Assembly (NCBI RefSeq): GCF_026004075.1
Contig: NZ_BPIK01000001.1
Span: 2,148,041 to 2,212,040, forward strand
From: Meiothermus sp.
GTDB lineage: Bacteria; Deinococcota; Deinococci; Deinococcales; Thermaceae
Reading direction: 5' to 3'
DNA length: 64,000 nucleotides
Part shown: positions 1-64,000 of the stretch, piece after piece
How the letters are laid out: each line of letters begins with the position of its first letter
Position numbering within the stretch: position 1 is the stretch's first letter
The notes under the pieces: generated by a model
Database searches by the model: none
Told to the model about the DNA's origin: nothing
What the model saw: only the letters and a program-made list of their open reading frames with translations
Program-made: the position numbers and the translations under genes

Positions 1-695
1 AGCCAGACCAGATCCTTGGGGGTCAGTTCGGCCCGCTCGAGCAGGTCGGGGCGGCGGGCTTTGGTTCTTTTAAGGGCCTGTTTGCGCCGCCACTCGGCAA
101 TTTTGGCGTGGTGGCCTGAGGTCAGGATTTCCGGCACCGCCAGGCCCCGGAACACCGGCGGGCGGGTGTAGTGGGGGTAGTCCAGCAAACCCGTAGAGAA
201 GGAGTCTTGCCGATGGCTCTCGGCCTCCTTGATGACCCCCGGAAGCAGGCGGGCCGTGGCCTCCAGAATCACCAGGGCGCCCAGCTCACCCCCCATCAAG
301 ACATAGTCACCGATTGAGATCTCGCGGGTCACAAAGTGCTCTACGCGCGCATCGATACCCTCGTAGCGGCCACAAACCAGCACCAGGTGCGACTTGCCGG
401 CCAGTTCTTCCACCAGAGGCTGGGTAAGCGGCCGGCCGGCCGGGGTCAGCAAAATCACCTCGTCGGCGGGGCCGGCGGCCTCGATGGCCCGCACCACCAC
501 ATCCACCCGCATCACCATCCCCGCCCCGCCGCCGTAGGGGGTATCGTCCACGGTTTTGTGCTTGTCCTCAGTGTGGGTGCGAATATCGCGGATGTCTACT
601 TCAATCAGACCCTTCTGGATGGCTTTCTGGATAATAGATTCCTCTGTCCAGGGACGCACCAGATCGGGGAACAGGGTCAGGATGGTGTATTTCAT
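1..695 (-). CDS. trmD: tRNA (guanine-N1)-methyltransferase TrmD, 3' end cut by window edge
   Basis: This SPOUT methyltransferase makes m1G37 in tRNAs to prevent +1 frameshifting, using S-adenosylmethionine. The visible 231 residues start [15 protein letters not shown] and include the glycine-rich stretch [14 protein letters not shown] typical of TrmD. The protein is still open at position 1 (last residues [12 protein letters not shown]), so only a short tail is missing. It begins 9 nt after the rimM stop and is the last visible gene of the khpA-rimM-trmD series, the standard bacterial order with rpsP upstream. Family assignment is confident; the C-terminus cannot be checked here. Confidence 0.95.
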
Positions 696-704
696 AACGC
701 GCGG

Positions 705-1193
705 CTAATCGAACAGGCCGGGTATGGCCTCGATGTAGATACCGTCGAACTCCACCTTGACGTACGGGGCCTGAAAGGGCACCATATAGGTTTTGTGCTG
801 GGCCCGCAAAGAAGTACCCCTGGCTTTGATAATAAGCCGCTCCTGCGCGCCATCCTCGACGTCCACCACTTCGCCAAAGGGCTGTCCGTCTACAAAAACC
901 GGCCGGCCAATCAGCTCGAAGTAGTAGTACTCGCCCGCTTCCAGCGGGGGTAGGTCGGCCTGATCGGCATATACCCGCAAACCCACCAGTTGCTCGGCTT
1001 CCTGGCGGCCCTCCACACCCGTTAGAAACAGCACTATTTCCCCACTGTGCTCTTCAATTTCTTCGATGGCGCGGTAGCCCAGGCCCTCGAGGTAGATGCG
1101 CTCGAGGTCAAAAATCACCGGCTCTCCCCGAAACTTGAGGCCCCCCGCCATGCCATAGGCTTTTCCGATGCGTCCAATTTCAATGCGCCGCAT
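705..1193 (-). CDS. rimM: 16S rRNA processing protein RimM
   Basis: RimM is a 30S maturation factor that binds ribosomal protein S19 and helps fold the 16S head. The 162-residue protein has the usual two parts: an N-terminal RimM barrel (IGRIGKAYGMAGGLKF, residues about 5-20) and a C-terminal PRC-barrel containing a YYYFELIG segment near residue 90. Length is normal for the family. It lies 15 nt after khpA and 9 nt before trmD, in the same direction, so the three are probably co-transcribed with rpsP. Confidence 0.95.
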   Translation of the reverse strand: MRRIEIGRIGKAYGMAGGLKFRGEPVIFDLERIYLEGLGYRAIEEIEEHSGEIVLFLTGVEGRQEAEQLVGLRVYADQADLPPLEAGEYYYFELIGRPVFVDGQPFGEVVDVEDGAQERLIIKARGTSLRAQHKTYMVPFQAPYVKVEFDGIYIEAIPGLFD

Positions 1194-1208
1194 ACTGTAC
1201 GGAAGTGC

Positions 1209-1433
1209 TTAACGAACTTCCACCGAAACCCGGCCCTTGGCAAACGAGCGCACCACCGTGCGGATGCTCTCGATAACGCGGCCCTGCCGGCCGATAATCC
1301 GGCCTTTGTCTTCGGGGTGGGTCTCGATGTAGTACACCAACCCTTCGCGCCCCCGGCGCTCATCCACACGAATCGAGGCCGGGTGGTCGACCACTGCTTT
1401 TGCCAGGTACTCCACGAGGTCTTTCATAAACAT
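1209..1433 (-). CDS. khpA: KH-domain RNA-binding protein KhpA
   Basis: This small (74 residue) single-KH protein carries the RNA-binding GxxG loop in GRIIGRQG at about residues 43-50. KhpA (YlqC) commonly lies between rpsP and rimM in Gram-positive and Thermus-group genomes and is thought to act as an RNA chaperone with KhpB. An alternative start two codons downstream (MKDLVEYL, position 1427) is equally possible, since the sequence begins ATG-TTT-ATG. The function in this organism is inferred from family and gene order. Confidence 0.9.
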   Translation of the reverse strand: MFMKDLVEYLAKAVVDHPASIRVDERRGREGLVYYIETHPEDKGRIIGRQGRVIESIRTVVRSFAKGRVSVEVR

Positions 1434-1451
1434 TAGCCTAAAGCCTTAAGT

Positions 1452-1490
1452 CGAAAGCCGAAAGCCCGGGGTTTTGGGCCTTCGGCTTTT
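1452..1490 (-). promoter_or_regulatory. Hairpin between rpsP and khpA (attenuator-like)
   Basis: The rpsP-khpA spacer contains near-complementary arms, AAAAGCCGAAGGCCC and GGGCTTTCGGCTTT when read on the minus strand, separated by an A/C-rich loop. There is no clear U-run on the minus strand, so it may be a processing site or partial attenuator rather than a full terminator. Confidence 0.5.
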
Positions 1491-1502
1491 GCTGGGTTGC
1501 TA

Positions 1503-1748
1503 TTAGGCCCCAGGGTTGGCCTGTTTGATGAGCTTTTTTACGGTATCGGTGGGCTGGGCACCCACCCCCAACCAGTACTGCAAGCGCTCCTGGTCGATCT
1601 TCAGCCAGTCTTTGGTGGTCTTGCGGGGGTCGTAGTAACCGATGCGCTCGATGTAGCCACCATCGCGCTTGGTACGGCTGTCCATCACCACAATGCGGTA
1701 ATGAGGGTTGCCTTTGGAACCGAAACGGGACAAACGAATCTTGGTCAT
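1503..1748 (-). CDS. rpsP: 30S ribosomal protein S16
   Basis: S16 is a small-subunit protein required for early 30S assembly. The 81-residue product starts [21 protein letters not shown], the family signature, and continues with GYYDPRKT. Length is typical. A good Shine-Dalgarno (AAAGGAG) lies 6 nt before the ATG on the minus strand. It heads the rpsP-khpA-rimM-trmD cluster; ffh lies immediately upstream in the same direction, so all five may be expressed together. Confidence 0.97.
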
Positions 1749-1832
1749 GTTTTACTCCTTTGTGTTGTCTGAAGCGCCCTCTGGACGCACTGTCAGCCAC
1801 AGGCTTTGGTATTTCTGCCTGCAACCCAAGAC

Positions 1833-3137
1833 CTATCTCCTGAACAAACCCCGCCCCCCTCGAGCCTGCTGCTTGGCCAGGGTTTTCAGCATCTGCTTGG
1901 TGTCCTCGAAGGTTTTGATGAGGCGGTTAACCTCCTGCACCGTGGTGCCAGAGCCCGCCGCAATGCGCTTGCGGCGCGAGGCATTCAGAATGCGGGGGTC
2001 GCGGCGTTCTTTGGGGGTCATGGAGAGCACGATGGCCTCCATACGGTTAACCTGCTTTTCGTCGACCGAGAAGCCAGGGGGCAGCATTCTGGATATACCC
2101 GGTATCATGCCCAGGATCTCGGTGAAGCTGCCCATCTTGCGCATCTGGCGCATCTGGGTGATGAGATCCTCGAGGGTGATCTCCTTGAGGTCTTTTTGCG
2201 GGGCCTCGAGCTCGGCCTGCCTGGCTTTCTCCAGAAGGGTCTGCAGGTCGCCCATGCCCAGAATGCGCTGGGCCAGCCGGTCGGGATAGAAGGGCTCCAG
2301 GCCCTCGATTTTTTCTGAAACCCCCGCAAAGTAGATGGGTTTGCCGGTCACGTAGCGGGCCGAAAGCGCCGCGCCGCCCCGGGCGTCGCCGTCGAGCTTG
2401 GTCAGGATCAGGCCGGTGACCCCAATGCGCTCGTCGAAGGCTTTGGAGACGCTCAGGGCCTCCTGGCCGGTCATGCTGTCCACCACCAGCAGGGTCTCGG
2501 AGGGGCCCAGCACCTGCTTGAGCTGGGCCAGCTCGTCCATCAGGGCCTGGTCGATCTGGAGGCGGCCCGCCGTGTCTACGATCACCAGGTCGCGGTAGTC
2601 GAAGGTCAGGTGTTGTTGCAGGCGCGCGCGGGTGGTCTCGGGCCGCTCGCCATCGGCGACCTCGAGAACCGGCACCCCAATTTTCTCACCCAGGATGCGG
2701 AGCTGCTCGCGGGCCGCGGGCCGCTGGGTATCGGCCGCAACCAACAACGGGCGCCGCCCCTTGGACTTGTAGAAGTGGGCCAGCTTACCCGAGGTGGTGG
2801 TCTTACCCGAGCCCTGCAACCCCACCATGAACCACAGGTTGCCTTCGTTCTTGAGCAGGGGCTGTTTGGCCTCCCCACCCAGCATCTCAACCAGCTCTTC
2901 GTAAACCACGCTCAGGATCTGCTCCGCCGGGGTCAGGCTCTCCAGCACGGCCTGGCCCAGGGTTTTCTCCTGCACCTTGTTTACGAAGTTTTTAGCCACC
3001 TCGAAGTTGACATCGGCCTCCAGCAACGACATACGAATCTCGCGCAGGGTGGCCTTGAGGTCGGCTTCGGTGATACGCCCCCGCCCACGCAGCTTGTCAA
3101 CTGCGGCTCGGATGCGCTGGGAGAGGCTTTCAAACAT
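1833..3137 (-). CDS. ffh: Signal recognition particle GTPase Ffh
   Basis: Ffh with 4.5S RNA forms the SRP that targets nascent membrane proteins to FtsY and the translocon. The protein (about 434 residues from MFESLSQR) has the N helical bundle, then the G domain with P-loop [10 protein letters not shown] near residue 105, DTAGR and [10 protein letters not shown], then a methionine-containing M domain with the MIPG segment. A TTG in the same frame at 3149 could add four residues, but MFESL is the conserved beginning. No obvious Shine-Dalgarno precedes it. The spacer to truD (3138-3262) shows nothing else. Confidence 0.96.
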
Positions 3138-3262
3138 AAGTATGCCCAAGAAACCACTAAAGGCGTTTTTGCGATTTTTGGCCCACGTTTTGCAGGCCGC
3201 TCGCTAGGGTAGCAGCAAAAGGTTGAGCGTGTCAATATCAAGGTTGCTCGAGGCCGAGGCCT

Positions 3263-4342
3263 CTACTCCTCCATTTCGGCTTCCAGCTCCCCCTCCTCGG
3301 GATTTCGCTTCATCACCTCGCGCAGCACCGCGGTAGCGTAGGCCCCCTTGAGCAGAAAAAAGCTCACCCAGAGCCCTTCCGCAGCTTCTTCCACACCCCA
3401 CTCGGTAAGGGGGAAGCGGATCAGGCGGCGATCCCCCCGGCGCGAGGCAAAGTGGCCGCGCTCGAGTTCGTATTTCTGCAGTACCTGGTCTTCCAGGGCG
3501 CGGGCCGGCCCCTGGGCCTCGCGGTATTTTTTACCGTAGAGGGGCCCGGTTGCGCTGATTTCAAAACGCAGGGCTCGAGGGTTCTCGGCCTCGGCGTCCT
3601 GCACCACAAACTCTCCGCCGGTGTCGTGTTTTTTGGCTACATCCCCTTCGATCACCTGCCCAAAGAGTCCCATCTGCAGGCGCAGGGCCAGCCAGTCGTT
3701 GAAGAGCAGGCTTTGCAGGCTCGAGACCAGAAATTTCTTTAGCCAGGAGGGGGCGTGCACCTTACCCTGCTTGACCAGCTCATAGCCCTTGAGCGGGTTC
3801 AATCCTCCGATGCCAAACCGCTGGGGGCCGTAGTAGTTGGGCACCCCCTGGCGCTCAAGCGCCAGAAAAATAGCCTCGGCTCGATACCGGGACAAGCCGG
3901 CCCCATCCCCGCTGCGGATCAGAATGCGGAAGCGATTGCCCCGCAGATGCCCCACTTTGAGCTTGTGGGGGTGCAGGGCCCGCTCCAGCACCCGCACCCC
4001 CTCCAGCCCGGCCAGCCCCTCCAGGCGCGCCTCGTAACGGGCCGGGATGCTGAACCACTGCCGGGTGAGGGCGTGCTTGTCCTTGAGGCCGGCCACCCCG
4101 ATCTGGGCCTCGTTAATCTGCAGGCGGTCGCGCAGGAACTCGAAAATTGCCCGGGTGGTCAGGCCCACTTTCTCGATGCGCACGAAGAGGTGCTCCCCAC
4201 TGCCCAGCGGGCTGTAGGCCGGTACCTCGTCCACCTGGAAATCCTGGGGCTGGTGGCGAATCACCCCATCCACCCCCGGCAGGTCTGGGGTCAGGTACGG
4301 ATAGGCGTTGAAGTCGAAGCGTAGGTTGGGCAAGGTCGGCAT
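3263..4342 (-). CDS. truD: tRNA pseudouridine synthase TruD
   Basis: TruD converts U13 of certain tRNAs (notably tRNA-Glu) to pseudouridine. The 359-residue protein contains the TruD signature GLKDKHALTRQ (about residues 84-94), which includes the catalytic aspartate, and the later NYYGPQRFG motif near residue 170. Length matches the family. The start codon faces that of tilS-tadA only 18 bp away, and both appear leaderless from overlapping -10 boxes, so two tRNA-modification genes share one tiny promoter region. Confidence 0.95.
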   Translation of the reverse strand: MPTLPNLRFDFNAYPYLTPDLPGVDGVIRHQPQDFQVDEVPAYSPLGSGEHLFVRIEKVGLTTRAIFEFLRDRLQINEAQIGVAGLKDKHALTRQWFSIPARYEARLEGLAGLEGVRVLERALHPHKLKVGHLRGNRFRILIRSGDGAGLSRYRAEAIFLALERQGVPNYYGPQRFGIGGLNPLKGYELVKQGKVHAPSWLKKFLVSSLQSLLFNDWLALRLQMGLFGQVIEGDVAKKHDTGGEFVVQDAEAENPRALRFEISATGPLYGKKYREAQGPARALEDQVLQKYELERGHFASRRGDRRLIRFPLTEWGVEEAAEGLWVSFFLLKGAYATAVLREVMKRNPEEGELEAEMEE

Positions 4343-4360
4343 AGCCTATAGCATATAGGC
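4343..4360. promoter_or_regulatory. Overlapping divergent leaderless promoters for truD and tilS
   Basis: The whole 18-bp spacer is a near-palindrome, GCCTATAGCATATAGGC. On plus, TAGCAT (4349-4354) lies 6 nt before the tilS GTG with TTGGGC 17 bp further upstream; on minus, TATGCT (4355-4350) lies 7 nt before the truD ATG. The two -10 boxes overlap, so polymerase can probably occupy only one at a time. Confidence 0.6.
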
Positions 4361-5926
4361 GTGGATTTAGTGGAGGCCAGCCAGCTTGAAGCCCAGTTTG
4401 CTACGCACCTGACCCGCATGGTGCCCGAAGGAAGCCTGGTGGCCGCCGTCTCGGGTGGGGGTGACTCGGTGGCGCTTTTGCTTTTGCTTACCTCCACCCC
4501 CCGCAAGGTGGTGGTGGCCCACCTCGATCATTCCCTTAGGCCCGAATCGGCCCAGGACGCGCTGTGGGTCAAAGCCCTGGCCGAACGCCTGGGCTATCCC
4601 TTTGAATCGGAGCGGCTGGACGTGGCCAAAATTGCCGCGGAGCGGGGGGGGAACCTCGAGGCCACCGCCCGCGAGCTGCGCTATGGCTTTCTGGCTAAGG
4701 TAGCCAAAAAGCACCAGGCCCAGGCCATTCTGACCGCCCACACCGAGGACGACCAGGCCGAAACGGTGCTGTTGCAGCTCGTGCAGGGCACCGGCCGGGG
4801 CCTGGGCATGCGCCCTAAACGGGGGAAGGTGGTGCGACCTCTGCTCGAGCTGAGCCGCAGCACTTTGCGGGCCTATCTGAAGTGCAAACAGCAGGACTGG
4901 CTCGAGGATGTCTCCAACGCCGATACCTCGCTGGATCGGAACTTCCTTCGTCACGAAATTTTCCCCCGGCTCAAAGCGCGTTTTCCCCAGACCCAGACCG
5001 CCCTGGCCCGCTTCGCCGCCATCTCCCAGCTCGACGACGAAGCCCTCGACCCCCTGGCCGAACAACTCCTGCTGCGTGACCGGCGCTGGCCCTGCCCGGC
5101 CTACCGCATCGCGCCGTTGCTTCAGGCCCCGACGGGTCTGCGCCGGCGGGCCTTGCGGCAGATGCTCGAGCACCTCAAGCTGCGCCCCGAGATGGGCTGG
5201 GTGGTGCAGCTCGAGCGGGCCTTACAGGGCGAAGCCTTTACCCTCCCCGAAGGCTGGCAGGTGCGCCGGCGCGACGGCACCCTGTTTCTGATTCCCCCGG
5301 TGATAGACACCTTCCCCCCCTGGCAGGGCTCGAGGCTCCCCCTGCCCGGCGACCTGATCGACCTGCCCAGGGGCCTGGTGCGGCTGGTGGACTTTTTCAC
5401 CGAACACAGCCTCCCCCCCGAACTCAAGCAGGCCTGGCCGGTGCGCGCGGTGGGCAATGTGGTGCGCGAGGTCTGGAACCTCTGGCCCGAGTCGGAGGAT
5501 CTGGAGCATATGCGCAGCGCCCTCGAGCAGGCCCGGCTGGCCCAGCAAGAAGGCGAAGTGCCCATCGGGGCCGTGGTGGTCTGGGATGGCGAGGTGCTGG
5601 CCGGGGCCCATAACCGGGTGGAGCTAACCCGCGATGCCACCGCCCATGCCGAATTGCTCGCCTTGCAGCAGGCCCTCCACAAACGGCACAGCAAGGTGCT
5701 GCCCGGCGCTACCGTGTATGTAACCCTCGAGCCCTGCCCCATGTGCTTCGGCGCGCTGATGGAAGCCCAGGTGCGGCGGGTGGTGTATGCGGTGGAGAAC
5801 CTGAAGGCCGGGGCCGTGACGGTGCATCGTATGAAACCCCCCTTCGAGTGGGAAGGGGGCTGGCTCGAGCGCGAATCGGCCAAACTGCTGCGGGACTTTT
5901 TCTCCCAGAAGCGCGCGCAGCCCTGA
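4361..5926 (+). CDS. tilS: tRNA(Ile)-lysidine synthase fused to tRNA adenosine deaminase (TilS-TadA)
   Basis: This is a 521-residue fusion of two tRNA-wobble enzymes. The N-terminal TilS half ligates lysine to C34 of tRNA-Ile(CAU); its PP-loop SGGGDS is at residues 31-36. The C-terminal deaminase half has the zinc motifs HAE (His429, Glu431) and PCPMC (Cys459, Cys462) of TadA, which makes inosine 34 in tRNA-Arg. The same fusion is known in Thermus relatives, so this is a lineage feature. The start is a GTG with a TANNNT box 6 nt upstream and no Shine-Dalgarno. It is transcribed divergently from truD and followed by a tRNA gene. Confidence 0.95.
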   Translation: MDLVEASQLEAQFATHLTRMVPEGSLVAAVSGGGDSVALLLLLTSTPRKVVVAHLDHSLRPESAQDALWVKALAERLGYPFESERLDVAKIAAERGGNLEATARELRYGFLAKVAKKHQAQAILTAHTEDDQAETVLLQLVQGTGRGLGMRPKRGKVVRPLLELSRSTLRAYLKCKQQDWLEDVSNADTSLDRNFLRHEIFPRLKARFPQTQTALARFAAISQLDDEALDPLAEQLLLRDRRWPCPAYRIAPLLQAPTGLRRRALRQMLEHLKLRPEMGWVVQLERALQGEAFTLPEGWQVRRRDGTLFLIPPVIDTFPPWQGSRLPLPGDLIDLPRGLVRLVDFFTEHSLPPELKQAWPVRAVGNVVREVWNLWPESEDLEHMRSALEQARLAQQEGEVPIGAVVVWDGEVLAGAHNRVELTRDATAHAELLALQQALHKRHSKVLPGATVYVTLEPCPMCFGALMEAQVRRVVYAVENLKAGAVTVHRMKPPFEWEGGWLERESAKLLRDFFSQKRAQP

Positions 5927-5928
5927 GG

Positions 5929-5957
5929 GTGACTTTGCCGGCAAGTTGTGCTAAAGT
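5929..5957 (+). promoter_or_regulatory. Promoter for tRNA-Ser
   Basis: GTGACT (5929-5934) and TAAAGT (5952-5957) are separated by 17 bp, a reasonable sigma-A pair 40 bp before the tRNA. Between them and the tRNA a perfect 8-bp hairpin CCAAACCG/CGGTTTGG (5973-5990) sits in the leader. Confidence 0.5.
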
Positions 5958-5997
5958 CTCTATTCGGCACTACCAAACCGTTCGGTTTGGCGGCTAT

Positions 5998-6089
5998 GGA
6001 GGGGTGCCGGAGTGGTTGAACGGGCCGGTCTCGAAAACCGGTATAGGGGTTGCCCCCTATCGAGGGTTCGAATCCCTCCTCCTCCGCCA
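5998..6089 (+). tRNA. tRNA-Ser(CGA)
   Basis: The 92-nt sequence folds as a class II tRNA: acceptor GGAGGGG with CTCCTCC (one G-U), anticodon stem CCGGT/ACCGG around loop CTCGAAA, a long variable arm (TAGGGG...CCCCTA), and a T arm with GGTTCGAAT. The anticodon CGA reads UCG serine codons. The discriminator G and CCA are encoded. The long variable arm supports serine identity. Confidence 0.96.
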
Positions 6090-6185
6090 AAACATGCAAC
6101 CCATGGTATTGGTGCCCATATCGCTGGTGGGATGCTGGGTTGTATTTCCCTACCAGGGTTCTGGATTTAGTTTATAACGAGACAA

Positions 6186-6593
6186 ATGGATACGGTTCTG
6201 CGTGAAGTCACCACCGAAGAGGTGCGAATCCTTCTGGATCAGTTTGGCCTCAATGCCGAGCAGGTCAAAGAAGACCTGTTTAACCTAGAACTGCCCAACG
6301 GCCTGCGAGGCCATCTGATTACCTATGGTGATCCGCATGTAAGCAGCCTGCAATTGCGGGCCGGATTCTCGGGCTTCGACCGGGTAGAGCCACGCCATCT
6401 GCTCAACTGGAACCGGCGTTACCGCTTCAGCAAGGCCTACTTCGACGCCGACAACGACCCTGTTTTGGAAAGCGACCTGCGCCTTGAAGGGGTTACTCCA
6501 GAGGCCATCCACGCCTTCGTGCGCGATTTCGGCGACCAGGTCACCCTGTTTTTCTCTTATCTGCGCATGATTGATGCCGGCTTGGTGGAGTAG
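6186..6593 (+). CDS. YbjN-domain protein
   Basis: The 135-residue soluble protein resembles the YbjN family (putative sensory transduction regulator fold, related to type III secretion chaperones). Visible hallmarks are the N-terminal VTTEEVRILLDQFG helix, a central beta-rich part and the LLNWNRRYRFSKAYFD segment, followed by DNDPVLESDL. No signal peptide or membrane helix. The family role is poorly defined; stress and motility effects are reported in enterobacteria, but nothing here shows a specific job. It stands alone between the tRNA and the convergent cysteine-cluster gene. Confidence 0.7.
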   Translation: MDTVLREVTTEEVRILLDQFGLNAEQVKEDLFNLELPNGLRGHLITYGDPHVSSLQLRAGFSGFDRVEPRHLLNWNRRYRFSKAYFDADNDPVLESDLRLEGVTPEAIHAFVRDFGDQVTLFFSYLRMIDAGLVE

Positions 6594-6599
6594 CCCGCA

Positions 6600-7304
6600 T
6601 CAACCCACCCAAAAGCCATGGCCTCCCCCCAGCAGCCGGCGTTTTTCCAGGGTTTGCCGAACCGCTTCCAGTCCCCCTTGTAAAGCCGCCTGGAAGTCCC
6701 GCTGTCCGAGCAGGAAAATTAAGCCTATTAGCTCCCCAATCACGGTGAAGCCGCGCTCCTGCTGTTCTGTGGCCCAGAGTTTTTGGGCGGTGCGTTCGGA
6801 AAGCTGCCAGGGTACTTTCAGGTAGTGTTCGGGGCCATGCCAGGGCTTCAGCTGCGCCTTGTACGCAGTTTTTTCACGGCCCCGAAGAGCTGGCACAACC
6901 CCCGGCACGCAATAACGAGCTGAGAGGTTGGTCAATAGCCCGCGGCAGGCCAAAGGACGATATGCGTGCACCGAGCAGGCCCCCTCCGGCGTAAGCAACG
7001 GGCAGGGACGGTTTTCCAGGAAATACCGGGTGGGAAAATCGGGCTGGTGCTTTTGTCGAGCAATGCGCGCAAGTCTTTTGGGGCCTTCGGCCTCGATACG
7101 GGCCAAGGCCTGGGGCTGGTGGGCCTCGAGCGCCTCCCGCAGATACTCCGCCTCCGCCAGTCCAACCACCACCCAGGCTGAGCAGCAGGCCTTGCAACCC
7201 GGGCCACAGCTCACCCGTACCCCGCGCTCCGCAAGATAAGCCGCGGTGCGGCGATCGAGTCGCTCATGGGCTTTGGCTACCGTCCGATGCAACGAATGGT
7301 TCAT
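6600..7304 (-). CDS. YkgJ-family cysteine-cluster protein
   Basis: The 234-residue protein has the YkgJ (CxxCxxCC-type) cluster CGPGCKACC near residues 33-41 and further cysteines in RPCPLL, GACSVH and RPLACRG, consistent with a metal or Fe-S site. The biochemical function is unknown. I chose ATG at 7304 because a TATCAT -10 box (7316-7311) lies exactly 6 nt upstream, giving a leaderless mRNA; a TTG at 7349 would add 15 residues without support. It converges on the YbjN gene with a 6-bp gap. Confidence 0.75.
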   Translation of the reverse strand: MNHSLHRTVAKAHERLDRRTAAYLAERGVRVSCGPGCKACCSAWVVVGLAEAEYLREALEAHQPQALARIEAEGPKRLARIARQKHQPDFPTRYFLENRPCPLLTPEGACSVHAYRPLACRGLLTNLSARYCVPGVVPALRGREKTAYKAQLKPWHGPEHYLKVPWQLSERTAQKLWATEQQERGFTVIGELIGLIFLLGQRDFQAALQGGLEAVRQTLEKRRLLGGGHGFWVG

Positions 7305-7310
7305 CGTCCA

Positions 7311-7316
7311 ATGATA
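7311..7316 (-). promoter_or_regulatory. -10 box, leaderless YkgJ-family gene
   Basis: TATCAT on the minus strand ends 6 nt before the ATG at 7304, matching the leaderless pattern seen elsewhere in the window. Confidence 0.5.
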
Positions 7317-7406
7317 GCTTCGCCCCTCCTTAAAACCCACCCGAAACAAAGCTGTCCGGATTCTGATCGTTCTTTACCGGATGTAGTGTAAAATCTCACC
7401 TTGATT

Positions 7407-9923
7407 ATGAATGCAATCGGCCGAATCGTCAGCATGCCCAGCCTACCCGAACCCCTCAAGGGCCTCGGCGAGCTGGCCTATAACCTGTGGTGGAGCTGGA
7501 ACCCCGAAGCCCAGCACCTCTTCGAGCAGATCAATCCTTCGCAGTGGAAGCGCTTCCGCGCCAACCCAGTTCGGGCTCTGCTAGAAGCCGACCCCGAGCG
7601 TTTAGCGGTGCTGGCCGAGAATGCCGGCTATGTGGGCGCCGTGGAAGCCACCCTCGCCAACTTCCACCGCTACCTGCAAAGCCGCCCCAAGAAAACCCCG
7701 CGCATTGCCTACTTCTCGATGGAGTACGGCTTTCACGAGTCGCTGCCCATCTACTCGGGCGGTCTGGGTATCCTGGCCGGCGATCACATCAAGTCGGCCT
7801 CCGACCTGGGGCTTAGCCTGACCGGCATCGGGATGTTCTACCACGAGGGCTACTTCCGCCAGCAGCTTACCCCCGAGGGCCAGCAGCGGGAAGTTTACGA
7901 AGACCTGCTGCCCGAAGAACTGCCGCTGGTGGTGGTCAGCAAAGATGGCAAGCCTCTCAAGGTGGGGGTGGAGTTTCCCGGACGCACCGTATATGTGATG
8001 GCTTACAAGGCGCAGGTAGGCACCATTCCGGTCTACCTGATGAGCACCAACCTGCCCGAAAACCGGCCCGAAGACCGCGCCCTCACCGCCCGGCTCTATG
8101 CGCCTGGGCAGGAAATTCGCATCGAGCAGGAGATGATTCTGGGTATTGGCGGGGTGCGCCTGGTGCGGGCCCTGGGCCTGAACCCTGAAGTCTGGCACAT
8201 GAACGAGGGCCACGCGGCCTTTTTGGGGCTCGAGCGCATACGCGAGATGGTGGCCGCCGGAAGCTCTTTCGGCGAGGCCCTCGAGGCCACCTCGGCGGGG
8301 GCGCTCTTCACCACCCACACCCCCGTGCCCGCCGGACACGACAGCTTTCCGCTGGATCTGGTGGAGCGCTACCTGGACGGCTGGTGGAACAAACTGGGCA
8401 TCAGCAAGGAGGAGTTTATCGCCCTGGGCCGCGAGGAAAAAAGCTACGGCCCGGTCTTCAGTATGTCCAACCTGGCCCTCCACACCTCCCGCGCCGCCGG
8501 GGGGGTCTCGGCCCTGCACGGCGAGGTCTCGCGCGAGATGTTCCAGCACCTGTGGAAGGGCCTCGAGCCCGAGGAAGTGCCCATCGGGCACATCACCAAC
8601 GGCATTCACACCTTTAGCTTCCTGCACCCCGAGATGCACGCCCTTTACGAGCGTAGCTTCCCCAAAACCTGGGCCGAGCAGCTCCACGACCCCAGCCAGT
8701 GGACGGTAGACCGGCTCGAAGAGGACGAGCTCTGGCATATCCGCAACAAGCTGCGGGCCAGGCTGGTGGAGGAAGTGCGGGTACGTTTGTTTGAACAGCG
8801 CCGCCGCAACGGCGACCTCCCGGCCAGCCTGCGGGCAGCGGAAAAAGTGCTCGACCCCAGCGTGCTGACCATCGGCTTTGCCCGCCGCTTTGCTACCTAC
8901 AAGCGGGCCATCCTGATGTTCACCGACCCCGACCGGCTGGTCTCCATCCTGAATGGCCCCCTGCCGGTGCAGTTTGTGTTTGCTGGTAAAGCCCACCCCA
9001 AGGACGAGCCGGGCAAGGAGTTCATCAAGAAGCTGGCCGAGAAAATCAAGGAACTGGGTCTCGAGGACAAGATGATTCTGCTCGAGGACTACGACATGGG
9101 CCTGGCCCGCACCCTGGTGCAGGGGGTGGACGTCTGGCTCAACACCCCCCGCCGCCCCATGGAAGCCTCGGGCACCTCGGGCATGAAGGCGGCCCTCAAC
9201 GGCGCTTTGAACTTCTCGGTTCTGGACGGCTGGTGGGCCGAGGCCTTCAACACCACCAACGGCTGGGCCATCGGCGACGACCGCACCTACGCCACCGAGG
9301 AGGCCCAGGATCACGCCGACGCCCAGAGCTTCTACGACACCCTGCAATACGAGATTATCCCACTGTTCTATGCCCGGGGCGCGGTAGGCACCCCCAGCGG
9401 CTGGCTGGCCATGGTGCGCGACAGCATCCGCACCTGTGGCCCCACCTACTCGGCTCAGCGCATGGTGGACGAGTACCATCGCAAGTTCTATACCCCACTG
9501 GCCCAGCGGTCGGCCCACCTGATGGAGAAAAACGCGGCCGCCCTGAAGGAAGTGGCCCGCTGGAAAGCGCAGGTACAGGCCGCCTGGAACAACGTAAAAG
9601 TCTGGGTCGAGGCTCCCCATGCCGCCGCCAACCAGCCCTTGCAGTTGCGGGCGTTTGTGCAGGCCTACGGCATCCCCACCGAGACCCTGCGGGTCGAGCT
9701 GGTGGTGCGGCGCAGCAGCGGCGATCTGGAAGTGGTGGCCCTCCAGCACGCCGGCCAGGAGCGCGACGCGCTGCTCTACACCGGCAGCTACCTTCCGGCC
9801 CGCCCCGGCAGCTACGAGTACGGGGTGCGGGTGAGGGCTATACACCCCGAGCTATCCAACCCCCGCGAAGTGGCCTTTGTGCAATGGGCTGACACGGCGG
9901 CAGAAGAACTGGTGAAAGTGTAG
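7407..9923 (+). CDS. glgP: Alpha-glucan (glycogen) phosphorylase, DUF3417 type
   Basis: This GT35 enzyme uses phosphate to release glucose-1-phosphate from alpha-1,4-glucans with a pyridoxal-phosphate cofactor. The 838-residue protein begins with the DUF3417 N-terminal domain (LAYNLWWSWNPEA) of the shorter bacterial/archaeal phosphorylases. It carries YFSMEYGFHESLPIYSGGLG, WHMNEGHAAF, and the PLP-lysine segment GTSGMKAALNG near residue 595. I prefer ATG 7407; a TTG at 7401 follows TAAAAT (7389-7394) by 6 nt and may be the leaderless start. No other glycogen genes are adjacent. Confidence 0.95.
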   Translation: MNAIGRIVSMPSLPEPLKGLGELAYNLWWSWNPEAQHLFEQINPSQWKRFRANPVRALLEADPERLAVLAENAGYVGAVEATLANFHRYLQSRPKKTPRIAYFSMEYGFHESLPIYSGGLGILAGDHIKSASDLGLSLTGIGMFYHEGYFRQQLTPEGQQREVYEDLLPEELPLVVVSKDGKPLKVGVEFPGRTVYVMAYKAQVGTIPVYLMSTNLPENRPEDRALTARLYAPGQEIRIEQEMILGIGGVRLVRALGLNPEVWHMNEGHAAFLGLERIREMVAAGSSFGEALEATSAGALFTTHTPVPAGHDSFPLDLVERYLDGWWNKLGISKEEFIALGREEKSYGPVFSMSNLALHTSRAAGGVSALHGEVSREMFQHLWKGLEPEEVPIGHITNGIHTFSFLHPEMHALYERSFPKTWAEQLHDPSQWTVDRLEEDELWHIRNKLRARLVEEVRVRLFEQRRRNGDLPASLRAAEKVLDPSVLTIGFARRFATYKRAILMFTDPDRLVSILNGPLPVQFVFAGKAHPKDEPGKEFIKKLAEKIKELGLEDKMILLEDYDMGLARTLVQGVDVWLNTPRRPMEASGTSGMKAALNGALNFSVLDGWWAEAFNTTNGWAIGDDRTYATEEAQDHADAQSFYDTLQYEIIPLFYARGAVGTPSGWLAMVRDSIRTCGPTYSAQRMVDEYHRKFYTPLAQRSAHLMEKNAAALKEVARWKAQVQAAWNNVKVWVEAPHAAANQPLQLRAFVQAYGIPTETLRVELVVRRSSGDLEVVALQHAGQERDALLYTGSYLPARPGSYEYGVRVRAIHPELSNPREVAFVQWADTAAEELVKV

Positions 9924-9971
9924 CGCTGCGTAGAAAACCAGATTACTGGCCAGAGCCGCCCTTCGATCTGC

Positions 9972-9977
9972 TAGGGT
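9972..9977 (+). promoter_or_regulatory. -10 box, leaderless serine hydrolase gene
   Basis: TAGGGT ends 6 nt before ATG 9984; no Shine-Dalgarno is placed to serve this start. Confidence 0.45.
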
Positions 9978-9983
9978 AAGGGT

Positions 9984-11156
9984 ATGTATCCCATGCGTTT
10001 GGTAGTCCTATTCCTGTTCGGCGTGCTATTCGCAGTCGCACAGGCCCCCATCACCCCCAAAGCGGCCCTCGAGCGCCTCTTCACCGAGCGCCCGGCCAGG
10101 GCCGGGTGGTTTGCCCCGGCCTTCTTGCAGCAGGTGCCGCTGGCCCAGGTAGAGGCCATTCTCCAGCAACTGCTGGGCGGGCTGGGGCGCTACGAGGGCG
10201 TGGAGCCGGACGGCCCCAACTTTCGGGTGAGCTTCGAGCGCGGCGTGGTGCCCGCACAGATCTCGCTGGACAGCGAGGGGCGCATCCAGGGGCTGTTCTT
10301 CCGTCCGCCCCAGCCCAAGGCCGCCCTGACCCCCGAACAACTCCTGGCCGAGTACCGCAAGCTACCGGGAGAGGTCAGCGTGCTGGTGCTGGAAGGCCCC
10401 CAGGAGCGCCTAAGCCTGAACGCCGACCGCGCGCTGGCGGTGGGCTCGAGCTTCAAGCTGGCCGTACTGGAAGCCCTGCGCCAGCAGATCGAGGCCGGGC
10501 AGCGCCGCTGGAGCGATACCGTGCCGCTGCGCCCGGAGTGGAAAAGCCTGCCCAGCGGCACCCTGCAAAACCTGCCCGACGGAACCCTCCTGAGCCTCGA
10601 GCAGTACGCCACCCAGATGATCTCCATCTCCGACAACACCGCCACCGACGCGCTAATAAGCATTGTCGGGCGGGCCGAGGTGGAAAAGCTCGCCCCCCGC
10701 AACCGGCCTCTCCTGACTACCCGCGAGGCTTTTGTGCTCAAGAACCCGCAAAACCGGGAGTGGCTCGAGCGCTACCGGGCCAACCCCGCGGAGCGGGCCA
10801 CCCTGCTGCCCCAACTGGCCCGCCTGCCCCTGCCCGACGTGAGCGTGTTTGCCGGGGGGCCGGTGGCCATTGACGTAGAGTGGTTTTTCAGCACCCGCGA
10901 GCTTTGCACGCTGATGGGCCGGGTACAGGCCCTACCCCTGATGTCGCTCAACCCCGGCCTTGCCAACCCCGCCGACTGGCAGCGCGTGGCCTACAAAGGG
11001 GGCTCCGAGCCGGGCGTCCTGAACCTGACCACCTGGCTTACCGCCAAGGATGGCAGGCAGTACTGCGTCTCGGCCACCTGGAACAACCCCCAGGCCCGGC
11101 TCGACGAGAACCAGTTCTTCTTGCTCTACACCAGCCTGCTAAACAGCTTGAAGTAG
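9984..11156 (+). CDS. Secreted class-A beta-lactamase-fold serine hydrolase
   Basis: The 390-residue protein starts with a Sec signal peptide (MRLVVLFLFGVLFAVAQA). An N-terminal DUF3887/Cpl-7-like module (about residues 30-110) precedes a serine beta-lactamase/transpeptidase fold with SxxK as SSFK (about residue 155), SDN near residue 217 and KGG near residue 337. These three motifs, in order, indicate a class-A-like active site, but KGG in place of KTG/KSG and the weak Omega-loop region leave substrate unknown; it could be a carboxypeptidase or an esterase rather than a drug-resistance enzyme. It is followed within 10 nt by mtnA. Confidence 0.8.
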   Translation: MYPMRLVVLFLFGVLFAVAQAPITPKAALERLFTERPARAGWFAPAFLQQVPLAQVEAILQQLLGGLGRYEGVEPDGPNFRVSFERGVVPAQISLDSEGRIQGLFFRPPQPKAALTPEQLLAEYRKLPGEVSVLVLEGPQERLSLNADRALAVGSSFKLAVLEALRQQIEAGQRRWSDTVPLRPEWKSLPSGTLQNLPDGTLLSLEQYATQMISISDNTATDALISIVGRAEVEKLAPRNRPLLTTREAFVLKNPQNREWLERYRANPAERATLLPQLARLPLPDVSVFAGGPVAIDVEWFFSTRELCTLMGRVQALPLMSLNPGLANPADWQRVAYKGGSEPGVLNLTTWLTAKDGRQYCVSATWNNPQARLDENQFFLLYTSLLNSLK

Positions 11157-11159
11157 ACT
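11154..11159 (+). promoter_or_regulatory. -10 box for mtnA overlapping the upstream stop codon
   Basis: TAGACT begins with the TAG stop of the serine hydrolase gene and ends 6 nt before the mtnA ATG, so the box is embedded in the end of the previous gene. Confidence 0.45.
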
Positions 11160-11165
11160 GACCCC

Positions 11166-12149
11166 ATGCGCGCAGTGCCCTTTCGCTTTGAGAACAACAC
11201 CTTCTGGCTCCTGGATCAGCGCAGGCTCCCCTTCGAGGAGGTCTGGGTGCCCTGCCAAACCGCCCGGGATATCGCCGTCGGCATCCGCGAGATGGTGGTG
11301 CGCGGGGCCCCGGCCATCGGGGTGACCGCGGCCTATGGGATGGTGCTGGCCCACCTGTCGAGCGAAGACCCAGCCGAAGCCGACGCCCTGCTGCGCCAGA
11401 GCCGCCCCACCGCGGTCAACCTGTATTACGCCCTGGATCGCATGAAACCGCACTGGGGCAGCCTCGAGGCCTCGCTCAGGGAAGCCCAGGCCATCTGGGA
11501 CGAGGTGCAGGAGACCGAGCTAGCCATCAGCCGGCATGGGGCAAAGGTGCTGAGGGGCCAGGTGCTCACCCACTGCAATACCGGCCCGCTGGCTACCGGG
11601 GGCTACGGCACCGCTTTGGGGGCCATCGTTGAGGCGCACCGGCAGGGCCGGGTGACCCACGTCTGGGTAGACGAGACCCGCCCCTACCTGCAGGGGGCCC
11701 GCCTGACCGCCTACGAGCTGCAAAAAGCTGGGGTGCCCGCCACCCTCATCACCGATAACATGGCCGCCTACCTGATGGGCCAGGGCCAGGTGGACGCGGT
11801 CATTCTGGGCGCCGACCGCATGGCCCTGAACGGCGACTTTGCCAACAAGATCGGCACCTACGGCCTGGCTATTCTGGCGCGGTACCACGGCATTCCGTTC
11901 TACCCGGCCCTGCCGCTCTCCTCGGTAGACCCCCGGCTGGAAAACGGCAACAGCATCCCCATCGAGCAACGTTCGGCGAGGGAAGTAACGGTGATTCGGG
12001 GCCAGCCCATCGCACCCGAGGGCTTTCCGGCAGCCCACCCCGGCTTCGACGTAACCCCCCATCACCTGATTACCGGCATCGTAACCGAGAAAGGCGTGCT
12101 TTATCCCCCTTTCGATGAGGCCCTGCGGGCCGCCCTGGGAATGGAGTAA
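11166..12149 (+). CDS. mtnA: S-methyl-5-thioribose-1-phosphate isomerase
   Basis: MtnA isomerises methylthioribose-1-phosphate to the ribulose form in the methionine salvage pathway. The 327-residue protein has VRGAPAIGVTAAYG (about residues 41-54), the catalytic cysteine in THCNTGPLATGG near residue 137, VDETRPYLQGARLTAYEL near 168, and the catalytic aspartate in GADRMALNGD near 217. Length is standard. No other salvage genes are adjacent. comF follows after 3 nt and could be translationally coupled. Confidence 0.95.
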   Translation: MRAVPFRFENNTFWLLDQRRLPFEEVWVPCQTARDIAVGIREMVVRGAPAIGVTAAYGMVLAHLSSEDPAEADALLRQSRPTAVNLYYALDRMKPHWGSLEASLREAQAIWDEVQETELAISRHGAKVLRGQVLTHCNTGPLATGGYGTALGAIVEAHRQGRVTHVWVDETRPYLQGARLTAYELQKAGVPATLITDNMAAYLMGQGQVDAVILGADRMALNGDFANKIGTYGLAILARYHGIPFYPALPLSSVDPRLENGNSIPIEQRSAREVTVIRGQPIAPEGFPAAHPGFDVTPHHLITGIVTEKGVLYPPFDEALRAALGME

Positions 12150-12152
12150 GGC

Positions 12153-12779
12153 ATGAACCCGTTGCTGGGCTGGTGGGAGCAGCTGACGGGGGCCCGCTGC
12201 CCCGGTTGCGGAGCACCTTTAAGCCAGCCTTTGCTGTGCTCGAGCTGCCGGGCCGCCCTCGTACCCCGTCACCTGCCCCATTTCGTATACCTGGGCGACT
12301 ACAAGCGGTTGGGCCGGCTGCCCAAGGCCATCAAGTACCAGGGGCAGCGCAGGCTGGCCCACTACCTGGGCGAGCTGCTGGCGCTGGGGGTGCGGCAGGC
12401 CGAGTGGGGCCTGGACGGTGTAACTGCGGTGCCCACCCTGCCCCACCGCCAGCTCCGGCGGGGCTACAACCAGGCCGAGCTGCTGGCCCAGGCGTTGGCC
12501 CAGACGCTGAAAGTTCCCTACCAGCGGGTGCTGAGGCGCACCAGTTGGGAGACCTCGCAAACCCAGAAGACCTTGCGCCAGCGCCTGCAACTCGCCGAGA
12601 CCACCTTCCAGCCAGCCCGCCGGGTGAAGGGCCTCTGGCTGCTGGTAGACGATGTGGTGACCACCGGCGCAACGTTCGAGCGCGCGCGCAAGGCTTTGCT
12701 CGAGGCCGGGGCAGCCAAGGTCTACGGTGCGGCAATTGCGGTCAAGAGCCCACACGATCTGTCGCGGTATTCCCTATAA
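12153..12779 (+). CDS. comF: ComF-family phosphoribosyltransferase-like protein
   Basis: The 208-residue protein has the ComF layout: N-terminal zinc-binding cysteines (CPGCGAPL and CSSC, residues about 14-31), then a type I phosphoribosyltransferase fold ending in the PRPP loop LLVDDVVTTGATF near residue 170. ComFC is needed for DNA uptake in naturally competent bacteria, and Thermaceae are competent, so a role in transformation is plausible. Other competence genes are not in the window. A strong terminator follows. Confidence 0.88.
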   Translation: MNPLLGWWEQLTGARCPGCGAPLSQPLLCSSCRAALVPRHLPHFVYLGDYKRLGRLPKAIKYQGQRRLAHYLGELLALGVRQAEWGLDGVTAVPTLPHRQLRRGYNQAELLAQALAQTLKVPYQRVLRRTSWETSQTQKTLRQRLQLAETTFQPARRVKGLWLLVDDVVTTGATFERARKALLEAGAAKVYGAAIAVKSPHDLSRYSL

Positions 12780-12792
12780 TCAAAAATAACAG

Positions 12793-12813
12793 AACCCCGT
12801 TTCCGGGGTTTTT
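12793..12813 (+). terminator. Rho-independent terminator after comF
   Basis: AACCCCG-TTTC-CGGGGTT followed by TTT gives a short strong hairpin 13 nt after the comF stop. Confidence 0.8.
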
Positions 12814-12875
12814 GGCAGCCGTACACCCAACCTCACCTCTTTTGAGCGTGGGGCTTTTTGCTAAAGGGGGGAACC

Positions 12876-13289
12876 ATGATCAGACGACCGCGCATCCGTA
12901 GGCTCGAGGAGCTCCTCCCCTACATCCGCGAAGGCCGCTACCGCATTGGCCCCCACGTGGCCAAGCACATGCTGCAAGAGGGTTTTATCGAGCACGATGT
13001 GTTGCAGGCGGTGGAGTGGGGCCGTGAGATGGCCGTCTACCCCGAAGACCAGCGCATGCTGGTGCTGGGCTATATGGTTTTTCCGCCCCAGCTCAGGCTG
13101 CCATTGCACGTGGTGCTGGAGTACCGCGAGCCGCGCTGGGTGGATATCGTGACCGCCTTTATTCCCAAAAAGCCCCACCAGGTATATTCGAGGGCCCGCA
13201 TGGCCGCCATTCTGCGCTTCGACGGCACCTTTGAAGAGGTGCGCTGGGTGCGGCCCCGCTTCATGACCGCCGAGGACATCCCCCGCTAG
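12876..13289 (+). CDS. DUF4258-like conserved protein
   Basis: The 137-residue basic protein starts MIRRPRIRRLEELLP and has the layout of DUF4258-type small proteins: a histidine-rich helix (GPHVAKHMLQEGF), a following EHDVLQAVEWG helix, and strands around LPLHVVLEYREPRWVDIVTAF. Such domains are related to toxin-like RNase folds, but no catalytic claim can be made here. ATG 12876 is chosen because AAAGGGGGG precedes it at good spacing; an upstream in-frame start at 12858 is less likely. Its stop overlaps the convergent ribF stop by 4 bp. Confidence 0.6.
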   Translation: MIRRPRIRRLEELLPYIREGRYRIGPHVAKHMLQEGFIEHDVLQAVEWGREMAVYPEDQRMLVLGYMVFPPQLRLPLHVVLEYREPRWVDIVTAFIPKKPHQVYSRARMAAILRFDGTFEEVRWVRPRFMTAEDIPR

Positions 13290-14173
13290 ATGCCCAGCAG
13301 CCGGCGGGCGGTCTCGGCGTCCTGGGCGAGCTGGGCTTTCAGGGCTTCCAGGCTTTCAAACTTCATCTCGCCGCGCAGCTTGGTGAGGAATTCCACGCTG
13401 AGTTCCTGGCCGTACAAATCGTCGGCAAAACCAAAAAGATGCACCTCAAAGCGTAGGGTCTGGCCCGCCACCGTGGGACGGTAGCCGACATTGGCCATAC
13501 CGCCAAACCGGCCCTGGGGGGTCTGCACCCGCACCGCGAACACGCCCAGCGGCAGAATCTTGAGCGGGGCGACCTCGAGGTTGGCGGTGGGGAAGCCCAG
13601 CTTTCGCCCCAGCCTATCACCTTCGCGCACGATGCCCCGGGCGGTATAGGCCCGGCCCAGCAGGAGCTTGGCCTCGTCTACGTCGCCCGCGCGCAGCAGG
13701 TCGCGGATACGGCTCGACTTGACCGGCCCCCCGCCCAGCTCGAGCAGGGGCAGAATATGAGTGGGCGCAACTGCGTTCAGGTCTTCCAGCCCCCCGGCCC
13801 GCCCCTGCCCAAAGCGGAAATCGGCCCCCACATAGATCTGCCGGGCCTCGAGGGTGCGCAAATCCTCCAAAAAATCGTCCTTGCTGCGCTTGGAGAAAGC
13901 CTCGGTAAAGGGCACAATCAGGGCGATCTCGACCCCCAGGCCCCGTAGAAGCTCGAGCTTTTCCGACAGATCGGTCAGGAAGCCCTCCCCCCTCATAAAA
14001 ACCTTGCTGGGGGGGTCAAAGGTGTAAACCAGCAGCGGCGCGTGCAGGTGCTTGGCCGCCTGCTGGGCCTGGTGGATCAGATGCTGATGCCCGAGGTGCA
14101 GGCCATCGAAGCTGCCGATGGCCACCACCTTGGGGCCCGCGGGTGCGTCGGAGGGGTCGTTGATGAGCAGCAT
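13286..14173 (-). CDS. ribF: Bifunctional riboflavin kinase / FAD synthetase
   Basis: RibF phosphorylates riboflavin to FMN and adenylates FMN to FAD. The 295-residue protein has the N-terminal nucleotidyl-transferase domain with GSFDGLHLGHQHLI (about residues 21-34) and the C-terminal flavokinase barrel with GRKLGFPTANLE near residue 190 and NVGYRPTV near 230. Length is typical. No FMN riboswitch is recognisable upstream; the spacer to the Nudix gene is 67 bp. Confidence 0.95.
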   Translation of the reverse strand: MLLINDPSDAPAGPKVVAIGSFDGLHLGHQHLIHQAQQAAKHLHAPLLVYTFDPPSKVFMRGEGFLTDLSEKLELLRGLGVEIALIVPFTEAFSKRSKDDFLEDLRTLEARQIYVGADFRFGQGRAGGLEDLNAVAPTHILPLLELGGGPVKSSRIRDLLRAGDVDEAKLLLGRAYTARGIVREGDRLGRKLGFPTANLEVAPLKILPLGVFAVRVQTPQGRFGGMANVGYRPTVAGQTLRFEVHLFGFADDLYGQELSVEFLTKLRGEMKFESLEALKAQLAQDAETARRLLGI

Positions 14174-14240
14174 AGGTTATCGGTTGGCGTCCATGCACGG
14201 GGTCTGGCGGGGAGCGAAGGCCATCTGGCAGTTATCAGGG

Positions 14241-14753
14241 CTATTCGTAAGCCGGGGTGTCGTCTTCCAGCGCCCGCTCGCTCAGGTAGAACAGGATACC
14301 GGCCAGGGCCGAGGCCGATATCTGCACCCTGCCTTCGCGGGCATCCCGCAACACCTGGCGCGGGAAATGCCATTCTACTGTGATGGCCTCGTCGTCGTCG
14401 GGCTCTGCGTAGGCCTCGCGGGTGTGGGTGGCCCGAAAAACGTGCAGCTTCTCGTTGCAGAAGCCCGGCGAGAGGTAAAAACCCGTCAGGTATTCCAGGT
14501 TTCCGGTGAGCTGGGCCTCCTCGGCCAGCTCCCGCCGCGCGGCTTCTTCGGGAGTCTCGCCGGGGTCTATGAGGCCCGCGGGAATCTCGAGGGTCTCGCT
14601 GCCGACGGCCGGGCGGTACTGGCGCACGAAGAGCAGCTTACCGTCCCGCTCAACCAGCACCGCCACCGCGTCGGCGTGCTCGACGATCTCGTAGCGGCCC
14701 TCGAGGGCCAGATTAAGAACGCGGCCTTTGTACAGGTACTGCCGTGCAGGCAT
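14241..14753 (-). CDS. Nudix hydrolase, ADP-ribose pyrophosphatase type
   Basis: The 170-residue protein carries a Nudix box, GLIDPGETPEEAARRELAEE, near residues 78-97, preceded by VLVERDGKLLFVRQYRPAV as in ADP-ribose pyrophosphatases (NudF type). The last glycine of the consensus box (EExG) is replaced (EEAQL). Such enzymes hydrolyse ADP-ribose to AMP and ribose-5-phosphate, but substrate is not proven by sequence. The start is supported by a TAGCTT box 6 nt upstream. Confidence 0.85.
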   Translation of the reverse strand: MPARQYLYKGRVLNLALEGRYEIVEHADAVAVLVERDGKLLFVRQYRPAVGSETLEIPAGLIDPGETPEEAARRELAEEAQLTGNLEYLTGFYLSPGFCNEKLHVFRATHTREAYAEPDDDEAITVEWHFPRQVLRDAREGRVQISASALAGILFYLSERALEDDTPAYE

Positions 14754-14759
14754 GCCTTC

Positions 14760-14765
14760 AAGCTA
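14760..14765 (-). promoter_or_regulatory. -10 box, leaderless Nudix gene
   Basis: TAGCTT on minus ends 6 nt before ATG 14753. Confidence 0.45.
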
Positions 14766-14842
14766 ACCACAAAAAAACCCCACGTCAAACCGGTGCAGCC
14801 AGAACAGGGCCGACGTAGAGCGTTTGGGAATCATTTCCGAAC

Positions 14843-14908
14843 CCGGTATACCGGATTCAAAAAGACAATCGTCCATCAAAAATTCCGTGGGGCTGTCTTT
14901 TTGAATCC
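14843..14908. repeat. Palindrome and long-stem inverted repeat upstream of ppc
   Basis: A perfect 12-bp palindrome CCGGTATACCGG (14843-14854) overlaps the left arm of a perfect 15-bp inverted repeat, GGATTCAAAAAGACA (14853-14867) with TGTCTTTTTGAATCC (14894-14908), loop 26 nt. It fills the centre of the 270-bp spacer between the divergent Nudix and ppc genes. It could be an operator, a shared terminator-like structure or a miniature element; no other copy was found in the window. Confidence 0.7.
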
Positions 14909-15010
14909 CAGAGAACTCCCTTCAGGGGGCGGTATCACCCTCCACTACGCGGATAACTTCGGTCGGGTTGTTTGGTCGCTTTTCGGCGACAAGACAAGCG
15001 AATCTGGTAT

Positions 15011-15016
15011 TACACT
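15011..15016 (+). promoter_or_regulatory. -10 box for ppc
   Basis: TACACT ends 8 nt before ATG 15025; no Shine-Dalgarno is visible. Confidence 0.45.
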
Positions 15017-15024
15017 ATCGCTGG

Positions 15025-17676
15025 ATGAGCGAGGATCAGCTATTTGAGCAACTTAAGCGCGAAGTGGGTGTGCTGGGGCGGGCTTTGGGAAAAGCCATCC
15101 GCACACTTTCAGGCGAGCGCATTTTTCAACTGGAAGAACAGGTGCGCGAGCTGACCAAAAGCCTGCGGCAGGGCTACTCCCCCGAGGCTCGACAGCAGCT
15201 CCTCGAGATCGTGCGGGGCCTCTCGCTATCGGAAGCCGAGAACGTGATACGGGCCTTTTCGACCTACTTTCACCTGGTGAACCTGGCCGAAGAGCGTCAC
15301 CGGGTGCGGGTTAACCGGGAACGGGAGAAACGAAGCACCCGCGATGCCCCGCGCAGCGAGTCGTTTCTGGCGCTGGTAGGGGAGCTCAAACGCCTGGGTC
15401 TGAGCTACGAGCAGACCGTGGATGTGCTCTCCCGGCTGCGGCTGCACCTGACCTTTACCGCCCACCCCACCGAGACCCGCCGCCGTACCCAGCGCTACCA
15501 TATCCACGAGATCGAGAAGCTACTCGAGCAGGGCCAGGAGCTGCCCCTGGAACCCCGCGTGGCCCTGCTGTGGGGCACCTCGGAACTCCGCAAATCCCGG
15601 CCCACCGTGATGGACGAGGTCAAGGGCGGGCTTTTCTACACCACCTCGACCCTGTGGCAAACCATTCCCAAGCTGGTGGATGGGCTCGAGAGCGCCGTGG
15701 AGGCCCATTATGGCCAGCGCCCGGAGCTTTCGCCCCCGCTGGTGTTCCGCAGTTGGATTGGCGGCGACCGGGACGGCAACCCCAATGTGCTGCCCGAGGT
15801 GACGGGCTGGGCGCAAACCTACGCCCGCGAAACCGCCCTGCGCAAGTTTGTGGAGGATGTGGACGGCCTGATACGCGACCTATCGCTCACCGACGACCGG
15901 ATTACCATTACCCGCGAGCTGCGGCTGGCCCTGGAAGACCACGCCAGGCACCTGCAACTGCCCGAACGTTTTCAGGGCGAGCCCTACCGGCAGTTTGGCA
16001 TGGGGCTGCGCTACAAGCTGCGGGCACTGCTGGGCGAGCAGCCGGGCCCTGGCTACAGCGGAACGCCTGAGTTCGTGGCGGATGTGCGCAAAGCCGAGAC
16101 CAGCCTCAACCAACTGGGCCTCGAGCAAATTTCCAGAGCCATCGTGCGGCCTCTGCGCCTGAATGCCGAAGCCTTCGGACTGGATCTGGTGAGCCTGGAT
16201 CTGCGCGAGGAGTCGCGCGCCCTGACCGAGGCCGCCGCCGAGCTGCTCAGAATTGGCGGGGTGCACGAGCAGTACGCCGCGCTCCCCCCTCAGCAACGGG
16301 AAGCCTTGCTGACCCAGGAGCTGGCCACGGCCCGGCCGCTGGCCCCCGTGGGATATCGTCCCCAGACCAAGCCGCTGCAAACCGCCCTCGAGGCCCTGCG
16401 CCACTGGAAAGCCCGCGGGGCTCATGTGGTCTCGATGACCCACCACCCCAGCGACCTGCTCGAGGTGATGCTGCTGGCACGGGAGGTGGGGCTCTACCGC
16501 CCCGGACGGGCCCTGCCCTTCGATGTGGTGCCGCTCTTTGAAACCCTGGGCGACCTGCAAAACGCGCCCGAAGTGGTGGCGCGGCTGCTGGATAATCCGG
16601 TCTTCAGGGCCCATGTGCAGGGGCGGGGGGGCCTCGAGGTGATGATCGGCTACTCCGACTCCAACAAGGACGCTGGCTTTCTGGCAGCCAACTGGGCACT
16701 TTACCAAGCGCAGGAGGCCATCACCAGAGTCGCCAGGGAACGCGGCGTGACGGTCTACTACTTTCACGGACGGGGTACTTCCACCGCCCGCGGCGGGGGC
16801 ACGGCGGGGCGGGCCATCGCCAGCCTGCCGCCCGGCACCGTGGGCAGCCGGATGCGCCTGACCGAGCAGGGCGAGGCCCTGGCCGACCGCTATGCCCACC
16901 CCGAGCTGGCCTACCGCAACCTCGAGCAGATGCTCTACCACATGGCCCTGGCCTCGGCCCGCGACCTCTATGGGCAGGCTGCACCGCTCAAACCCGCGTG
17001 GCTCGAGGCCATGGAGCGGGCCGCCGAACGCTCCACCCAGGCCTACAGGGAACTCTTGGGGCGCCCCGGTTTCTTCGAGTTCTACGAACAGCTCACCCCC
17101 ATCCGCGAGATCGGAGCGCTCAACATCGCCAGCCGCCCAGTCTACCGCTCGGGGCGGGTGCGCGAGATCAAGGATCTGCGGGCCATCCCATGGGTGATGT
17201 CCTGGACGCAGGTTCGCTTGCTGCTGCCCGGCTGGTATGGGCTGGCCGAAGGGCTACAGGAGATTCCGCTGGCGCTGCGGCAGGAGATGTTTGAGCAGTG
17301 GCCCTTTTTTGCCACCACCCTCGATAGCGCCGCCATCGCATTGGCCAAGGCTGACCTGGGCATCGCCCGCGAGTACCTGCGGCTGGTCAAGCCCGATCTG
17401 GCCGAACGTTTCTTCCCCGATATCGCCCGCTCATTCGAGCAAACCAAAGCCATTCTGGAGGAAACTTTTCAGAACACCCTGCTCTTCAAGCACCCCGTGC
17501 TGGCCCGCCAGACCGAGCTGCGCAACCCCTACGTAGACCCCATCTCGCTGGTGCAGGTGGAGCTACTGGAACGCTACCGGCGCACCCCGCCCGAGGCCCC
17601 CGAACGCACCGGCCTCGAGCGCGCCCTGATGCTTTCTCTGCTGGGTATCGCGGCAGGACTGCGCAACGCGGGCTAG
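15025..17676 (+). CDS. ppc: Phosphoenolpyruvate carboxylase
   Basis: Ppc carboxylates phosphoenolpyruvate to oxaloacetate, replenishing the TCA cycle. The 883-residue protein shows the catalytic histidine in [10 protein letters not shown] near residue 152, GDRDGNPNV near 247, [10 protein letters not shown] near 541, the glycine-rich [13 protein letters not shown] near 580, and the conserved C-terminal end ...LRNAG. ATG 15025 ([10 protein letters not shown]) is chosen over an upstream start at 14968 because the -10 box lies within that extension. Confidence 0.96.
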
Positions 17677-17703
17677 CGCACCCACCCATATCATGGGAGC
17701 GGT

Positions 17704-18672
17704 ATGGTTGAGGTACACAACCGTCACGTCACCTTCCACCCCCCCGCGGGGGCCCGGTTTCTGGTTGGCGATTTCACCGACTGGAACCGCCGCCCCATAC
17801 CCATTCAAGCGCCCCTGACCCTCGAGTTCCCCGCCGGGGCCTACGTGGAGTACGCCTTTCTGGACGAAAACCATCAGCCCTTCCCCGACCCCGACAACCC
17901 CCACAAGGCCCAGAATCCCTGGTGGACGTATCCCCGGGCTATCGAGCTACCCGGTTTTCGTTACACTGCACCCCCCCAGCCCTCGCGCGCGGCAGAGGTG
18001 CACCGGCACCGGCTGGAGTCGCGGGCCTTTGGCAGCACCCGCCGCTACTACGTCTACAACCCCGAACCGCCGGCCCAGGCCACCCTCTTCGTCCACGATG
18101 GGGTGGCCTACTACCGCACCGCCAAGCTGGCCGAGGTGGCCCAGGGGCTTCTGGAGCAGGGCCAGATCAAACCCGTGCGGATCGTATTCATCGAGCCTGA
18201 GGATCGCCGCAGCGAGTACTGGTTCAGCTCAGCTTACGAACAACACGTGCTGGAGGAGATTATCCCAGCGGTGGAGGCCCACTACGGCCCCACAGCGGAA
18301 AAGGGCTTGCTGGGGGCCAGCCTGGGGGGCCTGGTCTCGGCCTGGCTGGGCTGGCGGCATCCCCAGACCTTCCAGAAAATCGCCACCCAGTCGGCCTGCC
18401 TGACCGCCTCGCCCGAGGGGGGCGACTCCTTCACCGACCCCGAGTGGCTCACCGAGCAGTACCAGGCCACCCCGACCCTGCCTTTGCGCTTTTACTGCGA
18501 GACCGGGCAGATCGAGTGGCTGCTGGCCCCCAACCGCCGTTTTGCCGCCATGCTGGCCGACAAGGGCTACCCCCACGCCTACCTCGAGCGCCCCTCCGGC
18601 CACAACTGGATGACCTGGCGGCAGGGGCTGGCCCCGGCCCTGGTGTACCTGTTCGGAACTGAGGCCGGATGA
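17704..18672 (+). CDS. Enterochelin-esterase-like alpha/beta hydrolase
   Basis: The 322-residue protein has an N-terminal Ig-like/E-set domain (VTFHPPAGARFLVGDFTDWNRRP, like CBM48) and a C-terminal esterase domain of the Fes/esterase-D class with nucleophile elbow GASLGG near residue 202 and a late histidine in SGHNW near 301. No signal peptide, so it is probably cytoplasmic. Related enzymes cleave siderophore or acyl esters; the substrate here cannot be told. TerC follows after 13 bp. Confidence 0.8.
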   Translation: MVEVHNRHVTFHPPAGARFLVGDFTDWNRRPIPIQAPLTLEFPAGAYVEYAFLDENHQPFPDPDNPHKAQNPWWTYPRAIELPGFRYTAPPQPSRAAEVHRHRLESRAFGSTRRYYVYNPEPPAQATLFVHDGVAYYRTAKLAEVAQGLLEQGQIKPVRIVFIEPEDRRSEYWFSSAYEQHVLEEIIPAVEAHYGPTAEKGLLGASLGGLVSAWLGWRHPQTFQKIATQSACLTASPEGGDSFTDPEWLTEQYQATPTLPLRFYCETGQIEWLLAPNRRFAAMLADKGYPHAYLERPSGHNWMTWRQGLAPALVYLFGTEAG

Positions 18673-18678
18673 TAGGCT
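18673..18678 (+). promoter_or_regulatory. -10 box, leaderless terC-family gene
   Basis: TAGGCT ends 7 nt before ATG 18686. Confidence 0.45.
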
Positions 18679-18685
18679 TAGGCTT

Positions 18686-19387
18686 ATGGAGTTTGGATCG
18701 GCTTTTGCAGCCATTCTGATTATCGTTGCGCTCGAGGCCGTTTTATCTGTAGACAACGCCATGGTGCTGGCCGTGATGGTGCGGCCTCTGCCCGAGCACC
18801 TGCGCTCGAGGGCCCTGCTCTACGGCATCATTGGGGCCTACGTGCTGCGCGGACTGGCCCTGCTGTTCGCCACCATCATCATCCAGATCTGGTGGATTCA
18901 GTTGCTGGGCGGGCTTTATTTGGTGTATCTGGCCGTGAATCACCTCTTCAGGCACAAGCCCCCCCAGGCCTCCGAGTCGGAGCAGGCTCAGCTACAACAG
19001 GCCGCTGCCGCCAGCTTCTGGCGCATTGTGGTGATGATCAACGTGGTGGATCTGGCCTTCGCGGTGGACTCGGTGCTGGTAGTGATTGCCTTCAGCCGGG
19101 AGTTCTGGGTGATTTTTGCCGGGGTAGCCATCGGGATTCTGCTCATCCGGCTGGCCGCTGGCATCATGGTCACCATCATCGAGCGCTACCCCAGGCTCGA
19201 GTCGGTGGCCTATGCGGTGGTGGGCTGGGCCGGGCTCAAGCTGATGCTCGAGGGCTGGGGCCACGGCAGCGAGGTCTGGCTGCACCGCCCCGAGCTGGCT
19301 TTGCACCTTCCCCAGGCCTTTTTCCTCAGCGTGACCTTCGCCATAATTGTTCTGGGCAGCCTGTGGGCCTTCCGCCGCTCGTCCTGA
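18686..19387 (+). CDS. TerC-family integral membrane protein
   Basis: The 233-residue protein has about seven membrane helices and the paired acidic motifs of TerC proteins, EAVLSVDNAM (about residues 12-21) and DLAFAVDSV (about 123-131), which are thought to bind metal ions. TerC proteins are linked to tellurite resistance and, more recently, to manganese export and metallation of secreted enzymes; a manganese role is inference. The next gene starts 2 nt after its stop, so they are likely coupled. Confidence 0.88.
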   Translation: MEFGSAFAAILIIVALEAVLSVDNAMVLAVMVRPLPEHLRSRALLYGIIGAYVLRGLALLFATIIIQIWWIQLLGGLYLVYLAVNHLFRHKPPQASESEQAQLQQAAAASFWRIVVMINVVDLAFAVDSVLVVIAFSREFWVIFAGVAIGILLIRLAAGIMVTIIERYPRLESVAYAVVGWAGLKLMLEGWGHGSEVWLHRPELALHLPQAFFLSVTFAIIVLGSLWAFRRSS

Positions 19388-19389
19388 CC

Positions 19390-19938
19390 ATGTCCAAAGA
19401 CTGGGACGCCCACTACCTGAGCCAGCCGTCCCATAGCCAGCCCGCAACGGTGGTAGCGGCCTACGCCCACCGGCTTCCGGCAGGGCCGGTGCTCGACCTG
19501 GCCGGTGGCATGGGCCGCAACGCCTTTTTTCTGGCTCGGCGGGGGCATCCGGTGATTTTGCTCGAGCAAAGCCGGGTGGCCCTGGAGTTCGTGCAAAGCG
19601 AAGCCGCCCGCCAGCAGCTCCCGGTCTGGGCCATAGAGGCCAACCTGGAAGCCCCCTCCCCCAGCCTGCCCCCAGGCCCGCTGGCTGGTATTGTCAAGTC
19701 GTACTTCTTGCACCGCCCGCTGCTGGAACTGTTCGCCCCGCGGCTAATGCCCGGCGGTCTGGTGCTCCTCGAGGGTTTTACGGTAGTAGAAGCCCAGCGG
19801 CGCGGCAGCCAGGCCGCACATTACTGGCAGGAAGGTGAACTCCTGCACCCACCCCAGGGCCTCCACCTGCGGGCCTGGGCCGAGGGTTGGATGAACGGAC
19901 ACCACCGCACCTGGGCGGTGTGGAAGAGGGTAGGATAA
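19390..19938 (+). CDS. Class I SAM-dependent methyltransferase (TehB-like)
   Basis: The 182-residue protein has the SAM-binding motif I VLDLAGGMGRNAFFLARRG (about residues 33-51), an acidic-type motif II LLEQS, and motif IV near residue 95. The overall length and the short cap resemble TehB-like methyltransferases, which often pair with metalloid-resistance genes; the TerC gene directly upstream fits that pairing. Substrate unknown. Start at ATG 19390, 2 nt after the terC stop; an overlapping longer frame from 18892 is an artefact. Confidence 0.78.
   Translation: MSKDWDAHYLSQPSHSQPATVVAAYAHRLPAGPVLDLAGGMGRNAFFLARRGHPVILLEQSRVALEFVQSEAARQQLPVWAIEANLEAPSPSLPPGPLAGIVKSYFLHRPLLELFAPRLMPGGLVLLEGFTVVEAQRRGSQAAHYWQEGELLHPPQGLHLRAWAEGWMNGHHRTWAVWKRVG
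19399..19399. other. No CRISPR array or prophage genes seen
   Basis: Placed as a note: reading of all spacers longer than 300 bp (31778-31920 plus IS, 35047-35315 nearly, none other) found no spaced repeats of CRISPR type and no phage structural genes; all long spacers are described above. Confidence 0.4.
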
Positions 19939-19974
19939 GCGCAAGCCACCCTCCTCGCCCCTGGGTAAATCTGG

Positions 19975-19980
19975 TAAGGT
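19975..19980 (+). promoter_or_regulatory. -10 box, leaderless PlsY/reductase fusion
   Basis: TAAGGT ends 7 nt before ATG 19988, which decides the start against a GTG at 19982. Confidence 0.5.
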
Positions 19981-19987
19981 TGTGCCG

Positions 19988-21658
19988 ATGGTTTTTGTAC
20001 TGGCAACCCTGGCCTACCTGTTGGGCGCGCTGCCCCTCGGCTACTGGGCCATCCGACGCCTGACCGGCCAGGATCCCCGCCTGGCCTCGGCCTATAACCT
20101 GGGCCTCGAGAACACCCTGGAACACCTGGGCCCAGGCCCGGTGCTCCTGGCCTGGGGCCTGGACTTTCTCAAGGGGCTGCTAGCGGTCTGGATAGGAGGG
20201 CAGTTTGGGCTCTCCTGGGCGGTAATCTTTGCGTTCCTGGTCTATCTGGGCCACCTCTACCCTCCCCGGTTTTTGGCTCAGGGAACCCTGCTGCGGGGGC
20301 GGGGTGCGGGCGTGCTGGTGGGGGTGGTGCTGGGCCTGTACCTGAGCGGCCTCTCCTACCTGCTCACCCTGGTGGTCTTGCTGGTAGCGGCCCTGAGCCT
20401 CTTATTCAGCCGGTACGCCTCGCTGGCTGCCCTGACCATCCCCGGCACACTGGCCCTTTTGCTCACCTTCGAGCCGATTACCGGCTGGGCCAGGCTGGCG
20501 GCCTGGGGGCTGCTCCTAGCCGCGCTCTGGCGCTACAAGGAAAACATCGGGCGGATGCTGGAAGGCACCGAGCCCCGCCTGGGCGAACCACCACCGCTGC
20601 CATCAGACAAGCAGGTGGTCTGCGCCTTCATGATTCATCCCCTCACGGTGGACGACCTGTTCCAGAGCCCCCGCTTCCGCTGGGCCCGACCGCTGGTAGA
20701 GCGGGGCCTCATCTCCCAGAGCCTGGTGGAAAACCTCGCCGAGGCCATCCGGCCCATGAAGGTGGGGGAGTTGCGCGGGGTTAAGACCACCGACGGGCGG
20801 GAGATTCGCTGCCACCTGATCTCGGCCCCCCTGCTGCCCCACCAGATTACCGGCAAGCCCGAGCTGGCCACCCAGCGGGCCATCCAGGGGGCCCGGCTGG
20901 CCAGGGAGCTGGGCTGCACGGTGGTGGGCTTAGGGGCCTTCTGGAGCGTGGTGGGCGAGAAGGGCCGGATGGTGCAGGAGGCCGTACCGGAGATCGAGGT
21001 GACCAACGGCGGGGCCTACACCGCCGGAACCGTCAAGGCCGCCATACCGGGCATCCTGGCCCACTTCGAGCAGTCCGGGCGCCGCCTTCAGGAGGCCACC
21101 GCGGCAGTGGTGGGGGCCAACGGGGTGGTGGCCTTTGGGATTGCCCGGCAGATTGCGCCGCTGGTTGGGAAGCTGATTCTGGTGGGGCGCAACCAGGAGC
21201 GCCTGGAGAAAAGCGCCGCCACACTCAAGCAGAACCTCGAGCGCAAAGGCCAGCCCGTCCCCCAGCTTATCGTGAGCACCGATATATCGACCATCCGCGA
21301 GGCCGACCTCATCTTCACCGCCACCTCCGACCCCCAGCCGGTTATCTTCCCCCAGCACGTCAAGCCCGGTGCCTGGATCTACGACGAAGGCGTACCGCCC
21401 GACGTGGACGCCTCGGTGAAGCAGGTGCCGGGGGTGCGGGTGATTCCCGGTGGGGTGGTGCGGCCGCCGGGGGCCATGACCGGCAACCTCGACCTGCACT
21501 TCGGCGAGGGGGCGGTGCCGGCCTGCCTGGCCGAGACCATGATTCTGGCCGCCGAAAAGGCCTATGAGCGAAAGAGCCTGGGCGGCGAGACCAAAAGCGA
21601 AAACATCCAGTTTTTCGTGGAGCGGGCCGAGGCCCTGGGTTTCAGGGTAGTGGACTAG
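19988..21658 (+). CDS. PlsY-like membrane acyltransferase domain fused to acyl-ACP-reductase-like domain
   Basis: The 556-residue protein joins two enzymes. Residues 1-190 form a multi-helix membrane domain resembling PlsY (acyl-phosphate:glycerol-3-phosphate acyltransferase): LLGALPLGYW, a degenerate SxxNxGxxN loop (SAYNLGLEN), LDFLKG, and GHLYPP with LRGRG in place of KGGKG. Residues about 210-556 resemble cyanobacterial long-chain acyl-ACP reductase: VGLGAFWSVVGEKG, NGGAYTAGT, and a Rossmann loop VVGANGVVAFGIARQ near residue 380. This suggests handling of activated fatty acids, perhaps to fatty aldehyde. Thermus-group lipids contain long-chain alkylamines, so supply of that precursor is a possible role; this is inference. 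Confidence 0.75.
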   Translation: MVFVLATLAYLLGALPLGYWAIRRLTGQDPRLASAYNLGLENTLEHLGPGPVLLAWGLDFLKGLLAVWIGGQFGLSWAVIFAFLVYLGHLYPPRFLAQGTLLRGRGAGVLVGVVLGLYLSGLSYLLTLVVLLVAALSLLFSRYASLAALTIPGTLALLLTFEPITGWARLAAWGLLLAALWRYKENIGRMLEGTEPRLGEPPPLPSDKQVVCAFMIHPLTVDDLFQSPRFRWARPLVERGLISQSLVENLAEAIRPMKVGELRGVKTTDGREIRCHLISAPLLPHQITGKPELATQRAIQGARLARELGCTVVGLGAFWSVVGEKGRMVQEAVPEIEVTNGGAYTAGTVKAAIPGILAHFEQSGRRLQEATAAVVGANGVVAFGIARQIAPLVGKLILVGRNQERLEKSAATLKQNLERKGQPVPQLIVSTDISTIREADLIFTATSDPQPVIFPQHVKPGAWIYDEGVPPDVDASVKQVPGVRVIPGGVVRPPGAMTGNLDLHFGEGAVPACLAETMILAAEKAYERKSLGGETKSENIQFFVERAEALGFRVVD

Positions 21659-21662
21659 CGGC

Positions 21663-21739
21663 GTTCCCTGAGCCTGTCGAAGGGAACCCCGATCCTCCGA
21701 GCCTCGTTCCGCTGGCTTCGACTGCTTCGGCAGGCTCAG
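21663..21739. repeat. REP-like palindromic sequence
   Basis: CTGAGCCTGTCGAAG (21668-21682) recurs inverted as CTTCGGCAGGCTCAG (21725-21739) with one mismatch, and the first copy lies in a smaller hairpin GTTCCCT/AGGGAAC (21663-21687). Similar GAGCCTGTCGAA motifs are dispersed in many bacterial genomes. The rest of the 265-bp spacer shows only the promoter of the next gene. Confidence 0.6.
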
Positions 21740-21910
21740 CAACCGGCTCAGTCAACTGTCCCAGGGGCAAGAGGCGCTGTTGGGGTTTCACCCGGTCAGT
21801 ATCCTGGTTTTTACATCGGCGATGACTTCGGCGGGCGTTTGAAGCGCTCTCAGGGTGGGCCATGCGCGAACCAGTATAGCGCGCCGGCCCCCGGCCGGGG
21901 GCCGCTGGGG

Positions 21911-21916
21911 TATCCT
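21911..21916 (+). promoter_or_regulatory. -10 box, leaderless glycosyltransferase gene
   Basis: TATCCT ends 7 nt before ATG 21924 and fixes that start over a longer in-frame extension. Confidence 0.5.
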
Positions 21917-21923
21917 GTACCCG

Positions 21924-23084
21924 ATGCTCTCCTGGCTGGTGTGGCTGTTCCTGGGCGTGGCGCTCCTCTACTGGCTGACCTACGCGGCGTTCGCCGCCCT
22001 CAACCTGCGCCTGATGCCCGCCCTGCGCGAGCTGCACCCCGCCGAGCCCCCCCGCCTCCCCCGCCTGAGCCTGATCGTCCCGGCCAGCAACGAGGCCGAC
22101 ACCCTCGAGGCCGCCCTCGCCAGCAAGCTGGCCCAGGACTACCCCCACCTCGAGTTCGTCCTGGTCAACGACCGCTCCACCGACGGCACCGGCGAGGTCA
22201 TGGAGCGGATGGCCGGGGGCGACTCGCGCATCAGGGTGCTGCACGTCCGCGAGCTGCCCCAGGGCTGGCTGGGCAAGGTGAACGCGCTGCACCAGGGCGT
22301 GCGGGCCGCCAGTGGCGAGTGGCTGCTGTTCAGCGACGCCGACGTGCACTTCGCCCCCGGGACGCTGCGCAAGGCGGTGGCCTACGCGCTCCGGCGGGGC
22401 CTCGACCACCTGGCCGTCATCCCCCACCTGCACTCGAGGTCGTTCTGGCTGGACGTGGCGGTGGCCTTGTTCTCGCGGGTCCCGGTGGTCTCGATGCCCT
22501 ACTGGGCGGTCGAAAACCCCAAAAGCAAGACCTCGGCGGGGATGGGAGCCTTCAACCTGGTGCGGCGCGAGGCCCTGGAGAAAACCCCCGGCCTCGAGTG
22601 GCTGCGCATGGAAGTGGGTGACGACGTGGGGCTGGGCCTGATGCTCAAGCGCACCGGGGCCAGGCAGTCGCTGGTCCACGGGCGAGGCACGGTAGGGGTG
22701 CTGTGGTACGAGAACTTCGCCCAGATGCTACGCGGCACCGAGAAGGTCTGGCTGGCCAGCGTGGGCAACTACAGCCCGCCAGGCATCGGGGCGTTCGCTT
22801 TGGTGTTCTTGCTCCTCGAGATGAGTCCTTTTCTGGCTCTGGCGGTCAACCCCTGGCTGGCCGTCGCGTTGTTGATCCTGAGTTTCTACACCGCCGTCGT
22901 CGCCAGCCGCTTTAACGAACAGGCCCTGGCTCCCGCACTGGCCTGGCCCATCGGCTCGCTGATTCTGGTCTACTCGGCCCTCCACGCCGCCTGGGTCGCC
23001 CAGCGGCAGGGTGGGCTGGTCTGGCGTGGCACCTTTTATCGCCTGAGCGAGTTGCGCAAAGGTAAGCGCTTTCGCGCCTTCTGA
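21924..23084 (+). CDS. Family 2 membrane glycosyltransferase (CruC/CrtQ-like)
   Basis: The 386-residue protein has one N-terminal membrane helix, a GT-A catalytic domain (LSLIVPASNEADTLEAAL near residue 50, VLVNDRSTDGT near 82, DADVHF near 141), and three or four C-terminal helices. The order resembles family 2 glycosyltransferases that act on lipids or carotenoids (CrtQ/CruC type). Thermaceae make glycosylated carotenoids and glycolipids, either of which could be the acceptor. mqnB follows after 8 nt and may be co-transcribed. Confidence 0.78.
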   Translation: MLSWLVWLFLGVALLYWLTYAAFAALNLRLMPALRELHPAEPPRLPRLSLIVPASNEADTLEAALASKLAQDYPHLEFVLVNDRSTDGTGEVMERMAGGDSRIRVLHVRELPQGWLGKVNALHQGVRAASGEWLLFSDADVHFAPGTLRKAVAYALRRGLDHLAVIPHLHSRSFWLDVAVALFSRVPVVSMPYWAVENPKSKTSAGMGAFNLVRREALEKTPGLEWLRMEVGDDVGLGLMLKRTGARQSLVHGRGTVGVLWYENFAQMLRGTEKVWLASVGNYSPPGIGAFALVFLLLEMSPFLALAVNPWLAVALLILSFYTAVVASRFNEQALAPALAWPIGSLILVYSALHAAWVAQRQGGLVWRGTFYRLSELRKGKRFRAF

Positions 23085-23092
23085 GGAGACCC

Positions 23093-23752
23093 ATGAGCCT
23101 ATTGTTACTAAGTCCGACCCGATTTGAAGCTGCTTTCCTCAAAGGCCAGAAGTTCGATTTTCACGGACGCGCGGGGCTGCGCGGGGCGGGCTGGGTCTGG
23201 CTGGAGTGCGGCATTGGCAAGGTCAACACCGCCGCCACCCTGGCCGCTTTCGTCCAGCGGCGCAGGTTCGAGCGGGTGCTGCTCTTTGGCATTGCGGGGG
23301 CCTATGCCGATTCGGGCTTGCAGTTAGGCGATTGCGCCCTGGCCGAGCGGGAGATTCAGGCCGACCTGGGCGTGCGGGATGGGGGCCTGAAGGGCCTGGG
23401 CTTCCCCAGCCTGGTGGTGGCCTCCAGGCCCTACCACAACCGCTTTCCGCTGGACAAAGCCTTCACGGACGAACTTAAGAGCAAACTGGGCCTGCCGGGC
23501 AAACAGTTTCTGACCCGCGACCTGGTCTCGGAGAACCCCACCGAGGCCCACCAGCTCGCGCGCAAATGGGAGGCCGACCTCGAGAACATGGAGGGGGCCG
23601 CCTTTGCCCAGACCTGCTTGTGGCTGGGCCTGGCCGGGGCCGAGCTACGGGCGGTATCGAACATGGCCGGCGTGCGCGACAAAGCCCAGTGGCGCATCCG
23701 GCAGGCGGTGGAGGCCCTCGAGCACCACATTTTGCGTATCATCGGGTCATGA
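23093..23752 (+). CDS. mqnB: Futalosine hydrolase
   Basis: MqnB cleaves futalosine to hypoxanthine and dehypoxanthinyl-futalosine in the alternative (futalosine) menaquinone pathway used by Thermus. The 219-residue protein is a nucleoside phosphorylase-fold enzyme with ECGIGKVNTAATLAAF near residue 40, LLFGIAGAY near 65, and the purine-site segment ENMEGAAFAQ near 165. A Shine-Dalgarno (GAGGAG) precedes it. Its TGA overlaps the next ATG (ATGA). Confidence 0.92.
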   Translation: MSLLLLSPTRFEAAFLKGQKFDFHGRAGLRGAGWVWLECGIGKVNTAATLAAFVQRRRFERVLLFGIAGAYADSGLQLGDCALAEREIQADLGVRDGGLKGLGFPSLVVASRPYHNRFPLDKAFTDELKSKLGLPGKQFLTRDLVSENPTEAHQLARKWEADLENMEGAAFAQTCLWLGLAGAELRAVSNMAGVRDKAQWRIRQAVEALEHHILRIIGS

Positions 23753-24351
23753 TCGACATTTCCCGCCCCATCTACCCTGGCGTGCCGGTATGGCCCGGCG
23801 ATACCCCGTTTAGCTACCAGCTGGTCGCGCGAATCGCGGGCGGCGACAGCGTGAACGTGGGCAAACTCACCACCACCACCCACCTGGGCACCCACCTCGA
23901 CGCCCCCTGGCACTACGTGGACGACGGCGGCAAGCTGGAAACCGTCCCGCTCGAGGTGCTCATAGGCCCCTGCCGGGTGGTGGATGCGCGTGGACAGGAA
24001 GCCCTCACGGCCGACTTCCTCAAAACCATCCAGCTCGCCGAGCGCACCCTCTTTTACACCGGACAGCCCAGTATCTGGCCGAGCTTCCCCCACACCTTTA
24101 TGCACGTGCTGCCCGAGGCCGCCGGGTACATGGCCGCGCAGGGTGTCAGGCTCTACGGCACCGACGCCCCCAGCGTAGACCCCCTCACCTCCAAAGACCT
24201 GCCGGCCCACAAGGCCTTTGCCCAGGCCGGGGTTTATATCGTGGAGGGGCTGGCCCTGGAGGGGGTGGCCCCGGGCGACTACGAACTCGTCTGCCTGCCG
24301 CTGAAGCTCGAGGGGGCCGACGCCGCGCCGGTGCGGGCCATTTTGCGATAG
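23749..24351 (+). CDS. Cyclase-family protein (kynurenine formamidase-like)
   Basis: The 200-residue protein belongs to the cyclase/KynB family: MIDISRPIYPGVPVWPGDTPF at the N-terminus, then the metal motif HLGTHLDAPWHY (HxGTHxDAPxH) near residue 44. Bacterial KynB hydrolyses N-formylkynurenine; other members have different substrates. It is translationally coupled to mqnB by a 4-bp ATGA overlap, which does not by itself indicate tryptophan breakdown, and no kynurenine genes are present in the window. Confidence 0.85.
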   Translation: MIDISRPIYPGVPVWPGDTPFSYQLVARIAGGDSVNVGKLTTTTHLGTHLDAPWHYVDDGGKLETVPLEVLIGPCRVVDARGQEALTADFLKTIQLAERTLFYTGQPSIWPSFPHTFMHVLPEAAGYMAAQGVRLYGTDAPSVDPLTSKDLPAHKAFAQAGVYIVEGLALEGVAPGDYELVCLPLKLEGADAAPVRAILR

Positions 24352-24395
24352 AGCTGTTTCTCATCCCCTTCTGTCGTGCGATTGCGCCAATGCGC

Positions 24396-24401
24396 TAAGA
24401 T
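24396..24401 (+). promoter_or_regulatory. -10 box, leaderless DUF1385 gene
   Basis: TAAGAT ends 7 nt before ATG 24409. Confidence 0.5.
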
Positions 24402-24408
24402 GGTTCGG

Positions 24409-25347
24409 ATGAAGTTTGGATTACCCGGCATAAAACTTTTCCGCAAACTGGGTTTTTTTCTCAATCAGGCCGCTCTAGGGGGTAGCGCGGCCCTCGAGGG
24501 CGTGATGATGAAGGCCGCCGACGCCTGGGCCCTGGCGGTGCGGCTGCCCAACGGGCAGATTCACGTCGAGCGACACGAGGAAGAGGCCCTGACCAAAAAG
24601 TACCCCTGGGCCCGGCTGCCCCTCATCCGGGGCGTGGTGGCGCTGTGGGATGCCATGAGCATCTCCTACAAGTCGCTGTCGCGCAGCGCCGAACTGGCCG
24701 GGGAAGAAGACGAGAAGGTCTCGGGGGCGGCCATGTACGGCACCCTGGCGGTCTCGCTGGTGATCGGCCTGGCTTTGTTTGTGTGGCTGCCGGCCCGGCT
24801 GGCGGGTTTGCTGGTGGACGAGGAGCGCTTCCGCTTTTTGTTTTACGTGGTGGCCGGGCTGTTCGAGACCGCCATTCTGATTGGCTATCTGGTGTTTATC
24901 GGACGCATGAAGGATATGCAGCGCTTCTTCATGTACCACGGGGCCGAGCACAAGGCCATCGCCGCGCACGAGAAGGGCCTCGAGCTCACCGTGGAAAACG
25001 TGCGGGCCCAGCCGGCCTACCACCCCCGCTGCGGCACCAGCTTCATCGCTTTTACCGCGGTGGTGGGGGTGTTTGTGTACAGCTTCTTCCCGCCCCTCAC
25101 GGTGGCCTGGTACTGGATTTTCCCGCGCCTTCTGATGATTCCGGTGGTGGCCGCGGTCTCCTTCGAGGTGCTGCGCTACTCCGCCGCCCACCACGACCCC
25201 CTCTCGAGGTTTTTCCGCTGGCTGGGCTTCAAGTTCCAGATGCTCACCGTCAGAGAACCCACCGACGACATGATCGAGGTCGCCATCGAGAGCACCAAGG
25301 CCGCCCTGGCCCAGCAACCTGCCGAAAAGCCCGTAGCGGTGGCCTGA
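24409..25347 (+). CDS. DUF1385 membrane protein
   Basis: The 312-residue protein matches DUF1385: LGGSAALEGVMMKA near the N-terminus, RGVVALWDAM, the hallmark YHGAEHKAIAAHE, HPRCGTSF, and about four membrane helices. Function of the family is unknown; the conserved histidines, cysteine and glutamates suggest a membrane-bound metal or catalytic site. Gene standing alone with its own leaderless promoter. Confidence 0.85.
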   Translation: MKFGLPGIKLFRKLGFFLNQAALGGSAALEGVMMKAADAWALAVRLPNGQIHVERHEEEALTKKYPWARLPLIRGVVALWDAMSISYKSLSRSAELAGEEDEKVSGAAMYGTLAVSLVIGLALFVWLPARLAGLLVDEERFRFLFYVVAGLFETAILIGYLVFIGRMKDMQRFFMYHGAEHKAIAAHEKGLELTVENVRAQPAYHPRCGTSFIAFTAVVGVFVYSFFPPLTVAWYWIFPRLLMIPVVAAVSFEVLRYSAAHHDPLSRFFRWLGFKFQMLTVREPTDDMIEVAIESTKAALAQQPAEKPVAVA

Positions 25348-25433
25348 GCGCTGCTAACGTAGGAGCCCCCGGACGCAGAAAATTACTAGTAGGGCACCTG
25401 GCAAACACAATACCCAAAACCGGCAGGTAAAAG

Positions 25434-25439
25434 TACAAT
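25434..25439 (+). promoter_or_regulatory. -10 box, leaderless sbcD
   Basis: TACAAT ends 6 nt before ATG 25446. Confidence 0.5.
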
Positions 25440-25445
25440 CAGCCC

Positions 25446-26597
25446 ATGCGTATTCTGCACACAGCAGACTGGCATCTGGGCAAGGTGCTCAAAGGACGGG
25501 AACGAACCCCGGAAATTCGGCAGGCTTTGCAGGCGCTCTTGGGGCTGGTGCGCTCGGAGCGCATCGAGCTGGTGCTGGTAGCGGGCGATCTGTTCGACCG
25601 GAGCGTGGTGTCCACCGAGGCCGAGGCCGCCGCCTTCGAGTTTTTTCTGGGCCTGCGCGAGCTGGGGGTTCCGGCCCTGGTGATTGCCGGCAACCACGAC
25701 AGCCGCGAGCGGCTCGAGGCCCTCTCGCCCCTGCTCTCCCTGACCGGGGCCACCGTGTTTGGCAACCTGCGCTTTGCCGAGCAGGGCGGGGTGGTGGAGG
25801 CCCTGGGCGCCAGCGTGGCCCTGCTGCCCTTTTTGTCAGAGCGCCGGCTGGTTCGGGCCGGCGACCTGCTGCAGGGCGATAGCGCGGATTGGAAGCGAAC
25901 CTACGGCCACAGCCTGGAACTCATCCTGAAGAACCTGGCGACCGGCTTCAGTGCCGACCTCAACCTGCTGATGGCACACCTGACCGTGGAGGGGGGCCAG
26001 CTTGGGGGCGGCGAGTTCACCTTCCACACCACCAACAGCTACGCCATCCCCAAAAGCGCCTTTCCCCTGAGCCTGAGCTACGTGGCCCTGGGCCACCTGC
26101 ACCGCCAGCAGCAGGTCTCCGAGGCCCCGGTGGCCTGGTACGCGGGTTCCTTGATCCAGCTCGATTTTGGCGAAAGCGAGAACAGCCACCAGGGGGCCCT
26201 GATTGTGGAGCTCGAGCCGGGCCGGCAACCCCTGGTTCATCCGGTGCGGGCGCGCTGGGGCAAGCCGCTCAAAACCTTCCGGCTGAGCCGCGAGACCCTG
26301 GATCGCCGCTGGGAGGAGATCCGGGCTTTTCCTGGCTACAGCAAAATTGTGATCGAGGGCCCCGGCAACGCCGCCCTGCGCGAGCGGTTGTTCAGGGAGC
26401 TGCCGGATCTGCTCGAGGTCGAGTTCCACACCCCCGAGGCAGAAATAAAAGGCCCCGCCGTGGTAGACACCGAAAACCTGGACTGGGTGGAGGCCTACGC
26501 CGAGTACCGCCGAACCGCCACCGCCAGGGAAGCCAGCCCCGAGCTGCTGGAGGCCTTCCGGCAGGTCTACGAAGAAGCCCACGCACCCACGCACTGA
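25446..26597 (+). CDS. sbcD: SbcCD nuclease subunit D
   Basis: SbcD is the Mre11-type metallophosphoesterase that, with SbcC, cuts hairpins and processes DNA ends. The 383-residue protein shows all phosphoesterase motifs: DWHLGK (residues 8-13), GDLFDR near 46, GNHDS near 81, AHLTVEGG near 179 and GHLHRQQ near 217. sbcC follows 8 nt downstream. The complex is relevant to the many palindromes in this window, which are its typical substrates. Confidence 0.95.
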   Translation: MRILHTADWHLGKVLKGRERTPEIRQALQALLGLVRSERIELVLVAGDLFDRSVVSTEAEAAAFEFFLGLRELGVPALVIAGNHDSRERLEALSPLLSLTGATVFGNLRFAEQGGVVEALGASVALLPFLSERRLVRAGDLLQGDSADWKRTYGHSLELILKNLATGFSADLNLLMAHLTVEGGQLGGGEFTFHTTNSYAIPKSAFPLSLSYVALGHLHRQQQVSEAPVAWYAGSLIQLDFGESENSHQGALIVELEPGRQPLVHPVRARWGKPLKTFRLSRETLDRRWEEIRAFPGYSKIVIEGPGNAALRERLFRELPDLLEVEFHTPEAEIKGPAVVDTENLDWVEAYAEYRRTATAREASPELLEAFRQVYEEAHAPTH

Positions 26598-26605
26598 ACG
26601 TTGCC

Positions 26606-29326
26606 ATGAGACCCCTCAAACTGCTCCTCGATGGCTTTGGCCCCTATGCCGAAGCCCAAACCATCCACTTCGACCATGACGTGAGCCTGTTTGCCATTAC
26701 CGGCCCCACCGGTTCGGGCAAAAGCACCCTGCTCGACGCCATTACCTACGCCCTCTACAAAGCCACCCCGCGCATCGGCTCGAGCGGCCTCAAAGACCTC
26801 AAGCACCCCCAGGCCGACTCGGCCCGGGTGGAGCTGACCTTTGCCATGGGCGAGCAGGTCTGGCGGGTGGTGCGGGTGGTGGGCAGGGAGAACCAGAACC
26901 GCCTCGAGTACCTCCAGCAAGACCAGTGGAAAACCCATCCCGCTTCCGAGAAGGTACGGGAGCTCGACGCCAAGCTGGCCGAGATTCTGGGCATGGACTA
27001 CGAGACCTTTACCCGGGCCATCCTGCTGCCCCAGGGCCAGTTCGACCTGTTTTTGCGCGGCTCGCCCAGAGAGCGCCGCGAGACCCTCATCAAGCTGTAC
27101 GGCCTGGAAGCCCTCCAGGCCATGCGCGAACGGGCGGCGGCCCGCCTCGCGGCCCTGAGCCAGCAGAAAGCCCGCCTGGAAGGGGAGCTGGCTACCCTGG
27201 CCGAGGCCGAGGAGGAGCGCATCGCGGCGCTGCAAGAGGAAATTGCCGCGCTGGAGAATAGCGAGAAGGAGCTGAGCCGCCAGGAGAAAAGCCTCGAGCA
27301 GACCCTAAAAGCCCTGGAAACGCGCCTGGAGCTTTTTACAGCCCTCGAGGCCCTGCGCCGCCGCAAGCAGACCTGGGAAAGCGAGCAGCCCCGCATCGCC
27401 GAAACCACCGCCAGACTCGCACGCGCCGAGCAGGCCGAGCGCATCTGGCCCCAGGTCGAGGCCCTTCTGGCCGGCCAGGGCGAGCTCGAGCAGGCCCAGC
27501 GTGCCCTGAGCGCCCACCAGTCGGCGCTGGAAAAGCTCGAGGCCCTGCTCGAGACGCTGCGCCAGGGCTTCGATCCCGAGCGCCTGGAGACGCTCAAGCA
27601 CAGCCTGGCCCAGATACCCCTGCTCAAAGACCAGGAGGCCCGCCTCAAGCGCTATGGGGGCCAGCTCGAGCTGCACCACCCCAGCCCGCTGCCCTTCGAC
27701 GAAGACCGCCTCGAGCAGTTGCGCGAGGCCGAGCGGCTGTTTGCCGACCTCACCACAGCCCGCACCCAGGCCGAACGGGCCCAGGCCCGCCTGCAGGCCG
27801 CTCTTCGGGAAGCGGAAAAAGCCCAGGCCGAGCGCGCGGAACTGGAAAACAAGCTCCAGAGCCTCAAAGACCTGGGCCAGAGCAAAAAAACCGAGCTGGA
27901 AGAAGCTAAAACGAACCTCGAGCGCGAAAAACTCCGGCAGGGCATCGCGCACTACCACCCCCATCTCAAGGTGGGTGAGCCCTGCCCCCTCTGCGGCCAT
28001 CCGGTCGCTGCCCTGCCTCCGGCCCCGCCCCTGTCCGACCTGCAGGGTTTGCAGACCCAGGTAGAGGCCCTCGAGGCCACCCTCACCGAGCTGCGGGCCG
28101 ACTACAAAGCCGTACAGAAGCGCCTCGAGGATCTGAACGAGCAACTGCCAAAGCTACAATCACAGGTGCAAACCCTGCAAGCCGAGGCCGATGAGGCCAG
28201 CAGAGCCAATGCAGACCTGGAAGCAAAGAGCCGGGCGCTGGGCAGCCTCGAGCAGGTTCGGGAAGAGCGTACCCAGCGCCTGGCCGGACTGGCCCAGGAA
28301 ATCCGCGCCATAACCGGCGGCCAGACCCCAGCGGCCCACGAGCAGCAGCTTCTGAAAGAACTCAAAGCCGCCCAGGATCGGGCCGATCAGATCGCCCAGG
28401 CCGAGGCCAGCCTGACCGAGGCCAGGGGCAAAGTCCAGAGCCAGACCGAGGTGGTGCGGGTGCTGGAAGGCGGCCTGGCCCGGCAGCAGGAGATTGTGGA
28501 GAACCTCTGGCGCGAGGCCCGGTTCGATGGCCTCGAGGCCGTCCGGGCGGCCCGCCTGAGCCCAGCCGAGGCGGCGGCCCTGCGCAAACGGGTACAGGAA
28601 CACGAGCTCGAGGGGGCCCAGATAGCCCGCGACCTCAAGGAGTTAGAAACAAAGCTACAGGGCCAGGAGCCGGTGGACGCGGCCCAGGTGGCCGAACTAA
28701 AGCAGCGCCTGGCCGAGCTAAAAGAGGCCCTCAAAGCAGCCCAACAACACCTGGGCAGCAAGAGATCCGACCTCGAGCGCCTGCAAAAGCAGCTCGAGCG
28801 TAAGCGCCAGGCCCAGAAAGAGAAAGCAGACCTGGACAAACAAACCGACCTCTGGGAGCAGCTCGAGCAGGATCTCAAGGGCAACCGCTTCCAGGACTTC
28901 TTGCTGGAGCGCTATCAGTCGGGCCTGCTCTCCAGGGCGTCCGAACTCATCCAGTCGCTCTCGCACAACCGCTATACCTTGCGGCTCGAGGAGGGCGATT
29001 ACTTCGTGTTCGACCGCTGGACCGAGGCCCTGAGGCTGGTGCGCACCCTTTCGGGCGGCGAAAGTTTCATGGCCAGCCTGTGCCTGGCGCTCTCACTCTC
29101 CGAGCACCTCTCGCGGGGCCGAATCGGCGCGCTGTTTCTGGACGAAGGGTTCGGCACCCTCGACGCCGAAACGCTGGAACAGGTGGCCGGGGTGCTGGAA
29201 GCCCTGCCGAGCCAGGGCCGCCTGGTGGGCATCGTCACCCACGTCGAAGCCCTGGCCGAGCGAATGCCCGCGCGCTTGGAGGTCTCCAAGTCGCCCGCGG
29301 GGAGCCGTGTGCGCTGGAGGGATTGA
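26606..29326 (+). CDS. sbcC: SbcCD ATPase subunit C
   Basis: SbcC is the Rad50-like ATPase partner of SbcD. The 906-residue protein has the Walker A GPTGSGKST near residue 33, QGQFDLFLRG near 139, two long coiled-coil arms rich in E, A, L and Q, a zinc hook CPLC at residues 460-463, and the C-terminal signature LSGGESF near 815 followed by LFLDEGFGTLD. ATG 26606 is chosen because MRPLKLLLDGFGPY is the family N-terminus; a much longer frame opening inside sbcD is spurious. Confidence 0.95.
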   Translation: MRPLKLLLDGFGPYAEAQTIHFDHDVSLFAITGPTGSGKSTLLDAITYALYKATPRIGSSGLKDLKHPQADSARVELTFAMGEQVWRVVRVVGRENQNRLEYLQQDQWKTHPASEKVRELDAKLAEILGMDYETFTRAILLPQGQFDLFLRGSPRERRETLIKLYGLEALQAMRERAAARLAALSQQKARLEGELATLAEAEEERIAALQEEIAALENSEKELSRQEKSLEQTLKALETRLELFTALEALRRRKQTWESEQPRIAETTARLARAEQAERIWPQVEALLAGQGELEQAQRALSAHQSALEKLEALLETLRQGFDPERLETLKHSLAQIPLLKDQEARLKRYGGQLELHHPSPLPFDEDRLEQLREAERLFADLTTARTQAERAQARLQAALREAEKAQAERAELENKLQSLKDLGQSKKTELEEAKTNLEREKLRQGIAHYHPHLKVGEPCPLCGHPVAALPPAPPLSDLQGLQTQVEALEATLTELRADYKAVQKRLEDLNEQLPKLQSQVQTLQAEADEASRANADLEAKSRALGSLEQVREERTQRLAGLAQEIRAITGGQTPAAHEQQLLKELKAAQDRADQIAQAEASLTEARGKVQSQTEVVRVLEGGLARQQEIVENLWREARFDGLEAVRAARLSPAEAAALRKRVQEHELEGAQIARDLKELETKLQGQEPVDAAQVAELKQRLAELKEALKAAQQHLGSKRSDLERLQKQLERKRQAQKEKADLDKQTDLWEQLEQDLKGNRFQDFLLERYQSGLLSRASELIQSLSHNRYTLRLEEGDYFVFDRWTEALRLVRTLSGGESFMASLCLALSLSEHLSRGRIGALFLDEGFGTLDAETLEQVAGVLEALPSQGRLVGIVTHVEALAERMPARLEVSKSPAGSRVRWRD

Positions 29327-29388
29327 TTGACTCCGCGGAGTATAAACCGCACCATCTCTTACCGGCTTATTCGTCTAGAAACTGAACC

Positions 29389-29510
29389 ATACCGTTTCCG
29401 CTCAAATCCTTCACCGCCATCTGCAATTAAATGATTCAAGCCGACCGAAGGGCGTAGAAAAGCATCTCGCCAGTATCGCTTAGGCTTGCCGAGGTGAACG
29501 ATACTGCCCA
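29389..29510 (+). repeat. Double-hairpin dispersed repeat, copy 1 (decayed)
   Basis: Begins ATACCGTTTCCGCT, then a degenerate first hairpin, CCGACCGAAGGG, GTAGAAAAGCAT, and a second hairpin with AGTATCG and CGATACT arms. It matches the intact copy at 32853 but both stems have lost pairing. It occupies most of the 229-bp sbcC-murJ spacer. Confidence 0.75.
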
Positions 29511-29555
29511 GTCTGGTATAACCCTGGAAGCATTGGAGGCTCGAGGCCCTTCCCT

Positions 29556-31058
29556 ATGTCACGCATCCTTCGCAACACCTTTTTGGTTATGGCCGGCACC
29601 CTATCAAGCCGCCTGCTGGGCCAGGTGCGCCAGACCATTCTGACCAACTTACCCCTCCCAGACGTTATAAAAGACGCTTTCTGGGTGGCCTACCGCATTC
29701 CCAACCTGCTGCGCGAGCTGCTGGCCGAGGGGGCCATCCAGAACGCCCTGATTCCGGTGCTAACCGGCCTTCCACCCGAGGAAGCCCGCATATTCGCCCG
29801 ACGCTTTGGGGCCTTTCTGCTGGGGGTAAATCTGGTGATTCTGGGTCTGGGTCTCCTCTTCGCCCCCCAGATTGCCAGCGCCCTGCTCTGGCTGGCCGAG
29901 CTTTCGCTGACCCAGCCCAGCCCCCTGCGCGACCCGGCAGTATTCGAGCAGTTGGTGCTGCTGATTCGTCTGGTGATGCCGTTTTTGCTCTCGATCTCGA
30001 TGGCCTCGCTGTTTTCCTCGATGCTGCAATCGGGCGAGCGCTTCGGTGTCACCAGCTTCAGCCCCATTGCCTTCAATGTGGGTTCCATTGCTCTAATGCT
30101 GTTGTTTCCAAGTAGCGTGGTGGCCCTTGGGTTGTCGGTGGCGGTGGGGGGTGCGTTGCAGGCCCTGGTGCAGCTACCCGCCCTCAAGGGCTTTGGCCTC
30201 GAGTTCAGGTGGCACCCGGCCTTCCGCACCGCCCTGGGCCGGATTGGCCCCTTCGCCTTCACCACCTCGGTGCGGCAGTTTTTGAACCTGATACTGCTTA
30301 GCATTCTGGCCGCCTACCCCACCGCCGCCGTGACCGGCTTCCAGAACGGCGAGCTGCTCTTTACCACGGCACTGGGCCTGCTGGCGGTCTCGCCGGCCAT
30401 GGCTGCCTTTCCCCGGCTCTCCGCCCTGGCCGGCAACGGCGAGGTGGCCGCCGCCCGCGAGCTGCTCTTCCGCATCATGGCACGGCTGGTGGTGCCCCTG
30501 GCTTTTGCCTCGGCCTTGCTGGTCGCGCTGGCCCCCTGGATGGTGGGCACACTCTATGCTTTTACCGACAATTTCTCCGCGGCCAACCGGGCCTATACCA
30601 CCCAGACCGTGATGGCGCTGGGCTTTGCGCTGCTCCCCTGGGGCCTGAACCAGCTCATGCTGCGGGGCTTCTATGCCGTGGGCCAGGTAAGCCAGGCAGT
30701 TAGCGTGACGGTACTGGTGGCCCTGCTCAACACCCTGGGCTACTGGCTGCTGCGGGAGCAGGGCTTGTTCATGCTCAACCTGGCTACCGGGGTGGCCGGC
30801 TGGCTGGGCCTGGCAGTTTATGCCCGGCGGCTAGAGGTTTTTCAGATGGTGCGGCCAGCCCAGGTATGGGGTATAACCGCCAGGGCCGCGCTGGCTGCCG
30901 CCCCCGCGGGGGGGGTGGCCTACCTGGTGGCAGTTCAGTTTGGCGTCCCGGCCTTCTTTTTGCACAACATTTTGCCCCTTGCGCTGGGGGGGCTGGCGGG
31001 CTTGCTGGTGTTTGTGGGGCTGGCCTATGCCCTGCGGCTGCCGCTCAGGCTGCGCTAG
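29556..31058 (+). CDS. murJ: Lipid II flippase MurJ
   Basis: MurJ (MviN) flips lipid II across the membrane for peptidoglycan synthesis. The 500-residue protein has about 13-14 membrane helices and the family start [12 protein letters not shown], then [23 protein letters not shown] near residue 45-67 and [14 protein letters not shown] near 365. A weak GGAGG lies upstream and the TATAAC -10-like sequence falls at the end of repeat copy 1. Its stop overlaps the convergent MerR gene by 4 bp. Confidence 0.93.
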
Positions 31059-31777
31059 CCCGCCGAAGACTTAGCCCTCTTCTGGTCGCTTTTTTCCGGT
31101 TTTAGCTCGCGCAAAAGCGCCAGGCGCAGCCGGGCGATCTCGGACTCGAGCCGGTTCTGCTGGATGTCCAGCTCATCGCGCAGGCGGATGATTTCTTCAA
31201 CCCCTGCCAGATTCACCCCCAGCTCCTGGGTCAGGCGGCGAATCTCCCGCAGCTTCTCCACGTCGCGTTCGGAGTAGAGGCGGGTTTTGCCAGAGGTGCG
31301 GCTGGGGGCTACCAAACCCTCCCGCTCATACAGCCGCAGGGTCTGGGGGTGCATGCCCACCAGTTCCGCTGCCACCGAGATGATATAGACGGGCCGCTCC
31401 TTATCATCGGCCTTTTTGCTTCTGGGCTCGCCGGGGGGTGGTAGGGCCGGGGGTGTCTTGAGGGCCTCGAGCTTCTCACCCAGCTCCTGCTTGAGCCGCT
31501 CGGCCTCCTCGCGAAACCGCTGCTCGAGCGCCCATAGCTCGTCGCGCAGTTTCATAATTTCCTCCACCCCGGCCAGATTCACCCCCAGCTCCTGGGTCAG
31601 GCGGCGAATCTCCCGTAGCTTCTCCACGTCGCGTTCGGAGTACAACCGGGTCTTGCCGCCTGAACGCTTGGGCTGAATAAGGCCCTTGCGCTCGTACAGA
31701 CGCAGGGTCTGGGGATGCATATCCACCAGTTCGGCGGCAACCGAAATGATGTACACCGGACGGTCTTTTTTATCCAT
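31055..31777 (-). CDS. Tandem-duplicated MerR/HspR-like regulator
   Basis: The 240-residue protein consists of two MerR-type DNA-binding units in one chain. Each starts [13 protein letters not shown], continues [11 protein letters not shown], then [14 protein letters not shown] and [15 protein letters not shown], at about residues 6-80 and 129-205; the two are nearly identical. Single-domain HspR repressors have the same sequence and bind HAIR operators of heat-shock genes. The linker ([18 protein letters not shown]-type) and tail look coiled-coil. An intramolecular dimer on one operator is a plausible consequence. groESL with a HAIR-like site lies 3.3 kb away, so it is a candidate target; this is inference. 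Confidence 0.82.
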
Positions 31778-31784
31778 ATATAAA

Positions 31785-31816
31785 CAGGGCTAAAAGCCCT
31801 TGACGTCTTAAGTATA
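31785..31816 (-). promoter_or_regulatory. Promoter and leader hairpin of the MerR/HspR-like gene
   Basis: TATACT (31816-31811 on minus) is a -10 candidate. Downstream, GGGCTTTTAGCCC (about 31799-31787) can fold just before an AT-rich TTTATAT segment touching the ATG. CTTAAGACGTCAAG at 31807-31794 resembles part of a HAIR site, so autoregulation is possible. Confidence 0.4.
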
Positions 31817-31940
31817 CGAAAATCTGCCAGGTTTTATACCAAATTCGGTTAGTACGTTAGCAAAGGGTCGAACACCCTTCTGACCAAGGGGGGTGAATTG
31901 CGCTTCACGAAGCCCCAATAAGAGACTGTCTTAATACTTT

Positions 31941-32453
31941 CTAGGAGGCCAATCTTCTGACCATAAGCCGGATCATCGCTGTGTGGATGAAGGTCTCTGA
32001 GCTCTCAGGTAGAAGCTCATAGTCCCGGTTCAGCCTCCGATTGAAGCTCAGCCAGGCAAACGTCCGCTCCACCACCCATCTGCGGGGAATCACCACAAAC
32101 CCCCGATGCCCCCGCGTCCTCTTCCGCACTTCCTCCTCCAAGTCCTCCGGAAGAGGCTGGTCTTTAGGCCACCAAATACCCCGGAAGTTGGCATCCGGCC
32201 TGCGCACCACCTCCACCGTCCAGCCCAAGGTGCGCCGAACCCATTCCTCAAACCTGCGCTTGTACCCCCCATCCACAAACAGATGCGACAACCGCTTCGA
32301 CAGCCCCCTGGCCCCCTCCAGCACCTCTCGCCCGCCCTCCGCATCCGTGAGGTGGGCGGGCAGCACCTTGACTCCCAACACCAGCCCTTGTGTATCCACC
32401 AGCAGATGCCGTTTGCGCCCCTTTACCTTCTTGCCCGCGTCATACCCCCTGAC
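31941..32453 (-). CDS. IS5-family transposase, C-terminal frame (orfB)
   Basis: The second frame encodes the rest of the DDE domain: VRGYDAGKKVKGRKRHLL, then the second aspartate in LFVDGGYK and the catalytic glutamate in VVERTFAWL. It has no start codon of its own at the junction and lies in the -1 frame of orfA, so it is expressed as an OrfAB fusion by frameshifting at the A4G6 tract (minus strand, 32462-32453). Confidence 0.85.
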   Translation of the reverse strand, partial: VRGYDAGKKVKGRKRHLLVDTQGLVLGVKVLPAHLTDAEGGREVLEGARGLSKRLSHLFVDGGYKRRFEEWVRRTLGWTVEVVRRPDANFRGIWWPKDQPLPEDLEEEVRKRTRGHRGFVVIPRRWVVERTFAWLSFNRRLNRDYELLPESSETFIHTAMIRLMVRRLAS

Positions 32454-32812
32454 CCCCCTTTTCCCGAGGTCTTCACGCTCTGGCTATCCAGAATCCCCGC
32501 GCTGGGTTCGGGCAGGCGTCCTGCTTTACGGCGGGTTTTCTCGCGCAGGGTGGTATGTATCTGTTCCAGAAAACCCGATTTGCGCCACAAACGGAAGTAG
32601 TGATAGACGGTTTTCCAGTGGGGCAGGTCATAGGGCATCATGCGCCAGGCGCAGCCGGCGCGGGTGATGTAGAAGATGCCGTTCAGGATTTCCCGCCAGG
32701 GATTCTCCCGGGGGCGATGGGGGGCGGCGGAGGGCTGGGGCATCAGGCGTGCCAGTATGGCCCATTCCTGGTCGGTCAGATCGCTGGGGTAGCGGCTTTC
32801 TCTGAGTTCCAT
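32423..32812 (-). CDS. IS5-family transposase, N-terminal frame (orfA)
   Basis: The 129-residue frame has the DUF4096-type N-terminal region (YPSDLTDQEWAIL, GCAWRMMPYDLPHW) and the first catalytic aspartate in ILDSQSVKTS. After SGKGG the zero frame runs on into unrelated codons and stops; the -1 frame continues the transposase. This two-frame organisation with an A-G slippery run is normal for this IS group, so the element is not necessarily dead. Confidence 0.85.
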   Translation of the reverse strand: MELRESRYPSDLTDQEWAILARLMPQPSAAPHRPRENPWREILNGIFYITRAGCAWRMMPYDLPHWKTVYHYFRLWRKSGFLEQIHTTLREKTRRKAGRLPEPSAGILDSQSVKTSGKGGSGGMTRARR

Positions 32813-32852
32813 GCGTGACTATAGCATGAGGGAGGCTATTAAGACAGTCTCT

Positions 32853-32991
32853 GATACCGTTTCCGCTTGAATCCTTCACCGCCATGCGTAGTCAGAGGTG
32901 AAGGATTCAAGCCGACCGAAGGGAGTAGAAAAGCATTTCGGCAGTATCGTTTGGGCTTTCAAAAGTGAACGATACTGCCGAAATGCGTATG
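32853..32991 (+). repeat. Double-hairpin dispersed repeat, copy 2 (intact)
   Basis: First hairpin: CTTGAATCCTTCACC and GGTGAAGGATTCAAG, perfect 15-bp arms. Second hairpin: CATTTCGGCAGTATCGTT and AACGATACTGCCGAAATG, perfect 18-bp arms. The joining part is CCGACCGAAGGGAGTAGAAAAG. The IS5 element ends at its first base. Confidence 0.85.
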
Positions 32992-33011
32992 ATTGAATCC
33001 CGCGAAAGCGA

Positions 33012-33045
33012 TTACCCCCTCTCCTTTTCCAAGAAGAGGGGGTAA
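33012..33045 (-). terminator. Hairpin after groEL
   Basis: Perfect 11-bp arms TTACCCCCTCT (33012-33022) and AGAGGGGGTAA (33035-33045) lie 20 bp beyond the groEL stop. There is no long U-run on the minus strand, so it may stop transcription weakly or protect the 3' end. Confidence 0.6.
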
Positions 33046-33065
33046 GAACGTTTTGGATGCTACGA

Positions 33066-34727
<1,662 letters not shown>

Positions 34728-34749
34728 TTAATAAACGACTTCTGTCGGT

Positions 34750-35046
34750 TTACAAAACAGCCAGCAGATCGCGCTCGGAGAGAATGATGTATTCCTCGCC
34801 GTCGATTTCGATCTCGGTGCCGCCGTACTTAGCAAACACCACGGTATCGCCCACTTTCACTTCCAGGGGCACTTTAGTACCGCTGTCTAGCACCCGCCCG
34901 CTGCCCACGGCAATTACCTTGCCCCGCTGGGGCTTTTCCTTGGCGGTATCGGGCAACACGATGCCCCCTTTGGTCTTGGCTTCTTCTTCGATGCGCTTGA
35001 CCACCACACGATCACCGAGGGGTCTGAGCATGGTTGCGGTTGCCAT
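34750..35046 (-). CDS. groS: Co-chaperonin GroES (Hsp10)
   Basis: GroES caps the GroEL chamber. The 98-residue protein has the mobile loop [16 protein letters not shown] and the conserved [11 protein letters not shown] start; length is standard. A strong Shine-Dalgarno GTAAGGAGG lies 8 nt before ATG 35046. No CIRCE element was found upstream; instead the 270-bp spacer holds TTGACA-type promoter sequences and a HAIR-like site. Confidence 0.98.
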
Positions 35047-35086
35047 AGAATTTCCTCCTTACAGGGTTTATTGACAGTCGTGGGTT

Positions 35087-35138
35087 TTGAGTGTCAACCC
35101 AGCTCTATATTATTCGGGTCTTTCCATAAGAATGTCAA
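35087..35138 (-). promoter_or_regulatory. groESL promoter region
   Basis: On minus, TTGACA at 35138-35133 is followed by AATAAT (35114-35109, spacing 18) or TAATAT (spacing 20). A second TTGACA (35097-35092) lies nearer groES with TCAATA 17 bp on. TTGACA and TGTCAA here also form an inverted repeat (35070-35097). Confidence 0.55.
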
Positions 35139-35165
35139 GAGGGCTGGGCAAGAAGACCTAAGACA

Positions 35166-35186
35166 CTTGAGTCTACTTATGTCAAG
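35166..35186. promoter_or_regulatory. HAIR-like operator upstream of groESL
   Basis: CTTGAGT-N7-TGTCAAG. The HspR operator HAIR consensus is CTTGAGT-N7-ACTCAAG, so the left half is exact and the right half matches 5 of 7. It lies 28 bp upstream of the distal TTGACA box. Confidence 0.55.
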
Positions 35187-35315
35187 CTGGGGTCAAAAAT
35201 AAGGTAATCCACAGGGCTTCTCGGTTTTTCTGAGCAGCCGGAGTCGGCTTTGACGGGCTTAGTCGGTTTGGGATCAGCCGTATCTTGCAGCGGCTAGCTG
35301 ATAGGGTCGGCTAGG

Positions 35316-36104
35316 TCAATTTCGGCGTTGCCTTTGGGCCTCGTATAACATCAGGGCTGCCGTTACCGAGACGTTAAGACTATCGGCCTGGCCCTGCATG
35401 GGAATCTTGACCTTTAGCGTGGCCCGCTCGAGCCAGGTTTGGCTCAATCCCTGGTGTTCCGTGCCCAGCACAATGGCTACAGGCCCGCGCAGGTCCACGT
35501 CCCAGTAAGTTTGGTGGGTGTGCGGGGTGGTGGCTACTATGGGGATATTATGCTGCAGTAGCCAGTCCAGCACGGCCTGCTCGGGGGCGGCAAAGGTGGG
35601 CAGGGAAAACACCACACCCGTGGAGTTGCGGATGACCTGGGGGCTGTGGAGGTCTACCCCACCCGCCACCAGTACCGCATCGGCCCCGGCGGCGTCGGCC
35701 GAGCGCAGCAAGGCCCCCAGGTTGCCAGGTTTTTCCAGCCCCACCGAGACCAGCAGCAGGGCGTTTTTGGGAGGGTGGAAGGTCGCAAGGGAGGGCCGGG
35801 GCATCCGGGCCACCACCACCACCCCGGCCGGGTGCTCGCGGCTGCTGATTTTCTTTAAGGCCGCTTCGGAGAGTTCGTGCACCTCCAGGCCAAGCCCTCG
35901 AGACAGGTCGGCAACGGTGCGGGCCTCTTCGGGGCTGAGGTGCTCGCCGCAGTAGGCTTCGATTACCTCGAGGCCCGCCGCCAACGCCCGTTCAATCTCA
36001 CGCGAACCTTCAATCAAAAACGTACCCGTTCGCTCCCGGCCCCTGCGCTCTTTGAGTTCAGCAGCAGCCTTGATGCGAGGGTTGGCCGTCGAGGTAATGC
36101 GCAT
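35316..36104 (-). CDS. SpoU/TrmH-family RNA 2'-O-methyltransferase
   Basis: The 262-residue protein has an N-terminal substrate-binding domain (ITSTANPRIKAAAEL, FLIEGSREIERAL) and the C-terminal SPOUT knot with motif 1 EKPGNLGALLRSADAAGADAV near residue 125, motif 2 IVLGTEHQGLS near 216 and motif 3 IPMQGQADSLNVSVTAALMLYE near 236. This matches 23S rRNA methylases of the RlmB/TsnR class. The exact target nucleotide cannot be read from sequence. Confidence 0.9.
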   Translation of the reverse strand: MRITSTANPRIKAAAELKERRGRERTGTFLIEGSREIERALAAGLEVIEAYCGEHLSPEEARTVADLSRGLGLEVHELSEAALKKISSREHPAGVVVVARMPRPSLATFHPPKNALLLVSVGLEKPGNLGALLRSADAAGADAVLVAGGVDLHSPQVIRNSTGVVFSLPTFAAPEQAVLDWLLQHNIPIVATTPHTHQTYWDVDLRGPVAIVLGTEHQGLSQTWLERATLKVKIPMQGQADSLNVSVTAALMLYEAQRQRRN

Positions 36105-36110
36105 GGGCCC

Positions 36111-36116
36111 ATCTTA
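36111..36116 (-). promoter_or_regulatory. -10 box, leaderless TrmH-family gene
   Basis: TAAGAT on minus ends 6 nt before ATG 36104. Confidence 0.5.
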
Positions 36117-36262
36117 ACGAAGTTGGTGCGAATCGGGCGCATTCGCTCTGGAAGCACGGCCTGTAACACCAGGTAATGATGTAATTTCTCGTTAATGTGA
36201 GCATTTTGGATTTATGCTAGGTGAGCCCATCCATGTTTGGGACAATCAAATCGGGAGGTCGT

Positions 36263-37102
36263 ATGAAGCAGCTCGTTCGGTTGACATTACTCACGGTGCT
36301 GGCCCTGGCCCTCGCGGCGTGTGGAAGTTCCATGCAGAGCACCTCGAGCGAAGGGGTTTCCTCGCAAATCACCTACGGCGAACTCGACGGCAACCGCCAC
36401 CCCTATGTGGGCTTGATGGTCGCTCAAGACGCGAATGGAAACCCGCTGTGGCGGTGCAGCGGGACGCTGATGTCTCCTACGCTTTTCCTCACCGCCGGCC
36501 ACTGCACTGAACCCCCCGCGGCCAAGGTTGAGATCTGGTTTGATGCCGACGTAGACGCAGGCAGGCCCGGCAATGGCTTCCCCTTCACCGGCCAGACCGG
36601 TGGCACGCCCTATACCCACCCACAGTACAACCCCAACGCTTTCTTCCGCTACGACCTGGGGATGGTCGTACTCGATGCCAACCGGCCCATGCTAATGAGC
36701 CAGTACGGCGCCCTGCCCAGACAGGACGTGCTCGACCGGTTGGCCCGGCAGCGCGGCCTGCAAAACACCACCTTTACCGCGGTGGGCTATGGCCTGCAAC
36801 GAATCAATCCGGTCTTTGTCGAAGCCGCACGTGTACGCATGCTGGCAAGGCCGCATCTGGTTCAGATCAATACGGGCTTCACCGGCGATTTCTCCATCCT
36901 GCTGTCCAACAACGCCAGCACCGGCGGCACCTGCTTTGGCGACTCGGGTGGCCCCAACTTCATCGGGGACTCCAACGTGATAGGCGGGGTCACCTCCTTT
37001 GGCATCAACGGCAACTGCGCCGGTACGGGCGGCGTCTATCGTATTGACAGAAAAGACGACCTGGACTGGCTCGCCACTTTTGGGCTCTTTCCCCAGCCCT
37101 AG
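36263..37102 (+). CDS. Trypsin-like serine protease lipoprotein
   Basis: The 279-residue protein has a lipoprotein signal ending in the lipobox LAAC (cysteine near residue 20) and a chymotrypsin-fold S1 peptidase domain: catalytic histidine in TAGHC near residue 80, aspartate in RYDLGMVV near 135, serine in GDSGGP near 235. All three catalytic residues are present, so it is probably active at the cell surface. GGGAGG lies 6 nt before ATG 36263, choosing it over an upstream frame opening. TATGCT near 36212 may be the -10 box. A strong terminator follows. Confidence 0.88.
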   Translation: MKQLVRLTLLTVLALALAACGSSMQSTSSEGVSSQITYGELDGNRHPYVGLMVAQDANGNPLWRCSGTLMSPTLFLTAGHCTEPPAAKVEIWFDADVDAGRPGNGFPFTGQTGGTPYTHPQYNPNAFFRYDLGMVVLDANRPMLMSQYGALPRQDVLDRLARQRGLQNTTFTAVGYGLQRINPVFVEAARVRMLARPHLVQINTGFTGDFSILLSNNASTGGTCFGDSGGPNFIGDSNVIGGVTSFGINGNCAGTGGVYRIDRKDDLDWLATFGLFPQP

Positions 37103-37116
37103 CTCTATAGTGCACA

Positions 37117-37153
37117 AACCGACCGATAGCGGCTATCGGTCGGTTCTTTTTTT
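37117..37153 (+). terminator. Rho-independent terminator after the protease gene
   Basis: AACCGACCGATAGC and GCTATCGGTCGGTT pair perfectly around a central G and are followed by C and seven T residues. Confidence 0.9.
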
Positions 37154-37170
37154 GGATTGCGGGCTTGCTT

Positions 37171-37254
37171 CATACGCATTCTTACTCCCTTCGGTCGGCT
37201 TGAATCCCTCACCTTTTACATCCAAAGGTGAAGGGTTCAAGCGGAACCGGTATC
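37171..37254 (-). repeat. Double-hairpin dispersed repeat, copy 3 (one hairpin deleted)
   Basis: Read on minus: GATACCGGTTCCGCTTGAA, a first hairpin with CTTCACCTTT and AAAGGTGAGG arms, CCGACCGAAGGGAGTA, then directly GAATGCGTATG. Compared with copy 2, the second hairpin is missing but the distal ATGCGTATG end is kept. Confidence 0.8.
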
Positions 37255-37681
37255 AGTGGGGCAGCAGCGGGCGCAAGTAGGCACGAACCTGGTCGTATAC
37301 AAAGGTGTAGACCGAGCCGTTGGGGGTGGTGATCTCCAGCAGATCGCCCCCCTCCTCTACCACCCGGCGTAAAAGCAGGAGGCCCGGTGGGCTATAGAGC
37401 TCGACCTGGGCCGCGCGGTAAGCCCCCTCGAGGCGGGGGTGGTGCTGGATGGGGCTATAGGCCGAAATACTTGTTTCGAGAGCCTCCACCGACTCGTGCG
37501 ACCAAGCCGACTCGTTGGGGTCGAGTAGGTCGTCTTCCTCCAGATGGGCCAGACCCTCAGCGAGCTCGAGCGCCGAGAGCCACAGCACCTCCTCCCCAAC
37601 TCCATCCGACAAAACCAGTTTGAGGTTGTCGTAGTTGTTGTCGTCTTCTAGGTGGGCCCAGAAGCCCTCGGGGGGTTTCAT
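37253..37681 (-). CDS. Hypothetical acidic protein
   Basis: A 142-residue acidic protein, MKPPEGFWAHLEDDNNYDN..., with no recognised domain. It looks like a small soluble alpha/beta protein: VEALETSISAY, VELYSPPGLLLLRRV and DLLEITTPNGSVYTFVYD are probable strands. The start is supported by TAAACT 6 nt upstream. Its TGA stop lies within the first bases of repeat copy 3, so the repeat insertion may have set the present C-terminus (...LRPLLPH). Confidence 0.6.
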   Translation of the reverse strand: MKPPEGFWAHLEDDNNYDNLKLVLSDGVGEEVLWLSALELAEGLAHLEEDDLLDPNESAWSHESVEALETSISAYSPIQHHPRLEGAYRAAQVELYSPPGLLLLRRVVEEGGDLLEITTPNGSVYTFVYDQVRAYLRPLLPH

Positions 37682-37687
37682 GGTTTC

Positions 37688-37693
37688 AGTTTA
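37688..37693 (-). promoter_or_regulatory. -10 box, leaderless hypothetical gene
   Basis: TAAACT on minus ends 6 nt before ATG 37681. Confidence 0.45.
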
Positions 37694-37708
37694 CGACAGG
37701 TTTTTGTG

Positions 37709-38530
37709 TCAAACGTCCTGCGCCAAAAGCGCCGCCCCGTAGGCCGTGGCCCAGCCGGCCAAGGGGGGAATGAGGGGCCTGGGCTCAATCTGGTAAAAGT
37801 ACCAGACCCGCTCAAAGGCCTCACGCACAGGCGCTAAGTCGGGCAGGTGGCCCACAATCACCATCTGCTTGAGCCCGGCGGCCTGCGCCGCGTTGATGGC
37901 AATCATGGCAATTACCTGGCCTACCAGCGTCACCAGGCCGGCGGCCAGGTCTTCGCGGGTAGGGTTGGTTCCGTCTACCAGCCGACCAAAGTTGACCGCG
38001 GTGGCATCGGGGGGCAGGTGTCCAATGCCCCCGCCAATCACGTCCACCAGCGTGGAGTCCACGCCGCTGGGGTTACCCCGTTCAGCCAGGCGGGCCACCT
38101 CGAGGGGATCGGCAGTCCCTAGCAGCAGCCGGGACAAACCCAGCAAGGTTCCACCCCCCACCGCCGAGCCTGTGAAGTGCTGGGCTTCGCTTCCCCGCGC
38201 GGCAACCATGGCCGTACCGGTGCCCGCCGAGACCACCAGGGCCTCGTCCAGGCCCGCCAGCCGCAGGGCTCCCCGCCCCACCGCCTGGGCCTCGCCGATT
38301 TTCTGGATGGGAATCCCCTCGAAGGCATCGGGCAGGCGGCGTGACAAACCGCCCGCGCTGGCAATGGTGCGGAGTTCGGCGGGCCGCACGTCCAGGCTTT
38401 GCAACACGGCGGCCAGGGCCTCGCTGCTGGCTGGCCCGGTTTTGATGGTCTGGTGCGCCAGGATGGTCTCACCCTCGAGCAGCACCGCATCGGTGTTGGA
38501 AAGGCCAAAATCCACGCCAAGTTTCAACAT
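37709..38530 (-). CDS. coaW: Type II (eukaryotic-like) pantothenate kinase
   Basis: This 273-residue ASKHA-fold kinase phosphorylates pantothenate in the first step of coenzyme A synthesis. Type II features: LGVDFGLSNTDAV at the N-terminus, VSAGTGTAMV near residue 98, GSAVGGGTLLGLSRLL near 118, VIVGHLP near 225 and GWATAYGAALL at the end. Most bacteria use type I or III, so the type II form is notable. ATG 38530 is supported by TATTCT 6 nt upstream; a longer upstream frame runs into the divergent promoter. Confidence 0.82.
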   Translation of the reverse strand: MLKLGVDFGLSNTDAVLLEGETILAHQTIKTGPASSEALAAVLQSLDVRPAELRTIASAGGLSRRLPDAFEGIPIQKIGEAQAVGRGALRLAGLDEALVVSAGTGTAMVAARGSEAQHFTGSAVGGGTLLGLSRLLLGTADPLEVARLAERGNPSGVDSTLVDVIGGGIGHLPPDATAVNFGRLVDGTNPTREDLAAGLVTLVGQVIAMIAINAAQAAGLKQMVIVGHLPDLAPVREAFERVWYFYQIEPRPLIPPLAGWATAYGAALLAQDV

Positions 38531-38536
38531 CAAGCC

Positions 38537-38542
38537 AGAATA
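38537..38542 (-). promoter_or_regulatory. -10 box, leaderless coaW
   Basis: TATTCT on minus ends 6 nt before ATG 38530. Confidence 0.45.
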
Positions 38543-38580
38543 ACCTCTCCGAGTGCGGTTTTGTGTTTCGCCCCTTATAC

Positions 38581-38609
38581 TTTGCATTTTATAGCACTTT
38601 GTATATCAT
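38581..38609 (+). promoter_or_regulatory. Leaderless promoter of the VOC-family gene
   Basis: TTTGCA (38581-38586) and TATCAT (38604-38609) are spaced by 17 bp, and the -10 box ends 6 nt before ATG 38616. Confidence 0.6.
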
Positions 38610-38615
38610 ACAACT

Positions 38616-39395
38616 ATGACACAAGACTTGAAAAAAACCCTGGCCCTCACCGGCCTGACCCTGCGGGTGCAGAACCTCGAGCGCCAACTGGCTTTCTACC
38701 GCGATTTGCTGGGCCTCGAGCTCGTCCAGCACCAGGGGCCGCAGACCGAGCTGGCCCTGCCAGGCCGCCATTTCACCCTCACCTTGCAGCATGAGCCCAG
38801 TGCTCCACTGCGCCCCCAGCCCACCCTGGGGCTGTACCACTTTGCCCTGTTGCTCCCCAGCCGGGCCGCTCTGGCTGCAGTCTTCCGGCGGCTGGTGGAG
38901 GCCCGCTACCCCCATTTTCAGGGGGCCTCCGACCATGGCGTCTCGGAGGCAATCTACCTGGCCGACCCCGAGGGCAATGGGATTGAGCTCTACCGCGACC
39001 GTCCCATAAACGAATGGCCCTTTCGGGGAAATCGCCTGGCTATGGTCTCCGAGCGGCTCGAGCTAGAAGCCCTCCTGGCCGAAGCAAGGGCCGCTCAGGG
39101 GCTCGACCCCCAGACCACCCTGGGGCATATTCATCTGCATGTGCGCGATCTGGACGAAGCGCAGGCTTTTTTCGAGGGGCTGGGGATGAAGCTCATGCAG
39201 GGGGATTATCCCAGCGCTCGTTTCCTGGCCGCCGACGGCTACCACCACCACATCGGCATCAACCTCTGGGCCCGGGGCCGCACCGCGCCCCCCGATGCGA
39301 CTGGCCTGCTGGCTTATCGGATGGCCATACGAGGCGCAACCCCCCAGCGCCTTACCGACCCCAATGGAGCGTTGGTACAGGTTGAGCCGCTTTGA
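38616..39395 (+). CDS. VOC-family protein, CatE-like (catechol 2,3-dioxygenase type)
   Basis: The 259-residue protein has two vicinal-oxygen-chelate modules: LTGLTLRVQNLERQLAFYRDLLGLEL (residues about 10-35) and LGHIHLHVRDLDEAQAFFEGLGM (about 168-190). Candidate metal ligands are the histidines in LYHFAL and GHIHLHV and the glutamate in GNGIELYRDRP. This arrangement matches Bacillus CatE/YfiE-like proteins. Substrate is unknown; aromatic ring cleavage is only suggested by family. Divergent from coaW. Confidence 0.8.
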   Translation: MTQDLKKTLALTGLTLRVQNLERQLAFYRDLLGLELVQHQGPQTELALPGRHFTLTLQHEPSAPLRPQPTLGLYHFALLLPSRAALAAVFRRLVEARYPHFQGASDHGVSEAIYLADPEGNGIELYRDRPINEWPFRGNRLAMVSERLELEALLAEARAAQGLDPQTTLGHIHLHVRDLDEAQAFFEGLGMKLMQGDYPSARFLAADGYHHHIGINLWARGRTAPPDATGLLAYRMAIRGATPQRLTDPNGALVQVEPL

Positions 39396-39513
39396 GAAGC
39401 CTGGCCCCTAAGCCTCCAGCCAAGTTTCGCTGTTCAAAAACCCTTGGCACTTCCCGCGGGAACCCCAGGATTTGGCAACCTCGCAGCGGTGGAAAAGTGA
39501 GCCTTAGCTCCGG

Positions 39514-39519
39514 TAGATT
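39514..39519 (+). promoter_or_regulatory. -10 box, leaderless bglA
   Basis: TAGATT ends 6 nt before ATG 39526. Confidence 0.5.
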
Positions 39520-39525
39520 GAGGCG

Positions 39526-40863
<1,338 letters not shown>

Positions 40864-40869
<6 letters not shown>

Positions 40870-40888
40870 CCGGCGGGTCAGCTAGAAT
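40864..40888 (+). promoter_or_regulatory. bglA-pepF junction: hairpin and -10 box
   Basis: AGCTGACC (40864-40871) and GGTCAGCT (40876-40883) form an 8-bp stem over the bglA stop. TAGAAT (40883-40888) starts at the last base of the stem and ends 7 nt before ATG 40896. Confidence 0.5.
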
Positions 40889-40895
40889 GCCCTGG

Positions 40896-42737
40896 ATGAG
40901 TACCTTACCCAAACGCGCCGAACTGCCCAAAGAACAGACCTGGAACCTGGAAGCCCTGTTTGCCTCGGAGGCCGAATGGCGGGCGGCCCTGGAAAAAGCG
41001 GCCCAAAGCGTAGAGGAGGTCAAGCCGTTTGCCGGGCGGCTGGCCGAGTCGCCGCAGGTGCTGCTACAGGCCCTGGAGACCTACTACACCCGGATGCTGG
41101 GGGCCATGAAGGTGGCCCAGTACGCCTCGCTGCAGCTCTCGACCGAGGGCACCAACCCCCATTACATCCGCATGGTGGGCGAGGCCCGCGCCGTGGTCGC
41201 GGAACTCGCCGCCGCCGGGGCCTACCTCGAGCCCGAGCTATTGAGCCTGCCCAAAGAGACCCTCGAGGCTTTCATGCAGGCCGAACCGGGCTTGGCCGTC
41301 TACCGGCACTACTTTGAAGCCCTGCAAGCCCGCAGGCCCCACGTGCGCAGCAGCGAGGTGGAAACCGTGCTGGCCGCGGTTTCCGACCCCCTGAGCGGGC
41401 ACAGTGCCACCGCTGCGGCAGCCACCAACGCCGATATGCAGTTCAGGCCGGTGGAGTACCAGGGCCAGACCCTCCCGGTCTCGCACAGCACCATCGGCGA
41501 GCTTCTGGTGCACGAGAGCCCCGAGGTGCGCCGGGCTGCCTGGGAGTCCTATGCCGATGGGCATCTGGCCTTCAAAAACACCCTGGCCTCCACCCTGCAG
41601 GGTAGCGTCAAGAGCTTTGCCTTCCAGGCCCGCACCCGCGGCTATGCCAGCAGCCTCGAGATGGCCCTGGCGGTAAGCCGCACCTGCGGTGACAACATCC
41701 CCAAAGCCGTCTTCGACAACCTGCTGGCCACCTTCCAGGCCCACCTGCCCACCTGGCACCGCTTCTGGCGCATCCGCAAAAAGGCCATGGGCGGCCAGCT
41801 CAGAAGCTACGACGTCCCCATCTACGACGCGCCGGCCCCCCTGGTGCCAAGCCCCAAAATCACCTTCTGGGAGGCCGCCGAGACCATCTGCCGGGGCATG
41901 GAACCCCTGGGGCGGGAGTACGTGGAGCCCATGCGCCGGGGCCTGTTCGAGGAGCGCTGGGTGGACTGGGGGCAGAACCAGGGCAAGCAGGCTGGGGCCT
42001 TCTCCTCGGGGCTCAAGGGCACCTTCCCCTACATCTTCATGAGCTGGTCGGACGACCTTTTCTCGCTCAGCACCCTGGCCCACGAGCTGGGCCACTCCAT
42101 GCACAGCTACTTCACCCGGCAGACCCAGCCCATCGTGTACGCCCGCTACAGCCTGTTCGTAGCCGAGGTGGCCTCCAACTTCAACCAGGCCATGGTGCGG
42201 GCCATGCTCCTGCGCGAGGCCCCGACGCCCGAGTACAAGCTGGCGGTGCTCGAGGAGGCCTTTAGCAACTTCCACCGCTACCTGTTCGTGATGCCCACCC
42301 TGGCCCGTTTCGAGCTCGAGCTCTACCAGCGCATCGAGAAAGGCGGGGCCCTCACCGCACCCTTCCTGATCGAGCGGCTGGCCGAACTCTTCGCCGAAGG
42401 CTACGGCGGCGAGGTGGAGCTGGACAAGGAGCGTCTGGGTGCGGGCTGGATGAACTTCTCCCACCTCTACAGCCCCTTTTATGTCTACCAGTACGCCACC
42501 GGCATTGCCGCCGCCAACGCCCTGGCCAAGGATGTGCTCGAGCAGGGCGAACCCGCTGCGGGGCGCTACCTGGACTTCCTCAAGGCCGGCGACTCGGTCT
42601 ATCCGCTGGACGCGCTGAAAATCGCCGGGATTGACATGAACAGCCCCGAGCCGGTGGAGCGGGGGTTTGCGGTGCTAGCGAGCATGGTGGACGAGCTCGA
42701 GCACCTGGTGGACTCAAACCTGCAAGCAACGCGCTGA
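40896..42737 (+). CDS. pepF: M3-family oligoendopeptidase F
   Basis: PepF is a cytoplasmic zinc peptidase that degrades short peptides. The 613-residue protein has the zinc motif HELGH (His396, Glu397, His400) in STLAHELGHSMHS, the third ligand region FVAEVASNFN about 25 residues on, and YVYQYATGIAAANAL near residue 530. ATG 40896 fits a leaderless start after TAGAAT; an ATG at 40887 overlaps that box. It is the last conserved housekeeping gene before the toxin locus. Confidence 0.94.
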   Translation: MSTLPKRAELPKEQTWNLEALFASEAEWRAALEKAAQSVEEVKPFAGRLAESPQVLLQALETYYTRMLGAMKVAQYASLQLSTEGTNPHYIRMVGEARAVVAELAAAGAYLEPELLSLPKETLEAFMQAEPGLAVYRHYFEALQARRPHVRSSEVETVLAAVSDPLSGHSATAAAATNADMQFRPVEYQGQTLPVSHSTIGELLVHESPEVRRAAWESYADGHLAFKNTLASTLQGSVKSFAFQARTRGYASSLEMALAVSRTCGDNIPKAVFDNLLATFQAHLPTWHRFWRIRKKAMGGQLRSYDVPIYDAPAPLVPSPKITFWEAAETICRGMEPLGREYVEPMRRGLFEERWVDWGQNQGKQAGAFSSGLKGTFPYIFMSWSDDLFSLSTLAHELGHSMHSYFTRQTQPIVYARYSLFVAEVASNFNQAMVRAMLLREAPTPEYKLAVLEEAFSNFHRYLFVMPTLARFELELYQRIEKGGALTAPFLIERLAELFAEGYGGEVELDKERLGAGWMNFSHLYSPFYVYQYATGIAAANALAKDVLEQGEPAAGRYLDFLKAGDSVYPLDALKIAGIDMNSPEPVERGFAVLASMVDELEHLVDSNLQATR

Positions 42738-42760
42738 AAGCAGCTCAGGGCCACCCCGAG

Positions 42761-42783
42761 GGGGAAGGAAATAGGCCTTCCCC
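42761..42783 (+). terminator. Hairpin after pepF
   Basis: GGGGAAGG-AAATAGG-CCTTCCCC, perfect 8-bp arms 24 bp past the pepF stop, without a U-run. Confidence 0.5.
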
Positions 42784-42794
42784 ATCTCACGATT

Positions 42795-42892
42795 TATACT
42801 CAGTAAACACACCCAGCACCATCTTGTTTTTTTTTTTGACCTTCCCGGTATCCTCCTGGCAGCACTCTCTTTCCGCCCTGCAACCCAGGAGG
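42795..42892 (+). promoter_or_regulatory. Toxin-gene promoter and leader with sequestered Shine-Dalgarno
   Basis: TATACT (42795-42800) is the -10 candidate; the -35 is poor. The leader has a run of 11 T (42827-42837). The Shine-Dalgarno AGGAGG (42887-42892) lies in CCAGGAGG (42885-42892), which is perfectly complementary to CCTCCTGG at 42852-42859, so a stem could hide it until opened. Confidence 0.55.
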
Positions 42893-42899
42893 CTTGGTT

Positions 42900-45800
42900 A
42901 TGCTGCATCAAAAAGGGCATTGGCTCGGTCTGTGGACATGGCTCCTGCTGGTATTGCTGGCTTGTAGCCCGCCCCCCCCGTCCGGCCACCCCCACCGCCA
43001 CCGCGGTGGGCCTCAACGCCCAGTTCTACCCCAACCCCAGCTTTAGCGGCCCCGCCCTGGCTCGCCTGGAACCCCGCCTGGCCCTTGCGGGGCAGGTGCC
43101 CGGCCTGCGTCCGGGGCCCTTCTCGGCCCGCTACGAAGGCGCCCTGCTACCCCCCAGGGACGGCGATTACACCCTGCACTTGGTGGGCCAGGGCCAGACC
43201 TGCGTCTTCGACGACCTCTCGCTTTACGCGGGCAGCAAGCAGCCCCTGGGGCCGGCCCCCGAGCTGGCCTCCAACCGGCTCAACAACCCCGCCTTCGAGC
43301 AGGGCCTCACTGGCTGGACGCTGGCCACCGGCAACGCCACCACCCCCGCCGAGGGGCAGAGCGGCCAGGCCCTGGCCTACCAGGCCTGGAGCTGGGTCTA
43401 CCAGATCGTCCCCCTCACGGGATTAACCCCTGGGGAGCGGCTGGTCTTGCGGGGCTTTTTGCGCAACCCCAACGCCCAGGCCTGCACCCTGGGCCTGCAA
43501 GGGGGCAGCGAGACCGCCCTCACCTTCGACCAGCCCGTACACTACCGGGCCCTGGACTGGCAGGAGGTCTACACCGAGGTCACCTTCCCCAGCGGCACCA
43601 CCTGGCTGGGGGCCTACCTGGCCGGGCCGGAGGGCTGCCGCTTCGACGATCTGCAGTTGGGGGTGCCCGAGAGCGGCGGCTCCCCCCTGCCCACCGGCAT
43701 CAGCCTGAACGCCCGCACCGCCTTGGCCGGCAGCGGCTTCAACCTGGCCGCTGAGGGGGGCGAGGAGGGGGTGAGCTATAGCTGGGAACTGGGCGACGGC
43801 ACCACCGCCACCGGCGAGACCGTCTACCACGAGTACCGCCAGCCGGGTTACTACACCATCACCCTCACCGCCACCGCGCCCGACGGCCAGACCGCCACCT
43901 TCCAGCAGCAGGTGGCCCAGCTCCCCAGCATCCACGCCATGCCGGAGTTCCGGGCCCTGGCCGACCCCTTCCCGCTGGCCTTCGATGTGCAGTACCCGCT
44001 GAGCGGCCATACCTACGAGTGGCGCTTCAGCGACGGTGCGGTGCTGAACGGCCCCCGGGTGGAGCGAACCTTTGAGAACCTGGGCTTCTACGGCCTGACC
44101 CTGGTCATCTACGAGGAGCCCAGCCCCACCGGCCTGGGCCGCCAGAGCAGCGAGCGCCGGGTGGTGGCCGTCGAGCAGACCCGCATCAACCGCATCGCCG
44201 AGGTGCCCATCGCCGACATCCAGGGCTTCCAGACCGGCCCCACCAGCTTCATCTTCAGCGCGGCAGCCTCCGAAGGGGAGGGCCCCCTGACCTACACCTG
44301 GGACTTTGGCGACGGCACCAGCGCCACCGGGGCCGAGGTCAGCAAAACCTACAGCGGCAATGGGCGCTACCCCATTACCCTCACGGTGCGCGACCGCTTC
44401 GGCCAGACCGACCAGGAGGAGGCGGTGGTCACCCTGGGCACCCAGTACGCCCCCGGTAGCCCGGCCACCCGGGTCGAGGCCGGTTACAGCGGGGGGTTGC
44501 AGGGACAGTCGGCCGTTGCCAGCCCGGCCGCGCCCAACCCCTTTGCGGGCGCGCAAACCTCCAAGCTGCGCGTGCGCCCCCGGCCCGACCGGGCCCTCCA
44601 GGCCCTCTCGCTGGAGGCCGAACTCAACCGCCGCACCCAGCGCAGCCGCATCCGCTACCTGGCCCCCAACACCGCACCCGGCCCCAGCCTGCGGGCCCAG
44701 GCCGCCAACCTGGAACTCAGCAACCCCTTCCCCTTCGTGCTCCACAGCGGGGTGAACAGCCTGGGCGCTGTCCACGAAGCCCCCAGCACCAGCGACCTTT
44801 TCCGGCTGGGCTCGGCCAGCGTGCAGGTGCGGGGGCTCCCACAGCCCCAGGGCCTGGCCTGGGACTACGAGGGGGTAGACCCCCAGGCCAACACCGCCGC
44901 CCGCATCCGGGTCTTCCGCCCCGCCTTCCCCAACCCGCTGCCCGCCGGCCGCACCCCCCTGCGCACCCAGGCCCAGCTGCAAAGCGGCGCCACGGTGGCC
45001 CTGGAAAGCGACCTGGCCGCCTTCGCCGGCCTGCGGGTGCCGCGGGTCACCCTCTCGGTGCTGCCCGATACCCAGTTCCCCAGCGGGCCCAGCGTGCAGG
45101 AGTACCTGGTGCAGGTGGGGGGCCAGACCGAGCTGATGGCCCAGGTGAACATCCGGGTTGGCCAGGTCTCACAGAACGGCTTCGTCTTCTTCGAGCTGCC
45201 GGTCTATGCGGTGGACGAGGCTGGCAACCTCCTGAGCGACGTCTCGGGGGTCTTCTACGCCCGCTTTGCCGACCCCCGCATCCTCTCCATCAGCGGCGAG
45301 ATGGTGCGGGGCCGGGCCAGCATGACGGTGGCCCTCAACCTGGCCAACTTCGCCGACGGCACCACCCAGTTCGACCTGCGACCCCTCACCCTCTTCTCCG
45401 GCAACCCCCAGAACCCCTGCGGCCCCAACAACCAGTACGCCCCCTTCGGCGCCACCCTCGCGGGCTGCACCCAGCTCACCGCCAGCTATGCGGCCCCGGC
45501 AGGGCTGAACCTGGAGGCCTACCCCTACACCCTGCCCGAGGACTACCCAAGCCGCACCAACCGCATCCTGATTGGTAAGAACCTGGACGAGGTCGGCCTC
45601 TACGACCAGAACCTGCGCGACGCCATCGAGACCGGCCTGGAGCTATCCGGCCAGGGCCTGCGGGCCCAGAGCAGCGCCGGTGAGATCGCCCGGCTGATCC
45701 TGGGCTTCATCCCCATCGTGGGCGATGCCGTGGACGGCCTGGAGCAGCTCTACAACGCCGCCACCGGCAGGCAGGTAGACCCCGTTTTGGCGGTGCTCTC

Positions 45801-46749
45801 GGCGGCAGGGCTGGCGTTAGACCTGGGCACCGGCGGGGTGGGGGACGTGACCGCTGGGGTCAAGGCCGCCTACCGCGTCAGCCTGGCCATCAGCCGGCAG
45901 GGCGGGGGCCTGGTGGCCCTGGTCATCCGCGAACAGTTCGTCCAGTTCACCCGCGGGCGGCTCTCGCCGCAGGCGCTGGTGGACGGCCTGCGGCAGCGGT
46001 TCGGCAGAATGGTAGACCTGGCCAGGGCGCGGGGGTGTGGGGGGTTCTCGCTCAATAATGTATGCCTGAAAAAGTATGACCGAATAGCAACTGTTGTTAA
46101 GGGTCAGCAGAACATAAGCCCCTCGACTGCACTGAGTAGAGTTGACTCGTCACTTGAAGTTGCTCGTACAAAAACCAATTATGCACCCTTTCAACTGAGT
46201 TATGCCAATGTACGCCTAACTTGCACTCGGCAAGCAGTTGGCCAGAAAGTAACATCACAGTCTGTATTCTGCGACGGAGTGAACATAGCACACATTTTCG
46301 AAGGTGAGATTAAAGGCAGCATTGATAATCCTAGGATCGTAGGTTTTCACTATTTTGGTGACGGCACTCTTGCCGCAAATAGGGCACGAGTTACGGCAGT
46401 AGTTGAGCGGTATCAAGGTGGTTTTTACGCTGCCAAGGTGCGATTGCGAGACCCTCGCACAGGACGAGAATGGGATAAACCAAATCGACAAACCACAAAA
46501 TCTGGCTCGAACCTGCAGTATGCTTCTTCAATGTGGCCAGACTCTTGGACACCGCAAGAAGTTTTTGACGACATCGTGACGGCCTTCAATAACTCCGTTG
46601 TAGTGGATGGTAGGTCGGGAAAATGGAGGGGCACCTCATCTCGTGGAACACTGATTGAAGGCTATATAGTGCCTGGAACGGTAGTAAACTCCAAACCCGA
46701 CATCAATACGGCGTACCCGGTTCTTGACAACTTGCCAGTTCTGCCATGA
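42900..46749 (+). CDS. Polymorphic toxin lipoprotein, PA14-CBM-PKD3-pretoxin-EndoU, frame broken at C8
   Basis: The gene would encode about 1280 residues. ATG 42900 gives a lipoprotein signal with lipobox LLAC, but after the C8 run at 42972-42979 the frame ends at 43046; the body (open from before 43006 to 46749) is in frame only if one C is lost. Body, in order: PA14-like (to about 43240), CBM-like jelly roll (43270-43665), three PKD domains with WxxGDGT or WRFSDG (43700-44440), a spacer, the pre-toxin module LGFIPIVGDAVDGLEQLYNA (45690-46060), and a bacterial EndoU RNase tip with catalytic-type His in AHIF (46291) and GFHYF (46348), SSMWP, and NTAYP. The tip is AT-rich compared with the body. 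No secretion partner is nearby. Overlaps its immunity gene by ATGA. Confidence 0.85.
42972..42979 (+). other. C8 homopolymer tract (candidate phase-variation site)
   Basis: Eight C residues follow the lipobox codons. With 8 C the signal peptide runs into a stop at 43044-43046; with 7 C the frame joins the 1.2-kb-residue body through SPPPRPATPTATAVG. Either slippage or an assembly error would explain it. Confidence 0.8.
45691..46060 (+). repeat. Type A pre-toxin block, expressed copy
   Basis: About 368 bp encoding RLILGFIPIVGDAVDG to GCGGFSLNN; about 98 percent identical, without indels, to 53556-53923 and 57493-57860. Tips diverge abruptly after this block. Confidence 0.9.
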
Positions 46750-47192
46750 TATTGCGGTTTTTCTATCAAAGTTTTGGTGAGCACGGTTCCCCGGAGCCGA
46801 CTTGTGAGGTCGTTGGTTACCCCTCTTCATTTCTCCTTGCATCTTTGCTCAAGTCGGTTATATCAATGGAAGGAGTCAGCAAAGTTGCAGAGGGGAACCA
46901 GAGAACTGCTGAGTATATTTACGCTGAAATTACTCTACTAATGAAAGTAGCAAAGGGATTAGAGACCCAGTACAAGGATTATGATCCACATAGGTTTTTT
47001 ACACGTTTAGTCCTTAAGGACCTGATTTATCTAGAGGGTGACATAGATTTCGTTGGTCAATCACCCTCGGGAGAGCCTTGGCGTTTTGAGATTAGCCACT
47101 TTGCGTACATCAAAGCATTGTTGTTCTGGAGGGAGTTCTTACTGGGTGGTTTGGGTCGAGAGTTTATCATTGATTTGCCACAAATTCAGTAG
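46746..47192 (+). CDS. Immunity protein for the EndoU toxin
   Basis: The 148-residue product starts inside the toxin stop (ATGA overlap), the usual coupling for a toxin and its antidote. It has no recognised domain; its C-terminal region (LLFWREFLLGGLGREFIIDLP) resembles that of the immunity protein after the second EndoU (SIWREYIWAVRLGRTESLEVDI), which supports the assignment. Cytoplasmic, AT-rich. Function is inferred from position and from this pairing. Confidence 0.75.
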   Translation: MILRFFYQSFGEHGSPEPTCEVVGYPSSFLLASLLKSVISMEGVSKVAEGNQRTAEYIYAEITLLMKVAKGLETQYKDYDPHRFFTRLVLKDLIYLEGDIDFVGQSPSGEPWRFEISHFAYIKALLFWREFLLGGLGREFIIDLPQIQ

Positions 47193-47194
47193 TC

Positions 47195-47341
47195 AGGTTC
47201 GACTACGAAGGAAGCCCTTCGGCCCTGCGGCCCAGCAGGATCACCTACACGTATACTAAAATAGACGGGACGCCGATCTCGCTTCCTGACTACGGCACCA
47301 GCTTTACTTTCATCAACCCCACCACGCGGGGTCAGCGCTAG
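47195..47341 (+). pseudogene. Remnant of a toxin C-terminus
   Basis: A 48-codon open stretch without a start, VRFDYEGSPSALRPSRIT-type sequence ending in DYGTSFTFINPTTRGQR and a stop, lies 13 bp before the next immunity gene. Position and frame suggest the last piece of a displaced toxin tip whose immunity gene survives. Type of toxin not recognisable. Confidence 0.45.
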
Positions 47342-47354
47342 GGAAGGAAAAGAG

Positions 47355-48077
47355 ATGGAACCGCTTTTGTCCAAAGTCTCCTACAAACTGGTTCCAGGCC
47401 CCACCCGCCCGCAGACCGAGGCCGACATCTCCTTCCGGGGTGGTGTGCCCCGGATGCCGGCCGAGCTGGAGCTGCCGCGCTGCCAAAGGTGTGGGGACGA
47501 GCAAACCTTCTTCTTCCAGGTGGCCTTCCCGGAAAAGCACCTCTGGCACGGCTGGGTGATGTGCGTTTTCAGTTGCTCCAGTTGCTTCGATAAATACGAC
47601 CCCTCCCCGAGAGGACATTACACCGCGCCTGATGTCCTCCCCGATGGCTACCTAGATAGGCTGGAGACAGACTACCGGATCATCCTCTACCCCGCGGACA
47701 GCCCCACCGCGCGGATGCGCACCGAGGCCCGGCAGCTTCTGAAGTTCGAGGAGATTCGCTTCGAGAAGCTGCGGGTCAACAACCGCCACTACGAGACCAA
47801 GCTGGGCGGGAAGCCCTTCTGGATAGACGATCCACGGCCGATCGAAGAGATTGAATACATGGGGGGGCACTTCGTCTTCATCGGGCAGTTTATGGAGGAG
47901 TTCAACTTCTTCCCCGCCCTGGAGGATGCCCCCCCACCCAAGGCATCCGGCCAGTGGATACGAACCAAGCCGGTGAAGGCCTACGGCCTGTTCCATGTCG
48001 GGGGCAACTTCTTGTTCTTCGGCACCACCAGCCCGCGCGTTATCCCCCCGAGGGTTCTGATCGTCCCTACCAAGTAG
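47355..48077 (+). CDS. DUF1963/YwqG-like immunity protein A, copy 1
   Basis: The 240-residue protein begins SKVSYKLVPGP and has FRGGVPRMPAELELPRCQRCG followed by FFFQVAF, resembling the DUF1963/YwqG family (GGxPxxP...WPxC...FxxQ) found among polymorphic-toxin immunity proteins. Four cysteines (CQRC and CSSC) could bind zinc. An almost identical copy is at 59415-60137. It follows a toxin-tip remnant, so it is now an orphan antidote. A separate 112-residue gene follows 31 bp later. Confidence 0.65.
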   Translation: MEPLLSKVSYKLVPGPTRPQTEADISFRGGVPRMPAELELPRCQRCGDEQTFFFQVAFPEKHLWHGWVMCVFSCSSCFDKYDPSPRGHYTAPDVLPDGYLDRLETDYRIILYPADSPTARMRTEARQLLKFEEIRFEKLRVNNRHYETKLGGKPFWIDDPRPIEEIEYMGGHFVFIGQFMEEFNFFPALEDAPPPKASGQWIRTKPVKAYGLFHVGGNFLFFGTTSPRVIPPRVLIVPTK

Positions 48078-48462
48078 CGCGGGACGCGGCGGGCCTGGGT
48101 ATCGAGCCATGGCTACCATCATTCTGTACGAAAATGGCCCTGGTTGGTTCGGGGCTGGCGGCATGTACGACGTGATCTGCGAGTATGCCCTGACCCACCC
48201 CAGCGTGCAGGCCCTACCCGAGTTTGCCAAGGCTATTGAGAACTCGCTGTGGTATAGAAACCTTGAGTTACACGAACACGGCGATGCGGCCATCAAAGCC
48301 TTCACCGAGGCGGTGGGCGACCTGGTGCGCTACATTGACTCCCCGGAGGGCAAGGCCCGTTGGGGTGAGCGTCATCCGGTCATCTTGGAGGGGGTTCAAG
48401 CGCTCTACGACCTGCTCCTCAACTATGACCCCGAGCGGTACAGGTGAGGCTTGCTGGAGGGG
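47371..48462 (+). repeat. 1.09-kb direct repeat, left copy
   Basis: Near-identical to 59431-60522 (offset 12,060); covers both immunity genes except the first codons of the first. The copies differ at CAGG/TAAG near the end of the second gene. Confidence 0.95.
48109..48447 (+). CDS. Small immunity-type protein, copy 1
   Basis: A 112-residue soluble protein, MATIILYENGPGWFGAGGMYD..., mostly helical. No family recognised. It is carried with the DUF1963-like gene in both duplicated copies, so the two form a unit; it may be a second antidote or a partner. Repeated at 60169-60507 with only the last residue changed (R or K). Confidence 0.55.
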   Translation: MATIILYENGPGWFGAGGMYDVICEYALTHPSVQALPEFAKAIENSLWYRNLELHEHGDAAIKAFTEAVGDLVRYIDSPEGKARWGERHPVILEGVQALYDLLLNYDPERYR

Positions 48463-48529
48463 GGCATTTGGTACGGCCTACCACCACTTGCATAGGTTCG
48501 TAAGCGGCTAGCCGAGTGCTTTAGTACCA

Positions 48530-49101
48530 AACAGCCAGGGCCTGCGGGCCCAGAGCAGCGCCGGTGAGATCGCACGGCTGATCCTGGGCTTCATCCCGAT
48601 TATTGGAGATAGCGTAGATTTGCTGGAGCAGCTTTACAACCGGGCCAGCGGAAGAGGAGTTGACCCCGTGATCGCCTTCCTGGCCGGGGCAGGTCTCGCG
48701 CTGGACGTGACCACTGGCGGGGCAGGGGACATTACTGCTGGGCTCAAGGGGGTCTACCGCTTTAGCAAGAGCTCGGCGGGCTTCTTCGCGCTACAGATCC
48801 GTACCACTGTAACCGGCCTAATAACCGGGCGGGCTCGACCATCCGTTGCTCTGTCAACCCTCAGAGCCCAGTTCCAGACCGTTTCCACCCTGTTCTTCCG
48901 CGAGGGCTGGAGAGGTGTTGTTAGTGCCGACCGTTTAGGTAGGGGTTTGAGAAACACTCCGGTGTGTCCTATCACCGCAACAGTTACCACACTAGCTTGT
49001 AACCCCACCGAGATTCTTCAAATCGTGCAGCAAATTGCTCAAACCGCCTTCCGTGTGAAATATTCCGCAACAGAACTGTCGTCGGCGCTTATCCGAGTAT
49101 G
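48530..49101 (+). pseudogene. Silent cassette 2: type B pre-toxin, split by IS256-family element
   Basis: The frame is open from 48512 but has no plausible start codon before the module. It begins with SQGLRAQSSAGEIARLILGF, shared with the expressed gene (48534-48597 matches 45650-45713), then the type B pre-toxin (GDSVDLLEQLYNRASGR, ALDVTTGGAGDITAGLK), an RTTVTGLITGRARP segment, and a junction AFRVKYSATELSSALIRVC. The insertion at CGAGTATG cuts the tip right after ALIRVC; the remainder is at 50368-50794. Cannot be translated by itself; best read as a donor cassette. Confidence 0.75.
48623..48905 (+). repeat. Type B pre-toxin block, copy 1
   Basis: 283 bp, identical to 55065-55347 except for about one base. 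Confidence 0.9.
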
Positions 49102-50359
49102 CGGTCGTGTAAGGAATTATGTGTAGGGGTTTGTGTAAAAAGAGGGGGTACCGCAATCAACAAGGAGGTACCCCATGGATCAGGATACCCTACAGATGAT
49201 TTTGCGCGAAGCGGTAAGGGAAACAGCCACCGAGGTCTTGCAGATTCTGCTGGACGCCGACCGGGAGGCCTTCTTGCGGGAACACGGAGGACGCAAAAAC
49301 GGCTACTACCCCAGGCGGCTTTCGACCCGCTTTGGTTCAGTGAACCTCCAGATGCCCAGGGATCGCGAGGGGTGCTACTATCCCAGCTTCCTGGAACCTT
49401 ATGCCCGGCGCCTGGTGGACGTGGGGGAGGTGGCCGTGGCCCTGTATGCCGCCGGGGTGACGCAGCGCAAAGCGGCGGAGGTGCTGAGCCTGTTGCTGGG
49501 GCACCGCTATACCCACGAGACCCTTAGCAGCCTGACCGACCAGGTCTTGCGGGCGGCGGAGCAGTACCGCCAGCGGCCTTTGCCGGAGGAACTGGCCGTG
49601 GTCTACCTGGACGGTCTGTTTCTGAGGGTCATGCGGGACGACCTGGGGGTTCAGCAAGAGGCGGTGTATGTGGCGCTGGGCATCACCCCCAGCGGGGAGC
49701 GGCAGGTGCTGGGCTTCTGGCTCCTGCCCGCAGAGAGCGCTCTGGCCTGGGAGGAGGTGTTGAAGGGCTTGTGGCAAAGGGGCCTACGGCGGGTCTTGCT
49801 CTTCGTGACCGATGGCCTTCCCGGCATGGAGGCGGCCATCCAAAGGGTCTACCCCGGCGCCGAATGGCAGCGCTGCGTGGTGCACATGGTGCGCTCCAGC
49901 CTGGCACAGGTGCGTGCACGGGATCGGGGGGCGGTGGCCGAGCATCTACGCGGGGTGTACCGGGCGGAAAGCCGACAGGAAGCCCTGGAAGGCCTGGAGC
50001 GGCTGCGGCGAACCTGGGGGTCGAGGTACCCGCGGCTGGTGAGCGGTTGGTGGGAGGACTCCGCGGCGCTGCTGCGGTTCTATGGCTATCCCAAGGTGCT
50101 GTGGCCCTACCTTCGGAGCACCAATCCGATGGAACGGTTTATCCGGGAGATAAGACGCAGTACCAAGGTACGGGATCACAAGTTTCCTACAACGGAGGCG
50201 GTGTTCAAAGTGCTGTATCTGGAGAGCGAAAGGCAGGAGGGCAAATGGACAGAGCGTACACTCAGAGGCTTTGCCGAGGCAAAGGAGATGCTAGAACAGA
50301 TGCTGAAGGAGCGGTACTTCCCCTCTACACAGACTGCTACACATAAATCTTGACACGAC
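49102..50359. mobile_element. IS256-family element, 1258 bp
   Basis: Imperfect terminal inverted repeats begin GTCGTGT-AAG and continue through TTATGTGTAG on both sides. The 8-bp target CGAGTATG is duplicated exactly at 49094-49101 and 50360-50367. The transposase frame is intact, so the insertion looks recent. Confidence 0.9.
49175..50353 (+). CDS. IS256-family (Mutator-type) transposase
   Basis: The 392-residue protein has the family N-terminus (DADREAFLREHGGRKNGYY), first aspartate in VYLDGLFLRV near residue 147, second in FVTDGLPGMEAAI near 210, the CxxH-type RCVVHMVRSSL near 231, and a glutamate in NPMERFIREIRRSTK near 320. AAGGAGG precedes the ATG. Full length, no frameshift; likely active. 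Confidence 0.93.
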   Translation: MDQDTLQMILREAVRETATEVLQILLDADREAFLREHGGRKNGYYPRRLSTRFGSVNLQMPRDREGCYYPSFLEPYARRLVDVGEVAVALYAAGVTQRKAAEVLSLLLGHRYTHETLSSLTDQVLRAAEQYRQRPLPEELAVVYLDGLFLRVMRDDLGVQQEAVYVALGITPSGERQVLGFWLLPAESALAWEEVLKGLWQRGLRRVLLFVTDGLPGMEAAIQRVYPGAEWQRCVVHMVRSSLAQVRARDRGAVAEHLRGVYRAESRQEALEGLERLRRTWGSRYPRLVSGWWEDSAALLRFYGYPKVLWPYLRSTNPMERFIREIRRSTKVRDHKFPTTEAVFKVLYLESERQEGKWTERTLRGFAEAKEMLEQMLKERYFPSTQTATHKS

Positions 50360-50367
50360 CGAGTATG

Positions 50368-50794
50368 CTGCTCTGTGTCAGATGGTGGTGGTGGATATAT
50401 CCGCGGAGCTGAACGACTTCTTGAGAAAACCCGGCGGTTAGCTAACAACTCCGCGGCACAACCCAAAAATGTTAGAGAGATCGTTGGGGAGGCTAGAGCA
50501 GGTGATGTGTTACGAGGTAGGGGGTTCTCCGAGCTAGAGTACCCAGACCCAATTGACGGTGTTCAAGTCGATTTGCTGGCAACAGATAGTACGGGGATTC
50601 GACGTATTGTTGAAGTGAAAGATGGAAGCAGAATTCCTGATGATGAACAGATACTTAGGTATAAACAAATTGCACAGCAGACTGGCAGAAGATTTACTGT
50701 GATGACCATGGAACGGCTCTCCAGGGGGCAACTTGAGAAACTCAAGAGGGTGGGTGTAGATGTTCTTGACCCGAGCGGCGAACTTGTGAACTGA
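50368..50794 (+). pseudogene. Toxin tip, PD-(D/E)XK-like nuclease 1 (3' part of cassette 2)
   Basis: After removing the IS and one 8-bp copy, the frame reads [23 protein letters not shown]. The tip then has VQVDLL followed about ten residues later by EVKDG, the D...ExK pattern of PD-(D/E)XK nucleases, and ends ...DVLDPSGELVN. It is homologous to the tip at 52109. An internal ATG could start a 139-residue peptide, which might be toxic if made. Followed by its immunity gene after 11 bp. Confidence 0.7.
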
Positions 50795-50805
50795 GGATTG
50801 GCGAC

Positions 50806-51657
50806 GTGGGCATGTTTTACGATTTGGTATATTTCGTCTCAAAAAGCAAATTACCTGAGTATTTACTTCAACTCTTGCCTTACGAGGTGAACCCCCACAC
50901 TGAACGCGTACTGCGGGAGCAGTTTCAAGTCTTCGCCCCCGATCCTTTTTCTTACGTGAAGAACACTCCTATTAGGGATATAGTAACCGACTTCCCGAAG
51001 TTCTTGGAGCGTATTCAAAAGGAATCACTGGACGACGAGGAACGACCTGAAAACATGGCCAAGTTCTATCTCTGCCGCAATCCGGAGGAAGGCATATTGG
51101 TTCTGGCTATGTCCACGGTGGCCCAAAGAGCGTTTCAACTTACTTTTAGCGGCGAATACCTGATGCTATTTGTGGGTATCAAGTTGGATAAAAGCCAAGA
51201 TTTCATCCCCCGTGACCACCAAATGGTTTTGTTTTTGCGGGAGGTTACTCAAATTCTTCAGCCATTGTACGGTTACATAGAAGGTGAATGGGTTCCGAAC
51301 CCCAGGTATATTTTAGAGGATTACCCTGAGCTGGGAGCTGCCCCAGCAGAGGGCTGCCCCTGGTGGATACCGTGCAACACAAAGATAGTTGGTGAATCAC
51401 TGGCTCATGCATTGAAACGACAGGTCAATCTGGATTACCTTTGTCAGAATGTGCCGGGCTTTGAGCGATGGGGCGAAAACCTTTACTTTTTCAGCTCAAT
51501 CGCTACCGTGGACGACTGGTATACCCACCGGCTGGGGTGGTGGCATGAAGTTTATGCTGGTACCGAACTTGGGGAGAAATACTCGAAGGCGAAGAGGAAT
51601 CTTGAAGAAGCATTGCAAAACATTTCAGTTTCTGAACTTCTGAACCAGAGCGGTTGA
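50806..51657 (+). CDS. Immunity protein, QDFIP family member 1
   Basis: The 283-residue protein belongs to a family of three in this locus sharing a central (K)(S/N)QDF(I/V)PxDH segment, an upstream EEGILxL strand, and a C-terminal Y(A/K)GTE(L/V)GE helix. It lies directly after the PD-(D/E)XK tip. No outside family was recognised. GTG 50806 fits a GAGG 9 nt upstream; ATG 50812 is the alternative. AT-rich. Confidence 0.65.
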   Translation: MGMFYDLVYFVSKSKLPEYLLQLLPYEVNPHTERVLREQFQVFAPDPFSYVKNTPIRDIVTDFPKFLERIQKESLDDEERPENMAKFYLCRNPEEGILVLAMSTVAQRAFQLTFSGEYLMLFVGIKLDKSQDFIPRDHQMVLFLREVTQILQPLYGYIEGEWVPNPRYILEDYPELGAAPAEGCPWWIPCNTKIVGESLAHALKRQVNLDYLCQNVPGFERWGENLYFFSSIATVDDWYTHRLGWWHEVYAGTELGEKYSKAKRNLEEALQNISVSELLNQSG

Positions 51658-51720
51658 GAAGAACCCCTATAATCTACAAACCACCTTACCCAAATCAGGC
51701 CATGCGATTATGTTTAGATC

Positions 51721-52108
51721 ATGAACCGTCGTACCTACCCATCGGACGTCAGTGATGAGGAGTGGGCCCTGGTGCTGCCCTATTTGACCCTCGCTCCGCT
51801 AGAGGCTCCCCAGCGCAAGTACGACCTGCGCGAAGTGTTCAACGCCCTGCGTTGGATGGTTCGAATCGGTGCTCAATGGGACTACCTCCCCCACGACTTC
51901 CCACCCCCCCATATCGTTCAGGCGCAAGCCTACCGATGGATGAACCGGGGGGTCTTCGAAGACCTGGTACATGATCTGCGCATGACCCTGCGAATGCTCC
52001 AGGGCAAAGCCGCCCACCCCAGCGCTGCCATCTACGACGCTCGCACCTCGCAGTCCACCCCGCAAAGTGGGGGGCGGGCCGGGTATAACGGGCACAAGCG
52101 ACGCAAGG
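51721..52108 (+). pseudogene. IS5-family transposase remnant
   Basis: The N-terminal 130 residues of an IS5-type transposase: [30 protein letters not shown], and the first catalytic aspartate in [17 protein letters not shown], then GHKRRKG, where the sequence changes abruptly into a toxin tip. The rest of the transposase and the right end are absent, and no clear terminal repeat was found. It differs from the complete IS5 element at 31921. Confidence 0.8.
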
Positions 52109-52588
52109 GTGTCCGCAGCCGACCTACAGCAGGCCCTGATCCGCGTGTGCTGCTCGCCTGCCGACGGCGGGGGTGGGTATATAACGGGTGCCGAAAAACT
52201 TGTCATCGAGGCAAGTCGGCGGCAAACAGCAGATGGAATTCGAGGAGTCATCAGCGAGGCCCGAGGCGGTGACTTACTGAGAAATGCAGGCTGGATCAAT
52301 CTTAGCTTCCCGACTGCTAAGGTTAGACTTACTGATGGCAGGGAAGTAGAAGTAGACTTCTTTGGTACGGGTAGGGACGGAGTGGATCGTGTAGTAGAAA
52401 TTAAGGCAGGAGGGAGAGGGGTGAGTAGGTCTCAGGAACAGAACTTGATTGATGCTGCAAACGCTCTGGGGAAACGACCTGCAACGCTCGTTACTGTAGA
52501 AGCCAAGCTGCACGACCCGCAGTTCCTCAGGAACTTAAGAAGCAAAGGGATAGACGTGATTGATGGAGCAGGAAATGTTCGCAACTAG
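52109..52588 (+). pseudogene. Toxin tip, PD-(D/E)XK-like nuclease 2 (silent)
   Basis: Starts at [21 protein letters not shown], matching the ALIRVCCS junction of cassette 2, so the upstream pre-toxin was lost when the IS5 remnant was joined. The nuclease core reads EVDFFG...VVEIKAGG (D...ExK) and the protein ends GIDVIDGAGNVRN, parallel to the first tip. The fortuitous frame from GTG 52067 has no Shine-Dalgarno. Its immunity gene follows at 52625. Confidence 0.7.
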
Positions 52589-52624
52589 CTAGTACACGGT
52601 CAACCTCACTCCTAGGTGATCAGG

Positions 52625-53494
52625 ATGAGTTTTACCTGTTCTATCAACTTGGCGGTACCAGAAAGGTTTTTTCTAACACGTGTAGCCCAACTCAGAAAGT
52701 TTGAATTGGGCTACACCTACGAGGAACTTGAGGGCATATGGGCCAACGACCCTACCTTCCCTAAAACCAATGACATCGAATACCACATTGACGCAATACC
52801 ACTAGATGATTTTGCAGAACTTTTTGCTAAAATCCGGCCACTAGCACATGATCTGGTGCGAAGAAAAGATTATTCGGTTAGGGACACGCTGGCCAAGGTA
52901 AATCTTTACCGTGGTAAGAGAGAAGAGGGAATCCTCACATTGTCATTTAGTCCCTGGTCACAACACCCACCGCTACTGGATAGCGGCTACTTGGTTTTGG
53001 ATCTAGCGTACCCGTCTGAGAAGAATCAGGATTTCATTCCTATTGATCACCCTAGTTTAGGTTTCATCACCGACATTGTGGAAATCCTCGGCCCTGTATA
53101 CGGCTGGTTGGAAAGCGACTGGACTCCTCTCCCTCCTGACACGGATTGGCTCACCGGAAGGCCTTGGTACATACCTTCTCTGCCCGTGTGGCAAGAAAGT
53201 AAGAACCCACTTATCGTTGGGTTACCGCTCAGCCGTGCGATAAAAGGCGAGTTCGACTTAGGCGCGAAGAGCAACGGGCTATACTTTTGCAAAGAGTTGG
53301 GCGAGGGTAGATATTGGATCACTCAGCCCGGCACACAAGCCGAGTGGGAGCAGTACCGCTCGGAGATGTGGGACAGGCTCTACAAGGGCACCGAAGTCGG
53401 TGAGCGGCACCAGGCAGCCATGCGCAGGCTGCGCGAGGCCCTGGCCAAAATCCCAGCCTCTGTTCTTAACGACCTGAACGGCTCGGGTGTCTAG
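52625..53494 (+). CDS. Immunity protein, QDFIP family member 2
   Basis: The 289-residue protein has EEGILTLSFSPWSQ, KNQDFIPIDHPS and a C-terminal tail from PGTQAEWEQYRSEM to NDLNGSGV. That tail is identical, at DNA level, to the tail of member 3 (57431), while the front parts differ, indicating recombination. It follows PD-(D/E)XK tip 2. ATG 52625 has AGGTGA upstream; GTG 52616 is possible. Confidence 0.65.
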   Translation: MSFTCSINLAVPERFFLTRVAQLRKFELGYTYEELEGIWANDPTFPKTNDIEYHIDAIPLDDFAELFAKIRPLAHDLVRRKDYSVRDTLAKVNLYRGKREEGILTLSFSPWSQHPPLLDSGYLVLDLAYPSEKNQDFIPIDHPSLGFITDIVEILGPVYGWLESDWTPLPPDTDWLTGRPWYIPSLPVWQESKNPLIVGLPLSRAIKGEFDLGAKSNGLYFCKELGEGRYWITQPGTQAEWEQYRSEMWDRLYKGTEVGERHQAAMRRLREALAKIPASVLNDLNGSGV

Positions 53495-53923
53495 CCGCCG
53501 GGGCCGCAGCGGGCGCTAGGGCGCCCGTGCCCGTAGCACCACCGGGGACATCACACGGCTGATCCTGGGCTTCATCCCCATCGTGGGCGATGCCGTGGAC
53601 GGCCTGGAGCAGCTCTACAACGCCGCCACCGGCAGGCAGGTAGACCCCGTCCTGGCGGTGCTCTCGGCGGCAGGGCTGGCGTTAGACCTGGGCACCGGCG
53701 GGGTGGGGGACGTGACCACCGGGGTCAAGGCCGCCTACCGCGTCAGCCTGTCCATCAGCCGGCAGGGTGGGGGCCTGGTGGCCCTGGTCATCCGCGAACA
53801 GTTCGTCCAGTTCACCCGCGGGCGGCTCTCGCCGCAGGCGCTGGTGGACGGCCTGCGGCAGCGGTTCGGCAGAATGGTAGACCTGGCCAGGGCGCGGGGG
53901 TGTGGGGGGTTTTCGCTCAATAA
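53330..53923 (+). repeat. 594-bp direct repeat: immunity tail plus type A block, copy 1
   Basis: Identical as far as read to 57267-57860 (offset 3,937). It spans the last ~55 codons of an immunity gene, a GC-rich spacer with GGGCGC/GCGCCC, and the type A pre-toxin block. Confidence 0.9.
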
Positions 53924-54545
53924 CATTTGTTTGAGACGCTACGACAAGATAGCCACTAGCGTTAGGGTCGCGGGAGGTCTCACCCCTGAATCTGCGTTAA
54001 GTAGGGTAGACGAGACCCTCACGATAGCAAAGCCTAAAACACCCAACACCGTACTCCAACTGGTGTTCACAGATGTGGTGCTAAGCTGCGTCCGGGGAGC
54101 CGTCTCACCGTCGGGCGTCCAGGCAGCAAGCGCGGTGTTCTGTGACAAGGTAAACATCGCCCACATATTCGAGGGCGAGATTAATAAAAAGGGCAAGGCT
54201 GTTGGTTTCCACTACTTTGGCGACGGTACACTAGCTATGGGGAAAGCTAGAATAGATCAAGTTGTCGACCCACCGAACGCCAAAGGGTTCTACCGTGCCA
54301 AAGTCAGCGTTTTTAACCCCACAACGCGCCAGTGGGTCGCGAAAGGCCCTGTATCCAGCATGTGGCCCGATTCATGGACGCCCCAGGAGGTCTTCGACGA
54401 TATACTGTCAGCGTTTCAGAACGCGACATTCAAGCCGGGGTCCGCCGAGTGGACAGGGATCTCGGCAAGAGGGACTCAAGTCAGAGGTTACTTACTTGAC
54501 GGCACAAAAGACTTGATCAACACCGCTTTTCCCATAATCCAATGA
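53547..54545 (+). pseudogene. Silent cassette 4: type A pre-toxin with EndoU tip 2
   Basis: The frame opens after a stop at 53517-53519 and has no start codon before DITRLILGFIPIVGD. The type A block runs to GFSLNN at 53923; then comes an EndoU nuclease tip with AHIFEGE, GFHYFGDGT, SSMWPDSWTPQEVFDD and NTAFP. It is about as long as the expressed tip. The tyrosine of the T-x-Y motif is phenylalanine here (TAF), which may lower activity. Ends in an ATGA overlap with its immunity gene. An internal GTG at 53583 could only make a signal-less fragment. Confidence 0.75.
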
Positions 54546-54973
54546 GATACCGTTTCTTCCTCAACCAAAATCTCAACTGGAATCCGGACGTTGAAGCCCT
54601 AGACCCAGGCAACGGTTCATGCCATTTGTGCAGTTTCCTGACGGCGGAGGTGACGACTGGGTTGGGTGCGCTCATAGCAGAGGGTGGATGGGACGACTTC
54701 ATATACGCTATTTTTGAGGAACCGACCGGCAGGAAAGAGACGGGCATTGGCAACGCTCATATGCTCCATAGCGATGATGGAGACGTGATAATTACTAATG
54801 TATTCTCCAGTCCTGAGGGCAACTCCCTAAGAATCAAGCCTTGGGAGTTACTGAGGGCCATGAGCATTTGGCGCGAGTATATATGGGCTGTACGACTTGG
54901 TCGAACTGAGTCGTTAGAAGTTGACATACGCCATGAAGGCGTGGAGAGTCACCCCGAGCTATTCTCAGGCTAA
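54542..54973 (+). CDS. Immunity protein for EndoU tip 2
   Basis: The 143-residue protein overlaps the toxin stop by ATGA, as in the expressed pair. Sequence is mostly different from the first EndoU antidote but the C-terminal (W)REY...VDI segment is similar, consistent with the same fold adapted to a different tip. If the cassette is silent, this gene needs its own promoter or read-through to give protection. Confidence 0.7.
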   Translation: MRYRFFLNQNLNWNPDVEALDPGNGSCHLCSFLTAEVTTGLGALIAEGGWDDFIYAIFEEPTGRKETGIGNAHMLHSDDGDVIITNVFSSPEGNSLRIKPWELLRAMSIWREYIWAVRLGRTESLEVDIRHEGVESHPELFSG

Positions 54974-54995
54974 GCGTACTACTTATTGCAAAACA

Positions 54996-55403
54996 CACAT
55001 TTTTGGCGACGTTGCCCGGCTGATCCTGGGCTTCGTGCCGGTCATCGGCGACTCGGTGGATCTGCTGGAGCAGCTTTACAACCGGGCCAGCGGAAGAGGA
55101 GTTGACCCCGTGATCGCCTTCCTGGCCGGGGCAGGTCTCGCGCTGGACGTGACCACTGGCGGGGCAGGGGACATTACTGCTGGGCTCAAGGGGGTCTACC
55201 GCTTTAGCAAGAGCTCGGCGGGCTTCTTCGCGCTACAGATCCGTACCACTGTAACCGGCCTAATAACCGGGCGAGCTCGACCATCCGTTGCTCTGTCAAC
55301 CCTCAGAGCCCAGTTCCAGACCGTTTCCACCCTGTTCTTCCGCGAGGCCAGGATGCGGGAGAGTAAGGCTTGGGCTGCTCGGGTCATGGCACCCGTCATC
55401 TGA
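54996..55403 (+). pseudogene. Silent cassette 5: type B pre-toxin, tip truncated
   Basis: No start; the frame enters from the end of the previous gene. It has HIFGDVARLILGFVPVIGD then the type B block to LFFRE, after which 18 unrelated residues lead to a stop. In another frame DGKPAAPFKWFPRI...PEV ends at 55464 and may be the true end of a lost tip. A QDFIP-family immunity gene (56622) follows beyond an IS, so the missing toxin was probably a third PD-(D/E)XK-like nuclease; this is inference. Confidence 0.65.
55065..55347 (+). repeat. Type B pre-toxin block, copy 2
   Basis: Matches 48623-48905 with about one difference (GAGCTC in place of GGGCTC). Confidence 0.9.
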
Positions 55404-55485
55404 CGGGAAACCGGCAGCCCCTTTCAAGTGGTTCCCCCGCATAAACCTGAAGCCGGAAGTATAGGTGCAAGTTTTGAGTCAATTA

Positions 55486-56606
55486 AGTAGGAGTTACGCA
55501 GTTGCCTTCCTCCCCTCTCCTCGGCTACCCTTTTCTGCAAAGCACACAGACTAAGAGGGATTAGCTGCTATGAACCCACCAAAGTGCAACGACCTGGACT
55601 ACATCCACTTCCTCATCGCTGCCCAGAGGGTCTTTACCTGCAGCGAAGCCGCCCGCTGCCAACCAGAGGCTCCAGCCCACGATGCCTTCACCCGTCTGCT
55701 CCAGCGACAGCCTCCCGACACGGAGGCGCTGTGGCAGGAGGCCAGGGCCTTGGTGGAGCCCACCCGAGGGCTTTTGGTGCTGGACGATACCACCCTGGAT
55801 AAACCCTACGCCCGGCGGATGGAGTTGGTGACCTACCACTGGAGCGGCAAGCACCAGCGGGTGGTCAAGGGGATCGCCCTCATGACCCTGCTGTGGACGG
55901 AGGGCCAGGCTCTCATCTCCCTGGTGCACGGGCACAGCCCGTCCCGAGAGGGGATCGTCCCCTGCGACTTCCGGGTCTACGACAAGCCTTCGGGGGGCCC
56001 GAGCAAGAACGCGCACTTTCTGGAGATGCTGCGGGTGGCCAAGGGACGGGGCTTTGCCCCGGCGTACGTGCTGATGGATAGCTGGTACGCTTCGCTGGAG
56101 AACCTGAAGGGGATTGCTGGCCTGGGCTGGCGCTTCCTCACCCGGCTGAAGGGGAACCGCCTGGTGAACCCTGAGGGGGCGGGGCTGCGGCCGGTGAGCG
56201 AGGTAGAGATACCCCCGGCGGGGAGGGTGGTGCACCTGAAGGGTTTTGGTTTGGTCAGGGTGTTCCGGACGGTTTCAAAAGACGGGGACGCGGAGTACTG
56301 GGCGACCAACGACCTGGGGATGCGCGAGGAGCAACGGGGGGAGCTGGAGCGGGCGGGATGGGGTATAGAGGTCTACCACCGGGGCCTCAAGGGGTGTTGC
56401 GGGGTGGAGCGGGCCCAGGTGAGGAAGAAGGTTTCGGTCTTAGGCCACCTGCTGCTGGCCCTGCGGGCTTTCCTCAGGCTGGAGGCATACCGCTTGCGGA
56501 CGGGGGTGAGCTGGTACGAGTCCAAGACAAGCATCATTCGCGAGGCGATACGAAGTTACCTGGCCAATCCCATCCACATCCTTCACCCAACTGCGTAACT
56601 CCTACT
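55486..56606. mobile_element. Insertion sequence with 19-bp inverted repeats (IS701/IS4-like)
   Basis: AGTAGGAGTTACGCAGTTG (55486-55504) and its exact complement (56588-56606) bound one transposase gene. ATTAAG on the left (55482-55487) and on the right (after CTCCT) may be the target duplication. The element separates the cassette 5 tip from its immunity gene. Confidence 0.85.
55570..56598 (+). CDS. DDE transposase, IS701/IS4-like
   Basis: The 342-residue protein has a DDE arrangement: LLVLDDTTLDKPYARRM near residue 75, LMDSWYAS near 172, and a Y-(2)-glutamate region WGIEVYHRGLKGCCGVE near 270. The gene ends inside the right inverted repeat. Full length and without frameshift, so the element may still move. 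Exact family is uncertain between IS701 and other IS4-related groups. Confidence 0.85.
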   Translation: MNPPKCNDLDYIHFLIAAQRVFTCSEAARCQPEAPAHDAFTRLLQRQPPDTEALWQEARALVEPTRGLLVLDDTTLDKPYARRMELVTYHWSGKHQRVVKGIALMTLLWTEGQALISLVHGHSPSREGIVPCDFRVYDKPSGGPSKNAHFLEMLRVAKGRGFAPAYVLMDSWYASLENLKGIAGLGWRFLTRLKGNRLVNPEGAGLRPVSEVEIPPAGRVVHLKGFGLVRVFRTVSKDGDAEYWATNDLGMREEQRGELERAGWGIEVYHRGLKGCCGVERAQVRKKVSVLGHLLLALRAFLRLEAYRLRTGVSWYESKTSIIREAIRSYLANPIHILHPTA

Positions 56607-56621
56607 CCTATTAAGTTCACC

Positions 56622-57431
56622 ATGAGCGTAGACTACTCCTTGGCCCTGTTCACTAAGAGAGTTGATCTTGTCAACGGCCTTCAACAACTGCTGTCTTACG
56701 AGACGTTGATTGTGGGTTCGGGAGACCATCACTGGTACATACCAAATAAACCGGTAGCTGCCGTCGCCGACCTAGTTACCGAGTACAGCAAACGCATAGA
56801 CACACCGGAGGATGAAGAGCTAGGCGAAACCAATTTGGCAAAGTGTGCCTTCCGTGAAGGTGATCAAGTAGTGACACTTTCATTCACTCCCTGGACCCAG
56901 CGCATATATGAATTCACTAGGAGCGGGCACTACTGGATGTCAATCCTTGAGTTTTCTATGGGCAAAAACCAGGATTTTGTCCCTGCTGATCACGCCTGCT
57001 TGCCCCTCTTATTTAAGATTGTGAGAGCGGTTAAGCCATTGTTTGTAGGTCTAGAAGGTGAGCTTAACCCCACACCCTCCACCTATTCATGGGCTATGGC
57101 TAAACCCAGCCCGATCATCGAACCTCCCTGGTCTTTAATGGAACCAGTAGTTCTCGGCAACCCACTTAGCGAAAGGACACGCCAATTATTCGACTTCTGC
57201 CAGCCCGAGAGCGGAATCTTCAACTGTAAGCACTTAGATCCTGGGTTGTTTTGGATTTTTCAGCCTGGCACACAAGCCGAGTGGGAGCAGTACCGCTCGG
57301 AGATGTGGGACAGGCTCTACAAGGGCACCGAAGTCGGTGAGCGGCACCAGGCAGCCATGCGCAGGCTGCGCGAGGCCCTGGCCAAAATCCCAGCCTCTGT
57401 TCTTAACGACCTGAACGGCTCGGGTGTCTAG
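56622..57431 (+). CDS. Immunity protein, QDFIP family member 3
   Basis: The 269-residue protein has VVTLSFTPWTQ, KNQDFVPADH and the same C-terminal tail (PGTQAEWEQ to LNGSGV) as member 2. The front 210 residues are distinct. ATG 56622 lies 7 nt after the putative ATTAAG target duplication of the IS, so the insertion hit just before the start and may have removed its upstream coupling. Confidence 0.65.
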   Translation: MSVDYSLALFTKRVDLVNGLQQLLSYETLIVGSGDHHWYIPNKPVAAVADLVTEYSKRIDTPEDEELGETNLAKCAFREGDQVVTLSFTPWTQRIYEFTRSGHYWMSILEFSMGKNQDFVPADHACLPLLFKIVRAVKPLFVGLEGELNPTPSTYSWAMAKPSPIIEPPWSLMEPVVLGNPLSERTRQLFDFCQPESGIFNCKHLDPGLFWIFQPGTQAEWEQYRSEMWDRLYKGTEVGERHQAAMRRLREALAKIPASVLNDLNGSGV

Positions 57432-57860
57432 CCGCCGGGGCCGCAGCGGGCGCTAGGGCGCCCGTGCCCGTAGCACCACCGGGGACATCACACGGCTGAT
57501 CCTGGGCTTCATCCCCATCGTGGGCGATGCCGTGGACGGCCTGGAGCAGCTCTACAACGCCGCCACCGGCAGGCAGGTAGACCCCGTCCTGGCGGTGCTC
57601 TCGGCGGCAGGGCTGGCGTTAGACCTGGGCACCGGCGGGGTGGGGGACGTGACCACCGGGGTCAAGGCCGCCTACCGCGTCAGCCTGTCCATCAGCCGGC
57701 AGGGTGGGGGCCTGGTGGCCCTGGTCATCCGCGAACAGTTCGTCCAGTTCACCCGCGGGCGGCTCTCGCCGCAGGCGCTGGTGGACGGCCTGCGGCAGCG
57801 GTTCGGCAGAATGGTAGACCTGGCCAGGGCGCGGGGGTGTGGGGGGTTTTCGCTCAATAA
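57267..57860 (+). repeat. 594-bp direct repeat: immunity tail plus type A block, copy 2
   Basis: Second copy of 53330-53923. Recombination between the two would delete or amplify 3.9 kb holding EndoU tip 2, cassette 5 and the IS. Confidence 0.9.
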
Positions 57861-58533
57861 TGTATGCCTCAAATTGTATGACCAACTTGGACTGATTGTT
57901 AAAAATCAACGTGGAATTGATGGCATAGCAGCTCTTAGTCGGCTCGACACACTATACATAGACAACGTTAACTACGTCTCCATAAGGGCCAGTTTTCGGG
58001 AACGACTGGAGAACATCAATATATCCGAAATTTCTTGCCCAGTTGGTCGGTTTGCCTCTCAAAGTGCGATTGAGGCACTTGCTATCTTCTGTCCCAGAAA
58101 CGTTGTAGTAGACCAGCTAGACCGACCAGAGCTAGTTAGTGCCACTTTGGATAATAGTTATGTCGGCACAAGAGCTAATCAGACTACCCAACGCTGGGTG
58201 CGTGGAGGGATAGATCCTGTTACTGGTGTCCGCTATCCAGGTATTGGTCTGCCTACAGATGAGGCTGGACATATTCTGGCGCGTCAACTAGGCGGGCCAG
58301 GGGGCATTTTGTCCTACAACATCGTCCCTTTGGCCAGAGCTGCAAATAGAGAAATGGAAGCGATAGAGAACTTCCTCAAGTCGCAATTGGGTCGCAGTCC
58401 CCAACCTGTAATAACAGTCCAGATAAGTTTGCAGTATCTAGACACTCAATACCCCAGGAGACCCACCAACATCCTTTATTCTTATACAATTAACGGTGTG
58501 CGCACGACTAAAGTAATTTCAAACCCTCGGTAA
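57484..58533 (+). pseudogene. Silent cassette 6: type A pre-toxin with DNA/RNA non-specific endonuclease tip
   Basis: As in cassette 4, no start precedes DITRLILGF. The type A block ends at GFSLNN (57860) and joins an AT-rich tip whose last part is a DNA/RNA non-specific nuclease (NucA/Endonuclease_NS type): DEAGHILARQLGGPGG followed by YNIVPLARAANREMEAIE, containing the catalytic-type histidine and the metal-site asparagine. Ends ...TKVISNPR. The GTG at 57520 could only give a signal-less peptide. Intact apart from the missing front, so a good donor cassette. Confidence 0.78.
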
Positions 58534-58596
58534 AAAGTTGTGTTGAAAAAGGTTATTTATCCAATCTAGATTTCGCTTGTGTCGAGAGGGTTCTAC

Positions 58597-59304
58597 ATGG
58601 GGTTCTATGCAGTTTTGAAATCTAGGCGTAAGGAGCAAACAGGCTTCACCCTAAGTTTCTGTGGTGGAAAACCCATAATCCCTAGCAGCATTCAGTGGCC
58701 ACTTTGCATGGACTGCTACAGACCATTAACATTTTTTTTTCAGCTCCAGCTCCCACCTGGTACCCCTGCTCAGGGCAGAATAGTGGCGGTTTTCTACTGC
58801 GTCGAGTGTGCATCAGAACAAACAAGCTATCCTCGTCTGGAAACCCGACCCATCCTCGGGCGTGGCTCTGCCCATCCAGCCGAGGAAGTACTAAATCCCA
58901 GTCTCTGGGATTATCAGATCAACTTCAGGGTCTTGCTATTTGATAACGACGATTCGCTAGTGCTTCGGGATGATATCCCCCCTAGAGTTCGGTTCTGTGA
59001 GTACGAGCTAAAGCCGAAACCCGACTTCTCCCCAGCGCAAATGGTAGTATACGGGCAACCTTCGCAAGAAGCCGATCCCAACGATGTTGCTTACTTCTAC
59101 CAGGGTTTGGAAGTGGCGAAAGTGCTGCACATTCCCCGAGGATACACCTTCCCAAAAACCGCCGATGCACCCCTGCAACGAATGCCACCGATGGGTGGTG
59201 AGCCCTGGTTCCGGAAAGAAGATAACTATGTCCTGTTCTCTGGTGCAAAACTCACTATTTGCGCAGCCATTGTAGACGACACTCTTGTACCTTTTATTTT
59301 GTAG
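58597..59304 (+). CDS. DUF1963/YwqG-like immunity protein B
   Basis: The 235-residue protein has TLSFCGGKPIIPSSIQWPLC followed by LTFFFQLQLP, parallel to immunity A (FRGGVPRMP...FFFQVAF), so the two are paralogues. It lies directly after the endonuclease tip and is its probable antidote. GAGAGGG lies 7 nt before ATG 58597; the GTG at 58579 is less likely. AT-rich. Confidence 0.68.
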   Translation: MGFYAVLKSRRKEQTGFTLSFCGGKPIIPSSIQWPLCMDCYRPLTFFFQLQLPPGTPAQGRIVAVFYCVECASEQTSYPRLETRPILGRGSAHPAEEVLNPSLWDYQINFRVLLFDNDDSLVLRDDIPPRVRFCEYELKPKPDFSPAQMVVYGQPSQEADPNDVAYFYQGLEVAKVLHIPRGYTFPKTADAPLQRMPPMGGEPWFRKEDNYVLFSGAKLTICAAIVDDTLVPFIL

Positions 59305-59414
59305 TTGAAGATCGTTCGCATAGTTGAGTCTTGCTGTGGTACCAACCATAAACTTTTCTTAATCGTCTTACCGTGTATAGATTGGATTCATCTAGGGTAG
59401 CAAAGGATATAACT

Positions 59415-60137
59415 ATGGAACTGCCCACCTCCAAAGTCTCCTACAAACTGGTTCCAGGCCCCACCCGCCCGCAGACCGAGGCCGACATCTCCTTCCGGGG
59501 TGGTGTGCCCCGGATGCCGGCCGAGCTGGAGCTGCCGCGCTGCCAAAGGTGTGGGGACGAGCAAACCTTCTTCTTCCAGGTGGCCTTCCCGGAAAAGCAC
59601 CTCTGGCACGGCTGGGTGATGTGCGTTTTCAGTTGCTCCAGTTGCTTCGATAAATACGACCCCTCCCCGAGAGGACATTACACCGCGCCTGATGTCCTCC
59701 CCGATGGCTACCTAGATAGGCTGGAGACAGACTACCGGATCATCCTCTACCCCGCGGACAGCCCCACCGCGCGGATGCGCACCGAGGCCCGGCAGCTTCT
59801 GAAGTTCGAGGAGATTCGCTTCGAGAAGCTGCGGGTCAACAACCGCCACTACGAGACCAAGCTGGGCGGGAAGCCCTTCTGGATAGACGATCCACGGCCG
59901 ATCGAAGAGATTGAATACATGGGGGGGCACTTCGTCTTCATCGGGCAGTTTATGGAGGAGTTCAACTTCTTCCCCGCCCTGGAGGATGCCCCCCCACCCA
60001 AGGCATCCGGCCAGTGGATACGAACCAAGCCGGTGAAGGCCTACGGCCTGTTCCATGTCGGGGGCAACTTCTTGTTCTTCGGCACCACCAGCCCGCGCGT
60101 TATCCCCCCGAGGGTTCTGATCGTCCCTACCAAGTAG
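59415..60137 (+). CDS. DUF1963/YwqG-like immunity protein A, copy 2
   Basis: The 240-residue protein is the same as copy 1 at 47355 except for the first residues (MELPTSK here, MEPLLSK there). No toxin tip precedes it; the 110 bp upstream is AT-rich and shows no cassette. As an orphan antidote it would protect against siblings that still carry the matching toxin. Confidence 0.65.
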   Translation: MELPTSKVSYKLVPGPTRPQTEADISFRGGVPRMPAELELPRCQRCGDEQTFFFQVAFPEKHLWHGWVMCVFSCSSCFDKYDPSPRGHYTAPDVLPDGYLDRLETDYRIILYPADSPTARMRTEARQLLKFEEIRFEKLRVNNRHYETKLGGKPFWIDDPRPIEEIEYMGGHFVFIGQFMEEFNFFPALEDAPPPKASGQWIRTKPVKAYGLFHVGGNFLFFGTTSPRVIPPRVLIVPTK

Positions 60138-60522
60138 CGCGGGACGCGGCGGGCCTGGGTATCGAGCCATGGCTACCATCATTCTGTACGAAAATGGCCC
60201 TGGTTGGTTCGGGGCTGGCGGCATGTACGACGTGATCTGCGAGTATGCCCTGACCCACCCCAGCGTGCAGGCCCTACCCGAGTTTGCCAAGGCTATTGAG
60301 AACTCGCTGTGGTATAGAAACCTTGAGTTACACGAACACGGCGATGCGGCCATCAAAGCCTTCACCGAGGCGGTGGGCGACCTGGTGCGCTACATTGACT
60401 CCCCGGAGGGCAAGGCCCGTTGGGGTGAGCGTCATCCGGTCATCTTGGAGGGGGTTCAAGCGCTCTACGACCTGCTCCTCAACTATGACCCCGAGCGGTA
60501 TAAGTGAGGCTTGCTGGAGGGG
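59431..60522 (+). repeat. 1.09-kb direct repeat, right copy
   Basis: Pairs with 47371-48462. The two copies bracket almost the whole array. Confidence 0.95.
60169..60507 (+). CDS. Small immunity-type protein, copy 2
   Basis: 112 residues, identical to copy 1 at 48109 but for the last residue (K). It is the last gene of the array; the 134 bp to proB contain only the proB promoter region. Confidence 0.55.
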   Translation: MATIILYENGPGWFGAGGMYDVICEYALTHPSVQALPEFAKAIENSLWYRNLELHEHGDAAIKAFTEAVGDLVRYIDSPEGKARWGERHPVILEGVQALYDLLLNYDPERYK

Positions 60523-60641
60523 TGCGGCCTAGAAGGGATGGGCTGCATACCCTCAGGGAATGAGAGTCCAAGCAGCCACGGAGGGGTGGGTGGCCTGCCT
60601 GGGTGAGAAATGGCCCAAGAAGCGTTACGATAACCCAGGCT

Positions 60642-61775
60642 ATGCACGGTCGTCTTCCCCTCACCGCCCAAACCCATCGCCGGCTGGTAGTCAAGGTGGG
60701 CAGCGCCGTCCTGAGCGGGCCCCAGGGGCGGCAGCACCAACTGGCCATTGCCGCCCAGGTGGCCGCCCTGCGGGCCGAGGGGCGCGAGGTGGTGCTGGTC
60801 TCCTCGGGGGCCCTGGCCACCGGCATGCAAAAGCTGGGCCTGACCGAAAAGCCCAAATCCATGCCCGGCAAACAGGCCCTGGCCGCCGTCGGGCAGCCCA
60901 CCCTAATGCTCCTGTGGGAGCAGGCTTTTAGCTGGTACGACCTGAAGGTGGCCCAGGTTTTGCTCACCGCCGAAGACCTGGCCCACCGCCACCGCTACCT
61001 GAACGCCCGGCAGACCCTGGAGACGCTTTTGGCGTGGGGCATCGTGCCCATCATCAACGAGAACGACACGGTAATGGTGGAGGAGATCAAGTTTGGCGAC
61101 AACGACCAGCTTTCGGCCCTGATTGCCTCGCTGGTAGGGGCCGATCTGCTGATCTTGCTCTCCGACATCGAGGCCCTGTACGAGGCCGACCCCCGCACCC
61201 ACCCCGAAGCCCAACCCATCCCCTACGTGGAGCGGGTGGATGCCGGGGTGTTGCGCATGGCGGGCGACAGCCCCAACCGGGTGGGCACAGGCGGGATGAA
61301 AAGCAAGCTGCTGGCCGCAGAAAAAGCCCAGGCCGCCGGGATTCCCACCCTGCTGCTGCCCGGAACCCGGCCCCAGAGTATCGCCGAGGCCCTGCAAGGC
61401 GCGCCGGTGGGCACGCTGTTTGCCGGGGGTCAGCGCCGCTACAGCGGCCGTAAGCTCTGGCTGTACCAGCTTCCCAAGCCCCAGGGGGAGGTGGTGGTGG
61501 ACGCCGGGGCGGCAAAAGCCTTACGCCAGGGCGGGGCCTCGCTCCTGCCGGCGGGCATCCTCGAGGTGCGCGGGCAGTTTGGGGTGGGCGAGGCGGTGCG
61601 GTGCCTGGACGAACAGGGCAACCTGATTGGGGTGGGCCTGGTCAACTACAGCGCCGCAGAGCTCACCCGCATCAAGCGCCGAAAAACCAGGGAGATCGAG
61701 GCCCTGCTGGGCTACAAAAACACCGACGAGGCCATCCACCGCGACTACTTTGCCCTGGCCTCGGAGCTCGAGTGA
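60642..61775 (+). CDS. proB: Glutamate 5-kinase
   Basis: ProB phosphorylates glutamate in the first step of proline synthesis. The 377-residue protein has an amino-acid-kinase domain (VVKVGSAVLSG near residue 16, VSSGALATGM near 51, INENDTV near 135, GTGGMKSKLLAA near 215) and a C-terminal PUA domain (about 285-377). ATG 60642 follows TACGAT (60626-60631) by 10 nt. proA follows after 9 bp, forming a proBA operon. Confidence 0.96.
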   Translation: MHGRLPLTAQTHRRLVVKVGSAVLSGPQGRQHQLAIAAQVAALRAEGREVVLVSSGALATGMQKLGLTEKPKSMPGKQALAAVGQPTLMLLWEQAFSWYDLKVAQVLLTAEDLAHRHRYLNARQTLETLLAWGIVPIINENDTVMVEEIKFGDNDQLSALIASLVGADLLILLSDIEALYEADPRTHPEAQPIPYVERVDAGVLRMAGDSPNRVGTGGMKSKLLAAEKAQAAGIPTLLLPGTRPQSIAEALQGAPVGTLFAGGQRRYSGRKLWLYQLPKPQGEVVVDAGAAKALRQGGASLLPAGILEVRGQFGVGEAVRCLDEQGNLIGVGLVNYSAAELTRIKRRKTREIEALLGYKNTDEAIHRDYFALASELE

Positions 61776-61784
61776 TATGTTGGA

Positions 61785-63044
61785 ATGACCATGGTCACCT
61801 CCCCCGAACTCAAGGCATACGCCCAGGCGGCCAGGGCCGCCGCACGGGCTTTGTCGGTGGCCTCACCCAGGGCCAAGAACACCGCACTTTTGGCTATAGC
61901 AGCGAAGCTCGAGGCCCAGCAAGAGGTTCTTTTCGCCGCCAACCGCCAGGACCTCGAGGCCGCCCAGGCCGCGGGCCTCTCCAAGGCCAAGCTCGACCGG
62001 CTGCGACTGGACGAAAAGGTGCTGCGCGACCTGCGAACGGGCCTGCAGCAGGTCGCCGAGATGCCCGACCCAGTCGGCGAAATTGAAGGCTTGCAGATCC
62101 GGCCCAACGGCCTGCAGGTAGGGCGGATGCGCGTCCCCTTGGGGGTGATTGGCTTCATCTACGAGTCGCGCCCCAACGCCACGGTGGAGGCCAGCGCCCT
62201 CTGCCTCAAGGCCGGGAACGCCATCCTGCTGCGGGGGGGCAAGGAGGCCTGGCACTCCAACCGCGCCCTGGTCGGCCTGATGCAAGCCGCCCTGCAGGAA
62301 GCCGGGCTGCCCAGGGAAGCCATCCAACTGGTGCCCACCACCGACCGCAGCGCCATCCTGGAGATGTGCCACCTGGCCGGCCTGTTGGATCTGATAATCC
62401 CCAGGGGCGGCAAGGAACTCATCGAGCTGGTGCAGCGCGAGGCCCGGATGCCGGTGCTGGCCCACGCCGAGGGGGTCAATCACCTGTTCGTGGACGAAAG
62501 CGCCGACCCAGGGGGCGCAGTGCAGATAGCCCTGAACGGCAAAACCCAGCGCCCTAGCACCTGCAACAGCCTGGAAAAGGTGCTGGTGCACCAGCGCATC
62601 GCCCCGGTGTTTTTGCCCATGCTGGCCCAGGCCATGCAGAAGGCCGGGGTGGAGCTGCGCGGCGACGAGGCCACCTGCGCCCTCATCCCGGCCAGGCCGG
62701 CCACCCCGGAGGACTGGCAGACCGAGTATCTGGATCTGATTCTGACCGTGAAGGTGGTGAACTCGCTGGAGGAGGCGCTCGAGCACATCGCCCGCTACGG
62801 CTCCCACCACACCGAGGTCATCTGCACCAACCACCACGCCCACGCCATGCGCTTTTTGCGGGAGGCGGACGCCTCGCTGGTGCTGGTCAACGCCTCACCC
62901 CGCTTCAACGATGGCTTTCAGTTGGGCCTGGGGGCCGAGATCGGCATCTCCACCAGCAAGCTCCACGCGTATGGCCCCATGGGGGTCAAGGAGCTTACCA
63001 CCACCAAGTTTGTGGCCCTGGGCAGCGGGCAGGTGCGCGACTAA
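61785..63044 (+). CDS. proA: Gamma-glutamyl phosphate reductase
   Basis: ProA reduces gamma-glutamyl phosphate to glutamate semialdehyde with NADPH. The 419-residue protein is an aldehyde-dehydrogenase-fold enzyme with GVIGFIYESRPNATVEA near residue 120, PRGGKELI near 204 and the catalytic cysteine in RPSTCNSLEKVLVH near 260. A second in-frame ATG at 61791 sits 9 nt after TATGTT (61776-61781) and could be the start of a separate leaderless transcript. Confidence 0.96.
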   Translation: MTMVTSPELKAYAQAARAAARALSVASPRAKNTALLAIAAKLEAQQEVLFAANRQDLEAAQAAGLSKAKLDRLRLDEKVLRDLRTGLQQVAEMPDPVGEIEGLQIRPNGLQVGRMRVPLGVIGFIYESRPNATVEASALCLKAGNAILLRGGKEAWHSNRALVGLMQAALQEAGLPREAIQLVPTTDRSAILEMCHLAGLLDLIIPRGGKELIELVQREARMPVLAHAEGVNHLFVDESADPGGAVQIALNGKTQRPSTCNSLEKVLVHQRIAPVFLPMLAQAMQKAGVELRGDEATCALIPARPATPEDWQTEYLDLILTVKVVNSLEEALEHIARYGSHHTEVICTNHHAHAMRFLREADASLVLVNASPRFNDGFQLGLGAEIGISTSKLHAYGPMGVKELTTTKFVALGSGQVRD

Positions 63045-63099
63045 CTGTCAACATCCAGACCCAGATTTATTATGTATTGAGCAGACGCAATTCCCACCC

Positions 63100-63993
63100 A
63101 TGCCGCACATCATCGGGCAGGTTTACCAGCTATATACGCGCTCGCACATCCCGTTTTTCGCGGCGGCGCTGGCCTACTATGCCCTATTCAGCCTAATGCC
63201 CCTGCTGATTCTGCTGGCCGGGGTCTTTGGCTTTGTGCTCTCCGGCAACGAGGGCCTGCGCAGCGCGGTGCTGGTGCGGCTCATCGAGCTGGTGGTGCTG
63301 CTCTTCCCTACCCAACCCGACCTGGCCCAGACCCTGGTGAACTTTCTGACTCGAGGGGCCTTTCCCCTCACGCTGGCCAGCCTGCTGGTGTTGCTGTGGG
63401 CCAGCAGCAATTTCTTTGCCGCCCTGGCCTACGCCCTGGGCATCATTTTTGGCGGGGTTGGCCCACGGCCCGACCTGGCCGCCACGCAAGCATCTACCTC
63501 CAAAACCAGCCACCCGGAGCGGGCTTTTGGGCGGGCGGCGGCGTTGCTGGCCGTCCTGCGCGGGCGCATTGCGGGCCTGCTGGCCCCCTTGCTGCTGGGG
63601 CTGGCCCTGATCCTGCTGGCGCTGCTGGGCCTGGTTATGGGCTTTTTGCTGCGCTACCTGCCCGCTGAGCTAGGCTTTTTGCGCAACGGGGTGGAGGTAG
63701 TGGTGCCCATTCTGGGCGCACTGCTGCTCTTTTTCCTGACCTATATGCTGCTGCCCGTCCCCACCCCCAGGGTGCTGGCCGCTATGGCCGCGGCTACTCT
63801 GGCGGCTCTGGCCTGGGAGGGCGTGCGCCTGGGGCTACCCCTGCTTCTCCCCCGCACCCAGTACGAGCTGATCTATGGCCCCATTGCGGGCTTTCTGCTG
63901 GCCCTGGCTGGGTTTTACCTGACCATGTGGATTCTGCTGGTGGGGGCCGTTTTAGCCAAAATTCTGACCGACCGCTCGAGCGACACCATCTGA
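63100..63993 (+). CDS. YihY/BrkB-family membrane protein
   Basis: The 297-residue protein has about six membrane helices and the family start IPFFAAALAYYALFSLMPLLILLAG (residues about 16-40), then LTLASLLVLLWASSNFFAAL and a C-terminal YGPIAGFLLALAGFYLTMWILL. YihY proteins (once annotated as RNase BN) have no established function. The central loop (VGPRPDLAATQAST) is longer than usual. No clear Shine-Dalgarno; TATTAT lies 27 nt upstream. Confidence 0.88.
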   Translation: MPHIIGQVYQLYTRSHIPFFAAALAYYALFSLMPLLILLAGVFGFVLSGNEGLRSAVLVRLIELVVLLFPTQPDLAQTLVNFLTRGAFPLTLASLLVLLWASSNFFAALAYALGIIFGGVGPRPDLAATQASTSKTSHPERAFGRAAALLAVLRGRIAGLLAPLLLGLALILLALLGLVMGFLLRYLPAELGFLRNGVEVVVPILGALLLFFLTYMLLPVPTPRVLAAMAAATLAALAWEGVRLGLPLLLPRTQYELIYGPIAGFLLALAGFYLTMWILLVGAVLAKILTDRSSDTI

Positions 63994-64000
63994 ACACCAA

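Follow-up and report, generated by a model that had tools for sequence, protein, structure and literature searches.

The window, that is, the whole 64,000-nucleotide stretch of Meiothermus sp. DNA analysed in this work, carries on its forward strand a single uninterrupted ORF at 19988–21658. It runs from an ATG at 19988 to a stop codon at 21658 and encodes 556 amino acids; translation could alternatively begin at a GTG at 19982. The predicted protein is composed of a PlsY-like integral membrane domain (residues 1–200, 19988–20587) and an acyl-thioester/acyl-ACP reductase-like domain (residues 209–556, 20612–21655). Our literature search found no description of a PlsY-reductase fusion.

In Pfam, residues 8–190 matched G3P_acyltransf (PF02660; E 1.4e-27; 97 bits against a cut-off of 24) and residues 364–486 gave a Rossmann match, Shikimate_DH (PF01488). 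In NCBIfam, residues 3–198 matched PlsY (TIGR00023; 69.6 against an equivalog cut-off of 137.2), residues 255–552 matched PigE (NF053554; 107 bits) and residues 261–534 matched the acyl-ACP reductase AAR (TIGR04058; 59.3 against an equivalog cut-off of 449.7 bits). All three scores are below the respective equivalog cut-offs, and the best match of the reductase half is PigE, above AAR. By its sequence, this half is a distant relative of AAR and not AAR itself. No aminotransferase domain was detected within the ORF with Pfam and NCBIfam.

Sequence comparison with the PDB retrieved PlsY [5xj5], AAR [6jzu] and PigE [4ppm]. An AlphaFold model built from 44 fusion sequences had a mean pLDDT of 91.9 and a pTM of 0.87; according to Foldseek, its first half resembles PlsY [5xj7] with a TM-score of 0.82 and its second half AAR [6jzu] with a TM-score of 0.76, both by target length. 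Since the two-domain ORF recurs across genera of the class Deinococci (41–99% identity) and the model is confident, the fusion is not a product of chance or an artefact. Thus, the preliminary description of the locus, which had proposed a PlsY-like acyltransferase fused to an acyl-ACP-reductase-like domain, is confirmed for both halves by profiles, PDB sequence matches and structure comparison.

Conserved and altered residues of the two halves

The putative catalytic residue of the reductase half, Cys513, lies in the motif PACLAET (residues 511–517, 21518–21538, forward strand) and corresponds to Cys294 of AAR and Cys296 of PigE. The motif PAC(L/M)AE(T) is invariant in 50 fusions of the class, with cysteine in 50/50, and the same cysteine is present in every stand-alone, PigE and AAR sequence that was aligned. 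In AAR, Cys294 bears the acyl thioester, and R189 and R193 hold the ribose phosphate of NADPH (PMC7089970). The latter two correspond to the arginines of RNQER (residues 401–405, 21188–21202, forward strand), conserved in 46/50 (R401) and 50/50 (R405) fusions. The dinucleotide loop GANGVVAFG (residues 376–384, 21113–21139, forward strand) is the counterpart of AAR G162ATGDIG168, keeps the spacing of its first two glycines and is invariant or nearly so in the 50 fusions. An equivalent of AAR R314 was not located in the alignment of the fusion with AAR. The preliminary description had named missing cofactor-binding residues as an argument against its proposal. We found the catalytic cysteine and the cofactor residues to be invariant or nearly so, and the reductase half is predicted to be competent.

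The fusion thus shares with cyanobacterial AAR [6jzu] the fold, the cysteine, G162xxG165 of the loop and R189/R193, but the identity is about 30%, TNGG stands for AAR TTGN and GANGVVxFG for AAR GATGDIG, and a membrane domain is found where AAR has its partner ADO. Stand-alone reductases of the AAR/PigE-N type from genomes labelled Armatimonadota have the same domain and cysteine (30–40% identity to the fusion), but they lack the PlsY half and carry TTGN and GATGxIG as in AAR. The changes specific to the fusions, TNGG for TTGN and GVVxFG for GxIG, suggest an altered fit of substrate or cofactor. PigE (prodigiosin) and TamH (tambjamine) likewise contain an AAR-type reductase with the same cysteine; their chain also includes a class III aminotransferase, whereas the fusion has a PlsY-like membrane domain and any aminotransferase would be encoded by a separate gene. 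PigE is reported to reduce the thioester and then transaminate the aldehyde (PMC8341465), and the related TamH makes fatty amines from acyl-ACP, likewise by way of an aldehyde, by means of its AAR-type reductase and class III aminotransferase.

The PlsY half was compared with PlsY of A. aeolicus [5xj5–5xj9], from the structure of which the residue roles were taken (PMC5700162). It has the PlsY fold (by target length, the TM-score is about 0.8) as well as the equivalents of His92 and Gly105, and resembles PlsY in part in the region of the acyl-phosphate loop. The two acyltransferase loops that had been called degenerate, SAYNLGLEN (residues 34–42, 20087–20113, forward strand) and LRGRG (residues 102–106, 20291–20305, forward strand; the FKGGKG loop of PlsY), are indeed present with key PlsY residues replaced: Ser35 by Ala and Thr41 by Glu in the former, Gly102 and Lys104 by Arg in the latter. 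The motif 3 of PlsY is represented by RYKENIGR (residues 182–189, 20531–20554, forward strand), in which Tyr takes the place of His177. At Ser35, Arg45, Lys104, Asn180, Ser142 and His177 of PlsY the window fusion has Ala, Glu, Arg, Asn, Ala and Tyr, respectively.

These replacements are not restricted to the window. Unlike the separate PlsY genes of the class, in which Ser35, Arg45, Lys104, Ser142, His177 and Asn180 are each found in 20/20, the Deinococci fusions (n = 111) retain Ser35 in 7, Ser142 in 15, His177 in 16 and Asn180 in 73 cases, and position 45 is Arg or Lys in 97/111. The Glu of the window fusion at this last position (residue 45, 20120–20122) is unusual in comparison. At the same time two residues have become nearly invariant: Glu at position 41 (108/110 Deinococci fusions) and Arg at position 102 (110/110 Deinococci fusions and 10/10 from other phyla, i.e., all 120 scored), where the separate PlsY genes have Gly in 20/20. 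All these counts rest on automatic alignment with closely related sequences, some species being entered twice, once per genome collection, and are to be read as a pattern and not as independent events.

In the acyl-phosphate hole of PlsY the picture is mixed. His89 in GHLYP (residues 88–92, 20249–20263, forward strand), the equivalent of His92 in the 'phosphate hole', is present in 110/110 Deinococci and 10/10 other fusions, and Gly105 is kept in 110/110 Deinococci fusions and, like the His92 equivalent, in all fusions; Val106 and Ala107 are changed, and Thr41, which in PlsY contacts the acyl carbonyl (PMC5700162), is replaced by Glu. The PlsY half is less conserved than the reductase half (mean pairwise identity of 40 and 58%, respectively, in 50 fusions of the class). 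Judging from the residues, the PlsY half of the Deinococci fusions has lost the G3P clamp and is not an ordinary PlsY. Because Glu41 and Arg102 are newly near-fixed beside the kept His92 equivalent and Gly105, we conclude from the alignments that its function has been altered under selection and has not decayed. A separate ordinary PlsY gene is present in the window genome, as in most other class genomes listed.

Three fusions from outside Deinococci (L114, L116 and L122) keep the canonical clamp except Ser142, and the fusion is the sole PlsY match in their genomes. Therefore, the ancestral fusion may also have been an active acyltransferase.

Distribution, descent and candidate partners

In total, the fusion was found in 107 of 111 genomes of the class and in 84 of the 85 near-complete ones (at least 90% complete, at most 5% contaminated); absences in MAGs may represent assembly gaps. 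The exception is G100, a Trueperaceae-like genome (96% complete) with a PlsY match only and no fusion, for which an assembly gap is possible. The gene is present in every near-complete Thermus-like genome and in the type-strain chromosomes of M. ruber (G031) and O. profundus (G011); close relatives of the window fusion (97–99% protein identity) include those of M. taiwanensis (L070) and M. ruber. It should be mentioned that the 111-genome set comprises no genus of the size of Deinococcus, the classic alkylamine producer, and the DdrB pattern suggests that this genus is not included. A control genome named Deinobacterium chartae exists, and the fusion is present in f2, a family that gives a strong DdrB match. 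The lack of Deinococcus among the fusion matches was at first considered a possible refutation and then dropped, since the genus apparently lies outside the set and its lack is a matter of missing data.

Phylogenetic analysis placed the reductase halves of all fusions in one clade (SH-aLRT 100), within which the Deinococci fusions form one clade (95), largely in family order; stand-alone relatives fall outside the fusion clade (99, same tree), and PigE and AAR lie on long branches, so that their placement is not trusted. In the PlsY tree, the halves from Deinococci fusions likewise group together as one clade, to which the separate PlsY do not belong. Since both trees give single clades that largely follow family order, the fusion most likely dates back to the common ancestor of the sampled class and was vertically inherited. 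A tblastn search against plasmids gave a sole match, PigE of Thioclava.

The surroundings of the gene are not conserved between families or even within the genus, and no lipid or aminotransferase gene is consistently adjacent; operon context was therefore rejected as a hint to function.

Beyond Deinococcota, the fusion was found in MAGs labelled Armatimonadota, Actinomycetota and Bacillota (the phylum names are those of the records). Two other phylum-level groups carry stand-alone reductases of this type almost universally. We know of no alkylamine lipid in these two groups. Of the 151 genomes of one group, the majority encode the reductase and PlsY in two separate genes, and all six fusion genomes (6/6) contain only the single fusion match. 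The fusion here stands in place of two genes, which argues that the reductase and PlsY activities belong together. A counter-example is provided by a group of 43 genomes, in which five fusion genomes also retain a stand-alone reductase.

In two phylum-level groups the gene of the stand-alone AAR/PigE-N-type reductase is preceded, immediately or nearly so, by one for a protein of about 300–320 aa with no Pfam or NCBIfam match, in 20/20 loci of one (L236–L255) and 14/20 of the other (L305–L324). This protein was not found beside any fusion locus examined and is possibly a partner of the stand-alone enzyme.

A partner of another kind, an aminotransferase, was sought among the class genomes. A class III aminotransferase is encoded elsewhere in the window genome [G000:C1:1331654-1332907]; it is 41% identical to the aminotransferase half of PigE. 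This PigE-type gene is single-copy (L134, L139), 72–98% identical across families f1 and f4, present in all near-complete genomes of these families but one, and absent from families f2, f3 and f5 at a threshold of E 1e-90. Among NCBIfam models it scores highest against putrescine aminotransferase. Housekeeping genes surround it; RNase R adjoins it in most of the genomes inspected, often along with a YbgC-like thioesterase, and in some genomes spermidine-synthase-like and agmatinase-like genes lie nearby. Nearly all genomes of another phylum-level group have it, with or without the fusion. It was therefore rejected as an obligate partner, being found at this E threshold in two of five families only, among housekeeping neighbours and elsewhere independently of the fusion; in the window genome it is a lead and not evidence. 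A second class III family, from f2, f3 and f5, was rejected as well: it occurs in G100, which lacks the fusion, and is missing from the fusion-bearing genomes G092, G099 and G110. No aminotransferase family matches the full distribution of the fusion in the class genomes.

Possible function of the fusion

The preliminary description had linked the gene with the long-chain alkylamines of Thermus-group lipids and proposed to check whether the two co-occur. The N-glyceroyl alkylamine phosphoglycolipid has been documented in M. ruber, M. taiwanensis, T. oshimai, T. thermophilus and D. radiodurans, and its glyceric acid is reported as D (PMC3398001); for O. profundus the assignment is by TLC match (Rf) only. 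In M. ruber and some Thermus species it is the major phospholipid, and it has been proposed as a chemical marker of the lineage. A 2022 paper on T. thermophilus lipids only proposed a path for attachment of the fatty amine and named no fatty-amine gene. Among the documented producers recognisable in the genomes analysed, co-occurrence holds for M. ruber, M. taiwanensis, Thermus and, on TLC, O. profundus. The fusion is not confined to Deinococcus-Thermus. A near-universal gene fits a near-universal lipid, but this is a correlation within one lineage. Since the fusion extends beyond the phylum and stand-alone reductases are near-universal in two further groups, the gene family is not specific to alkylamine lipids.

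With a probability of roughly 0.45, we favour the hypothesis that the fusion is a membrane-anchored NADPH-dependent fatty-acyl reductase with a PlsY-derived acyl-binding module, whose aldehyde most likely goes to the alkylamine lipid. The PlsY-derived half would not acylate G3P but would bind acyl-phosphate, or an acyl chain from a different donor, close to the reductase. The activated chain would pass to Cys513 as a thioester, and NADPH bound at GANGVVAFG and RNQER would give a hydride, so that a long-chain (mostly iso-branched) aldehyde is released at the membrane face. In the Thermus group this aldehyde would most likely be aminated by a separate PLP aminotransferase to yield the alkylamine of the phosphoglycolipid. 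Homology argues strongly for a fatty aldehyde as the product. The residues argue moderately for acyl-phosphate as the donor, the natural guess because PlsY-type pockets bind it; acyl-ACP or acyl-CoA delivered straight to the reductase could also serve. The alkylamine lipid is a plausible destination.

If so, the fusion is a good candidate for the first step, aldehyde formation, towards the fatty amines of the Thermus group, and the fold of an essential phospholipid enzyme has been re-used as a substrate-binding module. A conserved single-copy candidate also opens the alkylamine question to one knockout in T. thermophilus. Several findings speak against this reading: the lack of a consistent lipid or aminotransferase neighbour, the restriction of the PigE-type aminotransferase to two of five families, G100 without the fusion, the Thr41 to Glu replacement, and the wide occurrence of stand-alone reductases in two phylum-level groups from which we know no alkylamine lipid. 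A bolder form, which we consider doubtful, is that of a fatty acyl-phosphate reductase, in which the former PlsY domain would capture acyl-phosphate in the membrane for the AAR-type cysteine reductase and so divert phospholipid precursors into aldehydes from which alkylamine lipids would be built throughout the Deinococcota lineage. To our knowledge, no described enzyme reduces long-chain acyl-phosphate in such a way, and the fusion could be the first reductase whose substrate is a long-chain fatty acyl-phosphate.

The lack of a single aminotransferase tracking the fusion, together with the near-universality of the reductase family in two other groups and the indication that M. ruber lipids include minor quantities of long-chain diols, would be accounted for if the aldehydes served another product: fatty alcohols, long-chain diols, hydrocarbons or some unknown lipid common to the other reductase-bearing phyla. 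We regard this as unlikely, if worth keeping in mind, as the alkylamine phosphoglycolipid has the prominence in the lineage that matches a near-universal gene and the nearest characterised relatives by profile are amine makers. The near-invariant Glu41 and Arg102 beside the kept phosphate pocket, which speak for altered function over decay, would also fit a PlsY half that still uses acyl-phosphate as an acyltransferase with a new acceptor or donor. For example, it might form the glyceroyl-alkylamine amide from 1,3-bisphosphoglycerate, a source of D-glyceroyl in keeping with the reported configuration of the lipid, while the reductase half supplied the aldehyde precursor of the amine. However, both the amine acceptor and the glyceroyl-phosphate donor are hypothetical, the acyl pocket of PlsY suits long chains, and the PlsY half is the more variable of the two, which makes this improbable.

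We give still less credit to the reverse direction, a salvage of fatty aldehydes through the cysteine thioester to acyl-phosphate for phospholipid synthesis. PlsY does use acyl-phosphate (PMC5700162), and the PlsY halves of L114, L116 and L122 keep the clamp except Ser142 and are the only PlsY match in their genomes; but AAR, PigE and TamH are all reductases, and the Deinococci PlsY half, accompanied by a separate PlsY, probably cannot act as an ordinary G3P acyltransferase. It is just as hard to believe that a PlsY paralogue and a reductase without specific joint function have been retained through drift, or because the protein senses the acyl supply. The unconserved operon context and the faster evolution of the PlsY half could be taken in this sense, but the purifying selection on the new residues of that half, the invariant catalytic residues, the near-universal retention and the fact that in another group the fusion stands in for two separate genes all speak against it.

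Two features of the window lie downstream of the fusion. A family 2 glycosyltransferase gene (21855–23081) follows it directly; no match was found in the flanks of 49 related loci, and it therefore does not belong to a conserved operon. In the intergenic region just past the fusion stop, an inverted repeat (CTGAGCCTGTCGAAG / CTGAGCCTGCCGAAG) is located at 21668–21739; the window contains two matches, where 0.15 would be expected at random.
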